From Roseibium sp. TrichSKD4 (GTDB taxonomy: Bacteria > Pseudomonadota > Alphaproteobacteria > Rhizobiales > Stappiaceae), in contig NZ_GL476311.1 of assembly GCF_000148725.1 (NCBI RefSeq), forward strand, positions 131,501 through 195,500: 64,000 nucleotides of DNA. The letters are read 5' to 3'. A program made the translations under genes and the position numbers. The notes beneath the pieces were generated by a model that searched no databases, was not told the DNA's origin, and was given only the letters and a program-made list of their open reading frames with translations. Positions 1-64,000 of the stretch are shown in pieces (positions within the stretch are counted from its first letter, which is position 1; every line of letters starts with the position of its first letter).

Positions 1-399
1 GGATTTTGCATGGATCCTATCATCGTTAAGGAAACGGGAGAATTTGCCGGGTTCGTTGGATTGAACATTCCAGCCTATAAGGAGCCTTTGCCATTTGACC
101 CCTGTGTTGAAATCGGATGGCGCCTGCATAAGAAGGTATGGGGGAAGGGATACGCAACAGAGGCCGCAAATGCCTGGCTTAGATTCGGGTTCGAAACTCT
201 GAACCTTCCCGAAATTGTTGCTTTCACCATTCCCGCGAATACAAGCTCTCAAAGGGTTATGGAGAGGCTTGGAATGATCCGGGATATCGACGGTGATTTT
301 CAACATCCCAATCTGGCATTGGATCACCCGATGTCTCAACATGTGCTCTACCGGTTGTCGGAAAAGGCTTGGCGAACCTCAATGCAGAATGATAGCTGA
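1..399 (+). CDS. GNAT-family N-acetyltransferase, 5' end missing
   Basis: This is a RimJ/RimL-type GNAT acetyltransferase that transfers acetyl from acetyl-CoA to an amine; the substrate is unknown. The frame is open to the left edge, and the first ATG (position 10) lies inside the fold, so about 40-50 N-terminal residues are off the window. The visible part has the acetyl-CoA pyrophosphate loop WGKGYATEAA and the distal strand-helix with the typical N-TSSQRVMERLGM segment. It ends 96 bases before mnmE, and a parS-like site lies in that gap. The family call is firm; the substrate is not inferable. Confidence 0.85.
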   Translation, partial: GFCMDPIIVKETGEFAGFVGLNIPAYKEPLPFDPCVEIGWRLHKKVWGKGYATEAANAWLRFGFETLNLPEIVAFTIPANTSSQRVMERLGMIRDIDGDFQHPNLALDHPMSQHVLYRLSEKAWRTSMQNDS

Positions 400-414
400 G
401 ATCCTGGAGCGGAT

Positions 415-430
415 TGATTCACGTGAAACA
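415..430. promoter_or_regulatory. parS-like site 1
   Basis: The 16-mer TGATTCACGTGAAACA matches the bacterial parS consensus TGTTTCACGTGAAACA at 15 of 16 positions. It lies between the GNAT gene and mnmE, about 4.3 kb upstream of parA. It is one of four such sites within 3.7 kb and is the expected target of the ParB encoded in this window. Confidence 0.85.
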
Positions 431-494
431 CGGCGAAACGGAATCGGATCCGGAATGGTTGAATTCAGCAGACTGAATGATAACGGGCCAAATC

Positions 495-1838
495 ATGACT
501 GATACGATTTACGCTTTGTCGAGTGGTGTTGTCCCGTCGGGCGTGGCGGTTATTCGCGTATCTGGGCCGGAAACTCAAGCTGTTGTTCGGTCGCTGTGTG
601 GTGACGTCCCGCCCGTCCGTAAGGCCTCTGTGAGGGTTCTGCGAGATGGGGAAGGGACAGCACTGGACGAAGCGCTTGTGCTTTACTTTGAAGGGCCCGC
701 CAGCTTTACGGGGGAAGATGTTGCGGAGCTTCATTGCCACGGGGGTCGTGCAGTAGTCGCTGCTGTCTTGAATACCCTGGCTGGTTTTCAAGGATGTCGC
801 CCCGCAGAGCCTGGAGAGTTCACGCGTCGTGCATTTGAGAAAGGCCGGTTGGATCTGACAGAGGTCGAAGGCTTGTCGGATTTGATTGCGGCAGAAACCG
901 AGCAGCAGCGCCGTCAGGCACTGCGACAAATGGGTGGAGCGTTGGGTGCGCTCTATGAAGATTGGCGCAAGCGGCTCATCCATATGAGGGCCTTGATCGA
1001 GGCAGACTTTGATTTTGCTGATGAAGAAGACGTGCCGGGCAGCGTCGCCGATGAAGTTTGGGCTGAGGCTGACCAATTGGCACGTGATATTGCGGGTCAT
1101 CTGGAAACATCGAAGAGCGGGGAACGGCTTCGCTCAGGCCTTCAGGTGGTCCTCATGGGTGCCCCCAATGCTGGCAAGTCCAGCCTGCTAAATGCGCTGG
1201 CGGGGCGAGACGTTGCTATCGTAACGGAGGAAGCAGGTACAACACGGGATGTGATTGAGGTTCATCTGGATTTGGGCGGTTATCCTGTGACCCTCATTGA
1301 TACGGCTGGGCTAAGACAGACCGATGGGATAGTCGAGCGCGAGGGTATTCGCCGGGCAGAAGAGCGGGGACGGGGAGCTGATTTGATTTTGTGGGCAGTT
1401 GAACCGGAGGGGGTGAAGCCGTCGGATCCTGATAGTGGATTGGATGACAGCATCCGGTCGTCTGTTCCAGTGAGATCTGTGCGAACAAAGCAGGATGAAA
1501 TTCGTTTCGATATCCGACTCGATCAGTCTGCTGAAGAGATTTTATGCTCCACCAAGGTGGAAGGTGGGATGCGTGATCTCTTGGATTTCCTCACTCGATT
1601 CGCACAAGAAACCATTTCGATTTCTGAAGCGCCTTTGGCGACACGAGCGCGTCATCGATATTTTTTGAATGAGGCGCATGCCTGCTTGATCAAGGCAGTG
1701 GAATTAAAGCACCTTCCAGAGGAACTAAGGGCGGAAGATCTGCGCCAGGCAGCTGACGCTCTCGGGCGCATCACTGGCCGGATTGATGTTGAAGATTTAC
1801 TGGATGTGATCTTTCGGGATTTTTGCATCGGAAAATAA
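495..1838 (+). CDS. mnmE: tRNA uridine-5-carboxymethylaminomethyl modification GTPase MnmE
   Basis: MnmE works with MnmG to place the carboxymethylaminomethyl group on wobble U34 of tRNAs, using a folate C1 unit and K+-dependent GTP hydrolysis. The N-terminal folate-binding domain begins DTIYALSSG. The G domain follows with G1 GAPNAGKSS near residue 222 and G3 DTAGLR near 268. The G4 position reads TKQD near 331 instead of the canonical NKxD. The protein ends with the catalytic tail FCIGK, whose cysteine is conserved. The 447-residue length is normal. The ATG at 495 was chosen over one at 477 because family members start right at this motif. Two parS-like sites follow it. Confidence 0.96.
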   Translation: MTDTIYALSSGVVPSGVAVIRVSGPETQAVVRSLCGDVPPVRKASVRVLRDGEGTALDEALVLYFEGPASFTGEDVAELHCHGGRAVVAAVLNTLAGFQGCRPAEPGEFTRRAFEKGRLDLTEVEGLSDLIAAETEQQRRQALRQMGGALGALYEDWRKRLIHMRALIEADFDFADEEDVPGSVADEVWAEADQLARDIAGHLETSKSGERLRSGLQVVLMGAPNAGKSSLLNALAGRDVAIVTEEAGTTRDVIEVHLDLGGYPVTLIDTAGLRQTDGIVEREGIRRAEERGRGADLILWAVEPEGVKPSDPDSGLDDSIRSSVPVRSVRTKQDEIRFDIRLDQSAEEILCSTKVEGGMRDLLDFLTRFAQETISISEAPLATRARHRYFLNEAHACLIKAVELKHLPEELRAEDLRQAADALGRITGRIDVEDLLDVIFRDFCIGK

Positions 1839-1845
1839 TCGTTTC

Positions 1846-1861
1846 TGTTTCACGTGAATCA
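1846..1861. promoter_or_regulatory. parS-like site 2
   Basis: TGTTTCACGTGAATCA matches parS at 15 of 16 positions. It begins 7 bases after the mnmE stop codon, in the mnmE-mnmG gap, and is identical to site 3, which starts 49 bases further on. Confidence 0.88.
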
Positions 1862-1894
1862 TTGCGATCTCTCGGTCGATTCAGATTCGAAACA

Positions 1895-1910
1895 TGTTTC
1901 ACGTGAATCA
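1895..1910. promoter_or_regulatory. parS-like site 3
   Basis: This is a second copy of TGTTTCACGTGAATCA (15 of 16 to parS), 49 bases from site 2 start to start. The rest of the gap up to mnmG shows no further gene. Confidence 0.88.
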
Positions 1911-2135
1911 TTTTTTGACCATACGGTACCCACGTTCACTGTGTAGGCCGGTTATCTTTGACCAACGGGCTCTCCCATATTATAAGCTTGGTGCAGATAA
2001 ACCGGTTGCGCTTGTGATTTGGCGCTTAGATCAGAATGATCATTCTTTAGGGCTGGTTTTTATTTTCTGAGATACAGATGATGTCATAGTCGACGAATTG
2101 TCGGCAGACTGTTTCTTGTTAAGGGGTGTGGTCTC

Positions 2136-4013
2136 TTGTTGGATGTGGACCTGTCTTTCGATGTGATCGTGATTGGAGGTGGTCATGCCGGCTGTGAGGC
2201 CGCTGCCGCGTCTGCTCGCGTTGGGGCGAAGACTGCCCTGGTCACACACAAGTTTGAAACTATCGGCGTGATGTCTTGCAATCCAGCGATTGGTGGATTG
2301 GGGAAGGGGCATCTTGTTCGGGAAATCGATGCCCTTGATGGCTTGATGGGACGGGTCGCCGATAAAGCGGGTATCCAGTTTCGGATGCTCAATCGGCGCA
2401 AGGGGCCTGCAGTCCGCGGACCTCGGACGCAGGCAGATCGAAAACTCTATCGCGATGCCATGCAAGCTGAAATCGCTGCACTTGAAAATCTCTCAGTGGT
2501 GGAGGGGCAAGCCAATCGGTTCCTTTTCGACGAGGGCAAGGTTGTGGGCTTGCTGCTGTCTGATGGGCGCAAGGTTGAAGCCAAGAGTGTCGTCCTCACC
2601 TCTGGAACCTTTTTGCGCGGGCTGATCCATATTGGTGATCAGAAAATCCCGGCGGGTCGATCCGGAGAGGCTCCAGCCTTGGGGTTATCGGAATCGCTCG
2701 AAGAAATTGGATTTGATCTCGGCCGTTTGAAGACCGGGACGCCAGCCCGTCTTGATGGTCGAACCATTAAGTGGGAAAAACTTGATGCTCAGCTTGCCGA
2801 TGAGAACCCGGTTCCGTTCTCAACATTGACAGAGAAGATCACGACCCCGCAGATCGAGTGCCATATCACTCGGACAACGCCCGAAACGCATCGCATTATT
2901 CGGGAGAACTTGTCCCGGTCTGCGATGTATTCCGGTGAGATCAAGGGACGGGGGCCTCGCTATTGCCCATCGATTGAAGACAAGATTGTACGGTTTGGTG
3001 ATCGTGATGGGCATCAGATCTTCCTTGAGCCTGAAGGCTTGGATGATCACACGGTCTATCCGAATGGTATATCCACGTCGCTTCCCGAAGATGCGCAGCT
3101 TGCGTTCTTGCGTACGATACCCGGTCTTGAAGAAGTGGAAGTTTTCCAACCAGGCTACGCCATTGAATATGATCACGTTGATCCGCGAGAGTTAAATCCA
3201 ACTCTGGAAGCTCGGATATGTTCCGGGCTATTTCTGGCAGGTCAGATCAATGGCACCACTGGTTATGAAGAAGCAGGGGCTCAAGGGCTTGTGGCAGGAC
3301 TTAACGCTGGTTTGAAGGCGCAGGGAATGGAGCCATTTACTGTCGATCGGTCCGAAGGGTATATCGGCGTGATGATTGACGATTTGGTGACGCGAGGCAT
3401 CACGGAGCCGTATCGGATGTTTACATCTCGTGCGGAGTACAGATTGTCTCTGCGGGCCGACAATGCGGATCAAAGGTTGACGCCGTTGGGGATGAAGATC
3501 GGCTGCATAAGTGAAGCGCGTCGAGTCGCTTTCGAAACAAAGATGAAGTCGCTCACCGAGGTGGCTGACCTTTTGAAACGGCTGACAATTACACCTGCCG
3601 AAGCCCAACGAAAAGGATTGCCAGTAAATCAAGATGGCATACGGCGCTCGGCGTTTGATCTCCTGTCCTATCCGGACATGAGCTTTGAACAGCTTGCCTC
3701 CGTTTGGCCAGAACTGGAAGACATTGACCCTTCGATAGTGGAGCAGGTGTCGAGTGATGCGCTCTATGCTGTTTATCTTGAACGTCAGGCAGCTGACATT
3801 GCAGCATTGAAAAAGGACGAGGCTTTAGCCATTCCGGCGGATTTCGATTTCAATGCGCTCACGGGTCTTTCCAACGAAGTGAAGCAAAAGCTTGAAGCGG
3901 TTCGACCGGCGACATTGGGTCAGGCTTCGCGCATGGATGGCATAACGCCTGCGGCTTTGACCTTGATTCTTTCGCATTTGAAACGCCTGAAGAACTCGGG
4001 AGCAGCGGCCTGA
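2136..4013 (+). CDS. mnmG: tRNA uridine-5-carboxymethylaminomethyl modification enzyme MnmG
   Basis: This is the FAD- and NADH-dependent partner of MnmE in U34 tRNA modification. The Rossmann FAD motif GGGHAG sits at residues 14-19, and the conserved segment [20 protein letters not shown] follows near residue 50. The C-terminal part has [20 protein letters not shown] and the [10 protein letters not shown] signature. At 625 residues it is full length (E. coli about 629). The start is a TTG at 2136 with AAGGGG about 9 bases upstream; a GTG at 2145 is the alternative. It is followed 2 bases later by rsmG, so the two are probably co-transcribed. Confidence 0.97.
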
Positions 4014-4015
4014 TC

Positions 4016-4669
4016 GTGTCTGTGGAGAATTTGAACAGTCGTGCACAGGATGTGCATAAGTTTGGGGATGTTTCACGTGAAACGTTGGATCGTTTGCAGA
4101 TCTACGTCGACCTTCTGTTGAAGTGGCAAAAGGCGCAGAACCTTATTGCCCCTTCGACCATCCCCGATGTTTGGGTGCGCCATGTCGCTGACAGTCTGCA
4201 GACTCACTGGTCTCTTCCTGGCGCAAAAGTCTGGGTTGATATCGGCAGTGGGGGAGGTTTTCCCGGTGTGGTGACAGCCATCATGCTCGCTGACGTTAAG
4301 GATGCCCATGTCCACATGATTGAGAGCAATCAAAAGAAGGCAACCTTCTTGAGAACGGCTCTGCGAGAAACGGGAAGCAATGGAACGGTTCACGCAGGCC
4401 GGATCGAATCGGTTGCGAAATCGTGGAAGCATGGGCCAGTTGACGCTGTTTCTGCGCGTGCTCTGGCGTCTTTGAGTAGTCTGCTCTCATTGTCGGAACC
4501 ATTTTTACAAACAGGAATCCCGGCTGTTTTCCACAAAGGTCAAGATTTCCAACGTGAAGTTGACGAAGCGTCTCACACTTGGAATTTCGATCTGGTAGAA
4601 AAGAAGAGTGTCATTGACCCTACCAGCCGGATGCTCGTTCTTTCGAATATTTCGTCCCGGCCAAGTTAG
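4016..4669 (+). CDS. rsmG: 16S rRNA (guanine-N7) methyltransferase RsmG (GidB)
   Basis: This SAM-dependent enzyme methylates N7 of a guanine in the 530 loop of 16S rRNA (G527 in E. coli numbering). The SAM-binding loop DIGSGGGFPG lies near residues 73-82. The GTG start follows the mnmG stop by 2 bases. A parS-like site is embedded in the 5' coding sequence, and its bases encode the peptide VSRET. The 217-residue length is typical. parA begins 15 bases downstream, so mnmG-rsmG-parA-parB reads as one transcription unit. Confidence 0.96.
   Translation: MSVENLNSRAQDVHKFGDVSRETLDRLQIYVDLLLKWQKAQNLIAPSTIPDVWVRHVADSLQTHWSLPGAKVWVDIGSGGGFPGVVTAIMLADVKDAHVHMIESNQKKATFLRTALRETGSNGTVHAGRIESVAKSWKHGPVDAVSARALASLSSLLSLSEPFLQTGIPAVFHKGQDFQREVDEASHTWNFDLVEKKSVIDPTSRMLVLSNISSRPS
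4069..4084. promoter_or_regulatory. parS-like site 4, inside rsmG
   Basis: TGTTTCACGTGAAACG matches parS at 15 of 16 positions and lies within the rsmG coding sequence about 0.6 kb upstream of parA. It is read in frame as Val-Ser-Arg-Glu-Thr, a hallmark of RsmG proteins that host a parS. Confidence 0.92.
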
Positions 4670-4684
4670 GAAGGTATCGCCAAC

Positions 4685-5509
4685 ATGAGCCTGCTTCCCG
4701 AAAGCCCAAGAGTATTGGCGCTTGCAAACCAAAAGGGTGGCGTCGGCAAGACGACGACAGCTATCAATCTTGGAACAGCGCTGGCCGCTATTGGCGAGAA
4801 AGTCCTGGTTATCGATCTGGACCCGCAGGGCAACGCGTCGACAGGCCTTGGTATTGAGCGCCGGGATCGTGGTCTGTCTACCTATGATGTTCTGAGCGGG
4901 GATTGCTCATTGGATGAGGCTGTCAAGGAAACAGCCGTCAACCGGCTCTGGGTAGCGCCTTCGACAATGGACCTTCTTGGTCTTGAGTTGGAAATCGCGT
5001 CCAGTTCAGACCGGGCGTTTCGACTGCGCAATGCGGTTCAGCAGTTGACCCGATCCAGATTGTTTCAAGAGGTTGGATTCACTTATGTGTTGGTGGACTG
5101 CCCACCGTCTTTGAACTTGCTGACGATCAATGCTCTGGCAGCATCACACTCCATTCTTGTACCGCTGCAGTGTGAGTTCTTCGCGCTTGAAGGTCTTAGC
5201 CAGTTGCTCAGCACAGTTGAGCAGGTTCGCAATGCGTTGAACGGCGAGCTGACCATTCATGGCATTGTTCTGACCATGTATGACAGCCGTAACAATCTTT
5301 CCAGTCAGGTGGTTACAGATGTGCGCGAGACAATGGGGGATGCTGTCTATGAAACGGTCATTCCTCGAAACGTCCGCATCTCCGAAGCGCCGTCCTATGG
5401 AAAACCGGCGCTGCTCTACGATCTGAAATGTGCAGGTAGTCAGGCGTATCTGAAACTGGCATCTGAAATCATACAGCGCGAGCGAGATTTGCGACGGGTT
5501 GCAGCCTGA
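4685..5509 (+). CDS. parA: Chromosome partitioning ATPase ParA
   Basis: This is a Walker-type ATPase that binds DNA nonspecifically as an ATP dimer and drives segregation of ParB-parS complexes. The deviant Walker A motif KGGVGKTT is at residues 17-24 with the signature lysine. The A' segment DLDPQGNAS is at 44-52, and the Walker B region is VLVDCPPSLN. It is 274 residues, normal for chromosomal ParA/Soj. It sits between rsmG and parB, the standard arrangement near the origin in Alphaproteobacteria. Confidence 0.97.
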   Translation: MSLLPESPRVLALANQKGGVGKTTTAINLGTALAAIGEKVLVIDLDPQGNASTGLGIERRDRGLSTYDVLSGDCSLDEAVKETAVNRLWVAPSTMDLLGLELEIASSSDRAFRLRNAVQQLTRSRLFQEVGFTYVLVDCPPSLNLLTINALAASHSILVPLQCEFFALEGLSQLLSTVEQVRNALNGELTIHGIVLTMYDSRNNLSSQVVTDVRETMGDAVYETVIPRNVRISEAPSYGKPALLYDLKCAGSQAYLKLASEIIQRERDLRRVAA

Positions 5510-5622
5510 TAAGCTGGAAAGTGCAAAATCGATTCGGACCCGAAGCGGATGGAATCTATCCGCTTGAGGGATGACTGTCTTAAGTATCTGAATTAGAAGA
5601 ATAAAAAGAGTTGAGGTGTGTG

Positions 5623-6537
5623 ATGGCTGACGAAGGTGGAAAGCAGAAACGTCTTGGACGAGGCCTTGCGGCTCTCATTGGGGATGCTTCGACAACGCCA
5701 GCAGCACCAGAGACCTCGGACCGGATTCAAAAAGACACTCGGCAAGTGCCAATTGAACACTTGTCGCCGAATCCGCGAAATCCTCGCAAGACATTTACCG
5801 AGAAGGACCTGGCAGATCTGTCTGAATCCCTGCGCGCCAAAGGGATTGTCCAACCTATCTTGGTTCGTCCGGCGGCGGGCAAAACAGATCGGTATGAGAT
5901 CATTGCTGGTGAGCGTCGGTGGCGGGCCGCACAACGTGCAGGGTTGCACGAGGCCCCGATCATCATTCGTGATGTCACCGATCAGGAAGCCCTCGAACTT
6001 GCGATTATCGAAAACGTTCAGCGTGCGGACCTGAACCCGATTGAAGAAGCGATGGGTTATGAGCAGCTGACGGCTGAGTTCAAATACAGTCAGGGTGAAT
6101 TGGCCAAAGTGATCGGTAAAAGCCGCAGTCACGTTGCCAATACGATGCGGCTTTTGAAACTGCCGAACTCGGTTAAAGACTATCTCGCTGAAGGACTTTT
6201 GACCGCTGGCCACGCGCGGGCGTTGATCACGGTTGATGATCCGGCGGCATTGGCGGAAATTCTCGTTGAAAAGGGCCTGACGGTCCGCGACGCGGAAAAG
6301 CTGGCTCAAGACCCCGAAGCCCTTGCCCGATTGATGGGGAAGGGCAAGGAGGCATCTCCGCGTCCTGAGAAAGATGCCGATACAAAATCGTTGGAAAAGC
6401 GGCTGACAGATACGCTCGGTTTGAAAGTGACGCTTGGCCATAAGGCTGGCAAGGAATCCGGCGACTTGAAGATCAAATACACATCGCTCGAGCAGCTTGA
6501 TGAGATTTGTAAAAAACTGGGCGTTGAAGTCCGGTAA
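5623..6537 (+). CDS. parB: Chromosome partitioning protein ParB
   Basis: ParB is a CTP-dependent clamp that loads at parS and spreads along the chromosome. The N-terminal ParA-interacting segment KQKRLGRGLAALIGD is followed by the ParB/Srx domain with GERRWRAAQRAG near residue 96 and ENVQRADLNPIEEA. Next come the helix-turn-helix (VIGKSRSHVANTMRLL) and a C-terminal dimer domain. It has 304 residues. The ATG at 5623 has GAGG 6 bases upstream; an in-frame TTG at 5611 is less likely. A strong terminator follows. Confidence 0.97.
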   Translation: MADEGGKQKRLGRGLAALIGDASTTPAAPETSDRIQKDTRQVPIEHLSPNPRNPRKTFTEKDLADLSESLRAKGIVQPILVRPAAGKTDRYEIIAGERRWRAAQRAGLHEAPIIIRDVTDQEALELAIIENVQRADLNPIEEAMGYEQLTAEFKYSQGELAKVIGKSRSHVANTMRLLKLPNSVKDYLAEGLLTAGHARALITVDDPAALAEILVEKGLTVRDAEKLAQDPEALARLMGKGKEASPRPEKDADTKSLEKRLTDTLGLKVTLGHKAGKESGDLKIKYTSLEQLDEICKKLGVEVR

Positions 6538-6564
6538 CAATTTCGGAAGCGAAAATTTCTAAAA

Positions 6565-6592
6565 GGGTTGGGTGCTGCCCAGCCCATTTTTT
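6565..6592 (+). terminator. Rho-independent terminator after parB
   Basis: An 8-bp stem, GGGTTGGG paired with CCCAGCCC (one G-U pair), closes a 5-base loop and is followed by ATTTTTTATT. It lies between convergent parB and holA, so it ends the par transcript. Confidence 0.85.
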
Positions 6593-6601
6593 ATTGGGGT
6601 T

Positions 6602-7645
6602 CTATCTGCGTCTGGTTGAACGGGCTTTTGCCGCGCGCGCGACGGTCAACAAAGCTTCTGACAAAACGGGTACGCCAAGATTATCGTTCAAACGGGATAT
6701 TCGCGTTGCATCAGCTAAAATAGACAGGCCTTTTTCAAGATCCTTGGTGGCCCAGATTTGCAGCTGCCGGTCAATTCCCGGCCTGCGGGCAAAGAATATT
6801 GGTGGTCGTTGACCGTCGACCACCTGAGATGCTGGCCGGCCTTGATCTACATCAGCGCGCATTCTGTGAAGCAGTTGGAAGTGTTTCAGCGCCTGATTGG
6901 CAATGACGGAGGCATTGGCACCAGCTTCCGACAAGCGTTCAAGCCCATGGTCGAGGGTTGCCAGATCTCCAAGGGCTGCTGCATCAATCAGTTCCGATGT
7001 TTCAAAAGCTGATGCATCGCCAATGACCGCGGCAATATCGTCGGTCTCTATTCGCTCCTTCCCGAGTGTGTAGAGGCAGAGCTTTTTAAGTTCGCCGCGG
7101 CTTGCCATCCGATCACCGCCCAAAAGCGAATGCAGAGCTGCCCGGGCTTCGCGGGAAATTGTGATGTTGGCGGCGCGGGTTTCCTCATCAATCAGCTGAT
7201 CAATGGTGCGATCCCCGTCGGAATAGCAGGGAATTGCGACGGCACGCTTGTGGCTCTCCACCAGCTTGCGCAACCCGACGCCTTTTTTGACATCTCCCCC
7301 TTCTATGACAATCAGCGAAGGCCAATCATCAAGTTTGAGAACGGGATCCAAAGCAGGAGAGAGGTTTTTGCCGCTTGTTTCCTTGATCCAGATAATCCGT
7401 CGTCCACCAAACAGGGGTATGGTCAGAAATTCATCGATCAATCGAGTCGGATCAGAAACAATCTCTGATGCGTCAATTTTTGCCAGATTAAATGGATCGC
7501 TGTCGCCTTCAGACGCCTTTTTAACGAGCTGTGTAGCGCGTTCTGAGACAAGACCAGTATCCGGGCCGAAGATGAAAATAACGCCACCCCCAGTTGGGGG
7601 ATTGGCGACAAATCTATCGGCTTCGGAGGCTTTTAGGGCGGTCAC
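6602..7645 (-). CDS. holA: DNA polymerase III subunit delta
   Basis: HolA is the delta subunit of the clamp-loader complex, which opens the beta clamp and loads it on DNA. The N-terminal segment GGVIFIFGPDTGLVSERA and the internal LLGGDRMASRGELKKLCLY stretch are characteristic, as is the C-terminal helical domain. It is 347 residues with a GTG start. It lies downstream of lptE and leuS on the same strand (leuS-lptE-holA), an order common in Alphaproteobacteria, with 21 bases between lptE and holA. Confidence 0.93.
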   Translation of the reverse strand: MTALKASEADRFVANPPTGGGVIFIFGPDTGLVSERATQLVKKASEGDSDPFNLAKIDASEIVSDPTRLIDEFLTIPLFGGRRIIWIKETSGKNLSPALDPVLKLDDWPSLIVIEGGDVKKGVGLRKLVESHKRAVAIPCYSDGDRTIDQLIDEETRAANITISREARAALHSLLGGDRMASRGELKKLCLYTLGKERIETDDIAAVIGDASAFETSELIDAAALGDLATLDHGLERLSEAGANASVIANQALKHFQLLHRMRADVDQGRPASQVVDGQRPPIFFARRPGIDRQLQIWATKDLEKGLSILADATRISRLNDNLGVPVLSEALLTVARAAKARSTRRR

Positions 7646-7666
7646 AGGTGCTCCCGGGATATTGCG

Positions 7667-8236
7667 TTACGTCTGCTGCGCGAAAAATCCAGCGAGACGC
7701 GCATGAATGTCTTCGGCAACGGATCGCGCAACACGCTCTTCTGCATCTCGGCTGGCGCGCTCATTGGCAAAACGCTGACTGGAGAAGTCAAAAGCGGCGG
7801 TTGAGAATGATTTGCCGGTTAGAAGAACCTTGTCGGCGGACATATCTGTCAGAATGAAATGCGCGTTCATTGTCATTGTGTAGGACGCAGGAACGTCTGA
7901 CAGCTGCTGAACACCAACAGATGCAGTTGAAATGTTGGCTTGAACACGAAGCCGATACTTTTTCTCAGGCGCAGATGTTCCCCGCTCTAACTTGAATGTC
8001 AGCTCATTGTAGAGTTCGCGTGCAGCTGGACGGCGTGAAATCCCGCCAATCGAATCCAGCGAAATTGCAGCCAATTCATCTGCAACACCAGCACTTTGGC
8101 CTGTCAGGCCACCTCCGGCAGAGCCGTAAAGAGGTCTGATCTGGCAGCTGCCAAGAAGCCCTGCTGTTGCAATGTATCCAAGGACGAGGCCAGTGAAGTG
8201 TCGGCGGGAGACAGGTTTAGACGACGACATTGACAA
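7667..8236 (-). CDS. lptE: LPS assembly lipoprotein LptE
   Basis: LptE plugs the LptD barrel that inserts lipopolysaccharide into the outer membrane. The N-terminus has a lipoprotein signal ending LLGSC, with the lipidated cysteine at residue 31, followed by IRPLYG, which is typical of alphaproteobacterial LptE. Oddly, the signal contains SRRHFTG, which resembles a twin-arginine motif. The start overlaps the 3' end of leuS by 20 bases; an in-frame ATG at 8230 also overlaps. It is 189 residues. Its place between leuS and holA supports the call. Confidence 0.88.
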
Positions 8237-10823
8237 TCCTTTGTGGCACCACGATCAGTTTCTCGGGCGCGCGGCCCTCGAGCGATTTTTGAACGAAATC
8301 AAGTGCCAAGGTAGCTGCTTCGACCTCGTCTTTGGAAGCCTCTTTTGCAATTGTCAGCTCACCGCGCCGTTTTCCGTTGATCTGGATCGGATATGTGACG
8401 CTGTCATCCACAAGCAGAGCTGCTTCCGGGGTTGGCCAGCTCGTTTCGCAGATCAAACCATCTGCACCCAATGCCTGCCAGCACTCTTCGGCCAGGTGCG
8501 GCATAACCGGCGCGATGATCTGTACAAGAAAACGAGCGGCTTCATGCAGGGCAGCGCTTCGTCCTGCGTCATTATCCTTGCCGTTCAAAACCTTGCTGAT
8601 CTGATTAACTAGATCGTAGGAGCGGGCGATGACGCGGTTAAATCCAAGCATCTCCAGATCATGCGTGACAGCATCAAGCGTCTTGTGCGTTGCTTTGCGC
8701 AGGTCCAGAGCTGCGCCTGAAGCGTCAGCAGGAGTTCCGGTTTGCTCAATTTCGGAGATGTCGCCGATCAGCCTCCAAACGCGCTGAACGAAGCGCCAAG
8801 CGCCCTGAACACCTTCTTCTGTCCAGATGACATCCCGCTCGGGTGGGGAGTCGGACAGCATGAACCAGCGGGCAGTGTCTGCGCCATAGGTGTCGATGAT
8901 GTCGGTCGGGTCGATTGTGTTCTTTTTCGACTTCGACATCTTTTCAATCGAGCCGATGGCGACAGGCTTTCCAGTTTCGCTGTGAACAGCGGATCGTGCC
9001 CCATCAGCTTCTGAGATTGTGATGTCTGCCGGGCTTAGCCACGCGCCATCTTCTGACTTGTAGGTTTCGTGAACCACCATGCCTTGTGTGAACAGACCCT
9101 TGAAGGGTTCTTTCAGATCAAGGGCACCGACCTCTTGCATCGCACGGGTAAAGAACCGCGAATACAGGAGGTGAAGGATCGCGTGTTCAATTCCGCCGAT
9201 GTATTGATCGACAGGGAGCCAGTCGGTCGCTGTTTGTGGCTCGGTTGGCTGGCTACAACGCGGGGCGGTGAAGCGGGCGAAATACCACGAGGAATCAACG
9301 AACGTGTCCATGGTATCGGTTTCGCGTTTGGCTGGCTTGCCGCAGTTCGGGCAGGCTACGTCACGCCAGGTCGGATGACGATCCAGCGGGTTACCCGGTT
9401 TTTCAAAATCGATGTCGGATGGCAGTTCGACTGGAAGGTTCTCTTCCTTTTCTGGCACCACACCACAGTCGTCACAGTGAACAACCGGGATCGGACACCC
9501 CCAATAGCGCTGTCGGGAAATACCCCAATCGCGCAGGCGGTAATTGACCTGACGCTCGCCTTGCGGCGCGTCATCAATAGAGATGGCTTCAAGCTTAGCA
9601 GCAACGGCTTCCTTCGCGTCTGCGATCGACAACCCGTTCAGGAAGTCAGAATTGAAGATCGTGCCGTCGTCGGTGTAGGCCTCGTCAGCCACGTCAAAGG
9701 TTGCCGGGTCAGCGTCTTTCGGCAAGACAACCGGACGGACCGGCAGACCATACTTGCGGGCAAAGTCCAGATCGCGTTGATCGTGGGCCGGGCAGGCGAA
9801 GATTGCGCCGGTGCCGTAATCCATCAGGATGAAATTGGCGACGTAAACCGGCAACTCGATGCTGTCATCCAGAGGGTGTTTGACACGAAGACCAGTGTCT
9901 ACGCCCTTTTTTTCTGCCTTTTCAATGGCTTCCTCAGATGTGCCGACGCGTCGACATTCATCGATGAAGTCTTTGAGGGCCGGATTGGTTTCAGCCAGTT
10001 TGACGGAAATCGGGTGATCCGGAGAGAGGCCCATGAACGATGCACCGAATAAAGTGTCCGGACGGGTCGTGAAGATTTCCAGCGAGGTGTCGCCCGTTGG
10101 TGCAGCTTCGGTAAAGGCAAAGCGAACGCGTAGACCTTCTGATCGTCCGATCCAGTTTTTCTGCATCAGGCGAACTTTGTCCGGCCAGCGGTCGAGAGTT
10201 TCAATTGCTTCCAAAAGGTCTTCAGAATAATCGGAGATCTTGAAAAACCATTGGGTCAGTTCGCGCTGCTCAACCAAAGCACCAGAGCGCCAGCCGCGTC
10301 CGTCGATCACCTGTTCATTCGCCAGAACGGTCATATCGACCGGGTCCCAGTTGACCTTGGACTTTTTCCGGTAAACGAGACCTGCCTCCAAACATTTCAG
10401 GAAGAGGTTTTGCTGCTGGGTGTAGTATTCAACATCGCATGTGGCGAACTCCCGGCTCCAATCTAGGGATAGACCCATGGACTTGAGTTGGTCGCGCATG
10501 GTTGCGATGTTTTCATAAGTCCAGTCGCGCGGGTGAACCTTGTTTTGCATGGCCGCGTTTTCCGCCGGCATGCCGAACGCGTCCCAACCCATCGGGTGGA
10601 GAACGTTGAAACCTTTTGCGCGTTTGTACCGCGCCACAACGTCGCCCATCGCGTAATTGCGCACATGGCCCATATGAATGCGGCCGGACGGGTAGGGGAA
10701 CATCTCTAGGACATAGTATTTGTCGCGTGGGTCATCGTTGTGCGTAACGAAGACGTCCTTGTCGTTCCAAACCTTCTGCCAGCGCGCTTCCACTTCGCGC
10801 GCGTTATACCGTTCCGTTGCCAT
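8217..10823 (-). CDS. leuS: Leucyl-tRNA synthetase
   Basis: This class I synthetase charges tRNA-Leu. The HIGH signature appears as HMGH within [15 protein letters not shown], and the KMSKS loop reads [12 protein letters not shown]1 editing domain lies in the middle and an anticodon-binding domain at the C-terminus. It is 868 residues from the ATG at 10823; family members begin [16 protein letters not shown], so an in-frame start at 10904 is rejected. It leads the leuS-lptE-holA unit and is divergent from the yggS-type gene. Confidence 0.97.
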
Positions 10824-11049
10824 CAAAAATTGCCGTTTTTCTTGCGCATCACATCCGGGATCTGATGCATTTTTTCCTTTGGTGAGTGACTGTCGGACAG
10901 TCACCAGAAATTTGCGTTCCGGTCAACCGAGTTAAGCCGGTCTGACCCATAAAAAGGCCGGAATATCAGGAAGACGGGTCGGGTCTTGCTTTTTTGGCGT
11001 GCGCGCCCCAATCAAAGGGAAGACTAACCAACCGAACCCGAGGCACAAG

Positions 11050-11724
11050 ATGAGTGACACAGCAACCGACCGATTGGCCAGCGTTCAAGCAGAGCTTCGC
11101 CGCGCAGAAAGTGACGGCAATCGGGAGAATGGCTCTGTGACGTTGATTGCCGTATCTAAAACCTTTGAGGCGAATGATATTCGCCCTGTTTTGGGTGCCG
11201 GACAGCGGGTGTTTGGCGAAAACCGTGTCCAAGAGGCCATGGGCAAGTGGCCGGGGCTTCGTGAAGAGTTTGAGGGAGTGGAACTTCATTTGATCGGTCC
11301 GCTTCAGTCCAACAAGGCAAAGGAAGCTGTTCAAACCTTCGATGTCATTCACACGGTTGATCGGCAAAAGATCGCGAAGGCACTTAAGGCTGAAATGGAT
11401 AAGCAGGGCAGGGACCTGCCGTGTTTTGTTCAGGTCAATACCGGTGAAGAGCCGCAAAAAGCCGGGATTTCGCCGAAAGAAACGGATGCTTTTGTAACCT
11501 TTTGCCAGAACGACATTCGATTGAACATCGTCGGCTTGATGTGCATTCCGCCGGTTGAAGAGGCTCCGGGGCCGCATTTTGCGCTTCTGGAAGAGATTGC
11601 CAAACGCAACAGTTTGAAACAGCTTTCCATGGGAATGTCGTCGGACTACGAGATAGCCGTTGGTTTCGGTGCAACCCATGTACGCGTCGGCTCGGCGATC
11701 TTTGGAGCTCGGGACTACCCTTGA
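11050..11724 (+). CDS. YggS-family pyridoxal phosphate homeostasis protein
   Basis: This is a PLPBP/YggS protein, a single-domain alanine-racemase-like barrel that binds PLP and buffers vitamin B6 without a known catalytic reaction. The PLP lysine is K37 in LIAVSKTF. HLIGPLQSNKAK and the phosphate-binding end SMGMSSDYEIAVGFG are conserved. The ATG at 11050 gives 224 residues and matches family starts; an in-frame start at 10999 is unlikely. It is transcribed away from leuS, and the shared 230-base gap should hold both promoters. Confidence 0.93.
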   Translation: MSDTATDRLASVQAELRRAESDGNRENGSVTLIAVSKTFEANDIRPVLGAGQRVFGENRVQEAMGKWPGLREEFEGVELHLIGPLQSNKAKEAVQTFDVIHTVDRQKIAKALKAEMDKQGRDLPCFVQVNTGEEPQKAGISPKETDAFVTFCQNDIRLNIVGLMCIPPVEEAPGPHFALLEEIAKRNSLKQLSMGMSSDYEIAVGFGATHVRVGSAIFGARDYP

Positions 11725-11938
11725 GGCAAAAAGGGAGCCTTTTCCTTGACTCTCTGGCCTTCTTGTGGCATCTCGCGCCCACTCCATATGAGTGAGTAGA
11801 TACATTCGATTGCCGACTGGGACCCGAAAAGGTGTAAAGAGTTCCCGGAGGTTCACACCCGACAGCGCGATGCGCCCTCGGGTGCGATACTGCTTTGTGC
11901 ATTCGTTTGCGCCAAAGGTGATTTGCTGCTCAAGGAAA

Positions 11939-11952
11939 CCGGGCGTGCCCGG
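11939..11952 (+). other. Small GC-rich hairpin in the ffh leader
   Basis: CCGGGC and GCCCGG form a 6-bp perfect stem with a 2-base centre, 9 bases before the ffh ribosome-binding site AGGAAG (11961-11966). The rest of the yggS-ffh gap (about 240 bases) shows no gene, and no 4.5S RNA consensus was found in it. A regulatory role is speculative. Confidence 0.35.
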
Positions 11953-11971
11953 ACAACGTTAGGAAGTGTTG

Positions 11972-13531
11972 ATGTTTGAAAGCCTGTCCGATCGATTAAG
12001 CGGAATTTTCGACAAGCTCACCGGCCGTGGTGCCTTGTCAGAAAACGACGTGAATGAAGCGCTGCGCGAAATTCGCCGCGCGTTGATCGAGGCGGACGTG
12101 GCGCTTCCGGTTGTTCGGTCTTTCACGGACAAGGTGAAACACCGGGCTGTTGGCGCGGAAGTCGTCAAATCAGTAACGCCGGGCCAGATGGTTGTGAAAA
12201 TTGTTCATGACCAGCTGATCGAAATGCTCGGTGTGGACGGTCAGGCGATTGATCTGAATGCACCGGCGCCTGTTGCCATCATGATGGTGGGTCTTCAGGG
12301 CTCTGGTAAGACAACCACAACATCAAAGATTGCTCGTCGCTTAACCCAGCGCGACAAGCGCAAGGTCTTGATGGCCTCGCTTGATACGCGCCGTCCTGCT
12401 GCGCAAGAGCAGCTCAAGGTTCTTGGTGAGCAGAACGAGATCGACACGCTGCCAATCATTGAGGGACAGGGGCCGGTTGAGATTGCCAATCGGGCCATGT
12501 CTGCGGCCAAGCTCGGTGGATATGATGTTGTCATGCTTGATACGGCGGGTCGGATCCACATCGACGAGCCGTTGATGGTGGAAATGGCTGAGGTCAAGAA
12601 GGCCGCTCAGCCTCACGAAATTCTACTGGTTGCCGACGCTCTCACCGGTCAGGACGCAGTGAACCTCGCCAAGAGCTTTGACGAGCGGGTCGGGATTACC
12701 GGTATTGCACTCACCCGTATGGATGGTGACGGGCGCGGTGGTGCGGCTCTCTCCATGCAGGCCGTCACAGGTAAACCGGTGAAGTTGATCGGTACCGGCG
12801 AAAAATCCGATGCGCTTGAAGATTTCTACCCGAAGCGGATCGCAGACCGCATTTTGGGCATGGGCGACATTGTTTCGCTCGTTGAAAAGGCGTCCGAGGC
12901 TATTGATGCGGAAAAAGCCGCAAAGATTGCCAAACGGATGCAAAAGGGTCACTTCGACCTTGATGATCTGGCTGAACAACTCAAACAGATGGAAAAGCTG
13001 GGCGGTATGTCTGGCATGATGGGCATGTTGCCGGGTGTCGGCAAGATGAAGAAGCAAATCGACGCGGCTGGCGTTGATGACAAGATGTTCAAGCGGCAGG
13101 TTGCCATCATCCAGTCTATGACACCGAGCGAGCGCCGCAAACCTGAGCTTTTGAAGGCCAGCCGCAAAAAACGCGTTGCTGCCGGCTCTGGAGTACAGGT
13201 TGCCGAGGTCAACAAGCTTTTGAAAATGCACCGCCAGATGGCGGACATGATGAAAAAAATGGGCAAGGGCAAAGGCATGCTCGGCAAGCTGATGGGCGGC
13301 TTGGGCGGTGGAATGCCGGATGTCGATCCGAAGGCTTTGGAAGAAATGGCCAAATCCAGCCAGCTGCCCGGGGGAGGGGAGTTGCCAAAAGGATTGCCTG
13401 GTGGACTACCGGGCGGTCTTGGAGGTGCTGGTTTGCCACCTGGGATGCCAGGCCTTCCGGGCCTTGGTGGACCGAAAATGCCAGGAGGGCTCGGTGGTTT
13501 GCCGGGCATGGGTAAAGGCAAGAAAAAATGA
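11972..13531 (+). CDS. ffh: Signal recognition particle protein Ffh (SRP54)
   Basis: Ffh is the GTPase that, with 4.5S RNA, targets nascent membrane proteins to FtsY. The N domain precedes the G domain: GLQGSGKTT near residues 108-116, DTAGR near 190, and TRMDGD near 247. The methionine-rich M domain (QMEKLGGMSGMMGMLPG) spans roughly 300-440. A Gly/Pro/Leu-rich tail of about 65 residues follows (for example GLPGGLPGGLGGAGLPPG), longer and more repetitive than in E. coli. The ATG at 11972 has AGGAAG 5 bases upstream. The stop overlaps the next start as ATGA. Confidence 0.97.
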   Translation: MFESLSDRLSGIFDKLTGRGALSENDVNEALREIRRALIEADVALPVVRSFTDKVKHRAVGAEVVKSVTPGQMVVKIVHDQLIEMLGVDGQAIDLNAPAPVAIMMVGLQGSGKTTTTSKIARRLTQRDKRKVLMASLDTRRPAAQEQLKVLGEQNEIDTLPIIEGQGPVEIANRAMSAAKLGGYDVVMLDTAGRIHIDEPLMVEMAEVKKAAQPHEILLVADALTGQDAVNLAKSFDERVGITGIALTRMDGDGRGGAALSMQAVTGKPVKLIGTGEKSDALEDFYPKRIADRILGMGDIVSLVEKASEAIDAEKAAKIAKRMQKGHFDLDDLAEQLKQMEKLGGMSGMMGMLPGVGKMKKQIDAAGVDDKMFKRQVAIIQSMTPSERRKPELLKASRKKRVAAGSGVQVAEVNKLLKMHRQMADMMKKMGKGKGMLGKLMGGLGGGMPDVDPKALEEMAKSSQLPGGGELPKGLPGGLPGGLGGAGLPPGMPGLPGLGGPKMPGGLGGLPGMGKGKKK

Positions 13532-13851
13532 GTGATGCTGAACAGCGGCTTGGAAGCAGCGCAGCGCTGGAAGAGCTGAAATGTTTGCGCGGCTCTATCG
13601 ACAATATCGATGCCGCATTGGTGCACATGCTGGCTGAACGCTTCAAGTGCACTCAAAAGGTTGGCCACCTGAAGGCCCAACATGATTTGCCGCCGGCAGA
13701 CCCGGCGCGCGAGAGGATCCAGATCGAACGGCTTCGCCAATTGGCAAGCGATGCCAATCTCGATCCTGATTTTGCCGAGAAATTTTTGAACTTCATCGTT
13801 CGGGAAGTCATCCGGCACCATGAAGCCATTGCTGCGGAAAGCGGCAACTAG
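13528..13851 (+). CDS. AroQ-type chorismate mutase
   Basis: This enzyme converts chorismate to prephenate for Phe/Tyr synthesis. At 107 residues it is a stand-alone all-helical AroQ domain. The first helix has LRGSIDNIDAALVHMLAER with the active-site arginine, followed by the lysine-containing QKVGHLKA and a C-terminal FIVREVIRHHE helix. The start overlaps the ffh stop by 4 bases, so translation is probably coupled. The ffh-chorismate mutase-rpsP-rimM-trmD order is familiar in this group. Confidence 0.9.
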   Translation: MSDAEQRLGSSAALEELKCLRGSIDNIDAALVHMLAERFKCTQKVGHLKAQHDLPPADPARERIQIERLRQLASDANLDPDFAEKFLNFIVREVIRHHEAIAAESGN

Positions 13852-13869
13852 AAAACTGGAGAAGACATA

Positions 13870-14226
13870 ATGGCTACGAAAATTCGCCTGGCACGTGGCG
13901 GTTCCAAAAAGCGCCCTTACTACCGCATCGTTGTTGCTGACATTCGCGCACCGCGTGATGGCCGTTTCATCGAAAAGGTTGGTTCCTACAACCCGATGCT
14001 GCCGAAGGATTCCGAAGACCGCGTCAAGCTGGACGTTGAGCGGATTCAATACTGGCTCGGCAATGGCGCGCAGCCGACCGACCGTGTTCACCGTTTTCTG
14101 GACGCCGCTGGCCTCTTGAAGCGTGAGCCGCGCAACAACCCGAAAAAAGCTCAGCTTGGCCGTAAGGCGCAAGAGCGTCTGGATGAGAAAAAAGCAGCTG
14201 AAGAAGAAGCTGCAGCAGCAGAATAA
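13870..14226 (+). CDS. rpsP: 30S ribosomal protein S16
   Basis: S16 is a small-subunit assembly protein. The N-terminus ([20 protein letters not shown]) and the segment [10 protein letters not shown] are diagnostic. It is 118 residues with an Ala/Glu/Lys-rich tail ([12 protein letters not shown]), longer than in E. coli (82) but usual in Alphaproteobacteria. A GGAG-containing ribosome site precedes the ATG, and the gene is followed by rimM. Confidence 0.97.
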
Positions 14227-14267
14227 GGCCGCAATGTCTGTGGCGATAAACGATTAAGGTCCGCGCA

Positions 14268-14807
14268 ATGAGTGAAACAGACAATTCTCTGGTGCTCATG
14301 GCGCGGATCGGCGCAGCGCATGGCATTCGTGGGGAGGTGCGGGTCAAAGCCTTTGGTGATGACCCCCTCTCCTTCACGGACTACGGTGAACTGATTACCA
14401 AGTCGGGTGATACAACGTTTGAAGTTGAACGGGCCCGGATTCAAAAAACGGTTGTTGTGACCAAATTCAAGGGCATCAATGATCGCAACGCTGCGGAAGA
14501 GCTCAACGGCGTTGAACTCTTTGTCCATCGTGACCAGCTGCCCGAGTTGGAAGATGACGAGTTTTACCACGACGATCTGGTTGGCATGGCGGTCACGGAC
14601 CTTGAAGGGACTGACCTTGGCAAGGTTGTGATGGTTCAAGATTTCGGTGCAGGTGATCTGCTGGAAGTCAGACCGAAACGCGGACCAACATTTTACATGC
14701 CTTTTTCAAAGGCATTCGTGCCGGAAATCGACATCGAGAACCGGGTGGTCAAGGCAGATCTACCGGATGATTATTTTTCTGTTTCGTCGTCGGATGAAGA
14801 GCGCTGA
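14268..14807 (+). CDS. rimM: Ribosome maturation factor RimM
   Basis: RimM assists assembly of the 30S head around S19 and S13. The N-terminal RimM domain shows LMARIGAAHGIRGEVRVKAF, and the C-terminal PRC-barrel shows FYHDDLVGMAV and the FYMPFSKAFVPEID segment. It is 179 residues and lies 41 bases after rpsP. Its 3' end overlaps the convergent VanZ-like gene by 37 bases, which separates rimM from trmD. Confidence 0.95.
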   Translation: MSETDNSLVLMARIGAAHGIRGEVRVKAFGDDPLSFTDYGELITKSGDTTFEVERARIQKTVVVTKFKGINDRNAAEELNGVELFVHRDQLPELEDDEFYHDDLVGMAVTDLEGTDLGKVVMVQDFGAGDLLEVRPKRGPTFYMPFSKAFVPEIDIENRVVKADLPDDYFSVSSSDEER

Positions 14808-15283
14808 ACTTCAGAGCGAACCGGCTGAAGGCCCATATTCTCTAGATTGAGTGAAATTGGATCAGACGCCATCGCTTGTCTGACTTCAGAACGCTTCAAC
14901 GCAATGCCAACGACCACCAGTGCAATCCCGATTGCATTGGCAATCGCGTCATCAACTGATGCGTAATGGTGCGGCAAAAATCCCTGAATAATCTCTCCCC
15001 CGACGCCAAGGCCAAAAGAAACGATTGCTGATATGCGCAAACGGCAGCAGAACAGCGTGTGAATGGAGAGCGTCAATAGACCGAAAAAGCCAACATGGAC
15101 GATCTTGTCATAGGGATGGTCAATTCCGGTGTTGAACACCAGTCCGACCAACACACCAAACGTCATGAGGCTTGCCAGCGGGATCAGGCGAGTGAGCGAA
15201 ATGTCCAGATAATGTTGATCCACGCGAGACTGGATAAATCTTGGCAATTTGATGCTGATTGCCTTATTCCGGAACAAGAGCAC
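14771..15283 (-). CDS. VanZ-like membrane protein
   Basis: The protein has 170 residues with about four hydrophobic segments (around 30-50, 63-80, 84-100 and 117-135). It carries the VanZ-type signature in which a D-K-x-x-H motif (YDKIVHVGFFGLL) is followed by GVGGEIIQGFLP and a DDAIAN segment. VanZ-like proteins are polytopic and of unsettled function; no vancomycin-resistance role should be inferred. It has a GTG start, is convergent to rimM and overlaps its last 37 bases. It is transcribed away from trmD. Confidence 0.75.
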   Translation of the reverse strand: MLLFRNKAISIKLPRFIQSRVDQHYLDISLTRLIPLASLMTFGVLVGLVFNTGIDHPYDKIVHVGFFGLLTLSIHTLFCCRLRISAIVSFGLGVGGEIIQGFLPHHYASVDDAIANAIGIALVVVGIALKRSEVRQAMASDPISLNLENMGLQPVRSEVQRSSSDDETEK

Positions 15284-15444
15284 GACACCCTCCTTGGTTG
15301 GGTCATGGTGTCATAGCCTGTCATTGATTAACAACTTGTCTTGACGTCCCGGTTTGCGAGGAAATTTGGAGCGTCAATCGTTGCGTTAGTTAATCAAATA
15401 CAGAGTTTTGGCAAAAATTGCAGGTATAGGAAAGCAGCGGCGAT

Positions 15445-16146
15445 ATGGCCTTTCATGCGACCATCTTGACCTTGTATCCGGATATGTTCCCAGGGCCTTT
15501 GGGGCACAGTCTGGCCGGTCGTGGGCTTGAGAAGGACTTGTGGTCGCTTGAGGCCCGTCAAATTCGAGATCATGCGACGGATAAACACCGATCTGTCGAT
15601 GACACGCCTGCTGGGGGTGGTGCTGGAATGGTGCTGCGGGCCGACGTGTTGTCCAAAGCCATCGATGCGTGTAGCGAGGATGCGGATGAGCGCCCCCGCC
15701 TCCTGATGAGCCCGCGGGGTCGTCCCTTCACCCAAAAACGGGCTTATGAGCTCGCAAGAGGACCTGGAGCAATCATTGTTTGTGGCCGGTTCGAAGGGAT
15801 TGATCAGCGGGTGATCGACAGCCGCCAACTGGAAGAAGTTTCGGTTGGAGATTACATTCTCTCAGGTGGAGAAATGGCCGCGCTGACTATGCTTGATGCT
15901 ATTGTGAGGTTGATCCCCGGCGTTATGGGAAATATGGAAAGCGCCAATACAGAGAGCTTCGAAAATGGGCTGCTGGAACATCCACACTACACACGGCCCA
16001 CCGTTTTTGAGGATATGGCCATTCCGGATGTCTTGACGTCTGGCAATCATAAGAAAATTGCTGAATGGCGATTGGAACAGTCTGAGCGGTTAACCTGTCA
16101 GCGTCGCCCTGATCTTTGGGACGCTTATCTTGATCAGGAAAGCTGA
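15445..16146 (+). CDS. trmD: tRNA (guanine-N1)-methyltransferase TrmD
   Basis: TrmD makes m1G37 in tRNAs and so prevents frameshifting. It is a SPOUT enzyme with a trefoil knot. The segments [27 protein letters not shown] and [10 protein letters not shown] form the SAM-binding knot. It is 233 residues and full length. It is separated from rimM by the VanZ-like gene on the other strand. It normally pairs with rplS, here found 3.3 kb downstream beyond the pilus-accessory island, which suggests that island is an insertion. Confidence 0.96.
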
Positions 16147-16614
16147 GTCTAGAGCACGTCCAATCAACCTTAAACGTGGTCTGCGCTTCAGCTTGCCGGA
16201 CAGCGTTCGAATGCCCGAGCTACAGTGAGGTCGATCGGTAGAATGCGTCCAACACTATAAACCCGACCGGATCCATCAGGTAGGCCCTCATCTAGGGAGA
16301 TGAGCGTCTGAGCGCTTTGTTGATTGATTTCGTTCCGGGAATTTGAACCTTTTCAGGCCCTTAAAGCAAAAGTGGCAGCTGCCAGAGACAGCTGCCACGA
16401 AACCGTTGAAAAGTGCTAAAATATAACTTTAACAACAAGTCTCCCAAGCCTGCGATACAACCAACCCTCAGGAGGAAGGGGTTAGTATTCGCGGCTACCG
16501 AAATTATTATGCAGGTGTTTTCCTGAATGTCTTCATTAAATAGCGTGAAAAATACTGATCAAATTTCACGCTTGTGCGGGTTTATGCCCGTGTCTACCGC
16601 ACCAGCAATATCAA
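16147..16614. other. Gene-free gap between trmD and the TadE-like gene
   Basis: No credible reading frame was seen in these 468 bases. The gap is richer in A+T in its right half than the flanking core genes. Its only clear structure is the inverted repeat described separately at 16361-16398. Confidence 0.6.
16361..16398 (-). terminator. Probable terminator of the minus-strand TadE/TadG island
   Basis: GTGGCAGCTG (16372-16381) and CAGCTGCCAC (16389-16398) form a perfect 10-bp stem with a 7-base loop. Read on the minus strand, the stem is followed by TTTTGCTTTAA. It lies about 215 bases beyond the stop of the last TadE-like gene. Confidence 0.65.
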
Positions 16615-17160
16615 TTAGCAACCAAAATTCAGTTCTTTGATGAAGCGTGGTCGACGAAATTGAACATCTTCAAGCGTAATTGTTCCGATCAGATCGTTGA
16701 CCAACAATGGTTTGTAGGTTGATTTGATGGAGACGAGAACAACGGAATCCCCCTCGGGAACGTAAGGCAAACTCAAGCCACCAAGCTGGTCTTTTGTCAG
16801 TTCCTTGCCCGACTTATTACTTTGGCTGCACACCAATTGGAGATCTGGCTTATTGTCAAAAGGGTTCCGGATACTCGCCATCACAATGACTGGGTCCGTC
16901 TTGTCAGCATATTGGCCCATAATAGCAGAGGTTGTCGCAAGCACGTTTTGGATGTCTTTGCTGGAGAGGTTCTCCTGGAACCGACTAAGGAGATCTGATC
17001 CTGCATGAGAAGCTACAGACAGTGCTCTGTTGGCTCGGAAGCCGTCAAACATCACAATTACATTGATAAAAAATACCAGCATTAACGGGAACATGATGGC
17101 AAACTCGACGGCCGTTGCTCCACCTTCCCTTAAGATTAGATTTCGGAATGCCCGCAGCAT
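16615..17160 (-). CDS. TadE/TadF-like pilus assembly protein
   Basis: This is a TadE-like pseudopilin-type protein of the tight-adherence (Flp pilus) class, anchored in the inner membrane by one N-terminal helix. Residues 12-40 show the class signature GGATAVEFAIMFPLMLVFF: a glycine-rich stretch, an A-x-E-F-A peptidase-like site and a hydrophobic segment. The remaining 140 residues are periplasmic and not recognised. It is 181 residues. It is the only unbroken member of the three-gene minus-strand island and follows the broken TadE-like gene by 3 bases. No tadA/B/C or flp gene is in the window. Confidence 0.75.
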   Translation of the reverse strand: MLRAFRNLILREGGATAVEFAIMFPLMLVFFINVIVMFDGFRANRALSVASHAGSDLLSRFQENLSSKDIQNVLATTSAIMGQYADKTDPVIVMASIRNPFDNKPDLQLVCSQSNKSGKELTKDQLGGLSLPYVPEGDSVVLVSIKSTYKPLLVNDLIGTITLEDVQFRRPRFIKELNFGC

Positions 17161-17163
17161 CTC

Positions 17164-17721
17164 TTAAAACGGCTCGTTCATAAAGGTTGTACTTGAAATA
17201 AGCTGGTGCCGGTCACTGTTAGTTTTGGGTAATGCAAGTCCCAATCCGAAACCGGGGGTCAGGATACTGACTGTCATGCAGGCGCGCATGAAAATGATTG
17301 TGCTTCCGCCGCCGGGGTTGAAGTCGACTGCTGGCTTAATTGGAACATCCTTGTCATGGCAAACAGCATCAGATGCTGGAAGATCAGTATAACTTGCAAC
17401 CGGTGTGAGTTCGATCGTCAAATTTGATTGGCAACTCGGAAAGAGCAAAGATACTTTATCACAAATGGACTTCTCAAAATCGCTTGCGGAGAGTGTTCCC
17501 TCCCCGAGACCTTCTGAGAATGTTCCGATTTAGATTAGTTTTGATGTTTTCGTTAGCGTGTCGTCCAACAACACCATTCGAGTATAAAGGAGACCAACCT
17601 CAAAGGCTAAGAACAATAGCGCAAAAAATACCGGTCCTAGTATCGCGAATTCAATCGCGCTAAAACCTCTTGCGTCAGATCTCAGATCCGGAAGTGTGTT
17701 GGCAAGACGGCAAAAGTGCAT
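17164..17721 (-). pseudogene. TadE-like pilus assembly protein interrupted by an in-frame TAA
   Basis: The frame reads as one TadE-like protein of about 185 codons. The N-terminal part has ARGFSAIEFAILGPVFFALLFLAFEVG as signature plus membrane helix, shown here in pieces: GFSAIEFAIL then the helix, then LLYTRMVLLDDTLTKTSKLI. A TAA stop occupies 17530-17532. The same frame continues with IGTFSEGLGEGTLSASDFEK and a cysteine-bearing C-terminal domain to 17164. A CAA-to-TAA change (Gln to stop) would explain it. The start at ATG 17721 follows the upstream gene's stop by 10 bases. A sequencing error or stop readthrough cannot be excluded. Confidence 0.75.
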
Positions 17722-17731
17722 TGCTTGCCGC

Positions 17732-19162
17732 TCAGCCAACGATGCGCAAACTTTTGATCGAAGATGCAATAGCCTTGAAGGCAGCACTTAGATCCGAAGA
17801 CTCAACAAAGTAGTAGTGAGAAGGCGACGTTGCGCAATAGCTTAGCGAAAGATCTGGAAGCGTATTCCGCCTGATTTGGAAGCCGACAGTATAGATTATG
17901 ATGCCTTTTGCTTTGGCTTGATCACACATTGTTTTCATGTATGCGACAGAATTATGCTTGCTGTTGGCTGGTGAGTTCATATTTCCGCGCGTAGTGACGT
18001 ATTGAACGTTTCTGCGGGCATTCACTATCCCTCGCCGCATATCCTTCGGATTCAAACCCTTCCAAGGATCTTTCGGGCGGTATTGAGCGGTGATGCCTCC
18101 ATCTGTCATTAGGACAATGACTTTCTGAGTTTGTTTGTCACTCCAGTCAGTTGGATGGCCCGGCAAAAGGCCGCCGTCCAGGGCTGCAGCCGTTCTCAAT
18201 TTTGGTGAAAGTGCTTTTGCCTCCCACAATAGACCTATATCCATTCCGGTCCCATCAGACAGTGTCAGGCGATCAACTGCTGCTTTTAACCCGCCCAAAT
18301 TATTTCTGTTCAGATACATTCGGCTGGCAAAGTTTTCAGGGCACCAAGGATTGGTTTTTCGCCAATAATATAAATGCGGCAGTTGTGCTCTTGAATTTAA
18401 GGGAATGTCGTTGAGGTCGAAATCTTCTGGCTTGTATTCGATGCAATGCTTGGCACCAAGAAAACGGTAAAGTTTGCTGGTGATCTGGCTACCTGATCCG
18501 TATTCTGACGCTGGTTGACCGTCCATATATCCGCGCGTGGGAAAGTACCGAGACAAGAGCCTAGGACCGGTATTTACGGTGCCGCCGAAGGGAATAAGAT
18601 TTATTGAAGTATATTTCTTCAAGTCTCCTTCAAGCATCAGATCAAGAAAGTCATGTGACGCCGTCTTCAGCTGTTTAATTCGGTTGCCAGCCATGGAGGA
18701 GGAAATGTCGATTACAAGCGATACTTCAGTAAATTTGGCTTCTTGAGCGGCTTCGGCCGACGCTTGAATTGTTGATTGCCGTTGACCGATCAGCGCGAGA
18801 AAAGGTGTTTCGACTGTGACGGATGCAGTTACTTCTATGACGCGTGAATCATCAGAGTTTTCAATAACATTGGGCTCGATATCGAGTGATGCCCAATCGC
18901 TTCCTTCTGGAACATTCTTTGAAATATAGTCATTGAGCGTTGCATTGAGATCGCCCTTGTTAGACAGGGAGGCTGCTGCAAGTGGAGCAGATTCAACTGC
19001 TCGATTTAGTTGTAGTTATGCATTTGAAATGCGAATAAGGTCAACTGTACCACCAGCGAATACAATTAATGGTAGTAGTATAAAGGCTATAATTATGGCA
19101 ATGTTTCCATTTTTGTCTTTGGGAAAAGAGTTGAAACTTTTTAGTGCTTGTATACGCATCAT
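17732..19162 (-). pseudogene. TadG-like von Willebrand factor A protein interrupted by an in-frame TAA
   Basis: The frame opens at ATG 19162 with a TadG-type N-terminus (KDKNGNIAIIIAFILLPLIV, then GGTVDLIRISNA), a Flp-pilus-associated membrane anchor. A TAA follows at 19016-19018. The same frame continues with LQLNRAVESAPLAAASL, the normal continuation of this family. It then reaches a VWA domain with the metal-binding motif DISSSM just before the first in-frame ATG (18694) and LMTDGG further on. Initiation at 18694 would lose that motif, so the gene looks non-functional unless the stop is read through. It heads the minus-strand island. Confidence 0.78.
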
Positions 19163-19491
19163 TCACACCATTTTTTCTTGCTTTTATCTTTCCCGCAACT
19201 CGTACTCAATATAAATTTGAAATATTAACGTAGAGGAAATTGAGCCTCGTGGAGGTTTGGGAAATCGGAGATCGGTCCCCTGACAGGGGCAATAAGCTTG
19301 CGTACGTTCAAATAAACGCATGACAATTGCTTGAATTTCGCGTAAGAGATCGCCCGGAATGAACGGGATCGGATCTCAATCTGGTCAACACATTCTCCAT
19401 ACATTGATCGACATGGCCCAAGGTCAGCCTGGAATCGACGGTTCTCCGGTTCGGGAAAAGGCTGCTTTGTAATTAAAAAGGGAAATTTGCC

Positions 19492-19953
19492 ATGAATATC
19501 ATCGAAGAACTCAATGCAGCCGAAATGGCTCGCATCGAAGAACAGCGCAAGCTGCCGGAATTTTCACCAGGTGACACCGTTCGCGTGAACGTTCGTGTTA
19601 CGGAAGGCAACCGCACACGTACGCAGGCTTACGAAGGCGTTTGCATCGCCCGCTCTGGTGGCGGCATCAATGAGAGCTTCACAGTTCGCAAGATTTCTTA
19701 CGGCGAAGGTGTTGAGCGTGTGTTCCCGATCTACTCGCCGATGCTGGAAGGTGTTGAAGTGGTCCGTCGCGGTAAGGTTCGCCGCGCGAAGCTTTACTAC
19801 CTCCGTGACCGCCGTGGTAAGTCTGCTCGTATCGTTGAAGCAACCAACGCTCGTGCAAAGCGCCTGAACGACGAAGTTCGTGCTGATGCAGCGGCTGCAA
19901 AAGCTGCCAAGGCTGCTGCCAAAGCGGCTGAAGCAGAAGCTGCTGCTGAGTAA
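19492..19953 (+). CDS. rplS: 50S ribosomal protein L19
   Basis: L19 lies at the 30S-50S interface. The N-terminus ([19 protein letters not shown]) and the segments [25 protein letters not shown] and [15 protein letters not shown] are diagnostic. It is 153 residues including an Ala/Lys-rich tail of about 25, usual in Alphaproteobacteria. A long (about 330-base) leader separates it from the pilus-accessory island; it contains a small CCCCT-gac-AGGGG hairpin (19277-19289) of unknown meaning. A strong terminator follows. Confidence 0.97.
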
Positions 19954-19975
19954 GAATTAAGCGTTTGACGTTTTA

Positions 19976-19999
19976 AAGGCGGCCTTGGGCCGCCTTTTT
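19976..19999 (+). terminator. Rho-independent terminator after rplS
   Basis: AAGGCGGCC and GGCCGCCTT form a perfect 9-bp stem with a TTG loop, followed by a T run. It begins 23 bases after the rplS stop. Confidence 0.9.
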
Positions 20000-20130
20000 C
20001 ATATGCGTATCAAAGATCATTGATAAAAGCTCAACTGGAAACGCTTGACCAAACGGCTCAGCTTGGGCATTTCATAATCTGACAATAATCAGGCTGTTTG
20101 TCAGCCAACAAGGCCCAACCGGACAAGGTT

Positions 20131-20163
20131 GCAAATGCGCGGGGGAGCTGCATTTGCATTTTT
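20131..20163 (+). promoter_or_regulatory. Terminator-like hairpin in the leuC leader (candidate attenuator)
   Basis: GCAAATGC (20131-20138) and GCATTTGC (20150-20157) form a perfect 8-bp stem followed by ATTTTTC. It ends about 30 bases before the leuC start. Such a terminator directly ahead of a leucine-pathway gene could be an attenuator. However, no leucine-rich leader peptide was found upstream, so the control signal is unknown. Confidence 0.45.
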
Positions 20164-20195
20164 CTAGAAGGGGCACCCGGTTTCAGGAGAGAACC

Positions 20196-21608
20196 ATGGC
20201 AACCGCTCGCACGCTTTATGACAAAATTTGGGACGATCATCTGGTTGATATGCAGGAAGACGGCACTGGCCTTCTCTATATTGACCGGCATCTTGTTCAT
20301 GAAGTGACGAGCCCGCAGGCCTTCGAAGGTTTGCGGATGACCAATCGAAAGGTTCGCCAACCTTCCCGCACCCTTGCCGTTGTGGATCACAATGTTCCGA
20401 CCACCGACCGATCGAATGGCATTGATGATCCAGAATCTGCCTTGCAGGTTGATACGCTTGCCAAAAACGCAGCCGAGTTCGGGATCGAGTACTACTCTGA
20501 ACTCGACAACCGCCAAGGTGTTGTTCACATCGTTGGTCCGGAGCAAGGGTTCACCTTGCCCGGCATGACCATCGTCTGCGGTGACAGCCACACGTCTACG
20601 CATGGCGCGTTCGGCTCCCTCGCTCATGGCATTGGTACATCTGAGGTTGAGCATGTTCTGGCCACCCAGACCCTGATCCAGAAAAAAGCCAAGAACATGC
20701 TGGTTCAGGTGGATGGCGAGCTGCCGGAAGGGGTCAGCGCCAAGGATATTGTGCTGGCAATCATTGGCGAGATTGGAACGGCTGGCGGCACTGGCTACGT
20801 GATTGAATATGCAGGTGAAGCTATTCGTGCGCTGTCCATGGAAGGCCGGATGACGGTCTGTAACATGTCGATTGAAGGCGGAGCGCGTGCTGGCTTGATC
20901 GCACCGGATGAAAAGACGTTCGAGTATATCAAAGGCCGTCCGAAAGCTCCGACCGGCGAAGCATGGGATCGGGCTGTTGAATACTGGAAGACCCTTCATA
21001 CTGATGAAGGTGCCGAGTATGACAAGGTCGTACGTCTCGATGCAGCCAATCTGCCGCCGATCGTCAGCTGGGGATCATCTCCGGAGGATGTTGCGTCTGT
21101 TCAGGGCGTGGTGCCGAACCCGTCTGACATTTCGGATGAAAACCGTCGCAGCTCCAAGACCCGAGCTCTTGAGTATATGGGGCTAGAGCCTGGGACCAAG
21201 ATCACAGATATAGCCGTTGACCGCGTATTCATCGGATCTTGCACAAACGGTCGTATTGAAGACCTGCGCGCTGCAGCAGCCATGATCGGTAGCGGCAAGG
21301 TGAAGGATAGCGTCAGCGCGATGGTTGTTCCTGGTTCCGGTCTGGTTAAGGAGCAGGCAGAGGCTGAAGGCCTGGATGCTGTCTTCAAGAATGCCGGGTT
21401 TGAATGGCGCGAGCCGGGCTGCTCCATGTGTCTTGCCATGAACGCTGACAAGCTGCAGCCAGGCGAGCGTTGTGCCTCAACATCGAACCGGAACTTTGAA
21501 GGGCGTCAGGGCTTCAAGGGCCGTACCCACCTTGTGTCTCCGGCAATGGCTGCCGCCGCTGCTATTGCAGGTCACTTCGTTGATATCCGCGAGTGGCAGG
21601 TGAACTGA
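20196..21608 (+). CDS. leuC: 3-isopropylmalate dehydratase large subunit
   Basis: LeuC, with LeuD, isomerises 2- to 3-isopropylmalate in leucine synthesis. It is an aconitase-superfamily [4Fe-4S] enzyme. The three cluster cysteines are in GSCTNGR and [30 protein letters not shown] and [10 protein letters not shown] are also conserved. It is 470 residues, full length. The ATG at 20196 follows AGGAGAG and fits family starts. leuD is not in the window; the gene is followed by its own terminator. Confidence 0.97.
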
Positions 21609-21634
21609 TTCGCCTAAAGCGCGAAGTGTTTGGG

Positions 21635-21662
21635 ACGGGCATCTTCTGGGTGCCCGTTTTTT
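21635..21662 (+). terminator. Rho-independent terminator after leuC
   Basis: ACGGGCA and TGCCCGT form a 7-bp stem with a 9-base loop, followed by a T run (TTTTTTGTTG when counted from the stem end). Confidence 0.85.
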
Positions 21663-21894
21663 GTTGTGTGCAAGCAATGAAACATCGGAGACTGTGTGAG
21701 GGCTCCTTGAGATAAAACAAAGGTTTGCACTGTCTTGACGGCTTTTCCCTGCGGGAGAAGATGAACTGTTGCCTAATATATTTCCGGGCTTCACAAGAGT
21801 GTCATCAGACCACTACAATAGTTACGTCACATAAGGGCATAGGGTGTCCATGTGGAAGCCTTATCCCCTACGGTCATGACGTAAGGAGTGGAAG

Positions 21895-22452
21895 GTGACG
21901 ATTGCAGTTTCGTCGGGTGCCCATCCCGCATTGGTGCTCAATGCTGACTATCGGCCATTAAGTTACTACCCCCTATCGCTTTGGTCCTGGCAGGACACGA
22001 TCAAGGCAGTCTTTCTGGACAGGGTCAACATCGTGTCCGAGTATGATGCTGCGGTCCGAAGTCCGAGCTTCGAGTTCCGAATACCCAGTGTCGTATCCCT
22101 CAAAACATACGTAAAGCCCAACAGATTTCCTGCCTTCACGCGCTTCAACGTTTTCCTTCGCGACAAATTTCAGTGCCAGTATTGTGGATCAAAGGAAGAG
22201 CTGACGTTTGATCACCTCATTCCTCGCTCCAAAGGTGGCCAGACCACTTGGGACAATGTCATTACCGCCTGCTCCCCCTGCAATTTGCGAAAAGCCAATA
22301 AATCCTGCAAGCAACTGAATATGTGGCCAATGCATATGCCCTTTCAGCCGACCATTCAGGATTTGCATAATAATGGTCGGGCCTTCCCACCGAATTATCT
22401 ACACGATAGCTGGCTCGATTTTCTCTATTGGGATACGGAGCTGGAACCGTAG
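21895..22452 (+). CDS. HNH endonuclease family protein
   Basis: The 185-residue protein has an HNH nuclease domain near residues 95-145. A zinc-binding pair CQYC is followed by the metal finger DHLIPRSKGG, then WDNV, and a second pair in CSPCNLRKANK. The first 90 residues (HPALVLNADYRPLSYYPLSLW) are conserved in a widespread alphaproteobacterial group with no settled role. The start is GTG with AAGGAG upstream. No restriction, toxin or phage gene is adjacent, so it looks like a chromosomal housekeeping type rather than a defence enzyme. Confidence 0.88.
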   Translation: MTIAVSSGAHPALVLNADYRPLSYYPLSLWSWQDTIKAVFLDRVNIVSEYDAAVRSPSFEFRIPSVVSLKTYVKPNRFPAFTRFNVFLRDKFQCQYCGSKEELTFDHLIPRSKGGQTTWDNVITACSPCNLRKANKSCKQLNMWPMHMPFQPTIQDLHNNGRAFPPNYLHDSWLDFLYWDTELEP

Positions 22453-22780
22453 GTACTTGGCATACACCGCCTATGCCGATAGATGTCTCCAATTTGCCGA
22501 CATATAACCAAATGTGCCTGGCTTAAGCAGCGCGCACTGTGTGTTTGCATCGGGTGTCAGCGATAGCGGCATGAGCACTTTCATTTTTGGTAAACAAAAG
22601 AATAAGCTGTAAACGGCAAAAGTGACGTAGCGGGTTCACTCCCTTAAGGGTTGTTTTAAAAGGGTTGGGCTCTTTGAGCCAATTGACAGCTTTTTCAATG
22701 TAAAACTGCCATCGCATTATTAACAACTGGAAGAGTAAATTCCGATAGCACGCATAGGTCTCTTGAAGGAGCCCTGTGTC
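22453..22780. other. Gene-free gap upstream of the TadG-like pair
   Basis: No convincing reading frame was found in these 328 bases. TTAA boxes at 22644-22647 and 22656-22659 have an 8-base spacer, one off the CtrA spacing, so they were not called. The gap probably contains the promoter of the TadG-like genes. Confidence 0.5.
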
Positions 22781-24181
22781 GTGTTCGAAAGCAAAAACTC
22801 TTCGTATTTTCATAAGTTTGGTAGTGATGAGCGCGGTTCGCTCCTGCCCCTGGTTGCTGGTGTGTGTCTTATTCTTTTGGTGGTAGCAGGGTCGGCCGTC
22901 GACTATGGAAGAGCACTGGGCTATCGCCATAAAATTGCTAATGCGGTCGACGCAGCTGCACTTACCGTGGCAAAGCAGCTTTCAACAACGGTTCTGACTG
23001 AAAATCAAATACGGACCGGTCTGAAGAATGCGTTCCGTGCCAATTTGAACGCAGCCGGGATCAATTCACAAGGTATAGACAATCTGGACTTCAAAGTTGA
23101 TCCGGGTGAAGGGACACTGGATGTTTGGTCTAGCGTAGATATTCAAACCAACTTTATCAAACTCGGCGGAATAGGCCCTGAGAAACTGGAAGTTGGCGCA
23201 GCTTCGCAAGTCAATTACTCCCGGTTTGACGTTGAACTGGCACTCGTATTGGACGTCACCGGCTCTATGAGGCCGGACATGAATGCTCTCAAGGAAGCAT
23301 CAAAATCGATTGTCAATATTCTACTTCCAGACGACAGCAATAGTCGTGAATCAAAAGTAAGAATTTCTTTGGTTCCGTACTCTCAAGGCGTAAATCTTGG
23401 AAGTTATGCAACTCGGGTAACAAATGGCGGATCTACTTGGCGCAACTGCGTGAATGAACGGTCCGGGCCACAAAAATTCACAGATGCACCGTATAATTAT
23501 GCTGGGAGCAGATCAGATTTTTTTCATGGAAAACCAAAGCAATTTGTTTGGGATTATGGGTGGACAGAACAATGGCAAACTCGGCCAGAGGCTTGTCCCA
23601 AAACAGCGGTTGAGCCACTAACAGCAGACCGTACGAAACTGCTTCGCGCTATCAGCGGTTTAAAGGACGGCGGTGGAACTGGCGGGCAAACCGGGATTGC
23701 GTGGGGTTGGTATACCTTATCACCAAAGTGGAAAAACCTTTGGCCCAGGGACAGTGCACCTGCTACCTACGGAACGGGTTCCCATACGGACGACACCAAG
23801 AAATTTGCTCTCATCATGACGGATGGTGACTTCAATGCGGCGTATGGGTGGGACTGCGGTTGTAGAAAAATTCGTGACAAACCACTATACTGTCGTAAAA
23901 AATCAAATAAAAAGTCATGGATTGAAAGATACTTTTCTCCTTCAAAAATTAGCCACGCACCTGCACAACGAGCAAAGAAACTGTGCGATGAAATGAAATC
24001 CAAAAATATCGAGATATTTACAGTTTACTTCGATACGGGGGGGGCGACTTTTGGTGATGATCTGATGTCTTATTGTGCTAGTGGCTCAAGGAACTACTAT
24101 AGAGCTGACAACTCAAATGAATTGATACAAGCTTTCTCGAATATTGCTAATGAAATACAGTCTATCTATATCGCTAAATAG
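22781..24181 (+). CDS. TadG-like pilus assembly protein with von Willebrand factor A domain
   Basis: This protein has an N-terminal inner-membrane anchor (DERGSLLPLVAGVCLILLVV, the TadG/TadE-type segment) and a helical linker (IANAVDAAALTVAKQL). A VWA domain follows with the metal-binding motif DVTGSM near residue 163 and IMTDGDFN near 347. It is 466 residues. GTG 22781 was chosen because GAAGGAG lies about 10 bases upstream; an in-frame TTG at 22763 is the alternative. It is closely related to the next gene (shared VPYSQGVNLG, PYNYAG/YYNYRG and GIAWGW segments), so the two are tandem duplicates. Confidence 0.82.
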   Translation: MFESKNSSYFHKFGSDERGSLLPLVAGVCLILLVVAGSAVDYGRALGYRHKIANAVDAAALTVAKQLSTTVLTENQIRTGLKNAFRANLNAAGINSQGIDNLDFKVDPGEGTLDVWSSVDIQTNFIKLGGIGPEKLEVGAASQVNYSRFDVELALVLDVTGSMRPDMNALKEASKSIVNILLPDDSNSRESKVRISLVPYSQGVNLGSYATRVTNGGSTWRNCVNERSGPQKFTDAPYNYAGSRSDFFHGKPKQFVWDYGWTEQWQTRPEACPKTAVEPLTADRTKLLRAISGLKDGGGTGGQTGIAWGWYTLSPKWKNLWPRDSAPATYGTGSHTDDTKKFALIMTDGDFNAAYGWDCGCRKIRDKPLYCRKKSNKKSWIERYFSPSKISHAPAQRAKKLCDEMKSKNIEIFTVYFDTGGATFGDDLMSYCASGSRNYYRADNSNELIQAFSNIANEIQSIYIAK

Positions 24182-24323
24182 TCCTGGTCCACAACAGTGG
24201 GGAAACTCTGGAGGTTATTAGGGATCGGTAACTGTAGTTCCTGCATAAAAATATACCTTCTGTTTTTTAACAACTTTTAATTTGTGCTCGGCTATCTCGA
24301 GTTTAGAGATTGTGAGATTAGCC

Positions 24324-25807
24324 GTGAAAATATCGAAATATTTCAATGTATTACGTAAGGTTAAAGAGTGCAGTGCGGGATCGATAATTCCCCTCATTCC
24401 GCTCTGGTTTTGCTTGTTGTCGTGGTTGTTGGATCAGGAATTGATCTAACAAGCGCGTTGAATGCAAGAAGCAAGATGGCCAATGCCTTGGACGCTTCTG
24501 CCTTAAAACTCGCTGGAAAGTTATCGGTTGCAAAGCTATCGGATGACGAGATCCAAGCTGGCCTTGAGAAGATGTTCACAGCCAACCTTTCGCGGTTTGA
24601 TCTGAAAGCATCTGCCCTTTCCGAGCTTGAGTTTGAGGTTGATTGGACAAAAGGCATACTTGATGTGTGGTCAGATGTTTCTGTTAAGACACACTTTATC
24701 GGGCTGGGGGGCTTAGGGCCTGAAAAGCTTGATGTTGGTGTGACATCCCGCGTTTCCTTTGCCTCTCAGGCATTGGAGTTAGCCCTTGTTCTCGATGTCA
24801 CCGGTTCCATGGACGGGGACATCTCCAGTCTTAAAGAAGCCAGCCAGCTCTTGTTTGAAGCCCTGGTTCCCGAAAACGCTGGTCGACACGATCAACGGAT
24901 ACGCGTTTCGATTGTGCCCTATTCTCAAGGGGTCAATCTTGGGGCCAAGGCTTGGAAGGTTACAAACCGTCAGTCGGACAGTTCCAATTGTGTTGCGACG
25001 AGAGGCGGCCCAAATGCCTTCACCGATGCTTATTACAACTACCGTGGAGCGCGGTCGAACTTCTTCGTTGCACCTGGTGCGCTTGATTATTTTGTAATTC
25101 GTCGCGGTTCGAATGTGTCGTGGTATCCGCCGCGGAACAATTGTCCTGAGTCTGAAATCCTTCCGCTGACAAACAGTCGCAAAACGCTTCTGGCTGCTGT
25201 TGATGCATTGGAAGCCCAAGGTGGAACAGCAGGCCAAGCTGGCATTGCCTGGGGCTGGAAGGCGTTGTCCTGGACTTGGCATCCATTTTGGCCAAGCGGA
25301 AGTGACCCAGCCAAATCTTTTTCATCCCAAGTCGGAAAAGCGGCCGTCATCATGACGGACGGGGATTTCAACGTTCATTACACAGAGCGGTTTAACGCCG
25401 GGTGCGCGCCGGTAGAAGAAACTGATGGCGAAGATTCGACCCATGGTGGGAAACGGAACCGCCGGGATAATGACGACGACGATGATGATGATGATGATGA
25501 TAAAAAAAGAGAACGTGGTGGCCGGTGTTCTGGCGGGACTTACAGCATAGAGGAGTATCTGCCCGGCGCGACAAAGCGTGATGCACCTGCAACCCAAGCC
25601 CTCGCGTTGTGTGAAGCAATGAAGGAACAGGACGTCGTTATTTACACCGTCTATTTCGAGACAACTGGCGCCAAGTTTGGCAAGGATCTCATGAAATCTT
25701 GTGCAAGTGATCCAGATAAATTCTATCTTGCGGAAGACAGGGATGGTCTAAAAGCGGCGTTTTCAGCAATCGCGATAGACAATCTCTCAATTTATCTCGC
25801 CAAATAA
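24324..25807 (+). pseudogene. Second TadG-like VWA protein, apparent frameshift near the N-terminus
   Basis: A GTG at 24324 opens a frame (KISKYFNVLRKVKECSAGSI, then IPLI) that matches the start of TadG anchors but ends at a TAA at 24447-24449. The rest lies in the -1 frame: ALVLLVVVVVGSGIDLTSA, a VWA domain with LVLDVTGSMDG, and VIMTDGDFN. One missing base near 24394-24403 would join them; the total length (1,484) is one base short of a codon multiple. A GTG at 24368 could start a shortened 479-residue protein that keeps the hydrophobic segment, so it may still be made. It contains a run of ten aspartates and is a tandem duplicate of the preceding gene. Confidence 0.68.
25472..25501 (+). repeat. 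In-frame GAC/GAT trinucleotide repeat encoding ten aspartates
   Basis: Three GAC codons followed by seven GAT codons encode Asp10 in the second TadG-like protein, between the VWA core and a Lys/Arg/Gly-rich patch (KKRERGG). The pure GAT part is a microsatellite that can change length without breaking the frame. The paralogue upstream lacks it. Confidence 0.9.
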
Positions 25808-25834
25808 AAAGGCGCGGTGTGATCCGCGCCTTTT
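25807..25834. terminator. Bidirectional terminator between the TadG-like gene and acs
   Basis: AAAAGGCGCGG and CCGCGCCTTTT form a perfect 11-bp stem with a 6-base loop and T runs on both strands. It serves convergent transcripts. Confidence 0.9.
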
Positions 25835-25856
25835 AGCATTTAGGTATTTGAACTGA

Positions 25857-27794
25857 TTACGCCCGATTCTGCCGGTTATCGATCAAATCGTCGACCACAG
25901 CCGGGTCAGCCAGTGTCGAGGTATCGCCGAGGCTGTCAAAGCTGTCTTCCGCGATTTTGCGCAGGATCCGGCGCATAATCTTGCCGGATCGTGTCTTTGG
26001 CAGACCCGGAGCAAACTGGATAAGATCCGGTGATGCAATTGGGCCAATTTCAGAGCGGACATGCGTGACGAGCTCTTTTTTCAGCGCGTCGTTTGGTTCT
26101 TCACCTTCCATCAGGGTGACATAGGCGTAGATGCCCTGCCCCTTGATATCGTGCGGATAACCAACAACCGCTGCTTCGGAAACCTTTGTATGGGCAACAA
26201 GCGCGCTTTCAATTTCCGCAGTTCCCATCCGGTGACCAGAGACGTTGATAACATCGTCAACGCGGCCGGTAATCCAGTAATAGCCGTCTTCATCGCGGCG
26301 ACAGCCGTCACCGGTGAAGTAATAACCCTTGTAGGTGGAGAAGTAGGTCTGAACGAACCGCTCATGGTCGCCATAAACGGTGCGCATCTGGCCCGGCCAA
26401 CTGTCGGTCATGACAAGGTTGCCTTCCGTGGCTCCTTCGAGGATCTTGCCTTCCGCATCCACGATTGCCGGCTGTACACCAAAGAACGGACGGGTAGCTG
26501 AGCCCGGTTTCAGGTCGGTTGCGCCGGGTAGCGGGGTAATCAGGATGCCGCCTGTTTCGGTCTGCCACCAGGTATCGACAATCGGACACCGGCCTTTGCC
26601 AACTACGTTGTAATACCAGGTCCATGCCTCTGGGTTGATCGGCTCGCCCACTGAACCCAATAGACGAAGTGAGTCCAGAGAGCATTTTTCGACATGCTCG
26701 TTACCAGCGCCCATCAGCGCACGGATTGCAGTCGGTGCAGTGTAGAAAATGCTGACTTTGTGCTTGTCGCAGACATCCCAGAACCGGCCCGGGGTTGGGT
26801 AGGTTGGCACGCCCTCAAACATCAGGGTTGTTGCGCCGTTGGCAAGCGGGCCATAAACGATGTAGCTGTGGCCAGTGACCCAACCCACATCCGCCGTACA
26901 CCAGTAGACGTCCCCGTCTTGATAATCGAAGACATACTGATGGGTCATGGAGGCATAGACGAGGTAACCACCAGTGGTGTGCAGAACACCCTTCGGTTGG
27001 CCGGTTGACCCGGAGGTGTAGAGAATGAACAGCGGATCTTCAGCGTTCATCTCGACCGGTTCGCAGTGATCGGAAACCCGATCTGCTTCTTCGTGGTACC
27101 AAACATCACGGCCATCAGCCATGGAGATGTCGCCGCCTGTGCGCTTCACCACGATGACAGTGTCTACGGATACTTTTTCAACTGCCTTGTCGACATTGGC
27201 TTTCAACGGCACTTTTCGGCCACCGCGGAGACCTTCGTCCGCAGTAATGACGCACTTGCTTTCACAGCCTTCGAGGCGCTGGGCCAGGCTATCTGGTGAA
27301 AACCCGCCAAAGACGATGGAGTGGACAGCGCCGATGCGTGCACAGGCCAGCATCGCGTAGGCTGCTTCGGGGATCATCGGCAAGTAGATGGTGACGCGAT
27401 CACCCTTCTTGACGCCTTGCGCGTGAAGAACGTTGGCAAAGACATTCACTTCATGATGAAGCTGCTTATAGGTGATAACCTTGCTTTCAGAAGGGTCATC
27501 GCCTTCCCAGATAATTGCTGGCTGATCGCCGCGTTTTTCAAGATGGCGATCTACGCAGTTTGCAGAGACGTTCAAGGTCCCATCTTCGAACCACTTAATG
27601 TCGACGTTGTGGTAGTCGTAGGAGGTGTTCTTGACCTTGGTGTAAGGCTTGATCCAGTCGACCCGCTTGCCGTGCTCACCCCAAAATGCTTCAGGGTTGT
27701 CGACGGACTGCTTGTACATTTCAAGATACTTGGCGTTATCGACGTGTGCTTTCGCAGCAATGTCTGCCGGGACAGGGAATACATTGTCTGACAT
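25857..27794 (-). CDS. acs: Acetyl-coenzyme A synthetase
   Basis: Acs activates acetate to acetyl-CoA through acetyl-AMP. This adenylate-forming enzyme is 645 residues and full length. It carries the ATP loop [20 protein letters not shown], the acetate/CoA-site segment [11 protein letters not shown], the hinge [20 protein letters not shown] and the C-terminal catalytic lysine in [10 protein letters not shown], which is the acetylation target in this family. The DUF1761 gene lies upstream on the same strand with 182 bases between. It probably feeds the acyl-CoA metabolism represented later in the window. Confidence 0.97.
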
Positions 27795-27976
27795 TAATAA
27801 AACCTCCCAGACGGAAAAGACTTGGGCGAGATATCCCGCGATTGTGAAGACAACCGACTACCTCCCAGATTGTCGGCGCCATTATGCGTATGAGGCCTGT
27901 CACCGTCCACAAGCCTTTGATCGTACTTTCGTAGTCTTAGTCGTTGGTTGTACGGGACTGCGCGTAAGTGCTTGAA

Positions 27977-28393
27977 TTACTGCACTGTCGGCCAGCTGCC
28001 GACCGCTCCGATCACGACCCCCTGAATAAGGAGCACACCAAACCAGTGACCACTGTCAATAATCGTGAGGCTCCAAGGGCGCTTCTGGAACCGGTAGTTG
28101 ACGACTTGGGTTGCAAGGATGAATCCGGCCCAGACCAGAGTGGCGGAAATCAATCCTGAATGAATTGATGTGCCTCCGGTATGGTAGATCACACCGGCTA
28201 GTATGAAGGCCATCAGAAACTGGCAACTGAAGGTCAAGACCATCGTGAATGCTGAGGGTTGAGCGTCATCGGGGCCGAGGCTTGCTGCGCGCATCCAAGC
28301 CTTGCTGAAAATCGTGTACCACAGCGCGCCGAACAAGGTGCTGGCTATCGCTCCAAAAAGAGCACCCAGAAGGTTGATACCGTCAAACATCAT
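27977..28393 (-). CDS. DUF1761 family membrane protein
   Basis: This 138-residue protein has four predicted membrane helices: LLGALFGAIASTLFGALWYT, a second around MVLTFSCQFLMAFILAG, a third around SATLVWAGFILATQV, and a C-terminal segment. The W-Y-x-x-F-S-K-A-W motif after helix 1 is typical of DUF1761. The function is unknown. The start at 28393 (MMFDGINLLG) is preferred over an in-frame start at 28441, because the extra residues have no membrane or signal character. Confidence 0.78.
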   Translation of the reverse strand: MMFDGINLLGALFGAIASTLFGALWYTIFSKAWMRAASLGPDDAQPSAFTMVLTFSCQFLMAFILAGVIYHTGGTSIHSGLISATLVWAGFILATQVVNYRFQKRPWSLTIIDSGHWFGVLLIQGVVIGAVGSWPTVQ

Positions 28394-28477
28394 GAGACAA
28401 GAATCCTGAAACTGTGTGTACATATGACACTTATCAGGCATGGGTACGGCTTGTCATGATCCAAGCGAAAGCAGATG

Positions 28478-28509
28478 AAAAAAGGCCCGCCTAAAGTTCA
28501 GACGGGCCT
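28478..28509 (-). terminator. Terminator of the first GTDRGG gene
   Basis: Read on the minus strand, AGGCCCG and CGGGCCT form a 7-bp stem with a 13-base loop, followed by TTTTTTC. It lies about 40 bases beyond the stop of the gene at 28550. Confidence 0.8.
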
Positions 28510-28549
28510 GCTTGCGAACTCGCAACGAAGGAGTTCAAAAGCGGAATGA

Positions 28550-28873
28550 TTAGTTCTTCTTGCGAACAACACCGCCGCGGTCGTTGCCTTTGTTCTCATA
28601 CTGAGAGTCGGCAGACGCTGAAGAACCGGACGGACGAACGTTGACTTCACAGCCCGGCTTAATGGTGATGCGGCCACCACGGTCAGTACCTGCATTTACG
28701 ATGCAGTCGTTGTCCATGATGATCTTCGGGTTGGATTTTACTTCGCCGTGCTGGATGATAACGCCACCACGGTCAGTGCCGATGTTGGTGGAATTTTGAG
28801 CAGAAGCGGCGGTTGCGAAAGCCATAGAAGATGTGGCGATTGCAGCGATAGCGATTGTTTTAAGTGCAGACAT
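28550..28873 (-). CDS. Small exported protein with three GTDRGG-type motifs
   Basis: I do not recognise this family. The 107-residue product has a signal peptide (SALKTIAIAAIATSSMAFA then TAASAQ) and a mature part of about 82 residues. Three copies of a motif N-x-G-[TN]-D-R-G-G occur: NIGTDRGGVI, NAGTDRGGRI and NKGNDRGGVV, the last almost at the C-terminus. Two cysteines (DC and GC) lie between and after the first two copies and could form a disulfide. The ATG at 28873 directly precedes the signal peptide; an in-frame start at 28915 is unlikely. A related gene lies next to it on the same strand, 248 bases upstream. Confidence 0.8.
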   Translation of the reverse strand: MSALKTIAIAAIATSSMAFATAASAQNSTNIGTDRGGVIIQHGEVKSNPKIIMDNDCIVNAGTDRGGRITIKPGCEVNVRPSGSSASADSQYENKGNDRGGVVRKKN

Positions 28874-29081
28874 CTGTTTTCCCTGTTTTTCTTCCTTAAA
28901 CTGCCTTAGTTGCACGGACTCAAATTCCGTAGGGTAGTTCGATAGTTACAAGGCAGTTTGGGTGTGATTCATCTATGATCTTCAACGTTAGGTGAATGGC
29001 ATTATTATCAATGGTTTTAATAGGTATTGATTATGTGGGTTGATTACTGGGGTGAACTGCTAGTCAAAGCGAGTACGAACA

Positions 29082-29097
29082 GGGGCTGAAAAGCCCC
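29082..29097 (-). other. Short hairpin after the second GTDRGG gene
   Basis: GGGGCT and AGCCCC form a 6-bp stem with a GAAA tetraloop on the plus strand. It lies 24 bases beyond the stop of the gene at 29121. No T run follows on the minus strand, so it is a weak terminator or simply a structured 3' end. Confidence 0.4.
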
Positions 29098-29120
29098 CAT
29101 CGTAGAAGGCGCGCCTTTTA

Positions 29121-29450
29121 CTAGCGAAGTCGGATGACACCGCCGCGGTCGGTTCCGGCATTCCGATAATTCGGGTCAGAAACCACCTCGGTTCCGAAAG
29201 ATGGCGACTTTTCGACTTGCGTCAAAAGTGTGTGCCATTGGCTGCCGTGGTCAGCGTAGATTTTGGATTTGGAATAAGTGTTTTGTGTGCTGGCAGCTTT
29301 TGGTGCCGGGATCGAATTGCCTGAAAGGTCGACAATTACGCCGCCGCGGTCAGTTCCAAGATTCACAAGGCCTGCAGCTTGGGTAGCAGTGCCAATTGTT
29401 GCCAAAGCGAATGCCAAACCGGCAACTTTCAAAGTGGATTTGATGGTCAT
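29121..29450 (-). CDS. Small exported protein with two GTDRGG motifs
   Basis: This is a paralogue of the 28550-28873 product and is equally unrecognised. The 109-residue protein has a signal peptide (VAGLAFALATIGTATQAAG). GTDRGG motifs lie near the mature N-terminus (NLGTDRGGVIV) and at the extreme C-terminus (NAGTDRGGVIRLR). The middle (about 60 residues) is unrelated to the paralogue and rich in Ser, Thr and Lys. Both proteins end in N-x-G-x-D-R-G-G-V-x-R plus basic residues, so the C-terminal copy looks like the constrained part. The gene has its own upstream region (about 160 bases). Confidence 0.8.
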   Translation of the reverse strand: MTIKSTLKVAGLAFALATIGTATQAAGLVNLGTDRGGVIVDLSGNSIPAPKAASTQNTYSKSKIYADHGSQWHTLLTQVEKSPSFGTEVVSDPNYRNAGTDRGGVIRLR

Positions 29451-29613
29451 GATCTTTTCCTTTCCTCATTGTCCCAGGAGGTCTGCCCCCGGTACCAAAT
29501 GAGTTGGGAATTGGTCAGAACACGTTCAAATCAACTGGCAGCGAGCCATAATCTCTTTTTCCTCACGTAGCGGTGAGTTGGTCGTGTACTTAGGTTTTGA
29601 ACACACTTGCTCT

Positions 29614-30216
29614 TTAATCGTTCGTGAGGGTTGCCACCATTTTTTCATAGGCGGGCCGGTCACGCAGGCGTTTGAAATAGTCATAGACTGCACCTGACTT
29701 TGGAAGGTCAAACTTCGCGAACACCGCCCAACCGCCGCAATGTCCGATGATAATGTCAGCGATGGTCATTTGCTCGCCCATGACATAAGGGCCGTCACCG
29801 AGCCGAATTTCCAGAACTTCCAGTCCCTTCTGAAACTCATATTTGCAGACTTCCTTTATCTCGGGCACACGAAGGGTTTCGGGGTGGACAAAAGTGTTCT
29901 TTGCTGCGGTCCACAGCGCTCCTTCAAGCACATCAACGGCTAATTGGGTGAAGCTATCTTGAAGAGCGCGCTCGCCGGTTCCTGCCGGATAGGTAAACTG
30001 CTGATGTTTGTCTGCCAGATAGGTGCAAATTGCAACAGACTCACTCACCACAAACTTGCCGTCCATGAGAACGGGAACCCGCCCCGACGGATTGAGCGAG
30101 CGAATGGTCTCAGATTGCGGCATTTGTGGATCGATCTCATATGGCAGACCAAGCTCCTCCAAAAGCCAAATGACCCGCATGGCGCGTGTGCGCGGAAACC
30201 CGACGATCTTGTACAC
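29614..30216 (-). CDS. Glutathione S-transferase family protein
   Basis: This cytosolic GST is predicted to conjugate glutathione or reduce hydroperoxides. An N-terminal thioredoxin-fold domain (residues 1-78) has the cis-proline segment NPSGRVPVL and the glutathione-binding VVSESVAI. A C-terminal helical domain has MGEQMTIADIIIG with the N-capping box. It is 200 residues. The first beta strand (MYKIVGFPRTRAMRVIWLL) gives an arginine/threonine-type start rather than a tyrosine class. The substrate is unknown. Confidence 0.9.
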   Translation of the reverse strand: MYKIVGFPRTRAMRVIWLLEELGLPYEIDPQMPQSETIRSLNPSGRVPVLMDGKFVVSESVAICTYLADKHQQFTYPAGTGERALQDSFTQLAVDVLEGALWTAAKNTFVHPETLRVPEIKEVCKYEFQKGLEVLEIRLGDGPYVMGEQMTIADIIIGHCGGWAVFAKFDLPKSGAVYDYFKRLRDRPAYEKMVATLTND

Positions 30217-30516
30217 TTTACCCTCCCAGTCCTTCTTTACGGAAAATGCTACACTTGATGTGCTGAGATGTCAGGCCGTCATTGGCATGCCTTATTCTCA
30301 TGTTTCGTAATTGCCACAAAATCAGGTGCTGAGTGCTTGGCAAGGGCAACTGACAACGTTAGCTGGGCCGTGGTTTACGAGAACAAGGTCTGATAGATTC
30401 AGATCGTGCTGGTCAGCATGCGCCGGTAGTTCCTTTGCAATTTCGGGTCGTAATCTGCTAGGTTGCTGCAATTGGTTCCAAGTGTTCGATGCCGCGTTTT
30501 CCGTTGGGGACAGAGA

Positions 30517-31893
30517 GTGACATATTTCAGAGTTCAGTCGCCGAAGGCCGTTTTGTTTGCCAGTTTGTTCGGTTTGTTTTGTTTTTTTCTGTCTTCTCCA
30601 ACAAAGGCGGAGATTGGCGCTCATATCCTCATTGACGCCAAGAGCGGCGATGTCCTTTACGAACGTCAATCAACCCGAAAATGGTACCCGGCATCCCTGA
30701 CAAAAATCATGACGGCTTATGTCACCTTGAAAGCCGTTCGGGACGAACGGATCACGATGACTTCGCCGGTGGTCCAGTCTAAAAATTCGATTTCTGAGCC
30801 CCCCAGCAAGATGGGATTCAAGGTTGGAACACAGCTGACGGTGGATGCGGCGCTAAAGATCATCATGATTAAATCTGCAAATGATGTGGCTGTCGCATTG
30901 GGTGAGGCCGTATCAGGCTCGGAAGCGGCTTTCATTGCGGAGATGAACCGCGAGGCCAAGCGTTTGGGTATGAGGAATACGCGGTTTGTTAATCCGCATG
31001 GTCTGCCGGACAATGCTCAGGTTTCAACGGCTCGTGACATGGCCCTTTTGGCGCGGGCCTTCTGGTATGACTTTCCTGAAGCAAGGCAGATCTACAAGTA
31101 TCCGGGGATTAAATTTGGCAGGAAACCACTGCGCTCGGCCAACCGGTTTTTCCTTCAGAGGGTGCCCGGGGCCAACGGTATGAAAACCGGTTACATCTGC
31201 AATTCGGGTTACAATGTTGCGGCGACGGTTACACGCCGGGGGCGGACATTGATTGCTGTGGTGCTTGGCGCACGGTCTGGGCTTGAACGTACAGCTTTAA
31301 CTCGTGAACTGATGGACAAAGGCTTCAAGAAGCGCGGGTCTCGGACAAATGTGGCGTCGCTCACCGGGTCTAGCGGAAATCCGCCAGCTGATGGATATTG
31401 TCGCCGGAACAAAAAGCCGGGTGTTGAAGCCATGATGGCGCGGTTTGACATGCAGCCGAAGGCAAAGCGCGGATTTTTGTCGGCGCTGGCGCCCACGGAT
31501 GATCCGGGGTCCGTTTTAAGGCCGGGAACAGCCGCAGTTAGCAAGAAGAGTCCCGCCAGTGCCATGGATTCAGTGACCCTGCCAAACGGCAAAACAGATT
31601 GGAATGCTGTTCTTGACCGAACAATAGGCCCAGAACGACTGGAATACCGACCGATCACTGTGACAACGGGGGTTCCACGGGGCGCTGCTGTTGTCGCACG
31701 TTTGCCCGCTGACGATGTTCCGTTGCCGACAACAAAGCCCCGGTTGGCGCAAGCTGCCGTTGTTGCTGATCAGGCTGCTCAAGTTCAGGCCGAAGAAGTA
31801 AATCCGCAGGCGGCAGCGCAACCTGCATACGGTTCGTTGTTCAGAAAAGGCAAGGGATTCGCCGTTCCGGTGCCCACACCAAGTCCGCGATAG
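30517..31893 (+). CDS. D-alanyl-D-alanine carboxypeptidase (penicillin-binding protein, S11 family)
   Basis: This periplasmic enzyme trims the terminal D-Ala of peptidoglycan stem peptides. A signal peptide (AVLFASLFGLFCFFLSSPTKA) precedes the S11 domain with the three catalytic motifs: S-x-x-K in PASLTKIM, S-x-N in KSANDVAVAL and K-T-G in GMKTGYIC. After about residue 270 there is a 180-residue tail rich in Pro, Ala and Val that lacks the usual PBP5 C-terminal membrane helix. It is 458 residues from GTG 30517; a start at 30463 would precede the signal peptide. It is divergent from the GST gene. Confidence 0.9.
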   Translation: MTYFRVQSPKAVLFASLFGLFCFFLSSPTKAEIGAHILIDAKSGDVLYERQSTRKWYPASLTKIMTAYVTLKAVRDERITMTSPVVQSKNSISEPPSKMGFKVGTQLTVDAALKIIMIKSANDVAVALGEAVSGSEAAFIAEMNREAKRLGMRNTRFVNPHGLPDNAQVSTARDMALLARAFWYDFPEARQIYKYPGIKFGRKPLRSANRFFLQRVPGANGMKTGYICNSGYNVAATVTRRGRTLIAVVLGARSGLERTALTRELMDKGFKKRGSRTNVASLTGSSGNPPADGYCRRNKKPGVEAMMARFDMQPKAKRGFLSALAPTDDPGSVLRPGTAAVSKKSPASAMDSVTLPNGKTDWNAVLDRTIGPERLEYRPITVTTGVPRGAAVVARLPADDVPLPTTKPRLAQAAVVADQAAQVQAEEVNPQAAAQPAYGSLFRKGKGFAVPVPTPSPR

Positions 31894-31969
31894 TCTCCGT
31901 AAAACAACCTATGAGATTAAGTTTCAGCTCATCGAAACTAAAAGTATTCTTTTTTGACTTTAAATATAT

Positions 31970-31984
31970 TTTAACTGTTAAAAT
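31970..31984. promoter_or_regulatory. Candidate CtrA box upstream of the small acidic protein
   Basis: TTAA-ATATATT-TTAA is a perfect TTAA-N7-TTAA full site, followed by C as in the CtrA consensus. It lies 123 bases before the ATG at 32107. Two more TTAA tetramers follow within 13 bases. The local sequence is very A+T-rich, so chance occurrence is more likely here than for the other two sites. Confidence 0.5.
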
Positions 31985-32106
31985 TAAGAGTGCTTTTACG
32001 GAAAAGTATTGTGTCCCGTTCAAAATTTGAGATCAAATCGTATTAATCTCGAAATTCGGTTTATTACCGGGAACAATTCAATACCTGCTGCCAGAAGAGC
32101 TGCGAT

Positions 32107-32403
32107 ATGCCAGAACCGAAATCTACGGCTACGATTGTTGCCCTTGCTGACCTTGCAGACTTTTCTGCCGATCAGCTCGAGAATGGTCACTCTGTTGATA
32201 ATGTCATCGCCTTGTTGCGCCGGGCTGCGATAGCTGTCCGTGAAACAGTAGACCTGCCACCGGAAGAATCCGAGTTGGTGGCTGCATTTGAACCGGTTGT
32301 TATCAGCAATACGGATGAGATCGAAGAAAGTGCTGCCTCGGCTGAGGATGGCGAAGAGGCGGCAGAAGACGTGACGAAGGAAGCAGAGCCGGTTTCTGCC
32401 TGA
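32107..32403 (+). CDS. Small acidic hypothetical protein
   Basis: I do not recognise this 98-residue protein. The first 60 residues look helical (IVALADLADFSADQLENGH and IALLRRAAIAVRETV), and the last 40 are strongly acidic (Glu/Asp/Ala-rich). It has no signal peptide or membrane helix. A candidate CtrA box lies 120 bases upstream. The next gene (CobW-type) starts 80 bases downstream on the same strand. Codon use looks like that of neighbouring genes, which supports it being real. Confidence 0.6.
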   Translation: MPEPKSTATIVALADLADFSADQLENGHSVDNVIALLRRAAIAVRETVDLPPEESELVAAFEPVVISNTDEIEESAASAEDGEEAAEDVTKEAEPVSA

Positions 32404-32483
32404 CACGAAGACCACTGGATTTCACGTTCAACAGGCCTTAGGTGAAGACCAATCGTTTTTGGTTCCAGCCGGGATGTGAGTCC

Positions 32484-33647
32484 ATGACCTCCTCAAATAC
32501 CAACGCGCCGAAAAAACGTGGTCCCAAGCCGCTCATCCCGCTGTCCGTCATTACAGGATTTCTGGGATCTGGCAAAACCACGTTGCTCAATCAAATCCTG
32601 CAAGACCCTGAAATGGCCGACACGGCGGTCATTATCAACGAGTTTGGCGAAATCGGGCTGGATCACCTTTTGGTAGATCAGGCGAGCGATGGTGTTCTGG
32701 AGCTGTCATCCGGCTGCTTGTGTTGCACCATTCGCGGAGACTTGGTCACAACCCTTGAGGACCTGTTGCGGCGTCTGGACAATGGCCGCATGGAAAAGCT
32801 CTCTCGCGTGGTGATTGAGACCACAGGTCTGGCTGACCCTGCGCCAATCCTACATACGATCATGCTGCACCCGTATTTGGCGCTTCGCTATCGTCTGGAA
32901 AGTGTTGTGACGCTTGTGGATGCCGTCAATGGTCTGGAGACTCTCTCAGCGCATGAGGAAGCTCGCCGACAAGTGGCAGTCGCTGACCGTTTGGTCCTCA
33001 CCAAAACCGATTTGCTGGAGGGCAAGCCGATTAACGAAATGCGGCCTCTGTTTGACAGGCTTGCCGGTTTGAATCCGGGCGCTCTTCGTCTTGATGCCCA
33101 GCAGGGTGAGGCCACGCCGAAGCGTTTGTTTGATGCCGGTCTGTATGATCCGACAAGCAAAATTCCCGACGTTGCCAAATGGTTGAATGCGGAGGCGTTC
33201 GAAGACGGGCATTCTCATGATCACCATCATGGACATCATCACGACCATCATCATGATGTTAATCGGCATGACGATAAGATCCGCGCCTTCACCCTTTCAA
33301 CGGAACGGCCGATCCCCGCTTCTGGGCTGGAAATGTTTCTGGATTTGCTGAGGTCGGCGCATGGTCCAAAGCTCTTGCGAATGAAAGGGGTCGTTCAGAT
33401 CTCCGAAGACCCGGACCGTCCGGTTGTCATCCACGGCGTTCAGCATGTGTTTCATCCGCCCGCAACGTTGGAACACTGGCCGGACGGAGATCGCCGCACC
33501 CGTATGGTGTTCATTACTTATGATTTGCCGGAAGGCTTTATTCGTCGGTTGTTTGATTCGTTCTCTAACGCTCTTCAACCCGATCTGCCTGATGCCAAGG
33601 CGATGACAGACAATCCGTTGGCGATTTCCGGCTTTAAGGGACCGTGA
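32484..33647 (+). CDS. CobW/COG0523-family metal-chaperone GTPase
   Basis: This G3E-family GTPase is thought to deliver metal ions to target proteins. The Walker A motif GFLGSGKTT is near residues 25-33. The metal-binding CxCC motif in SSGCLCCTI is near 80, and the base-recognition motif is LTKTDL. Between the G domain and the CobW C-terminal domain lies a histidine/aspartate-rich loop (HSHDHHHGHHHDHHHD) that probably holds zinc or another transition metal. It is 387 residues from ATG 32484. Metal specificity cannot be read from sequence, and no Zur box was recognised. Confidence 0.9.
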   Translation: MTSSNTNAPKKRGPKPLIPLSVITGFLGSGKTTLLNQILQDPEMADTAVIINEFGEIGLDHLLVDQASDGVLELSSGCLCCTIRGDLVTTLEDLLRRLDNGRMEKLSRVVIETTGLADPAPILHTIMLHPYLALRYRLESVVTLVDAVNGLETLSAHEEARRQVAVADRLVLTKTDLLEGKPINEMRPLFDRLAGLNPGALRLDAQQGEATPKRLFDAGLYDPTSKIPDVAKWLNAEAFEDGHSHDHHHGHHHDHHHDVNRHDDKIRAFTLSTERPIPASGLEMFLDLLRSAHGPKLLRMKGVVQISEDPDRPVVIHGVQHVFHPPATLEHWPDGDRRTRMVFITYDLPEGFIRRLFDSFSNALQPDLPDAKAMTDNPLAISGFKGP

Positions 33648-33650
33648 AAC

Positions 33651-34524
33651 TCACGCGTCCGGTTTTTTGCGCAGACGGATCAAGCCTTCCTGTGCCGTGG
33701 AGGCTACAAGCTCGCCACTTTCAGTGAACAACATGCCCCGGTTCAGGCCCCTTGAGCCGCCGGACAATGTGCTGTCCGTGGCATAAAGCAGCCACTCATC
33801 CGCTTTGATCGGTTTGTGGAACCACATGGAATGATCAAGGCTGGCGGCCTGTATCTTCGGGCTGAAAACGGATGTGCCGTGGGGAAAGAGAGATGTGTCG
33901 AGCAAGGTCATGTCCGACGCATAGGCCAGGACACATTGGTGAATGCGCTCATCTGCAGGCAATTCGCCGGTTGCCCGCACCCAGACATACTGCTGGGGGG
34001 GGAAGTTTTTCCTTGCTGAAATAGTGCGTGAGATCAATCGGTCTCAATTCAATGGGGCGCTCCCTCTCCCAGTACTTTCGGACATTTTCCGGCGCGACAG
34101 ACAGGAATTTTTCCTTGAGGTCTGCCTCTGATGGCAGTTGGTCCGGCTTGGGGACGTCCGGCATGTCGATTTGATGCTCCAGCCCTTCCTCGCGCAGCTG
34201 GAAGGAGGCGGACATCGAAAAAATCGCCTGGCCGTGCTGAATGGCTACAACCCGACGTGTTGTGAAACTGCCGCCATCGCGGATACGATCCACATCGTAG
34301 ATGATCGGGACGGACGGATCGCCCGGTCGGAGAAAATATCCGTGCAGGGAGTGAACTTGTCGCTCTTCGACGACGGTTCGGGATGCGGCAACCAAAGCCT
34401 GCCCGATCACCTGTCCTCCGAAAACCCGCTGCCAACCCACCTGCGGACTGCGACCACGAAACAGGTTTTCTTCCAGCTTTTCCAGATCCAGAATTTCCAG
34501 AAGTGTATCGATGGCTGTGTTCAT
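33651..34524 (-). pseudogene. tesB: Acyl-CoA thioesterase II, frameshifted in a run of eight C
   Basis: TesB hydrolyses acyl-CoA to free fatty acid and CoA using a double hotdog fold. The N-terminal hotdog (GWQRVFGGQVIGQAL, HSLHGYFLRPGD) runs from ATG 34524. The C-terminal hotdog (YASDMTLLDTSLFPHG, SLDHSMWFHKP, VASTAQEGLIR) lies in another frame. They join if the eight-C run (plus-strand G at 33995-34002) had seven bases, giving SKEKLPPQQYVWVRATG. The 874-base length is one base over a codon multiple. A slippage mutation, phase variation or a homopolymer read error would all fit. It is convergent with the CobW-type gene. Confidence 0.8.
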
Positions 34525-34661
34525 CTTCGCAATCCCTGCTACATAGACATGAAAGGCAGCGTGTATAACTGATTTGCAATTGGTGCTGCAGTCTTGGACG
34601 GGAGTTGACGTTAAAGTCAAGCGCCCATCGGAAAAGGGCTAATTCGCCCGGGAGTTGAGAC

Positions 34662-35900
34662 ATGGCGAAACCGAATACCCCTCAACGGGTCTTTGATGTG
34701 GTGATTGCCGGCGGCGGATATGTGGGAATGTCCCTGTCGCTCGCGCTCAAAACGGCTGACCGGGAAATGTCTGTTGCTGTTATTGATCCCAAGCCGATGT
34801 CCATTCTTGACAAGGATCCGCGCGCTTCTGCCATAGCGGCGGCGGCCAGCCGTCTTCTGGACCAATTGGGGATTTGGGAAGGAATTTACTCAAGTGCGCA
34901 ACCAGTCAACGAGATGATTGTGACAGACAGTCGCCTTCGTGATGTGGTGCGTCCGGTTTTCCTGACCTTCGATGGTGAAGTGACCGATGGAGAACCCTTC
35001 GCGCATATGGTTCCAAATGGCGTGATGCTGCCTGCGCTATATGAAAAGGCGGCTGCTTTGGGTGTCGACTTCATCGCACCAGATAGCGCCACCACATTCA
35101 AATCATCCCCTGACGATGTGTCTATCACCTTGTCGAATGGCGAGAGCGTAACGGCAAAGCTGCTCGTCGCCGCTGATGGTGTTCGTTCAAGGCTTCGAGA
35201 TCTGGCTGGCATCAAAACCGTGCACTGGGACTACGGCCAATCCGGGATTGTAACAACAGTCCGCCATGAACGCCCGCATGGCGGCCGTGCTGAAGAGCAT
35301 TTCCTGCCAGCAGGTCCATTTGCTGTGCTGCCATTGGCGGGAAACCGGTCGTCGCTGGTCTGGACGGAAAAGACCCTTGATGCCGAGCGCTTGGTTCGGG
35401 GTGATGAATTTACCTTCGAGATTGAACTGGAGCGGCGCTTCGGACACCATTTGGGCAAGGTGGAGTTGGATGGTGCGCGCCACGCATATCCTTTGGGCCT
35501 GCGACTTGCGCGGGATTTTGTCAAACACCGGTTTGCGCTTGTGGGCGATGCGGCACATGGCATCCATCCAATTGCAGGTCAGGGCTTGAATCTTGGCTTC
35601 AAGGATATCGCCGCGTTGGCCGAAGTTCTTGTCGAGGCTCGACGGCTGGGGCAAGACCTTGGCACGTTGGATGTGCTTGAGCGCTATGAGAAGTGGCGGC
35701 GGTTTGATACCTTCCAGATGGGTGTCGTTACCGATGTGCTTAATCGGCTGTTTTCAAACGACCTTTCAGTGGTTCGTGCGGTGCGTGATTTCGGTCTTGG
35801 GCTGGTTGACCGTATGCCGTCTTTGAAGTCACGCTTCATATCCGAGGCGGCTGGGTTGGCCGGGCCGACACCGCGCCTGTTGTTGGGCGAAGCCATTTAA
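34662..35900 (+). CDS. UbiH/UbiF/COQ6-type FAD-dependent monooxygenase
   Basis: This is a flavoprotein hydroxylase of the ubiquinone-biosynthesis family. The FAD dinucleotide motif IAGGGYVGMSLSLAL is near residues 16-30. The mid-protein motif is VAADGVRSRLRDLAGI, and the ribityl motif is ALVGDAAHGIHPIAGQGLNLG (given here as GDAAHGIHPIAGQGLNLG). It is 412 residues. The ring position it hydroxylates cannot be assigned by sequence. It is divergent from tesB and followed by an SDR gene on the same strand. Confidence 0.92.
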   Translation: MAKPNTPQRVFDVVIAGGGYVGMSLSLALKTADREMSVAVIDPKPMSILDKDPRASAIAAAASRLLDQLGIWEGIYSSAQPVNEMIVTDSRLRDVVRPVFLTFDGEVTDGEPFAHMVPNGVMLPALYEKAAALGVDFIAPDSATTFKSSPDDVSITLSNGESVTAKLLVAADGVRSRLRDLAGIKTVHWDYGQSGIVTTVRHERPHGGRAEEHFLPAGPFAVLPLAGNRSSLVWTEKTLDAERLVRGDEFTFEIELERRFGHHLGKVELDGARHAYPLGLRLARDFVKHRFALVGDAAHGIHPIAGQGLNLGFKDIAALAEVLVEARRLGQDLGTLDVLERYEKWRRFDTFQMGVVTDVLNRLFSNDLSVVRAVRDFGLGLVDRMPSLKSRFISEAAGLAGPTPRLLLGEAI

Positions 35901-35922
35901 GGTCGATGCGATGAGGAGCGAC

Positions 35923-36777
35923 ATGGCCAAGCAAAATCGCACGATCCTGATCACAGGATGTTCGTCCGGGATTGGGCTTGAAGCTGCGCGATTGCTCCGT
36001 GGTCGAAACTGGAGGGTCTTTGCGTCAGCGCGTAAAGAGAGTGATGTTGAGGTCTTGAAAGAGCAAGGCTTTGAAGCGTTTCTTCTCGACTATGAAGATC
36101 CGGACAGCATTCGCGAGACAGCTGAGGCGGTTTTGTCCCTTTGTGACGGCAAGCTGGATGCGCTCTTCAACAACGGGGCATATGCTGTTCCCGGCGCGTT
36201 GGAGGACATGCCCGTCGACGCGCTGCGGACTCTGTTTGAAGCCAATTTCATTGGTTGGCACGATCTCACCCAACGGGTCATCCCCGCGATGAGAACCGCT
36301 GGTGGGGGACGCATCGCTCAGTGCTCATCCGTTTTGGGATTTGTGGCGCTGAAATATCGCGGTGCCTATACGGCATCAAAATTTGCGCTTGAAGGCTACA
36401 CCGACACGCTCCGGCAGGAGCTGAAGGGATCCGGTATTCATGTCAGTCTGATTGAACCTGGTCCGATAGACACGCGATTTACCCCAAATGCATTGGCCCA
36501 GTTTGATAAATGGATCGGTCCGGAAGGTCTGGAACGCTCCGAGCATCGTAAGACTTACGAGAAGCGCCGCATTCGCATGGAGGCTGGAGAGCCGGGGCCG
36601 TTTAAACTGCCCTCCTCCGCCGTCGTTAAACGGTTGATTCATGCAGTTGAGGCGAAACGACCTAAGGCGCGCTATTTTGTCACTGTCCCCACAAGTGTGA
36701 TGGCTGTGGCAAAACGGGTGCTGCCAACGTCGCTCATGGACAGGTTATGTATCCGTGCTGCGGACGCTGAAGAATAA
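35923..36777 (+). CDS. Short-chain dehydrogenase/reductase
   Basis: This NAD(P)-dependent SDR carries the cofactor motif TGCSSGIG near residue 10, the NNGAY variant of the NAG motif and the catalytic Ser plus YTASK (Y-x-x-x-K). The PGPIDT stretch follows. It is 284 residues. ATG 35923 is preferred because GAGGAG lies 5 bases upstream; the ATG at 35911 would place that site inside the gene. The substrate is unknown. It may be co-transcribed with the next two genes. Confidence 0.9.
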   Translation: MAKQNRTILITGCSSGIGLEAARLLRGRNWRVFASARKESDVEVLKEQGFEAFLLDYEDPDSIRETAEAVLSLCDGKLDALFNNGAYAVPGALEDMPVDALRTLFEANFIGWHDLTQRVIPAMRTAGGGRIAQCSSVLGFVALKYRGAYTASKFALEGYTDTLRQELKGSGIHVSLIEPGPIDTRFTPNALAQFDKWIGPEGLERSEHRKTYEKRRIRMEAGEPGPFKLPSSAVVKRLIHAVEAKRPKARYFVTVPTSVMAVAKRVLPTSLMDRLCIRAADAEE

Positions 36778-36839
36778 ACTCAAGTGGAGCTGCTGATTTT
36801 GCACGCTGTGCAGGATCGAAAGCTGAACCAGGAATAAAA

Positions 36840-37034
36840 ATGGCTGCACTCTTCGATATTCTCGTCCCTGTTGGAATGGCTGCTGTTGCCATTGTTCTTA
36901 TAATGGGCATTTGGAACATGATGCGCGGTGGGTCTGCCAACCGGTCCCAGTCGCTGATGCGCTGGCGCGTCGGTTTGCAGTTTCTGGTGGTTGTCCTTGT
37001 CATGTCCGGGCTCTATTTCTTCGGCGGACAATAA
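36840..37034 (+). CDS. Twin transmembrane protein (HIG1-like)
   Basis: The 64-residue protein has two membrane helices, about residues 7-26 (VPVGMAAVAIVLIMGIWNMM) and 45-62 (VGLQFLVVVLVMSGLYFF). They are separated by a polar loop with SANRSQSLMRWRV. This resembles the small HIG1/twin-TM proteins of Alphaproteobacteria, some linked to respiratory complexes. It sits 52 bases before the cobalamin adenosyltransferase gene on the same strand, a neighbourhood it keeps in related genomes as far as I recall. Confidence 0.78.
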   Translation: MAALFDILVPVGMAAVAIVLIMGIWNMMRGGSANRSQSLMRWRVGLQFLVVVLVMSGLYFFGGQ

Positions 37035-37086
37035 ACAAACACAACAAATCGACCGTTGAAACGGTGTTTGGATTTCTGGGGGCAGC

Positions 37087-37662
37087 ATGGTCGTTCTGAA
37101 CAAGATTTATACAAAAACCGGTGATGACGGCACGACGGCTCTCGGGACCGGAGAGCGTCGGCCGAAAAATGATCTTCGGGTGGAAACCTATGGAACGGTT
37201 GATGAAACAAACTCAGTCGTTGGGCTGGTCCGCCTCCACACCACTGGACACCTTCACGAAGTCGATGCAGTTTTGAACCGTGTTCAAAATGATCTTTTCG
37301 ACTTGGGGGCAGATCTGGCAACTCCTGAATCCGATAAGGACCTTGGATACGAGCCTTTGCGGATGACACCTCAGCAAGTCAACGCACTTGAGGAGGCTAT
37401 TGATACGTTCAACGCTGATCTTGAGCCACTGAGGTCATTCGTTCTGCCCGGTGGAAGTGCAGCATCTGCACATCTTCACTTGGCGCGCACGGTTGCGCGG
37501 CGGGCTGAGCGTTTGATGGTCCATTTATCCGAGGTCGAAAAGATCAACTCTTGCGCTGTTCAATACATGAACCGCTTGTCGGACCTCTTTTTCGTGTTGT
37601 CGCGTTTTCTGAATGCCAAGGGCGAAGACGACGTGCTATGGGTTCCTGGTAAAAACCGCTAG
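37087..37662 (+). CDS. ATP:cob(I)alamin adenosyltransferase (PduO type)
   Basis: This enzyme transfers the adenosyl group of ATP to cob(I)alamin to form coenzyme B12. The N-terminal ATP-binding stretch KTGDDGTTALGTGERRPK, the YGTVDETNS segment and the C-terminal helix with ARTVARRAERLMV and YMNRLSDLFFVLSR are diagnostic. It is 191 residues. No B12 riboswitch was recognised upstream. It suggests B12-dependent enzymes elsewhere in the genome, for example methylmalonyl-CoA mutase. Confidence 0.95.
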   Translation: MVVLNKIYTKTGDDGTTALGTGERRPKNDLRVETYGTVDETNSVVGLVRLHTTGHLHEVDAVLNRVQNDLFDLGADLATPESDKDLGYEPLRMTPQQVNALEEAIDTFNADLEPLRSFVLPGGSAASAHLHLARTVARRAERLMVHLSEVEKINSCAVQYMNRLSDLFFVLSRFLNAKGEDDVLWVPGKNR

Positions 37663-37701
37663 GGTGACGGCGGTTTCCTGAACCGCTTCTATCCTGGCCT
37701 C

Positions 37702-38382
37702 ATGTTTGTTCCATTATACGATCACAATCGTCTTGATCACGTTACACGCCCTTACGTGAATTATGCGTTCATTGGCGTAAATGTGATCATTTTTGCTGTT
37801 CTGCAACGCTTTGGTTTGGGTGAAACGGCCACCGCTTCAGCCTATTCTCACGGCTTGGTGCCAAGTGTGTTTTTCGAGATCAAGGAGCTGCCAGCTGAGC
37901 TGCAGGTCCTGCCGGATTATGTCTCGATTTTCACCTATGCCTTTCTTCATGGCGATGTCTGGCATTTGGGCGGGAATATGTTGTTCCTCTGGGTGTTCGG
38001 CGACAACATCGAAGACGCGCTGGGCCATGTCCGTTACTTTTTCTTCTACCTGCTGTGCGCTGCCGCTGGCGGGTTGTTTTATACCCTCGCCAATTTCGGG
38101 TCTGATGTTCCTCTGGTTGGCGCGTCGGGTGCGGTGGCCGGGGTTGTTGGGGCTTATCTCGTCCTGCATCCCAAGGTGATGATTTGGGTGCTTGCCCTTG
38201 GTCGTTTCCCTGTGCCAATTCCTGCCGGATTGGTTCTTGGCTTCTGGGTCGGTTATCAGGTTTTCAATGCCGTTTTCGGGCCAGAAAGCCACATTGCTTG
38301 GTCGGCACATATTGGAGGAATTCTGGCTGGCTGTTTGCTGGTGGTTTTCATGCGTCGACGGGGCGTTCAATTGTTTGACTGA
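37702..38382 (+). CDS. Rhomboid-family intramembrane serine protease
   Basis: This is a polytopic inner-membrane protease of 226 residues with about six helices. The catalytic serine is in VGASGAVAGVVGAYL, and the catalytic histidine is in WSAHIGGILAG in the last helix. The first periplasmic loop carries YAFLHGDVWHLGGNMLFLWVFG, with the conserved H-x-x-x-N region. It starts 39 bases after the cobalamin adenosyltransferase gene and may share its transcript. Substrates are unknown. Confidence 0.92.
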   Translation: MFVPLYDHNRLDHVTRPYVNYAFIGVNVIIFAVLQRFGLGETATASAYSHGLVPSVFFEIKELPAELQVLPDYVSIFTYAFLHGDVWHLGGNMLFLWVFGDNIEDALGHVRYFFFYLLCAAAGGLFYTLANFGSDVPLVGASGAVAGVVGAYLVLHPKVMIWVLALGRFPVPIPAGLVLGFWVGYQVFNAVFGPESHIAWSAHIGGILAGCLLVVFMRRRGVQLFD

Positions 38383-38535
38383 GGCCAGTTTTGCACTCAC
38401 TCATACTTCAAGCTTCGGGCTTCTTGGGAGGCGCGATAAAATGAAGCGTTTCCGTTAGGCGATCATTGACACATGCTGCGAGGGTGATTACCGTCCCGCG
38501 GCATGCGCTATATTTGGCCGAAAACTGCCGTTTAT

Positions 38536-38552
38536 AACAAGTTGAACTTGTT
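38536..38552. promoter_or_regulatory. 17-bp palindrome upstream of etfB (candidate operator)
   Basis: AACAAGTT-G-AACTTGTT is a perfect 8-bp inverted repeat with a one-base centre. It lies 61 bases before the etfB start and about 20 bases after a TATATTT stretch. Position and symmetry suggest a dimeric repressor site, for example of a TetR-type fatty-acid regulator. The regulator is not identifiable from sequence. Confidence 0.45.
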
Positions 38553-38613
38553 GAGGTTTCGCCAAATGACGCGGTGCGGCAGGCCCGCCCGACCATCGAA
38601 AGGTTGAGACGTA

Positions 38614-39363
38614 ATGAAGATCCTCGTGCCCGTGAAGCGGGTGATTGACTATAACGTAAAGGTCCGTGTGAAGGCGGACGGTTCCGGTGTCGATCTTGCC
38701 AATGTCAAGATGTCCATGAACCCGTTTGACGAAATTTCCGTCGAAGAAGCTCTGCGGCTGAAAGAAGCTGGCAAGGCTACGGAAGTGGTTGTGGTTTCCA
38801 TCGGGCCGAAAAAAGCGACGGAAACGCTGCGCACAGGTCTTGCCATGGGTGCAGATCGGGGCATCTTGGTTGAGACGGATGAAACGGTTGAGCCGCTTGC
38901 TGTTGCCAAAATCCTGAAGAGCATTGTTGAAGCGGAAGAGCCGGGTCTTGTCATTGTCGGCAAGCAGGCGATTGATGACGACAGCAATCAGACTGGTCAG
39001 ATGCTGGCTGCGCTTCTGGGATGGGCTCAAGGTACCTTTGCGTCCAAGGTTGATCTTGGTGATGGCACCGTTGATGTGACCCGCGAAGTTGATGGCGGTC
39101 TGCAGACCATCAAGCTCAAGATGCCGGCCATCGTCACCACTGATCTGCGTTTGAACGAGCCGCGTTTTGCGTCTCTACCGAATATCATGAAGGCGAAGAA
39201 AAAGCCGATTGATGAAAAAACTCCGGCTGATTTCGGGGTAGATATCACGCCGCGCCTCAGTGTCGTGAAAACGGAAGAGCCGCCGGTCCGTCAGGCTGGT
39301 GTGAAGGTTGAGTCCGTTGCCGAGCTGGTTGACAAACTCAAGAACGAGGCTGGCGTCCTTTAA
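38614..39363 (+). CDS. etfB: Electron transfer flavoprotein subunit beta
   Basis: EtfB forms with EtfA the soluble flavoprotein that passes electrons from acyl-CoA dehydrogenases to ETF-quinone oxidoreductase; the beta subunit holds AMP. The N-terminus ([20 protein letters not shown]), [20 protein letters not shown] and [20 protein letters not shown] are diagnostic. It is 249 residues. It precedes etfA by 24 bases in the standard etfBA operon, with a 3-hydroxyacyl-CoA dehydrogenase following. Confidence 0.96.
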
Positions 39364-39387
39364 GGGCCCGTCACAGGAGGATAGAAC

Positions 39388-40320
39388 ATGACAACACTTC
39401 TTGTGGCCGAGCATGCTGGTGGTGCGCTGAATGAGGCAACCGCCAAGGCCCTGACCGCCGCCGTAGCGCTTGGATCTGATGTCCATATTCTGGTTGCTGG
39501 CAAAGACGTAAAGCCGGTTGCCGAAGCTGCTGCAAAACTTGACGGCGCTTCCAAGGTTCTGGTTGCCGAAAGTGATGCTCTGGAGCATCAACTCGCCGAA
39601 CCAATGGCATCGCTGATCGTTGAACTTGCCGCCAATTACGACGCTGTGGTTGCTGCTGCAACTGCGAACGGGAAGAACACGCTACCACGCGTTGCTGCTC
39701 TTCTTGATGTGATGCAAGTCTCTGATATCACCGCTGTTGTCGATGGTGAGACATTTGAGCGTCCGATTTACGCCGGTAACGCACTCCAGACTGTGAAGTC
39801 CTCTGACCCCAAGAAGGTCATCACCGTTCGTACAGCTAGCTTTGCCGCTGCCGGTGATGGTGGATCGGCTGCGATTGAAGATGTTTCAGCTGGCAGCGGA
39901 TCAGATCTTTCCTCCTTCGTGGGCGAAGAACTGTCCAAGTCCGACCGTCCGGAACTGGCGTCGGCCAAGATCATCATCTCTGGTGGTCGTGCGCTGGGCT
40001 CGGAAGAAAAGTTCCAGGAAGTCATCATGCCGGTCGCGGATGCGCTCGGTGCAGCTGTTGGCGCGTCCCGTGCGGCAGTTGATGCCGGCTATGCTCCGAA
40101 CGACTGGCAGGTTGGCCAGACCGGTAAGGTTGTAGCTCCTGATCTTTATATTGCTTGCGGCATTTCCGGTGCCATCCAGCACCTTGCAGGCATGAAGGAT
40201 TCCAAGGTGATCGTTGCGATCAACAAGGACGAGGAAGCCCCGATTTTTCAAGTGGCGGATTATGGCCTTGTGGCGGATCTCTTTGAGGTGCTTCCGGACC
40301 TGAAAGCGGCTGTCGAATAA
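39388..40320 (+). CDS. etfA: Electron transfer flavoprotein subunit alpha
   Basis: EtfA carries the FAD of the ETF heterodimer. The C-terminal FAD-binding domain has [36 protein letters not shown] (quoted in part as [19 protein letters not shown]), [20 protein letters not shown] and [19 protein letters not shown]. It is 310 residues and complete. It is part of etfBA and is followed by a strong inverted repeat, then a beta-oxidation gene. Confidence 0.97.
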
Positions 40321-40348
40321 ACTGTTCGACGGAGTTATTGAAAATTTT

Positions 40349-40380
40349 CCTGCAGGCGGACCGGTTTTCGCCTGCAGGTT
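40349..40380 (+). terminator. Probable terminator after etfBA
   Basis: CCTGCAGGCG (40349-40358) and CGCCTGCAGG (40369-40378) form a perfect 10-bp stem with a 10-base loop. Only a short T-rich tail (TTCTTG) follows, so read-through into the next gene is possible. Confidence 0.65.
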
Positions 40381-40465
40381 CTTGTCGTGATGGCAAAGAC
40401 TTGCCAAAAATACCACGACGGTGATGGTCGTTGGGGCCATCCATCAAGGATCGGATTATGTGGAT

Positions 40466-41347
40466 ATGGTGATGGAGATCAAAAAAGTCGGCATTATTGG
40501 TGCGGGTCAGATGGGCAATGGTATTGCTCATGTGTGTGCTCTTGCCGGCTATGATGTGGGATTGGGTGACCTGTCCATTGATCGGATTGAATCCGGTCTG
40601 GCCTCCATCAATGGCAACATGGCACGTCAGGTGCAAAAGGGCTTGATTACAGAAGAGCAGCGCACCGGCGCTCTGGATCGGATCAAACCGGCCCAGGATC
40701 TTGATCTTCTGAGTGATGCAGATTTGGTGATTGAATCTGCGGTCGAGAATGAGTCCGTTAAACGGAAGATTTTCTCTCAGTTGTGCCCGATCCTGAAGCC
40801 GGAAGCCATTTTGGCAACCAACACCTCGTCCATCTCCATTACTCGGTTGGCCGCGTCCACGGACCGGCCAGAGCGCTTTATCGGTATTCACTTCATGAAC
40901 CCGGTTCCGATCATGGAGCTGGTTGAACTGGTGCGCGGAATTGCGACAGAAGATGAAACGTTTGAAGCTTCCAAACAGTTTTGCGACCGTTTGGGCAAGC
41001 AAATTGCTGTTGCCGAAGATTTCCCGGCCTTCATGGTCAATCGCATTCTGCTGCCGATGATCAACGAAGCGATCTACACGCTTTACGAAGGTGTGGGATC
41101 CGTTGACTCCATCGACAAGGCCATGAAACTGGGTGCAAACCACCCGATGGGCCCGCTGCAACTGGCCGATTTCATAGGCCTCGACACCTGTTTGTCGATC
41201 ATGCAGGTGCTGTATGAAGGTTTGGCGGATACCAAGTATCGTCCATGCCCGCTTCTGGTGAAATATGTTGAAGCTGGATGGCTTGGCCGGAAGACACAAC
41301 GCGGTTTCTACGATTATCGCGGCGAAGAGCCGGTTCCGACCCGCTGA
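40466..41347 (+). CDS. 3-hydroxybutyryl-CoA dehydrogenase
   Basis: This NAD-dependent enzyme oxidises (S)-3-hydroxyacyl-CoA, in polyhydroxybutyrate/butyrate metabolism or beta-oxidation. The Rossmann motif IIGAGQMGNGIAH is near residue 9. ATNTSSISITRLA and the catalytic segment GIHFMNPVPIMELVE (His-Asn-Pro) follow, and a helical dimer domain ends the protein. It is 293 residues from ATG 40466; ATG 40472 and GTG 40460 are alternatives, the last with AAGGA 9 bases upstream. It follows etfBA, fitting electron delivery from acyl-CoA oxidation. Confidence 0.93.
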   Translation: MVMEIKKVGIIGAGQMGNGIAHVCALAGYDVGLGDLSIDRIESGLASINGNMARQVQKGLITEEQRTGALDRIKPAQDLDLLSDADLVIESAVENESVKRKIFSQLCPILKPEAILATNTSSISITRLAASTDRPERFIGIHFMNPVPIMELVELVRGIATEDETFEASKQFCDRLGKQIAVAEDFPAFMVNRILLPMINEAIYTLYEGVGSVDSIDKAMKLGANHPMGPLQLADFIGLDTCLSIMQVLYEGLADTKYRPCPLLVKYVEAGWLGRKTQRGFYDYRGEEPVPTR

Positions 41348-41357
41348 TCATTTCCTG

Positions 41358-42841
41358 ATGAATCTGGCCCGATACTGCCTGGAAAATGCCTCACCGGCTC
41401 CTGATCGGACCGCGTTGGAGGTGGTTGGGCCAGAGGGAATATCGCTTGAAAGCTGGTCTTATGGAGATCTTACGCGAACTATATTGAGCATTGCTCGTGG
41501 ATTGGAAATGCATGGCTTGTCGCGCGGTGATAGGGTTTTGCTGCGTCTGGGTCATTCAAGCGATTTTCCGCTGATGTTTTTCGGGGCCATTGCTGGTGGT
41601 TTTGTCCCGGTTCCGACGTCCGACATGCTGACGTCTCAAGAAGCTGAGCAAATTTATTACGACAGTGGTGCCGCGCTTGTGGTTCACGACGGCAAGACGG
41701 CTTTGCCGACAAGCGCATCAGCCCTTTTGGGGCCCGACGACCTTGTAGCGCTTAAATCAGGTGAACCGGATGCATTTGCGGACACTGGTCCGGATGACCC
41801 GGCCTTTCTGATTTACACATCTGGTACCAGCGGAACACCGAAAGGCGTTCTTCACGCGCAGCGGGCAGCAGCAGCGCGAGCGCCAATGTATCAGGGATGG
41901 TACGGCATAAGCCCATCTGACAGGCTTTTGCATGCCGGTGCGTTCAACTGGACTACACGATGGGTGTGGGGTTGATGGACCCCTGGGCGAATGGGGCGAC
42001 CAGCCTTGTCTATTCCGGACCCCGCGATCCGGATATCTGGCCTTCCCTGCTTGAAAGACCAAGCAACATTATTTGCTGCCGTCCAAGTCTTTATCGGCGC
42101 ATCATGAAATATGGCGATGTCAATCGGGACTCCTTTCCAGCGCTGCGTCATGGACTGACCGCCGGTGAAGCGTTGCCCGGTCTTTTGTTTGTGCAATGGC
42201 AAGACCGAACGGGCCGTCCGCTTTTTGAAGCGCTCGGCATGAGCGAGATTTCAACTTACATCTCAAGCAGCCCCTCTACACCGCCACGTGCCGGATCGCC
42301 CGGGCGACCTCAAGAAGGTCGTAAGGTGGCCATCTTGCGCGAAGAGACGGAGCAGCCGGAAGAGGCTGAAGATGAAGAAATCGGCTTGCTTGCCGTTCAT
42401 CGGAGTGAGCCGGGTCTCATGCTTTCCTATTGGGAGCGGCCGGATGAAACCAGGAGAGCCTTTTGGGGCGACTGGTTTTTAACTGGCGACAGAGCAACCC
42501 GGGATGGCGATGGCTATTACTGGTATGAAGGGCGGACAGATGATGTCATGAACGCCTTTGGATACCGTGTTGCGCCGGAAGAGGTGGAGCGTGTTCTGGC
42601 CTCCCATCCCGCGGTCTCTGAAGTGGCAGTGGTAGCGCGTCCTGTTCGGGACGGGGTATCATTGATCACCGCATTTGTGGTGCGAGTCAGGCCGGAATTT
42701 GATGATGAAACCGCACTTGCAGAGTTTGCGGTAAAGCATCTGGCCGAATACAAGCGCCCCAAGGTCTATGAGTTCGTTGACGCGCTCCCGCGCACCCCGT
42801 CCGGAAAGCTCAAGCGACGGGCGCTTCTTGACCAAGCGTGA
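41358..42841 (+). pseudogene. AMP-dependent acyl-CoA synthetase, frameshifted
   Basis: This adenylate-forming enzyme (acyl- or benzoate-CoA ligase type) has its N-terminal half from ATG 41358 to a TGA near 41973. It includes the ATP loop IYTSGTSGTPKGVLHAQRA. The remainder lies in the -1 frame, with the motifs EALGMSEISTYISS, FLTGDRATRDGDGYYWYEGR and the C-terminal catalytic lysine in RTPSGKLKRRALL. One base missing near 41950-41956 restores AFNWT-YTMGVGLMDPWANG, as in intact relatives. The 1,484-base length is one base short of a codon multiple. It starts 10 bases after the dehydrogenase gene. The homologous frame on both sides argues for a recent lesion or an assembly error. Confidence 0.82.
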
Positions 42842-42845
42842 GGCG

Positions 42846-42860
42846 TTAACAGGGAATTAA
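42846..42860. promoter_or_regulatory. CtrA box upstream of the YjfB-like motility gene
   Basis: TTAA-CAGGGAA-TTAA is a perfect TTAA-N7-TTAA site for the cell-cycle response regulator CtrA. It begins 4 bases after the acyl-CoA synthetase stop and ends 40 bases before the YjfB-like start, the position of a promoter box. Two TTAA tetramers at exactly this spacing are uncommon in sequence of this composition. Confidence 0.7.
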
Positions 42861-42900
42861 GATCAGTATGGCAATCTTAAATGGTTCGCTGGAGGGATCG

Positions 42901-43104
42901 ATGTCCGTTGAAAGCCTAGCACTTTCTTATGTCGCTACGCAGCAAGCCCAAACGGGACAGGCGCTGCAGACAGCCATGTTGAAGCAATCTGCTCAACAGG
43001 ACGCGAACCTTGTTGCCATGCTAGAGGCAGGTGCTCAGAGCCTCGAAGCCACGCAAGCTGCCCCTCCTCCGGGCCTTGGGACGCAAGTGGCTGTAACCGC
43101 CTGA
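42901..43104 (+). CDS. YjfB-like putative motility protein
   Basis: The 67-residue helical protein (SVESLALSYVATQQAQTGQ, LQTAMLKQSAQQDANLVAML) resembles the YjfB family, which is annotated as putative motility proteins without a proven mechanism. It ends PPPGLGTQVAVTA. The tail is similar in layout (P, then GLG, then an alternating hydrophobic end) to two small proteins at 44815 and 45113. ATG 42901 has GGAGGG upstream; an in-frame ATG at 42868 lies before that site. The CtrA box directly upstream fits motility control in Alphaproteobacteria. Confidence 0.72.
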   Translation: MSVESLALSYVATQQAQTGQALQTAMLKQSAQQDANLVAMLEAGAQSLEATQAAPPPGLGTQVAVTA

Positions 43105-43117
43105 CACTCGTTTAGAT

Positions 43118-43654
43118 TTACTCACTTGGTGCCTGCGTTTTAATCGGTATTTTTCCCGCAAATACGACCAGCAAGACGCCAATTGTTGCAAACAGACCTC
43201 CCAATCCGAAAAAGATGTAAAGGAAGAAACTGGAAATTTCGGGATCGAGATAGGCTTCGGTTGGATCCTTTGGATTCGCATAGGCTAGCACCTTAGACCC
43301 GACTTGGTATTGATTGACAATGCTCTGCGCCCAAATTGGACTGTTCGAACTGGTTTGAAACCGGCTGACCGTATCCCGCAGTACTTTTTGTCCGTATACT
43401 CTGTAGGAGAATGTAATCAGGGGTCGATACATGACGTCGTTATCAGAGTCGCGAAATCGAATAACTTCGGCGTTCTCGATCATCACTTCTTGTCTGGGCC
43501 ATTCAGCGACCTTCTTTGTTTCACTGTCGAGAAACCAGGCAACGCCGAATAAGATTGATCCAACGATTGTAAAAATGGCTCCGACAAGGCGAAGGACAAA
43601 TTTTGGGTCCCCACCATTTTGTGTCGAAACAGACCAGCGTTTTTTAATACGCAC
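43118..43654 (-). CDS. DUF3592 family membrane protein (1)
   Basis: The 178-residue protein has two membrane helices, near residues 20-42 (VLRLVGAIFTIVGSILFGVAW) and 140-165 (FFLYIFFGLGGLFATIGVLLVVF). Between them is a soluble domain with YRPLITFSYRVYGQKVL and VLAYANPKDPTEAYLDP, the pattern of DUF3592. The function is unknown. It is convergent to the YjfB-like gene, which ends 13 bases away. The next gene upstream on the same strand is a paralogue. Confidence 0.8.
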   Translation of the reverse strand: MRIKKRWSVSTQNGGDPKFVLRLVGAIFTIVGSILFGVAWFLDSETKKVAEWPRQEVMIENAEVIRFRDSDNDVMYRPLITFSYRVYGQKVLRDTVSRFQTSSNSPIWAQSIVNQYQVGSKVLAYANPKDPTEAYLDPEISSFFLYIFFGLGGLFATIGVLLVVFAGKIPIKTQAPSE

Positions 43655-43731
43655 GAAAACAGCTCGTAAAAAATAAAAAGAACATGTCGCAACGTAAAGA
43701 CTGTCACTCTCTGCCCGTCAATCTCTTTTGC

Positions 43732-44286
43732 TCAACGCCTAAATAATCCAACGACCGCAGCAAGTCCGATCATCACCATGCCGATGCCAATAAAAATATT
43801 GTAGGTCAGGCGGCTGCCATAAACCCTTAGATAGGCGTCAGCTGGGTCATCGGGGTTGACATAGGCCTTGTGGGAGGAGCCCGGAGCAAAGCTCTCCCTT
43901 TCCTTGTCGGCAACGGGTCTGGAATTTGTCTGGAAGCCGTATGGGGAAAGCCGGGTGCTTTTGTAGCTTTTGCTGTCAACCTGATAGCTGAAACTGACAT
44001 GCAGCCGGAAGAGATCGGCTCGGTCAGTGTTTCTGATTTCTTCAATTTCAGCCGTCAGGACCTTTGCGTCCACTCGGGGCCAATTCACGATTTTGGTTTC
44101 AGTCTGCTGGACTCCAAACGTAAACAGAATGACGAATATGCCGCCAAAGAAAAGGATGAGGCGGGGGATGAGATGCGATTTGGAGGAAGGGGTCCCACGC
44201 CGACGGTTGGATGTTGGCATTTGGTGATTGTCCCGGCGGCGGGGTTCGGTGTCTTTGTTGGTTTTTGTCCGACGATGCCAAGGCAT
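43732..44286 (-). CDS. DUF3592 family membrane protein (2)
   Basis: This is a paralogue of the previous gene: two membrane helices (LIPRLILFFGGIFVILFTFG and IFIGIGMVMIGLAAVVGLF) flank a domain with FRLHVSFSYQVDSKSYKS and AYVNPDDPADAYLRVYG. It is 184 residues with a basic, disordered N-terminus of about 35 residues. The tandem arrangement suggests a local duplication. The function is unknown. Confidence 0.8.
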   Translation of the reverse strand: MPWHRRTKTNKDTEPRRRDNHQMPTSNRRRGTPSSKSHLIPRLILFFGGIFVILFTFGVQQTETKIVNWPRVDAKVLTAEIEEIRNTDRADLFRLHVSFSYQVDSKSYKSTRLSPYGFQTNSRPVADKERESFAPGSSHKAYVNPDDPADAYLRVYGSRLTYNIFIGIGMVMIGLAAVVGLFRR

Positions 44287-44814
44287 TTGGAATCTCTATG
44301 GAGTATTTGGGTTTCGTGAGCTGTAGGTGAGTTAGATCACATCTACCCAAGCTTGGATCAGTTTGATGGAGCAGATTTTTCCGGCCAACAAGAAGAAGAC
44401 CACAGAATGATGCCCGTGCATCATTCGAGGATTTCGACGCAGATGGCCTGGAGAAGGTGCCCAAGCATGCCAGAAGTAACACTCTTCCAGAGATGGAACC
44501 ATTTGAACTTGGTTTTGTTCGCCCTGACGATGGCGCCTTTGCCTTGTGGTGGGACGCACCACGGCGTCAAACGCGCCATCGTCAGCCCGAACACTCCCAG
44601 CGTTCAAACGGCTCAAGGTTGAGTGGAGGTGCTCTAGCCTAAACAACAAGCAAAACAATACGAAAGCCAAATATAGATAAAATTTTATTCAATTATTTTG
44701 TATTTGGTATATAAGCAAAAAACTATCAATCTAAATATACGTTACGTCATCATTGTTATTTACGATTCCCCTGAGACACTTAGGTCTAGTAGTATCCAAG
44801 AATTGGAGCTCTAA
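44287..44814. other. 528-base gap without a convincing gene
   Basis: Several overlapping frames exist on both strands, but none has a ribosome site or looks like a known family. Their similarity to each other (both strands encode V-R-x-D-D-G-A-F) is explained by the palindromic element at 44502-44608. The last 170 bases are strongly A+T-rich and probably hold the promoter of the gene at 44815. Confidence 0.6.
44502..44608. repeat. Long imperfect palindromic element
   Basis: The core arms CTGACGATGGCGC (44524-44536) and GCGCCATCGTCAG (44573-44585) are a perfect 13-bp inverted repeat. Outside them GTTCG (44517-44521) pairs with CGAAC (44588-44592), and TTTGAAC (44502-44508) with GTTCAAA (44602-44608). 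Inside, TTTG pairs with CAAA and GTGGTG with CACCAC around a 5-base loop. The whole folds into one long hairpin of about 107 bases. It looks like a REP- or MITE-like mobile repeat or a structured RNA. No transposase or target duplication was seen. Confidence 0.7.
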
Positions 44815-45075
44815 ATGACCGAAGCGGTGTCAGGAAACAGAAGTTTCGCCGTTGATTACTCGTCGAGCCGCGAACGAAATTCGAATCCGATCGAACAGAT
44901 AGAACGATTTCGGACGGAGAGAAAAGAAAATGTCGCAGAAACTGTCGGGCGTCAGGCCGACTTCAGCACGAGCCGGGCAGAAGCCCTCTCCCGTCAGGCT
45001 GAGCAGCTGGAAGAGCGCGCGCAGCGTCGCCTCGAGAGCAAAGGTCTCGGACGCAACCTCGATATCACGGTCTGA
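44815..45075 (+). CDS. Small helical protein with GLGRxxDIxV tail (1)
   Basis: I do not recognise this 86-residue protein. It is charged and mostly helical (PIEQIERFRTERKENVAETV, EALSRQAEQLEERAQRRLES), probably a coiled coil, with no signal peptide or membrane segment. It ends GLGRNLDITV. The next gene encodes a second small protein ending GLGRAVDISV, and the YjfB-like protein 1.9 kb upstream ends in a comparable GLG tail. The tail is probably a shared binding or export determinant. Confidence 0.7.
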   Translation: MTEAVSGNRSFAVDYSSSRERNSNPIEQIERFRTERKENVAETVGRQADFSTSRAEALSRQAEQLEERAQRRLESKGLGRNLDITV

Positions 45076-45112
45076 TCGAGGTTTTGCAGCAATGCCATAG
45101 GAGTGAAGAGTT

Positions 45113-45319
45113 ATGGCAGGTATTGAAGGAACTGGATCAGCGGCCCAAAGCGCCGCCAATGTTCGCAGCGAACTGGCTACGAATGCAATCCGAGAGCAAA
45201 ATCAACAGGAGCGTCAAGTCGCATCCCTGCTGGAGAAAGCTCAAGATACAAATGAACAGCAAAAACGCGAGACCCGCGAAATTCCGGGCCTCGGGCGAGC
45301 GGTCGATATTTCTGTTTAG
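45113..45319 (+). CDS. Small helical protein with GLGRxxDIxV tail (2)
   Basis: This 68-residue protein is unrecognised. It is predicted helical and Gln/Glu/Ala-rich (ELATNAIREQNQQERQVASL, LEKAQDTNEQQKRETREI), ending PGLGRAVDISV. It starts 38 bases after the preceding gene, so the two are probably one operon. They share the C-terminal ten residues but little else, which points to a functional tail rather than simple duplication. A strong terminator follows. Confidence 0.7.
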   Translation: MAGIEGTGSAAQSAANVRSELATNAIREQNQQERQVASLLEKAQDTNEQQKRETREIPGLGRAVDISV

Positions 45320-45381
45320 TCTTCGGCGCCTCTTGCGAAGACGTTATGGGACTGCTCCGATGGTCCCCTCCAAAACTTTTG

Positions 45382-45411
45382 CCCTGCATGTCGAACATGC
45401 AGGGTTTTTTT
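45382..45411 (+). terminator. Rho-independent terminator after the small-protein pair
   Basis: CCCTGCATGT and ACATGCAGGG form a perfect 10-bp stem with a CGA loop, followed by seven T. It closes the two-gene unit and overlaps the end of the convergent tlpA gene by two bases. Confidence 0.92.
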
Positions 45412-46075
45412 AGTTTTCCCGCTGCACGGTCATCGCAGCGGTAATGAGGTCTTTTGCCTCATTGGATGCCCATTCCGCCGGACCGTACATCGTCCCGACT
45501 TCACATCCGCTTGGGCCGACCAGAATTGTGGTTGGTAGGCCTGTTGCCCTTGCCTTCGCGCGAAGGTCTTTCAAAATCCCGTTTGAGGAATCGTGATAGT
45601 AGGTGAGATCTGTTGCCCCAACTTCTTTCAGAAAGGCTTTTGGCTTTTCCGGCCCGCCCCGGTCCAGATTGATGGCTACAACTTCAAAATCATCACTTCC
45701 CATTTCGACTTGAAGCTCATTGAGGGCGGGCATTTCCTTTCGGCATGGCGCGCACCAGGTGGCCCATAAATTGACAAGAACAGTGCGATTGGCAAAGTCA
45801 GCCATCCGCACCGGTTCGTCGTTCGCCCCTTTAAAAACCAGTTCATCGAGCTTAAGTGGGTTCTGTGCCGGCAAAAATGCGGCCACTTCGCCCTTGGAAA
45901 ATGGTTTGGCCGCTTTGGCAGCTGCCAGTTCAACCGTACAGCTTTGCGCATTGCTGATATTGCCACCAGGGGCCGCTATCACGTATACCGCCGCAGCGGC
46001 GACAGCAGCACCGGCAAGGCCAGCGATAATCGTTCTGCGTTTTGTGCCAGATCCGGTTTCAGTCGGCTTCGTCAT
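45410..46075 (-). CDS. tlpA: TlpA-type thiol:disulfide interchange protein
   Basis: This is a membrane-anchored periplasmic thioredoxin, typically reducing cytochrome c or copper-centre assembly factors of cytochrome oxidase. A cytoplasmic basic start is followed by a single helix ([19 protein letters not shown]). The thioredoxin domain has the active site WCAPC at residues 107-111 and the cis-proline loop [12 protein letters not shown]. It is 221 residues. ATG 46075 was chosen over 46093 because it directly precedes the polar start and signal anchor. It is divergent from argH with a 42-base gap, so promoters must overlap. Confidence 0.9.
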
Positions 46076-46117
46076 TCTATTTCGTCCTCGCAAGGGGCAG
46101 AGGTTAAGGGACAGGGC

Positions 46118-47512
46118 ATGAGCAATCGCATGTGGGGCGGCCGGTTCGCCGAAGGACCAGATGCTATCATGGAGGAGATTAACGCCTCCATCGATTACGA
46201 TCGCAAATTATATAAGCAAGACATTGACGGCTCGAAAGCCCATGTTCGCATGCTCGCAGACCGGCAAATTGTCGCGTCCGACGATGCCGATAAGATCGTT
46301 CAAGGTCTAGACACGATCCTGTCAGAGATCGAAGGCGGCGATTTCAAGTTTTCGCGTGCGCTTGAAGACATTCACATGAATGTTGAAGCACGTCTGGCGG
46401 AGCTGATCGGCCCGGCTGCCGGTCGTCTTCACACGGCTCGGTCTCGGAATGACCAGGTGGCCACAGATTTCCGCCTTTGGGTGCGTGATACGCTGGACAC
46501 ACTGGACGAGCAGCTGACCGATCTCATGCAGGCATTGGCTGAAAAGGCCGAAGCGCATGCAGGCGATGTTATGCCAGGCTTCACGCATCTGCAGTCTGCC
46601 CAGCCGGTGACTTTTGGTCATCACCTTCTGGCCTATGTGGAAATGTTTGCACGGGACCGCGGCCGCGTGCGCGACGCTCGCAAGCGAATGAATGAGTGTC
46701 CGCTTGGTTCGGCTGCGCTTGCTGGAACGTCTTTCCCGATTGACCGCAAAATGACCGCAGAAGCGCTGGGCTTTGATCGCCCGACGGCCAATTCGTTGGA
46801 CGCGGTATCTGATCGTGATTTCGTTATCGAAGCCTTGTCTGCGGCTTCACTGGTTGCCATGCATTTGTCACGGTTGGCAGAAGAAATCGTCATCTGGTGT
46901 TCCGCGCAGTTCGGTTTCGTGAAGCTGTCGGACAAGTTCTCGACTGGCTCATCGATCATGCCGCAGAAGAAAAATCCGGATGCCGCTGAACTCGTTCGGG
47001 CAAAAACAGGCCGGATTTATGGTTCGCTGCAGGCACTTCTTGTGATGATGAAGGGTCTGCCGCTGGCCTATTCCAAGGACATGCAGGAAGACAAGGAGCA
47101 GGCTTTTGACGGGCTTGCCAGCACGTCTTTGGCTCTCGCTGCCATGACGGGTATGGTCAAGGATCTTGAGCCGGTGACCAAAGCCATGAAGAAAGCTGCC
47201 GGGTCCGGTTACTCCACGGCTACGGATCTTGCTGATTGGCTGGTGCGGGTTCTTGGTCTTCCCTTCCGCGATGCCCACCATGTGACGGGAAAGATTGTTG
47301 GGCTTGCAGTTGAAAAGGGTGTTGAACTCCACAAGGTCTCATTGGAAGAGATGCAAGAGGTCGAGCCAAAGATCACGCAAGATATCTTTACGGTCTTGTC
47401 CGTGGATAAATCTGTTCGCAGCCGGACGAGCTACGGCGGCACATCCCCGGTTAATGTCCGCAAACAGGCGCGCAAGTGGCTCAAGGAGCTGGAAAAGGCC
47501 AACAAGGCCTGA
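46118..47512 (+). CDS. argH: Argininosuccinate lyase
   Basis: ArgH splits argininosuccinate into arginine and fumarate. The N-terminus ([20 protein letters not shown]), the substrate segment [17 protein letters not shown] and the fumarase-superfamily signature [18 protein letters not shown] are present. It is 464 residues and full length. An upstream in-frame start at 45944 is rejected since it would overlap the divergent tlpA gene. argH-lptM-lysA is a conserved order. Confidence 0.97.
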
Positions 47513-47598
47513 GGATGTCAACTTGCAGGCTTGTCGTAACCGGCAAGCCATGCGAGGAGTTGAGCCAAGACATCGGGTTGATCTGTTGAGGAAGTGGC

Positions 47599-47826
47599 AT
47601 GTCGGAAAAATTTGGAACGCGGATCGTGTTGGCCTGCGCAGTTGTGGCGGCTTTGGCTGTCTCGGGCTGCGGTCGAAAGGCCCCGCTGGATGTTCCGACA
47701 GCCAAGCCGGTTGAAACGGCCCCTGCCACGAACGATGGCCCGGTAACAGCAGAAAGTCAGGTTAATACGCCAGAAGAGCCTGTGACCTCTTCCAACGGCT
47801 TTATTCTGGACGCTCTGATCCGCTGA
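47599..47826 (+). CDS. lptM: LptM-like small lipoprotein
   Basis: The 75-residue product has a signal peptide ending AVSGC, with the lipobox cysteine near residue 24 followed by GRKAPLD, the hallmark of LptM/YifL proteins. LptM assists maturation of the LptD-LptE translocon. The rest is Pro/Thr/Glu-rich and disordered, ending GFILDALIR. Its position between argH and lysA is the usual one. Note that lptE is also in this window. Confidence 0.85.
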   Translation: MSEKFGTRIVLACAVVAALAVSGCGRKAPLDVPTAKPVETAPATNDGPVTAESQVNTPEEPVTSSNGFILDALIR

Positions 47827-47867
47827 ATTTCTGGCGAAGTTAAGCCAAGCCAAGCAGGACACTCTCC

Positions 47868-49142
47868 GTGCATCATTTCCAATACAAGAACGGCACACTT
47901 TTCGCCGAAGACGTCTCGGTTGAGGCAATTGCCGAAGAAGTTGGCACACCGTTCTATTGCTATTCGACCGCTACGCTGACCCGGCACTATGAGGTCTTTT
48001 CCTCTGCCTTTGTCGGGATTGATACGCTGGTTTGCTATGCCATGAAGGCAAACTCAAATCAGGCTGTGCTTCGCACCTTGTCCGATCTTGGGGCGGGCAT
48101 GGATGTTGTCTCTGAAGGGGAACTCCGGCGGGCGCGTGCAGCTGGTGTTCCAGCAGACCGGATCCTGTTTTCCGGTGTCGGCAAGACAGAGGCTGAACAG
48201 GCGTATGCGCTGGATGAGGATATCCTGTGCTTCAACGTTGAATCCGAACCGGAACTCGACCAGCTTTCTCGTGTCGCAAGCCAGATAGGCAAGACAGCGC
48301 GTGTGTCGCTGCGGATCAATCCAGATGTTGATGCCAAAACGCATGCGAAGATTTCAACGGGCAAGGCCGAGAACAAGTTTGGCATCTCCTGGCGTCGTGC
48401 GCGGGAGGTCTATGCCCATGCTGCAAAACTGCCGGGTATTCAGGTGTCCGGCATCGACATGCATATTGGTTCCCAAATCACCGAATTGCAGCCCTTTGAT
48501 GATGCGTTCGGACGTTTGGGTGAGTTGATTGCCGATCTTCGCTCCGATGGTCATGCAATTGATCACATCGATCTGGGAGGCGGTCTCGGAATTCCTTATG
48601 TGGCGGATAATGATCCGCCACCGCATCCGGATGCCTATGCGCAAGTGGTCAAGAAGCATGTCGACAAGCTCGACTGCAAGATCGTCTTCGAACCGGGCCG
48701 GTTGATTGCTGGCAATGCGGGCATACTGGTTTCCAAGGTCATTTACCTCAAAGAAGGCGACGACAAGCACTTCTTGATCGTCGATGCCGGGATGAACGAC
48801 CTCATTCGTCCAACGCTTTATGATGCTTATCATGAGGTTCGCCCCGTTCGCGAACCGGCGGATGATACTCCGCGCATGACAGCCGATGTTGTGGGTCCAG
48901 TTTGTGAAACCGGTGATTATCTTGCCCAATTGCGTGAGTTGCCGCGCCTTCAATCGGGTGATTTGATCGCCGTTTATTCCGCTGGTGCTTACGGTGCGGT
49001 TCAATCGGGCACCTATAATTCGCGCCCATTGATTCCAGAGGTCCTTGTCAATAAGGACGAGTTTGCGGTCATTCGCCCCCGGCCTTCCCTTGATGAAATG
49101 ATCGGAATTGACCGGATTCCGGACTGGCTTACGCGATCTTGA
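47868..49142 (+). CDS. lysA: Diaminopimelate decarboxylase
   Basis: LysA makes L-lysine from meso-diaminopimelate with PLP. The PLP lysine is K60 in VCYAMKANSN. The HIGSQITEL segment, DLGGGLGIPY and EPGRLIAGNAG form the phosphate- and substrate-binding parts of the barrel, and GPVCETGDYLA carries the C-terminal catalytic cysteine. It is 424 residues with a GTG start 41 bases after lptM. Confidence 0.97.
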   Translation: MHHFQYKNGTLFAEDVSVEAIAEEVGTPFYCYSTATLTRHYEVFSSAFVGIDTLVCYAMKANSNQAVLRTLSDLGAGMDVVSEGELRRARAAGVPADRILFSGVGKTEAEQAYALDEDILCFNVESEPELDQLSRVASQIGKTARVSLRINPDVDAKTHAKISTGKAENKFGISWRRAREVYAHAAKLPGIQVSGIDMHIGSQITELQPFDDAFGRLGELIADLRSDGHAIDHIDLGGGLGIPYVADNDPPPHPDAYAQVVKKHVDKLDCKIVFEPGRLIAGNAGILVSKVIYLKEGDDKHFLIVDAGMNDLIRPTLYDAYHEVRPVREPADDTPRMTADVVGPVCETGDYLAQLRELPRLQSGDLIAVYSAGAYGAVQSGTYNSRPLIPEVLVNKDEFAVIRPRPSLDEMIGIDRIPDWLTRS

Positions 49143-49281
49143 CTGAATATGAGGGCACTTTTGCTCTCCTTTGCCTTGCCCCCGGCGGCATCATGCCTCA
49201 CCTTATTGGGTGTGACCGGTGCCGCTGGCCCTTGCGTGTTTCTTGAGGGCTCAGCCCTGACACGTGAGATGGAGACGGTTT

Positions 49282-51861
49282 TTGACCCGCGAAGCCAACG
49301 ACCCAGAGATGTCCAAGCCGCGCCTTGATGCGCAATCCATTACGCAGCGCTTGAACCGTATTATCGGCCAAAGCCGGTTGGCATTGTTCGTGGAGCGGCT
49401 GTGGCGCGGTGTGTTTCCCGGAATTGTTGTTCTCTCCTTCTTTGTTGGTTTGTCTTGGTTGGGTGTCTGGACCCTTCTGCCGGGATGGCTGCGTGTTCCG
49501 ATCCTTCTGGCGTTCCTGGTGGGGTTAGTCTGGTCTTTGAAAGGGGTGCGAAGCCTAGCTTGGCCAACCCGCGAAGAGGCACTTGCCCGCATTGAAACAG
49601 ACAGTGGTGTCGACCACCGGCCCTTGACGTCTTACGAGGACGATTTGTCCTTTGGCGGGAATGATCCGGCCAGCCGCGCGTTGTGGTCACTTCACAAGAA
49701 GCGCCTGGAAAACAAACTCGATCAGATGCGGGCCCGTGCTCCGAATCCGAAGGCCTATCGGCTTGACCCGTTTGCGATGAGAACAGTTGCCACAATGCTC
49801 TTGGTGGTTGGTTTTTTTGCCGCAGGTAACCAGCATTGGAGCCGTTTGGGAACAGCCTTTGAAAATCCATTCAAAGAGGAAAGCATCCCAACGCGTCTGG
49901 ATGCATGGGTTACTCCGCCGCTCTATACAGGCGAGCCGCCGGTTTACCTTACAGGCGAAAGCGCAGCCTTGCGTAAGCCGGGCGTGCCAGTCTCCGTGCC
50001 TGAAGGGTCCGTTGTTACAGTACGGGCTCAGGGTTATAGCGATCTTCTGGTTGAATTTGCTGATGCTGCGAGTGGTGGTCGCTCTCCGGTGCTTCCGCCG
50101 GAGGCAGAAGGTGTCGATGTTGACCGTCCGGATCTTCCCTATGAGGTGGAAGTGACACTTGATGCGTCGGGAACTGTCGATCTGGTTCGGGGAACTGAAA
50201 TCTACAAGCAGTTTGCGTTTTCTGTTCGCGCTGATGACGCGCCGGAAATCCGCCTGACGGACGATCCGGAAGAACAGCTCAGCGGGGCTTTGAAGTTCTC
50301 TTATCTGGTAAAAGACGACTATGGCGTTGTTTCTGCAGAGGGAAAACTCTCACCTGCTCCAGAAGCTCTGCGTAGCGGCAAAACACCGCTTCCACTGGTT
50401 GAAGCCCCTCAGTTTCCACTGTCCCTTCCTCCTGTGACCGGGACTGCGAAAACAGGCGAGACCATTCGAGACCTGACATCGCACCCATGGGCTGGGCTTG
50501 AAGTTGATCTCGTGTTGTCGGCCCGCGATGAAGCGGATCAGGAAGGAACATCTCCAGCTTATCGCCTGACCTTGCCACAACGTCTCTTTCGAAAGCCGCT
50601 TGCCCGGGCCATTGTGGAGCAGCGCCGGGATCTTGCGCTAGATGCAAACAATCATCTTCAGGTGATTACCGCCTTTGATGCCTTGATGCTGGCACCGGAA
50701 AGCTTCGGTGTAGAGCCACGTGTCTATCTCGGGATGGATTTTGCCTATCGGCAGGTCATCGCTGCTTCCACGGACGACGAGTTGAAAAACCTGTTGCCCG
50801 TTCTGTGGGATTTGGCACTGACAATCGAAGATGGTGACCTTTCAATGGCTGAGCGGGCGCTGCGAGATGCTCAGGAAGCCCTCCGCAAGGCGTTGGAAGA
50901 AGGGGCGAGCGACGAGGAGATTGCCCGTCTTACTCAGGAGCTGCGCGAAGCGCTTAATGAGTATATGCAGGCTCTTGCGGAGCAGATGAAGCGCAACCCT
51001 CAAGCCATGCAGCCGTTTAACTCCAATCAGCAGTCCATGTCTCAGCAAGATCTGTCGGAAATGTTGGATCGGATTGAGGAACTGGCGCGCACCGGCTCGC
51101 GGGACGCTGCGCGGGAGCTGCTTGCCCAGATGCAGCAGATGCTGGAAAATCTGCAGGCTGGCCGTCCGCAGATGATGCCGCCGGACGGCATGGACGGTGA
51201 AATGATGGAAATGCTGAATGAACTCAGCGAAATGATCCAGAAGCAACAGCAGCTTATGGATCAGACCCATCAGTTCAATCAGCAACAATCTCCCAATGGG
51301 CAGCAACAACAGGGCCAGAACCGCCCGGGCCAGCAAGGTCAGCAGCAACCCGGCCAAGGCAATCAAATGACCGCCGAGCAACTTCAGCAGATGTTGGACC
51401 AGCTCCGTCAGGGGCAGGGCAATCTTGCGCAGCAGTTGCAAGAGCTGATGGATCAACTTGGCCAAAATGGTGTCGGTGAAAATCAGGCATTGGGTGAAGC
51501 GGGTAAGTCAATGGGTGATGCCCAGCAATCGCTTGGTGACGGCCAAGGCGAGCAGGCGCTTGGTCAGCAGGGGCAGGCATTAGAATCGCTTCGTCAGGGC
51601 GCGCAGGGTCTTGCAGAGCAGATGATGGGTCAAGGCAATGGGCCCGGAATGGCCCAAGGCCCGTCTCCACGCGATGAGGATCCACTGGGCCGGCCACGTC
51701 GCTCGGAAGGACCGGACTTTGGCAATCGTGTAAAGGTGCCTGATGAGATTGATGTGCAGCGGGCCCGTCGAATTCTAGAAGAGTTGCGCCGCCGGTTCTC
51801 TGATCCGAGCCGCCCTCAGATCGAATTGGACTATCTTGAGCGGTTGCTGAAACGTTATTGA
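49282..51861 (+). CDS. TIGR02302/DUF4175 family large membrane protein
   Basis: This conserved alphaproteobacterial protein of about 860 residues has unknown function. The N-terminus has two close membrane helices (residues about 32-75: VFPGIVVLSFFVGLSWLGVW and ILLAFLVGLVW) and a third near 170. A large periplasmic-type beta region (200-430) is followed by a long Gln/Met/Gly-rich helical segment (residues 560-790, for example QQQQGQNRPGQQGQQQPGQG). It ends with a conserved basic domain (ARRILEELRRRFSDPSRPQI). The start is uncertain: TTG 49282 with GGAG upstream, GTG 49264 or ATG 49309. It may be co-transcribed with lysA. Confidence 0.85.
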   Translation: MTREANDPEMSKPRLDAQSITQRLNRIIGQSRLALFVERLWRGVFPGIVVLSFFVGLSWLGVWTLLPGWLRVPILLAFLVGLVWSLKGVRSLAWPTREEALARIETDSGVDHRPLTSYEDDLSFGGNDPASRALWSLHKKRLENKLDQMRARAPNPKAYRLDPFAMRTVATMLLVVGFFAAGNQHWSRLGTAFENPFKEESIPTRLDAWVTPPLYTGEPPVYLTGESAALRKPGVPVSVPEGSVVTVRAQGYSDLLVEFADAASGGRSPVLPPEAEGVDVDRPDLPYEVEVTLDASGTVDLVRGTEIYKQFAFSVRADDAPEIRLTDDPEEQLSGALKFSYLVKDDYGVVSAEGKLSPAPEALRSGKTPLPLVEAPQFPLSLPPVTGTAKTGETIRDLTSHPWAGLEVDLVLSARDEADQEGTSPAYRLTLPQRLFRKPLARAIVEQRRDLALDANNHLQVITAFDALMLAPESFGVEPRVYLGMDFAYRQVIAASTDDELKNLLPVLWDLALTIEDGDLSMAERALRDAQEALRKALEEGASDEEIARLTQELREALNEYMQALAEQMKRNPQAMQPFNSNQQSMSQQDLSEMLDRIEELARTGSRDAARELLAQMQQMLENLQAGRPQMMPPDGMDGEMMEMLNELSEMIQKQQQLMDQTHQFNQQQSPNGQQQQGQNRPGQQGQQQPGQGNQMTAEQLQQMLDQLRQGQGNLAQQLQELMDQLGQNGVGENQALGEAGKSMGDAQQSLGDGQGEQALGQQGQALESLRQGAQGLAEQMMGQGNGPGMAQGPSPRDEDPLGRPRRSEGPDFGNRVKVPDEIDVQRARRILEELRRRFSDPSRPQIELDYLERLLKRY

Positions 51862-51891
51862 TGCAGACCGACTTTCCAAGGTCCAGCCAAC

Positions 51892-51914
51892 AAAAAACCC
51901 GGCCATTGGCCGGG
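51892..51914 (-). terminator. Terminator of the hpt-cpdR unit
   Basis: CCCGGCC and GGCCGGG form a perfect 7-bp stem around a 3-base loop. On the minus strand it is followed by six T. It lies just beyond the cpdR stop and between convergent genes. Confidence 0.88.
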
Positions 51915-51947
51915 TGAACCTCTTACCCATCACCGATTGGTGACGGT

Positions 51948-52343
51948 TCAGGCGTAACGCCGTGTCTCTTCTGGCATATTGCCAGCAAGGGCGACGCGAA
52001 CTGCCTTGCGAATGTCTGCCAGAGAAAACGGCTTGGTGATGATGTCCTGAACAAGACTGTCCAAACCATTGGCCCGTTCTCTTTGATCGGCAAACCCGGT
52101 CATGAGAAGGATTGGAAGATCGGGAAAATCCCGCGCTGAATGCAGAGCCAGCGCAATACCGTCCATCACCGGCATCTTGATGTCAGACAAGAGCAGGTCG
52201 AAATTGCCTTTGTTGCGGGTGAGTGCTTCCACGGCCTCGCCGCCGTCCTCGACAGCTTCGACCTGATGGCCATCCAGCTCCAACGCCCGTTTTACAAAGC
52301 TGCGAACGGCTTCGTCATCTTCAGTCAGAAGAATGCGTGCCAC
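51948..52343 (-). CDS. cpdR: CpdR-like single-domain response regulator
   Basis: CpdR is a receiver-only regulator. In its unphosphorylated form it primes ClpXP to degrade cell-cycle proteins such as CtrA's antagonists and PdeA. The protein starts ARILLTEDDEAVRSFVKRAL with the acidic pocket E8-D9-D10. The phospho-acceptor is D54 in LLSDIKMPVMDG, and the KPF switch lysine is in IITKPFSLADIRKAV. It is 131 residues and has no output domain. GTG 52343 was chosen over GTG 52349, which overlaps the hpt stop. The name is by similarity; other single receivers are possible. Confidence 0.82.
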   Translation of the reverse strand: MARILLTEDDEAVRSFVKRALELDGHQVEAVEDGGEAVEALTRNKGNFDLLLSDIKMPVMDGIALALHSARDFPDLPILLMTGFADQRERANGLDSLVQDIITKPFSLADIRKAVRVALAGNMPEETRRYA

Positions 52344-52345
52344 AT

Positions 52346-52909
52346 TCACTCTCCCTTACTTTCCTCGGCTCCGTCCGTTTCCGGTTGGACCACATACCCG
52401 ATAAAGGGCAACTGTCTCCAGGCGTGACCCATGTCCATGCCGTATCCAACGACAAACTTGTCCGGACAGGCAAAGCCAACGAAATCGGCAGATATCGCGG
52501 CTTTTCGGCGTTCCGGTTTATCCAGCAAGGCTGCGACTTGCACGGACCGGGCACCACGTCCCAACAAACGGTCACGAGCGAACTTGAGTGTTCTGCCTGA
52601 TTCGAGGATATCATCGACCAAAATGATATCTCTCCCGTTAACATCACTCTCTACATCGCGAAGGACCCGGACTTCTTCGGATCCCACAGTTCCCGCACCG
52701 TAACTGGAAAGATGGATAAACTCCATCTCCGGCGCAAGACCTGCACGGTGCATTTCGCGCACCAAATCGGCTGCGAAAATAAAACTGCCCTTCAATACAG
52801 CCACAACAAGGAGATTTTGTGGTTCTGTTCGGGCGATTTCTTGAGCAAGGTCAGAAATTCTGGTTGCGATGGTCTGTTCGTCGAAGAGAATATTGATGTT
52901 TGGTGTCAT
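52346..52909 (-). CDS. hpt: Hypoxanthine phosphoribosyltransferase
   Basis: This purine salvage enzyme forms IMP (and perhaps GMP) from PRPP. The flexible-loop serine/tyrosine pair is in HLSSYGAG, and the PRPP motif is IILVDDILESGRT. The base-binding end is KFVVGYGMDMGHAWRQLPFIG. It is 187 residues from ATG 52909; the frame is open to 52987, but that part would overlap the preceding gene. Its stop touches cpdR. Confidence 0.95.
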   Translation of the reverse strand: MTPNINILFDEQTIATRISDLAQEIARTEPQNLLVVAVLKGSFIFAADLVREMHRAGLAPEMEFIHLSSYGAGTVGSEEVRVLRDVESDVNGRDIILVDDILESGRTLKFARDRLLGRGARSVQVAALLDKPERRKAAISADFVGFACPDKFVVGYGMDMGHAWRQLPFIGYVVQPETDGAEESKGE

Positions 52910-52910
52910 G

Positions 52911-53795
52911 TCACTCGAGTGCGAGTTGGCGTTTGTCGCGATCAATAAATCGGACCTGGATATCGGCGGCACCCGGTGGCGGGTCACTTAAAATAGTTCG
53001 AAACCGAGTTTGATCCAATGGGTCAAGTGTCCGTGTCCGTGGTTCTACGGTCCAGGCATAGATCTCCTGTAAATCGGTTCCGCGAATAGACAAGCGAATG
53101 GCCGGCAACTGATTGCGTTCGCTCAACAAGTTGCGAATTGTGCCCTCAACAACAAGCACTGGCCTGCCGCCTTCCTGATCGGAAAAGGTTCTCAAGTCTC
53201 CAAATTCTAGACCACGAAGATTGATGTCCATGCCAATCATTTCAAAAAAACTGGCAAGATCAGGCGCCTGTTTGACAACCGACCCCCTCATGACGAACAC
53301 GAGGGCACACAAGACAACGCAACCCACGAGAACAGAAACGCTGCCGATACGCCCGAAATTGATTGCTGCCAGAACCCTTCGCGTTCGCGCAAAACTTTGC
53401 TTCTTGAATTTGTCGGGATTGATCTTGATTTTGGGCCGATGGGCGCTGGCTTCTATGTCTTGCCCATCACCTTCTTCCTCGTCATCGGCGTCAAATGCAG
53501 CCTCGTCGGCATCCGCATTGGCCGCTTCATTGAAAGCGCCATCATTGGCCGCATCCTCAAATCCGTCATCGGGCGCAGACTGTTCAGCGGCATTGTCCTC
53601 CTCCCACGCTGTTTCATCAGCTGATGAGGCGTCTTGCGCGGGCGGATTGGGCTCTGTGTCCTCAACAGGCGGGTCATTTGGAGAGACGAACCAGCGATTG
53701 CTGCAGCGCGCGCACTTCACACTCCGCCCTTCGGCTCCGAGGGCTTCAGCCTTGATGTCGTAGGATGTCCCGCATTCCGGACATTTGATCTTCAT
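52911..53795 (-). CDS. Zinc-ribbon (MJ0042 type) membrane protein
   Basis: The N-terminus is an MJ0042-type zinc finger with C5-P-E-C8 and C28-A-R-C31. It is followed by an acidic low-complexity stretch (about 80 residues rich in Asp, Glu and Ala), a single membrane helix (SVLVGCVVLCALVFVMRGSV) and a DUF3426-like periplasmic domain (VLVVEGTIRNLLSERNQLP). It is 294 residues. Such proteins are conserved in Alphaproteobacteria with no firm function. It leads the zinc ribbon-hpt-cpdR unit and is divergent from ftsE. Confidence 0.83.
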   Translation of the reverse strand: MKIKCPECGTSYDIKAEALGAEGRSVKCARCSNRWFVSPNDPPVEDTEPNPPAQDASSADETAWEEDNAAEQSAPDDGFEDAANDGAFNEAANADADEAAFDADDEEEGDGQDIEASAHRPKIKINPDKFKKQSFARTRRVLAAINFGRIGSVSVLVGCVVLCALVFVMRGSVVKQAPDLASFFEMIGMDINLRGLEFGDLRTFSDQEGGRPVLVVEGTIRNLLSERNQLPAIRLSIRGTDLQEIYAWTVEPRTRTLDPLDQTRFRTILSDPPPGAADIQVRFIDRDKRQLALE

Positions 53796-53939
53796 GTTGA
53801 GAAGACCCTTTCCAATTCATCCATTCGGCCCTGGCAATCTTGCCAGTCGGCACGGCTGTCGTCATCAATTTCCGGCATGGTATATGGGCGCAGCTTCAAT
53901 TGCCATTTGCAGGCTGCCTATAGAAGGACATTTATATGA

Positions 53940-53954
53940 TTAATGAAGCGTTAA
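53940..53954. promoter_or_regulatory. CtrA box upstream of ftsEX
   Basis: TTAA-TGAAGCG-TTAA is a perfect TTAA-N7-TTAA site, followed by C as in the extended CtrA consensus. It lies 44 bases before the ftsE start in the 202-base gap shared with the zinc-ribbon gene, so it could control either promoter. Confidence 0.75.
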
Positions 53955-53997
53955 CGCGAGCGGTTTAGCTTGGCCGCAAATCCAATGGAGAAGAGAC

Positions 53998-54657
53998 GTG
54001 ATCCGCTTTGAAAATGTCGGATTGAGATATGGAATGGGGCCTGAAATCCTGCGGGATCTCTCGTTTGAGATCGGGCCGCAGTCTTTTCAGTTCCTGACCG
54101 GGCCGTCGGGGGCTGGAAAAACCAGTCTGATCCGTCTCTTGTTCATGTCTCTCAAGCCGACACGCGGTTTGATCAAGGTCTTCAACAAGGATCTTAGCCA
54201 GATTACCAAGCAGGATATCCAGCCGCTGCGCCGCAAGATTGGTGTGGTTTTTCAGGATTTTCGATTGCTGGATCACCTGACAACTTATGAGAACGTTGCC
54301 TTGCCGTTCCGTGTGCTCGGCAAGGAAGAGCATGAATACCGTGCGGATGTGGTTGAGCTATTGAAGTGGGTTGGTCTTGGAGATCGAATGCATGCCATGC
54401 CGCCGGTTTTATCTGGCGGAGAAAAACAGCGCGCGGCTATTGCGCGCGCGCTGATTACGCGTCCCGAAGTGTTGTTGGCAGATGAGCCGACCGGTAACGT
54501 GGACCCACCACTTGCCAGACGTTTGCTCCGGCTGTTCATTGAGTTGAATAAACTGGGGACATCGGTGGTTATCGCCACGCACGATATCGCATTGTTGGAG
54601 CAGGTAAACGCCCGGCGCATGGTTTTGGCCGATGGCCGACTGTCCGTTTTTGATTAG
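53998..54657 (+). CDS. ftsE: Cell division ATP-binding protein FtsE
   Basis: FtsE is the ATPase of the FtsEX complex, which activates peptidoglycan hydrolases at the septum. The Walker A motif GPSGAGKTS is at residues 35-43. The Q-loop FQDFRLLDHLTTYENVALPF follows, with the ABC signature LSGGEKQR near 138 and the Walker B motif VLLADEPTGN near 158. The H-loop is IATHD. It is 219 residues with a GTG start and GGAGAAGAG upstream. A CtrA box lies 44 bases upstream. ftsX follows after 7 bases. Confidence 0.96.
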   Translation: MIRFENVGLRYGMGPEILRDLSFEIGPQSFQFLTGPSGAGKTSLIRLLFMSLKPTRGLIKVFNKDLSQITKQDIQPLRRKIGVVFQDFRLLDHLTTYENVALPFRVLGKEEHEYRADVVELLKWVGLGDRMHAMPPVLSGGEKQRAAIARALITRPEVLLADEPTGNVDPPLARRLLRLFIELNKLGTSVVIATHDIALLEQVNARRMVLADGRLSVFD

Positions 54658-54664
54658 GTTTTAA

Positions 54665-55696
54665 ATGTCAGGCACAAAGCGCACCCCTCCTCCCAAGGGC
54701 TCAAAAGGCCCCGCGCGGAAAACGCCCGTGGGCAGCCGATTGGCGTCCGGGGTTCGGCGTGTTGTGCCAAAGAGACACGTTGCAGATGACACAAAGCTGC
54801 GCCCGTCTGCCCCCATTGTCCCGCCGCAATCCGTAGCCGGACGCGCCCTGACACTCGTTGTTGCCATCATGTCGTTTTTGGCCTGCCTGACAGTTGGCGC
54901 GGTGTCTATTGTCTGGGAGGCTGCGGATGCTTGGCAAAACGATCTGGTCCGGGAAGTGACCATTCAGATTCGCCCGATCGAGGGCGTTGATATGCTCAAG
55001 GAAATCGATAAGGCTGTCGCACTGACGCAGGAGTTTCCCGGGATTGGCAGTGTGCATGCGCTTTCCGATGACGAGACGAATGCGCTTCTGCAGCCTTGGT
55101 TGGGAGAGGGGCTGGATCTTGACAGTTTGCCAGTTCCTCGCCTCATTCAAATTCAGGTGGATGATCCGGCAGCGCTTGACTTGATCCAACTGCGCGCTGC
55201 GCTGTCTGAAAGTGTTATCGGGGCGAGCATTGACGATCACTCTGTTTGGACTTCTCGCCTGTCTGCCATGGCAGGGGCTGTCGTTCTGGGTGGGTTCGGT
55301 ATTCTGGCCCTCGTCATGGCCTCTATGGTGCTCAGCGTCGTCTTTGCCACGCAGTCGGCCATGGCTGGCAATAAGGACGTGATTTCCGTGCTGCATCTTG
55401 TGGGGGCGGAAGACGCGTTTATCGCTCGCGAATTTCAGCGCCACTTTCTTGTACTTGGACTGTTGGGCGGTATATCCGGCGGAATATGTGCGATATTCGG
55501 GTTCGTTGTTCTGGATGTTCTGACGCGCGAGAGCATCGGCAACGCCGGATCAGATCAGCTGTCAGCCCTCTTTGGATCGGTATCCGTTTCACTGCCGGGG
55601 TATCTCGGGGTTATCGGCGTTGTGTTTGTGGTTGCGGTTCTGACGGCCTTGACGTCTGGCCTCGCAGTTCGCGCAACACTGGCAAAGGCGGATTAG
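54665..55696 (+). CDS. ftsX: Cell division membrane protein FtsX
   Basis: FtsX is the membrane partner of FtsE, coupling ATP hydrolysis to murein hydrolases through its periplasmic loop. An N-terminal basic segment of about 45 residues precedes the first helix (LVVAIMSFLACLTVGAVSIV). A periplasmic domain is followed by three helices near 210-235, 255-290 and 305-330. The LAKAD C-terminus is reached at residue 343. The gene directly follows ftsE in the expected operon. Confidence 0.92.
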   Translation: MSGTKRTPPPKGSKGPARKTPVGSRLASGVRRVVPKRHVADDTKLRPSAPIVPPQSVAGRALTLVVAIMSFLACLTVGAVSIVWEAADAWQNDLVREVTIQIRPIEGVDMLKEIDKAVALTQEFPGIGSVHALSDDETNALLQPWLGEGLDLDSLPVPRLIQIQVDDPAALDLIQLRAALSESVIGASIDDHSVWTSRLSAMAGAVVLGGFGILALVMASMVLSVVFATQSAMAGNKDVISVLHLVGAEDAFIAREFQRHFLVLGLLGGISGGICAIFGFVVLDVLTRESIGNAGSDQLSALFGSVSVSLPGYLGVIGVVFVVAVLTALTSGLAVRATLAKAD

Positions 55697-55750
55697 CGGT
55701 AAAACTACGACTTGACTCAAATTCCGAACAATCGGGTATCATAGAGCACC

Positions 55751-56488
55751 ATGATTCGAGCGGAGCCTCCCGGGTCTGACGAGTTCAGAACCGACCCCGA
55801 CCCAAATCACAGCGGTGTCTGCGCCAGCCCTTATGAAGACGCAAGCGGAGCGGCCGCAGCCGGGAAGACCGGCGGCCTGCGAAAAGGATATGTTCCGGGC
55901 AGAAAATGCCTTGCGTGCGTGCTTGGATTTATTGTCGTGGTTGGGCTTGTCGTTGGAAGTTTTGCATCATTTGCTGAACGGGTTGCAACGATTGAGACCC
56001 CGAGAGACCCTCGGGCGGATGCCATTGTCGTTCTGACAGGTGGCAAGGAACGGATTTCCAAGGCGATGCGGTTGCTTGAGGAAGGCCGCGCGGAGCGGTT
56101 GTTGATCTCTGGTGTCCATCCGGGCTCAAGTGCTCGGCAAATTGCGCAGGCAACCTCTTCGGACCTGCCGCTTTTCACCTGTTGTGTTGATCTGGACCGG
56201 GCGGCGCTCAACACATTGGGAAATGCAACGGAAACGGCCTCCTGGGTCGCCGAGCACGAGTTTGAGACGCTCTTGGTGGTTACCAGCGCCTATCATTTGC
56301 CGAGAGCCGAGCTGGAATTGGCGGAGGTTCTTCCAAATGCAGGGCTTCTGCCCTATCCCGTTTTCTCTTCAGAGCGGGATTTGACTGCTTGGTACAGCAG
56401 CTTTGATACGTTGAAGCTTCTCATGCGCGAATATGTGAAGTATACCCTCGCCCGGTTACGCATCACCTATGATCGGTTGATTGGCTAA
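55751..56488 (+). CDS. YdcF/ElyC-like DUF218 membrane protein
   Basis: The protein has an N-terminal polar region of about 50 residues, then one helix (CVLGFIVVVGLVVGSFASF) and a DUF218 domain. The DUF218 domain has DAIVVLTGGKERISKAMRLL, LLISGVHPGSSARQIAQ and TLLVVTSAYHLPRAELEL. Relatives act in cell-envelope polymer metabolism (ElyC) or have no known role. It is 245 residues. The 3' end overlaps the possible early start of plsC by 8 bases. The ftsEX-YdcF-plsC order suggests a cell-envelope operon. Confidence 0.85.
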   Translation: MIRAEPPGSDEFRTDPDPNHSGVCASPYEDASGAAAAGKTGGLRKGYVPGRKCLACVLGFIVVVGLVVGSFASFAERVATIETPRDPRADAIVVLTGGKERISKAMRLLEEGRAERLLISGVHPGSSARQIAQATSSDLPLFTCCVDLDRAALNTLGNATETASWVAEHEFETLLVVTSAYHLPRAELELAEVLPNAGLLPYPVFSSERDLTAWYSSFDTLKLLMREYVKYTLARLRITYDRLIG

Positions 56489-56549
56489 AGGTCATCACGG
56501 GCATATTGGATGTGAGGATGCCACAAGGTTGCCGATAGGCCGAGGTCTC

Positions 56550-57335
56550 ATGCTTCTTCTGCGCTCAGCTCTGTTTCAGGTCCTGTTCTATTCGATCACG
56601 CTCATTTACATGATCGTGCTCTCTCCGGTGATGTTGCTTCCTCAGCGCTGGGGCTGGTGGATCCTGCCGTTTTGGATGAACACAATGTTGTTCTTGATGC
56701 GCGTTGTGGCGGGGCTCAAGGTCGAGTTTTGCGGTAAGGAGCATGTGACGAACGGTGGTTACATTGTGGCGATGAAGCACCAGTCAGCGTGGGAAACGGT
56801 GACTTTGGCGCAGTTCTTCCGGCGGCCAACCTTCATTTTGAAGCGTGAGCTACAGTGGATCCCGCTCTTTGGGTGGTACACTTGGAAGTTCGGTCAGATC
56901 CCGATCAATCGCGGCAAAAAATCCGAGGCACTGGCTGCCATGATGGTGTCGGCGAAGAATGCGATTGCGCACAATCGTCAGATCATGATTTTCCCGGAAG
57001 GTACGCGCCGGCCTGTGGGGGCTGAGCCGAAGTACAAATACGGTATTGCGCACCTTTACAAGGAACTGAAATGTCCTGTTTTGCCTGTCGCGCATAATGC
57101 CGGCGTTTATTGGCCGCGCGCCTCGTTTCTTGTTTATCCGGGAACGGTAGTTGTCGAGTTCTTACCGCCAATTGAGCCCGGTCTTGCAATGGATGAGTTT
57201 CATCCAAAGCTTGTCGATATTATTGAGACAGCCAGTGACCGCTTGGTTGAAGAAGCCCGCGCTGCCGGGGCTACTTCCCCGGTGTTGGATCGTGTGCCCA
57301 CTCCAACTAAACCGACAGAAAGCGCCGCGGGATAA
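56550..57335 (+). CDS. plsC: 1-acyl-sn-glycerol-3-phosphate acyltransferase (PlsC family)
   Basis: This enzyme makes phosphatidic acid from lysophosphatidic acid. Two helices near the N-terminus precede the catalytic motif HQSAWE, where the usual H-x4-D carries Glu instead of Asp. ELQWIPLFGW, FPEGTRRPVG and the substrate-binding PVAHNAG follow. It is 261 residues from ATG 56550; an in-frame TTG at 56481 would overlap the preceding gene. The ending is Pro/Thr-rich. It is convergent with chaC, whose stop is adjacent. Confidence 0.92.
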   Translation: MLLLRSALFQVLFYSITLIYMIVLSPVMLLPQRWGWWILPFWMNTMLFLMRVVAGLKVEFCGKEHVTNGGYIVAMKHQSAWETVTLAQFFRRPTFILKRELQWIPLFGWYTWKFGQIPINRGKKSEALAAMMVSAKNAIAHNRQIMIFPEGTRRPVGAEPKYKYGIAHLYKELKCPVLPVAHNAGVYWPRASFLVYPGTVVVEFLPPIEPGLAMDEFHPKLVDIIETASDRLVEEARAAGATSPVLDRVPTPTKPTESAAG

Positions 57336-57869
57336 TCAGGTCGTTGAATTCTCGGCATTCAGTTTGCGCGCCAACCACGAGACACCTGCATCATCAATGC
57401 CCAACTCTTCCAGATGGGCGGCGGTGTTTTGAACGTATTCAGGGTTTTCACCTGATTGTCCGACAGCGCCGCTTACGATTTCCAGCTGGGTTTCGAGCGC
57501 CAATGCGCCAGCATATTGGGCATGCTTCCGATCAACGATGTAGGTGAGTGCCTCTACCGTTTCACCCGTATCGAGGCGAACCTTGCGCCATTTCTCAAGG
57601 TAAACCATCGTCGCCTGCTCACGCTCGCGCAGATAGGTAATGGTTTCTTCGCGGTCATTAGCGGTGACTTCGAAAGCCATACCGCGGCAGGCCCCTCCCC
57701 GATCAAGACCGAAGACGAGGCCGGGGCGTTCCTGTGTGCCACGATGGACCCAAGAATAAACGCACAAGGACCGATGGGCACCGCGTAAAAGGGCTGGCCG
57801 CGCATTCACATGCTGAAAACCGGGCTTCCACATCAAAGACCCGTAGCCAAATACCCAAAAATTGCTCAT
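57336..57869 (-). CDS. ChaC-like gamma-glutamylcyclotransferase
   Basis: This enzyme cleaves gamma-glutamyl peptides, in particular glutathione, to 5-oxoproline and Cys-Gly. The substrate-binding loop FGYGSLMWKPGF is at the N-terminus. RALCxx-type CVYSWVHRGTQERPGLVFGL and the region AFEVTANDREETI follow, with the catalytic glutamate likely in this stretch. It is 177 residues. ATG 57869 is chosen over 57920 because it immediately precedes the conserved N-terminus. A GST gene in the window also uses glutathione, but far away. Confidence 0.88.
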   Translation of the reverse strand: MSNFWVFGYGSLMWKPGFQHVNARPALLRGAHRSLCVYSWVHRGTQERPGLVFGLDRGGACRGMAFEVTANDREETITYLREREQATMVYLEKWRKVRLDTGETVEALTYIVDRKHAQYAGALALETQLEIVSGAVGQSGENPEYVQNTAAHLEELGIDDAGVSWLARKLNAENSTT

Positions 57870-57967
57870 ATCACCCCATTCGCTTCCATTCCCTGCGGGA
57901 CATAGCAACGCCATATTCAAGATGCAATGCCAGTCCCGATGTGTCGCTGATTAGAAAGCAATTTGTC

Positions 57968-59029
57968 ATGACATCCGCTTCCGAGACCCCGATCAAGAAA
58001 ACCGCCCCACGGATCATGATGCTTGGGATCATTGTCATTATAGGTGTCGGGCTCTGGTCCGGGGCGTGGATGTATGGGCGGACTGTGGTGGCCAACCAGA
58101 TGGATCAGCAATTGGCTCAGATGGCTGAAAATAATCTGCAAGTTACCTACCGGGAGCGCACAATCAGCGGCTACCCGTTTCGTTATGAAGTTCGGTGCGA
58201 AAACGTTGAACTCATAAACGCTTCTGGTCAGCTGATCCAACTTGGCAAGGGACGTGGTGTGGCGCTTGTCTACAATCCATGGCATGTGATTGTGGAAATT
58301 GACGGCCCGCTGACCGTTCAAAATGCGGAAGACTCCTCCACCGGTGCCTGGATTTCCGGTTCTTGGGAGTTGGCACAAACCAGCATTCGTTTGGGAAATG
58401 ACGGACTGCGGCAGTTGGACGTGGTGGTTAGTAAACCTGCTTTTCAAGCTGCCAACCTTGAGGCTCCGGCTGATGTTCGTTCGGACGAGCTGACGTTACA
58501 TATGCGCAAGGTTCCGGAAACAGACGCTGATCTCGATCTCTATGTGTCTACGAAGCAGTTATCGGGTCAGCTCTTGCCGGACACTCTTCCGCTTTTCGAC
58601 ACTGTGTTTCAGCTTCGTATCGCCAATGGATTTCAGCTGATTGAGGGTGGGAGCGTTGCTGATCTGCCGCGTCTGGAAGATGGCAGCATTCCGTTCCAAC
58701 TCTCGCGTGTGTCTCTGGCTGATGGGGATAGCAGCCAGATATCGGTGTCTGGCGAGATGCGCCTTCACCGCAATGGCACCTTGTCCGGTGATCTGGAACT
58801 GGAAATTCTGGGGCTTGATCAGATCTCGAGCTTGGTCGAGCAGCATGCTCCGGAAGCTGCATCCGTGCCAGCTATCTTAAAGGGAGCGTCTGATGCACTG
58901 GGGACTGCGGAAACAGCTGAAAACGGAGTTGAAATCGTTCGGTTGCCGATCACATTGAAAAACGGCAACGCCCGGATCGGGTTTCTTCCGTTAGGGCGAT
59001 TGCCTGTAATTTCCATTCCGGGACTTTAA
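57968..59029 (+). CDS. DUF2125 domain protein, membrane anchored
   Basis: The N-terminus has one membrane helix (RIMMLGIIVIIGVGLWSGAW) and a large periplasmic domain matching DUF2125 (GYPFRYEVRCENVEL, YNPWHVIVEIDGPLTV, NGNARIGFLPLGRLPVI). It is 353 residues from ATG 57968; the frame is open to 57734 but would overlap chaC. The domain is a repeating beta structure resembling lipid-transport or AsmA-like proteins, but the function is unknown. Confidence 0.85.
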   Translation: MTSASETPIKKTAPRIMMLGIIVIIGVGLWSGAWMYGRTVVANQMDQQLAQMAENNLQVTYRERTISGYPFRYEVRCENVELINASGQLIQLGKGRGVALVYNPWHVIVEIDGPLTVQNAEDSSTGAWISGSWELAQTSIRLGNDGLRQLDVVVSKPAFQAANLEAPADVRSDELTLHMRKVPETDADLDLYVSTKQLSGQLLPDTLPLFDTVFQLRIANGFQLIEGGSVADLPRLEDGSIPFQLSRVSLADGDSSQISVSGEMRLHRNGTLSGDLELEILGLDQISSLVEQHAPEAASVPAILKGASDALGTAETAENGVEIVRLPITLKNGNARIGFLPLGRLPVISIPGL

Positions 59030-59048
59030 GGCCGGGTCGCTTTCCGGC

Positions 59049-59510
59049 TTACTCCGAAGCAACCCGGTCAATCGGGATCAGGTAACTCTTGCAGTGATCA
59101 GGCTCTGCGATTTTCTCATAGAGAGCGACCGCTGGCATGTTCTTGCCCGGAACCAGCCAGCGTAGATGCAGCCAGCCTCGTTTATGCCCCTCGTCGACCA
59201 GTGATTCGATCATTTTGCGGCCAATGCCTTGCTGGCGTTGATCCGGGTGAACATAGATGTCGTCCAGCTGGCCGATGCGTAACCCGGTGATCAGCTCTGG
59301 CATGTCAAAATAAACCGCAAACCCGATCAAGGCATCGCCCGCAAATGCGCCGATCACTTCGGCATTCTTGTCGTTCAAGATCCGCTCTGCGTAAAACTCG
59401 TCCGGCCGGCGGGGTGCACCGCGCTTCAACGCCTGCGCGTTTTCCGCAATAAGTGGCGCGAGCTGATGGGCGTCGTTCATGCCAAGCGTGCGGATATCAA
59501 TCGTGCTCAT
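59049..59510 (-). CDS. GNAT-family N-acetyltransferase
   Basis: This 153-residue GNAT has the acetyl-CoA motif DDIYVHPDQRQQGIGRKMIE (V-x-x-x-x-R-x-x-G-I-G type) and the preceding strand GFAVYFDMPELI. The C-terminal segment is LHLRWLVPGKNMPAVALYEK. The N-terminal segment is DIRTLGMNDAHQLAPLIAEN. The substrate is unknown. It is convergent to the DUF2125 gene with a 19-base gap. Confidence 0.88.
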   Translation of the reverse strand: MSTIDIRTLGMNDAHQLAPLIAENAQALKRGAPRRPDEFYAERILNDKNAEVIGAFAGDALIGFAVYFDMPELITGLRIGQLDDIYVHPDQRQQGIGRKMIESLVDEGHKRGWLHLRWLVPGKNMPAVALYEKIAEPDHCKSYLIPIDRVASE

Positions 59511-59670
59511 GAAAACTCCGAAAGTGTTCGGTCAAACTGTTGGTGTGCAAGATGTCCCAAAAACACCCCGACAATCAAGCCGATAACAAAAGAGCCCTTG
59601 CGGAAACCGACTTGGCCCGGCTATGCCGCTTGGGTTCAACAATTTATGAACGCCAAGAGGTGAGCCGCAA

Positions 59671-60570
59671 ATGACCCACGAAGCAGCGCGCTTGCGCGCG
59701 ACATTGATTGGCCTTACCGCCGTGTTGATGTGGGCCACCTTGGGCTTGTTTGGTGCCGGGTCTGGTGCTGTTCCACCCTTTTTGCTGAATGCATTGTGTT
59801 TCGGGTTCTCCGGTATCCTTGCAACGCTTTGGTTGGCCTTTACCGGCAAGTTGCGCCTCATGAAACAGCCGATTGGTGTGATTGCCTTCGGAACAATTGG
59901 GCTCTTTGGGTTTCACTTCTTCTATTTCACGGCTATTCGCAACGCGCCACCGGTGGATGCAAACCTGATCAACTACATGTGGCCGCTATTGATCGTTGTA
60001 TTTTCAGCGTTGCTCCCGGACGAATCTTTGCGGGTTCACCATGTGATTGGAGCTTTATTGGGCCTTGGGGGCGCTGTTCTTTTGATCACCGGTGGTGAAG
60101 GTGTGTCGTTTCAAAGCGGAGCTGGTCTGGGGTACGCAGCAGCGGTGACATCCTGTCTGTTCTGGTCCACTTATTCAGTCCTCTCACGGCGGCTTGGGGC
60201 GGTTCCAACCGAAGCTGTTGCCGGGTTCTGCCTAATCACGGCAGTCCTCTCAAGTGTTTGCCATTTGGCACTGGAGGAGACGATTTGGCCGAGTGGGTTG
60301 GTTGAATGGGGGTCGGTTCTGGCCTTGGCGGCGTTCCCCGTAGGGCTAGCGTTTTTCACCTGGGATGTTGGCATGAAGCGGGGTGATATTCAGGTTCTGG
60401 GTGCTGCGGCCTATTCTGCGCCCCTGCTCTCTACGCTTTTGTTGATTGTCTTCGGGTTTGGAGCGTTCACTTGGGTGATTGCAGTGGCCTGCCTCGCAAT
60501 CACGCTTGGCGCTGTAATCGCAGCCAAGGACATGAATTTCCGAGCAAGAAAAAACAACATGCGCCCGTGA
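59671..60570 (+). CDS. EamA-family (DMT) exporter, YddG-like
   Basis: This 299-residue membrane protein has about ten helices in two EamA repeats (first LIGLTAVLMWATLGLFGAG, second GYAAAVTSCLFWSTYSVLS). Glycine- and proline-rich ends are typical of drug/metabolite transporters. The pattern NAPPVDANLINYMWPLLIVVF resembles aromatic amino acid exporters (YddG). The specificity is inferred only. It is a single-gene unit with its own ATG. Confidence 0.85.
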   Translation: MTHEAARLRATLIGLTAVLMWATLGLFGAGSGAVPPFLLNALCFGFSGILATLWLAFTGKLRLMKQPIGVIAFGTIGLFGFHFFYFTAIRNAPPVDANLINYMWPLLIVVFSALLPDESLRVHHVIGALLGLGGAVLLITGGEGVSFQSGAGLGYAAAVTSCLFWSTYSVLSRRLGAVPTEAVAGFCLITAVLSSVCHLALEETIWPSGLVEWGSVLALAAFPVGLAFFTWDVGMKRGDIQVLGAAAYSAPLLSTLLLIVFGFGAFTWVIAVACLAITLGAVIAAKDMNFRARKNNMRP

Positions 60571-60654
60571 GGCTTGTTTTCGCCCTTCGAATGATTTCGC
60601 ATTGCAAAAACTTCCTCTAGGGTGCGATTGAGTTTGTTAATCGCAGGACATCCC

Positions 60655-61545
60655 ATGACTGAATTGCTTCGCCCGCGCCGGTCCGCCCTCTATATGCCCG
60701 GTTCCAATTCTCGCGCTTTGGAAAAGGCCAAGATGCTGGATGTGGACTGTTTGATCCTTGATCTGGAAGATGCTGTGGCTCCGGATGTGAAGGCAGAAGC
60801 CAGGTCGCAAATCAAGGATGCGGTTTCTGCAGGCGGGTACGGCGACCGGGAAGTGGTGATCCGGATCAACGGTCTGGACACAGACTGGGCGGATGATGAT
60901 CTGAAAATGGCGGTTGAAGCCAATCCGGATGCGATTTTGATCCCGAAAGTTAACGCGCCGTCTGACCTTGAACATGTTTCGCAGAAGCTGAAAGTGCTCG
61001 GGCGGAAAGAGGGCCTGAAACTCTGGGCGATGATGGAAACACCCCAGGCCATGCTGAATGCTGCCGCTATCGGTGCATGTGGGCGTGATCCAGCCGTGGG
61101 CCTGTCATGCTTTGTGATGGGCACCAATGATTTGGCCAAGGAAACCCGCGCGCAGCTGACACCTGGCCGTGCTGCGATGATGCCTTGGCTGATGACATGT
61201 GTAGCAGCCGCGCGTGCCGGTGGGATCGATATTCTGGATGGCGTTTACAACAATTTTCAGGACCTGGACGGGTTTGCGGCTGAATGCGTGCAAGGCGCGG
61301 AAATGGGGATGGACGGCAAGACCTTGATCCACCCCAAACAGATTGAAGCTTGCCATACGGCGTTCTCGCCCTCTGAGGCTGAGGTTGAGTGGGCGCGCAA
61401 GATCAACGCGATCTTTGATCAACCGGAAAACGCCAGCAAAGGTGCAATTCAGGTGGACGGCAAGATGGTTGAGCGCCTACATGCGGATATGGGATTGCGG
61501 GCAATCGCGATTGCAGATGCCATCGCTGCTCGCCAAAGCGCATGA
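60655..61545 (+). CDS. CitE-like HpcH/HpaI-family lyase
   Basis: This belongs to the citrate lyase beta-like group, which cleaves or forms (methyl)malyl-CoA-type C-C bonds with Mg2+. The N-terminus RPRRSALYMPGSNSRALEKA, the metal-site segment LILDLEDAVAPD and the region DGKTLIHPKQIEACHTAFSP are characteristic, as is the mid segment MMETPQAMLNAAAI with catalytic glutamate. It is 296 residues from ATG 60655. It is close to L-malyl-CoA/beta-methylmalyl-CoA lyases, but the exact substrate cannot be stated. The DUF1737 gene begins 14 bases after its stop. Confidence 0.88.
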   Translation: MTELLRPRRSALYMPGSNSRALEKAKMLDVDCLILDLEDAVAPDVKAEARSQIKDAVSAGGYGDREVVIRINGLDTDWADDDLKMAVEANPDAILIPKVNAPSDLEHVSQKLKVLGRKEGLKLWAMMETPQAMLNAAAIGACGRDPAVGLSCFVMGTNDLAKETRAQLTPGRAAMMPWLMTCVAAARAGGIDILDGVYNNFQDLDGFAAECVQGAEMGMDGKTLIHPKQIEACHTAFSPSEAEVEWARKINAIFDQPENASKGAIQVDGKMVERLHADMGLRAIAIADAIAARQSA

Positions 61546-61559
61546 CTTAAGAGAGACAG

Positions 61560-61763
61560 ATGAAACTGTACCGGTTCATTACGGGTGTTGATGACAGCGA
61601 ATTCTGTCACCGGGTCACTCAGGCCCTCAACAAAGGATGGGAGCTCCAAGGCTCTCCTTCCCTTACCTATGATGCCACCCAAGGTCGGACCATTTGCGGT
61701 CAGGCCGTGACCAAAGAGGTCGATGGCGCGTATTCGCGGGACATCAAGCTCGGCGATTATTGA
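61560..61763 (+). CDS. DUF1737 family small protein
   Basis: This 67-residue protein matches DUF1737: MKLYRFITGVDDSEFCHRVT, a conserved ALNKGWELQGSPSLTYD and GRTICGQAVTKEV. It is thought to be a small soluble domain of unknown function, with a cysteine in both halves. It follows the CitE-like gene by 14 bases and ends overlapping the convergent ATP-grasp gene by 7 bases. Confidence 0.85.
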   Translation: MKLYRFITGVDDSEFCHRVTQALNKGWELQGSPSLTYDATQGRTICGQAVTKEVDGAYSRDIKLGDY

Positions 61764-62707
61764 CGGAAAGAAACCGTGAACGCGTCGAAAACGCGTTCAT
61801 AAAACTGTGCAGCCACTGCACGGTCACTCGGCCCTTGGGCTGCAAACCGCGCAAGGCCCGGTGCTGCGTTGATCTCCAGCAGAATTGGTTGCCCATCGGC
61901 CTTTACGATCATGTCGACACCGGCATAACGCAAGCCAAGGCTGTTTGCAGCTCGTATTGCAGCGTCTTTGATGGTCAGCGGTGTGGGGCCGTCCAGAAGG
62001 TGCCCCTTGCCTCCCGAGGACAGATTGGCATTGGAAAGCAGAGCAATGACCTGACCTTTTTCCGGGACGCAATCCAATGACAGGTTCTGGCTAGCAAGGC
62101 ATGCTGCGCATCTTGGATCGGCCAAAAGGCCCGCATCCAGCTGCTCAATCATGGTTTTGAGACTGTTCACGCCGTCGCCAGTACCTATGGGCGCGGAGCG
62201 CTTGATCACACCCAGCACCTCATCCTTCAGAACCAAAACGCGGAAATCTTCGCCGGGTATGGCCTTTTGCAGAAGAAGCAAGCGGTGGCGTTGCAGCAGG
62301 CGTGTGCAGGCCGTCTTCAGCTGTTCCGGTGTCTCCAGTCGTTCGACATCCTGGCCTTCCTGCCCAGTGTTGGGCTTCAGGAAAACCGGAAACCCAACCC
62401 TTTCGGAGAACTGGATGGCAGAGTTTGATGCGTTCTTTCCGCTTAAAACGACGCCTTCGGGAATGATCAAACCGTCTGATTGAAACAGTTTGAGGCTTGC
62501 CGCCTTGTCATCGGCTATTTCTGAAGCGCCGAGGGGGTTCAGGTCAAAATGCGTGCCACGAAAGAACCGTCGCTGACCCGCAGGGTTTTCCACGAGCCCG
62601 CTATGGCCATAGTCATCTAGTCTGGTCAGCTTTAAGTCGCGACGGGCGCAATACGCCTCCAACAAAGTCCAGACGAGGGATTGTGGGCGTGGCGGGGTGT
62701 TGTCCAC
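61757..62707 (-). CDS. ATP-grasp enzyme of unknown substrate (cyanophycin-synthetase-like)
   Basis: This ATP-grasp ligase has the nucleotide-binding segment GFPVFLKPNTGQEGQDVERL (ATP lysine), the central LLLLQKAIPGEDFRVLVLKD and the Mg2+ region AGVDMIVKADGQPILLEINA with the catalytic E-x-N pair. This layout resembles the C-terminal ATP-grasp half of cyanophycin synthetase or GshF-like ligases. It is 316 residues from GTG 62707. The substrate is unknown; no adjacent peptide precursor gene was found. It lies downstream of lolA on the same strand with a 7-base gap. Confidence 0.8.
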   Translation of the reverse strand: MDNTPPRPQSLVWTLLEAYCARRDLKLTRLDDYGHSGLVENPAGQRRFFRGTHFDLNPLGASEIADDKAASLKLFQSDGLIIPEGVVLSGKNASNSAIQFSERVGFPVFLKPNTGQEGQDVERLETPEQLKTACTRLLQRHRLLLLQKAIPGEDFRVLVLKDEVLGVIKRSAPIGTGDGVNSLKTMIEQLDAGLLADPRCAACLASQNLSLDCVPEKGQVIALLSNANLSSGGKGHLLDGPTPLTIKDAAIRAANSLGLRYAGVDMIVKADGQPILLEINAAPGLARFAAQGPSDRAVAAQFYERVFDAFTVSFRQ

Positions 62708-62714
62708 TTGCGGC

Positions 62715-63359
62715 TTAGTTGCCCTGACGCTGGCGCGTGTTGGCCAGATAGTCGATGCGGAAGAGGTCCGGGTTGGTCGGACCGTTGGACACAACGTTAT
62801 AGACAGCGACAGAAGTGTCGAAACCTTGGGCGTCTGTTACGGTCCATTGCTTGAGTTCGTAGGTATCCGCCTCGAAAATTAGCGTCAGAATGCCGGAATT
62901 GAAGGTTGTTTTGTCTTCCAGAACAACGGTGACAAGATCGGATTCCACGATGACATTCTGGATCGTGGCTTCGCTTTGCAGATTGATGTTTTCAGCCAGC
63001 AGGAACCGAAGCGGTGTCTGACCGAGTGGCCAGATGTCCTGTGTTGCAAGCTTCCGGTCTTTGACCGAGACTGACTTGCCGTCGGCGATAATGTCCAGTT
63101 TGGCAGGAGGACTGTAGTAGAACCGCACCTTACCCGGACGCGCCAGATAAAACTTGCCTTCCGACTGTGATCCGTCGGGTCCAAACTGCACGAAGTCGCC
63201 GTGCATTGTCTTCACTGAGTTAAAATAGGTGTTCACGTCGTTGAGGGTTTTTTTCTGCGCGTCCGTCAGGGCAAAGGCCTGAGCGGATAATGCAAGGCAG
63301 AGCCCGGCAACAGCAGAAATTTTCGTGGCGGCTTTTGCAAGTGTGCGAAGAGGCATCAT
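62715..63359 (-). CDS. lolA: Outer membrane lipoprotein carrier protein LolA
   Basis: LolA ferries lipoproteins across the periplasm to LolB at the outer membrane. A signal peptide (KISAVAGLCLALSAQAFA) is followed by the LolA fold with YFNSVKTMHGDFVQFGPDG, YLARPGKVRFYYSPP and LKQWTVTDAQGFDTSVAVYN (alternating hydrophobic strands). It is 214 residues. The ftsK-lolA neighbourhood on the same strand is common in Alphaproteobacteria. It may be co-transcribed with the ATP-grasp gene. Confidence 0.93.
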   Translation of the reverse strand: MMPLRTLAKAATKISAVAGLCLALSAQAFALTDAQKKTLNDVNTYFNSVKTMHGDFVQFGPDGSQSEGKFYLARPGKVRFYYSPPAKLDIIADGKSVSVKDRKLATQDIWPLGQTPLRFLLAENINLQSEATIQNVIVESDLVTVVLEDKTTFNSGILTLIFEADTYELKQWTVTDAQGFDTSVAVYNVVSNGPTNPDLFRIDYLANTRQRQGN

Positions 63360-63444
63360 TCACCCTGTGATTCGATCCGGTGCCAACGGCTCCTTCATAC
63401 AGAAGCCGTGTGGCAAAGCTTTGGCAAAATCAAGCAGGTTTGGT

Positions 63445-64000
63445 TCAGAAATCTTCCTCAACACCGTTTTGAACCAGGATTTCCCGTTTTCCGGCATGAT
63501 TGGCTGCACTGATGAGGCCTTCCTGCTCCATCCGCTCAATCAGGGAAGCTGCCCGATTGTAGCCAATGGACAGTCGGCGCTGGATGTAAGAGGTAGACGC
63601 CTTCTTGTCACGCAGCACAATGGCAACCGCCTTGTCGTATAGGTCGTTGCCGTCGCCACTGCCGCCAGCGGCCGCGCCGCCATCATAGGGGCTTTCGCCG
63701 CCGTCTTCCTCTTCCGTCACCGCTTCAAGATATTGCGGCGTGCCCTGCCCCTTCAGGTGTTTGACGATTTCTTCCACTTCATCATCGGAGACAAACGGGC
63801 CGTGGACACGCTGGATGCGACCACCACCAGCCATGAACAGCATGTCACCCATTCCAAGAAGCTGTTCAGCGCCCATCTCGCCAAGGATGGTGCGGCTGTC
63901 GATCTTGGAGGTCACCTGGAAGGAAATCCGGGTCGGGAAGTTGGCCTTGATTGTACCGGTGATGACGTCAACGGATGGACGTTGAGTTGCCATGATGAGG
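63445..64000 (-). CDS. ftsK: DNA translocase FtsK, C-terminal part
   Basis: This is the C-terminal end of the septal DNA pump that clears and decatenates chromosomes through XerCD-dif. The visible 185 residues include the end of the motor ([39 protein letters not shown]) and the gamma winged-helix domain ([20 protein letters not shown]), which reads KOPS-type polar sequences. The rest, including Walker A and the membrane part, lies beyond the right edge. Confidence 0.96.

Follow-up and report, generated by a model that had tools for sequence, protein, structure and literature searches.

A lineage-restricted family of small, predicted exported proteins with a repeated glycine-containing motif in Roseibium sp. 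TrichSKD4

The two genes and their motif

The window considered in this study is a stretch of 64,000 nucleotides from Roseibium sp. TrichSKD4. Within it lie two adjacent genes on the minus strand, to which I will refer as A and B, encoding proteins of 107 and 109 residues with signal-peptide-like starts. The pair is flanked on one side by a glutathione S-transferase-like gene (GST; 29614-30216) and on the other by genes for a DUF1761 protein (27977-28384) and acetyl-CoA synthetase (acs; 25857-27794). None of the neighbors is indicative of function. The features of the two genes are listed below, where L001 stands for the locus of Roseibium sediminis considered in the next section.

29121..29450, minus strand: gene B, predicted exported protein of 109 aa with 2 motif copies; orthologue L001:5415-5744
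29376..29450, minus strand: predicted signal peptide of B, 25 aa, TQA^AGLV (hydrophobic stretch and A-x-A rule)
29334..29363, minus strand: motif copy B1, NLGTDRGGVI, starting at mature residue 5
29133..29162, minus strand: motif copy B2, NAGTDRGGVI, ending 3 residues short of the C-terminus
28550..28873, minus strand: gene A, predicted exported protein of 107 aa with 3 motif copies and 2 conserved cysteines; orthologue L001:6001-6321
28799..28873, minus strand: predicted signal peptide of A, 25 aa, ASA^QNST (hydrophobic stretch and A-x-A rule)
28757..28786, minus strand: motif copy A1, NIGTDRGGVI, starting at mature residue 5
28667..28696, minus strand: motif copy A2, NAGTDRGGRI
28565..28594, minus strand: motif copy A3, NKGNDRGGVV, ending 4 residues short of the C-terminus

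Signal peptides and cleavage sites were called by a simple rule (a hydrophobic stretch followed by A-x-A), and the predicted mature parts comprise 82 residues with a pI of 9.1 (A) and 84 residues with a pI of 9.2 (B). The hydrophobic starts and A-x-A type sites support the signal peptides that a preliminary description of this DNA had assigned to A and B, and its view of the two as paralogues is supported as well.

That description had also reported five copies of N-x-G-[TN]-D-R-G-G, three in one protein and two in the other, and a six-frame scan of the window bears this out: the pattern occurs at exactly five sites, three in A and two in B, all on the minus strand (28571-28594, 28673-28696, 28763-28786, 29139-29162 and 29340-29363), within 2 bases of where they had been placed. 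Bare DRGG occurs eight times across the six frames. Shuffling both mature proteins 100,000 times produced the strict motif once. A possible third copy, degenerate and midway along B, was considered and found unsupported, the best other site being equalled in 2271 of 3000 shuffles of the window protein and in 2026 of 3000 of its R. sediminis counterpart.

The similarity of the DNA encoding the motifs had been taken as a sign that they spread by duplication, and this argument proved weak. Identical codons are found in 36 of 82 same-residue comparisons among the five copies, where the codon usage of 13 long frames of the window would lead one to expect 28.2, and 6.8% of simulations reach 36. Codon identity so near to expectation means that the likeness of the motif DNA is mostly accounted for by the peptide that the copies share. 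Recent duplication is therefore unsupported; an older duplication may still lie behind the copies.

Relatives and distribution

A scan of the genome collection with an alignment of A and B matched 34 stretches, only one of which encodes a relative. It comes from Roseibium sediminis, since transferred, according to PMC12080928, to the genus Soliroseibium of the family Stappiaceae. Both genes recur there, arranged as in the window between GST and DUF1761-acs and with each of the five motifs present, and the proteins are 78% (A) and 61% (B) identical to those of the window.

A search of 87 genomes of the R. sediminis family with P0001 alone gave two members beyond the two known genes, in G059 (E 1.1e-5) and G040 (E 0.0044). 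Both adjoin DUF1761-acs, after ureG (identified by its CobW/HypB/UreG domain match). Two further matches in this search lack the motif, one inside a 2124-residue frame (G056) and one in a frame of 111 residues that lies opposite a longer frame (G073). A profile made from 15 motif copies found 10 sites at E < 1e-4 in the same 87 genomes, every one of them in genes of the acs locus, and weak matches in 46 other genomes, so that 49 of 87 have some match at E <= 1. Among the weak matches are G044 (E 0.044) and G057 (E 0.045), small proteins predicted to be exported, which carry NIGTDRSGR and are encoded between recO and a GGDEF-EAL gene. Their pairwise scores against the other six proteins lie 4.2-7.3 standard deviations above those of shuffles, and at most 2 in 1000 shuffles equal them. 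I regard the two as probable, borderline relatives on this sequence similarity; a profile that already contains member sequences recovers them by construction.

The remaining weak matches are best regarded as noise. Beyond the accepted proteins, the 15-copy profile rows inspected were G052, G033, G080, G065, G009 and G049. Three of these outscore G044 and G057 and are unlike a small exported protein: G052 (E 0.006, a 56-residue frame), G033 (E 0.013, within a 538-residue frame) and G080 (E 0.027, a 40-residue frame without Met). Profile searching of the 87 genomes also brought up a periplasmic sugar-binding-like protein (G063) and a 50-residue frame (G058). With a later profile, rejected matches came from five of the 87: larger periplasmic proteins (G054 and G035), a frame opposite a permease-like one (G038), G058 again, and a match in a 518-residue frame (G031).

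Sampling more widely, I found no further convincing members in genomes of the order (samples of 397 and 387, some candidates being left unscored) or of the class (385 screened with a DNA pattern, 376 with a motif profile). In the order sample of 397 there were four matches, all confined to the signal-peptide region of exported proteins of other kinds. The sample of 387 gave 12 matches, all inspected and none accepted. Those in L092-L096 and L099 (E 1.3e-5 to 0.0044) lie in the C-terminal region of order-genome proteins that I take to be HtrA-like, presumably in their PDZ region. They were judged non-homologous because no PDZ model matches the family proteins, and probably reflect a local likeness around a G-V-V-I strand. 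Of the others, L097 lies opposite a binding-protein frame, L101 within a larger frame, and in L098, L100, L102 and L103 the match is again to the signal-peptide region of an unrelated exported protein. Both matches in the class sample of 376 are to frames opposite longer ones.

Within what was searched, then, A and B appear to belong to one small, fast-changing family of predicted exported proteins found only in Stappiaceae. A member is present in five of the 87 genomes of the R. sediminis family, two of the five being borderline. DUF1761 was found at E <= 1e-10 in 64 of the 87, and in the 30 loci of about 3.4 kb examined, ureG lies within the stretch in 26 and a motif gene in three (L015, L016 and L028). 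The other 27 have no frame carrying two motif-like sites, and the family would thus seem to be patchy and dispensable. A frame of 234-245 residues occupies the gap between ureG and DUF1761 instead in 10 of 17 gaps viewed (L021, L030-L032, L036, L038-L041 and L044), which marks the gap beside acs as a variable site.

Conservation of the motif and what it may do

The relatives provide 17 clear copies of the motif in eight proteins, several of them closely related, so that the copies are not independent. Their constant core is N-x-G-x3-[GS]-G-[VIR]-[IVL]. The first G, the last G and the closing I, V or L are found in all 17 copies and N in 16 (K once), and the position two residues before N is Y, F, L or I in 15. 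The positions between are looser: T in 13, D in 13 (otherwise N twice, G once and T once), R in 14, G in 15 (S in two) and, after the last G, V in 12 (R in four, I in one). DRGG, said earlier to be always present, is indeed in every copy of the window but in only 10 of the 17 overall. Since T, D and R each vary in relatives, DRGG does not define the motif and is not its essential part.

All eight proteins have a signal-peptide-like start, a predicted mature length of 82-88 residues and the core motif (criteria read off these same proteins). Where a protein has more than one copy, the copies start 30-67 residues apart. In all six proteins of the acs locus, mature residue 5 is the first position of the first copy, and the last copy is followed by 3-5 residues up to the C-terminus. 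The one clear copy of G044, like that of G057, lies in mid-chain, at residue 40.

Sequence comparison establishes the family, its architecture and selection on the motif. Between the window and R. sediminis, the motif has changed less than the remainder of the mature protein: Ka is 0.015 against 0.111 in A and 0.073 against 0.551 in B. For acs, Ka is 0.035 and synonymous change 1.34; synonymous change is about 0.83-0.84 in A and saturated in B. The suggestion that the motif, and not the rest, is the functional part therefore suits B, whose remainder has a Ka of 0.55, better than A, whose remainder is conserved too (Ka 0.11 against a Ks of 0.84), with both of its cysteines kept in the R. sediminis orthologue. 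The small size of A and B and the lack of database matches might suggest chance or spurious open reading frames, but conserved frames, synteny and a Ka well below Ks for A contradict this, and I consider it extremely improbable.

The preliminary description knew of no family with this motif, and that still stands after a search of family models, structures, plasmids, phages and literature gave no convincing match. Pfam, NCBIfam and PHROGs gave weak matches only (best E 0.026). With hmmscan against Pfam-A (limit E 10, at which filters nonetheless drop most matches above about 0.1), A matched only Rieske_3 at 0.086, below its cut-off, and B matched nothing. The best E-values among solved structures were an unconvincing 0.62 and 0.9, plasmids matched A at 4 and B at 8 and the G044 protein not at all, and the best value among phages was 0.5, with B as query. 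Pattern matches in viral contigs (26 and 44) included no relative. In the literature searched, GTDRGG was found in two papers, both on other subjects, and four longer motif strings were unmatched. A and B would therefore appear to represent a new orphan family, though of a kind that is itself familiar, undescribed as far as these searches went.

Among known systems, the RTX calcium-binding nonapeptides are Gly/Asp-rich repeats in exported proteins, and binding of a metal ion such as calcium through Asp, in their fashion, could be supposed from the Gly/Asp composition of the motif and from D in 13 of the 17 copies. RTX units, however, are tandem and nine residues long, while the copies here lie 30-67 residues apart and the Asp, replaced in four, is not invariant; nor does the Pfam-A scan described above match A or B to the RTX repeat model. 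The variable T, D and R speak against a metal site, and metal binding, which had been offered as a possible role, now seems quite improbable. For the ligand or protease offered beside it, the results speak neither for nor against. Curlin-type amyloid repeats are likewise Asn/Gly-containing units of small exported proteins. Their pattern differs from that of A and B, the curlin model is not among the Pfam matches of either, and there are no curli genes among 14 frames of the window scanned. The nearest described short unit I can name is the Asp-box (BNR), according to PMC2716378 a short, often repeated x-x-D-x-G-x-x-hydrophobic unit that folds as a beta-hairpin and is found in several unrelated folds, with S or T at position 3, D or N at 5 and an aromatic residue at 10. 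The likeness lies in the short repeated unit. In the register set in this analysis, position 3 is G in all 17 copies, position 5 departs from D or N in two (G and T once each; 15 conform), all 17 have I, V or L at position 10, and the Pfam searches gave no match to the Asp-box.

The reading I favor, tentatively, is of a lineage-restricted exported family whose motif serves as a turn-strand element in binding or assembly rather than as a metal site. It is supported by the R. sediminis orthologues, a pair whose order is kept, and by the relatives at the acs locus. A and B would be synthesized, exported across the inner membrane and cut to mature chains of about 82-88 residues, as suggested by the signal-peptide-like start and the fixed position of the motif. 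That D, R and T vary while the glycines and the following hydrophobic residue stay points to a role for the backbone, and N-x-G-x3-[GS]-G-[VIR]-[IVL] would then most likely be a glycine turn leading into a short strand, binding another protein or a further copy of itself. Copies at both chain ends together with the narrow length suggest pairing within or between molecules: given a copy at each mature end, A or B could close on itself or link neighbors, in the periplasm or outside the cell, and the two may form a mixed pair. Counting against this reading is the single clear copy of G044 and G057, in mid-chain and not at the ends.

Structure prediction of both mature proteins, a check proposed at the outset, gave no confident model: AlphaFold2, with alignments of 4 sequences, returned mean pLDDT values of 42.1 and 35.1. 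The turn-strand geometry is accordingly unproven, and the proteins may be disordered. This makes it nearly as likely, and likewise only possible, that the exported proteins are disordered apart from the motif and that a receptor, chaperone or envelope protease recognizes the motif as a short linear element, with linkers as spacers. Besides the missing fold, the diverging linkers of B around a constant motif and the copies at chain ends in the acs-locus proteins are as that explanation would have them. A folded unit is suggested instead by the set positions of the copies and by mature lengths that vary only between 82 and 88, the linkers of A are conserved too, and low pLDDT is expected anyway with four sequences.

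The signal-peptide-like start, the repeated short unit and the basic C-terminal residues could also belong to precursors of secreted peptides, the copies being cut out as signals or bacteriocins. The flanks of the copies differ, however, with no common cutting site seen, and no gene for peptide maturation or immunity was recognized among 14 frames of the window, though there is a rhomboid protease at 37702-38382; I think such precursors improbable. A bolder extension of the turn-strand reading, and an unlikely one, is that the motif is a new module for self- or cross-assembly by which A and B (co)polymerize, in the periplasm or outside, into a lineage-specific envelope layer or matrix fiber.

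What emerges is a family of small proteins, exported by prediction, with a motif that can be checked and an architecture that is fixed. Lineage-restricted orphan families are very numerous, and the interest of this one would grow should its motif turn out to be a new module of assembly or recognition.

Transcription signals and other features of the window

Four features outside the coding regions may bear on the expression of A and B:

29506..29537, minus strand: conserved element 56-87 bases before B, candidate promoter or operator (alignment with L001)
29074..29104, minus strand: hairpin after B, possible terminator (fold z -3.58, not listed by the terminator scan)
28989..29034, minus strand: partly conserved stretch before A, candidate promoter (alignment with L001)
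28483..28509, minus strand: putative intrinsic terminator after A, 12 pairs with a U tail

The terminator scan of the A/B stretch gave 3 sites, against 3.0 expected in shuffles, and so it is the strength of the hairpin after A (12 pairs, -20.4 kcal/mol, z -3.69), rather than the number of sites, that makes the case for a terminator. R. sediminis has hairpins and T runs after both genes (six scan sites, against 2.0 expected), one in the place equivalent to the terminator of A (6360-6385) and another, a scan match after B (5774-5791), with a fold z of -1.28 that is no better than many shuffles. A and B each have their own partly conserved upstream stretch and are probably transcribed separately. 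The stretch before B includes about 32 strongly conserved bases (29506-29537, minus strand) that hold GAAC-GT-GTTC, one base of which differs in R. sediminis.

Elsewhere in the window, two adjacent frames on the plus strand (22763-24181 and 24368-25807) have TadE/TadG-like matches and weak von Willebrand A matches, and an Rfam match of 61.6 bits places an ffh sRNA family member (RF01793) at 11841-11892 on the plus strand.
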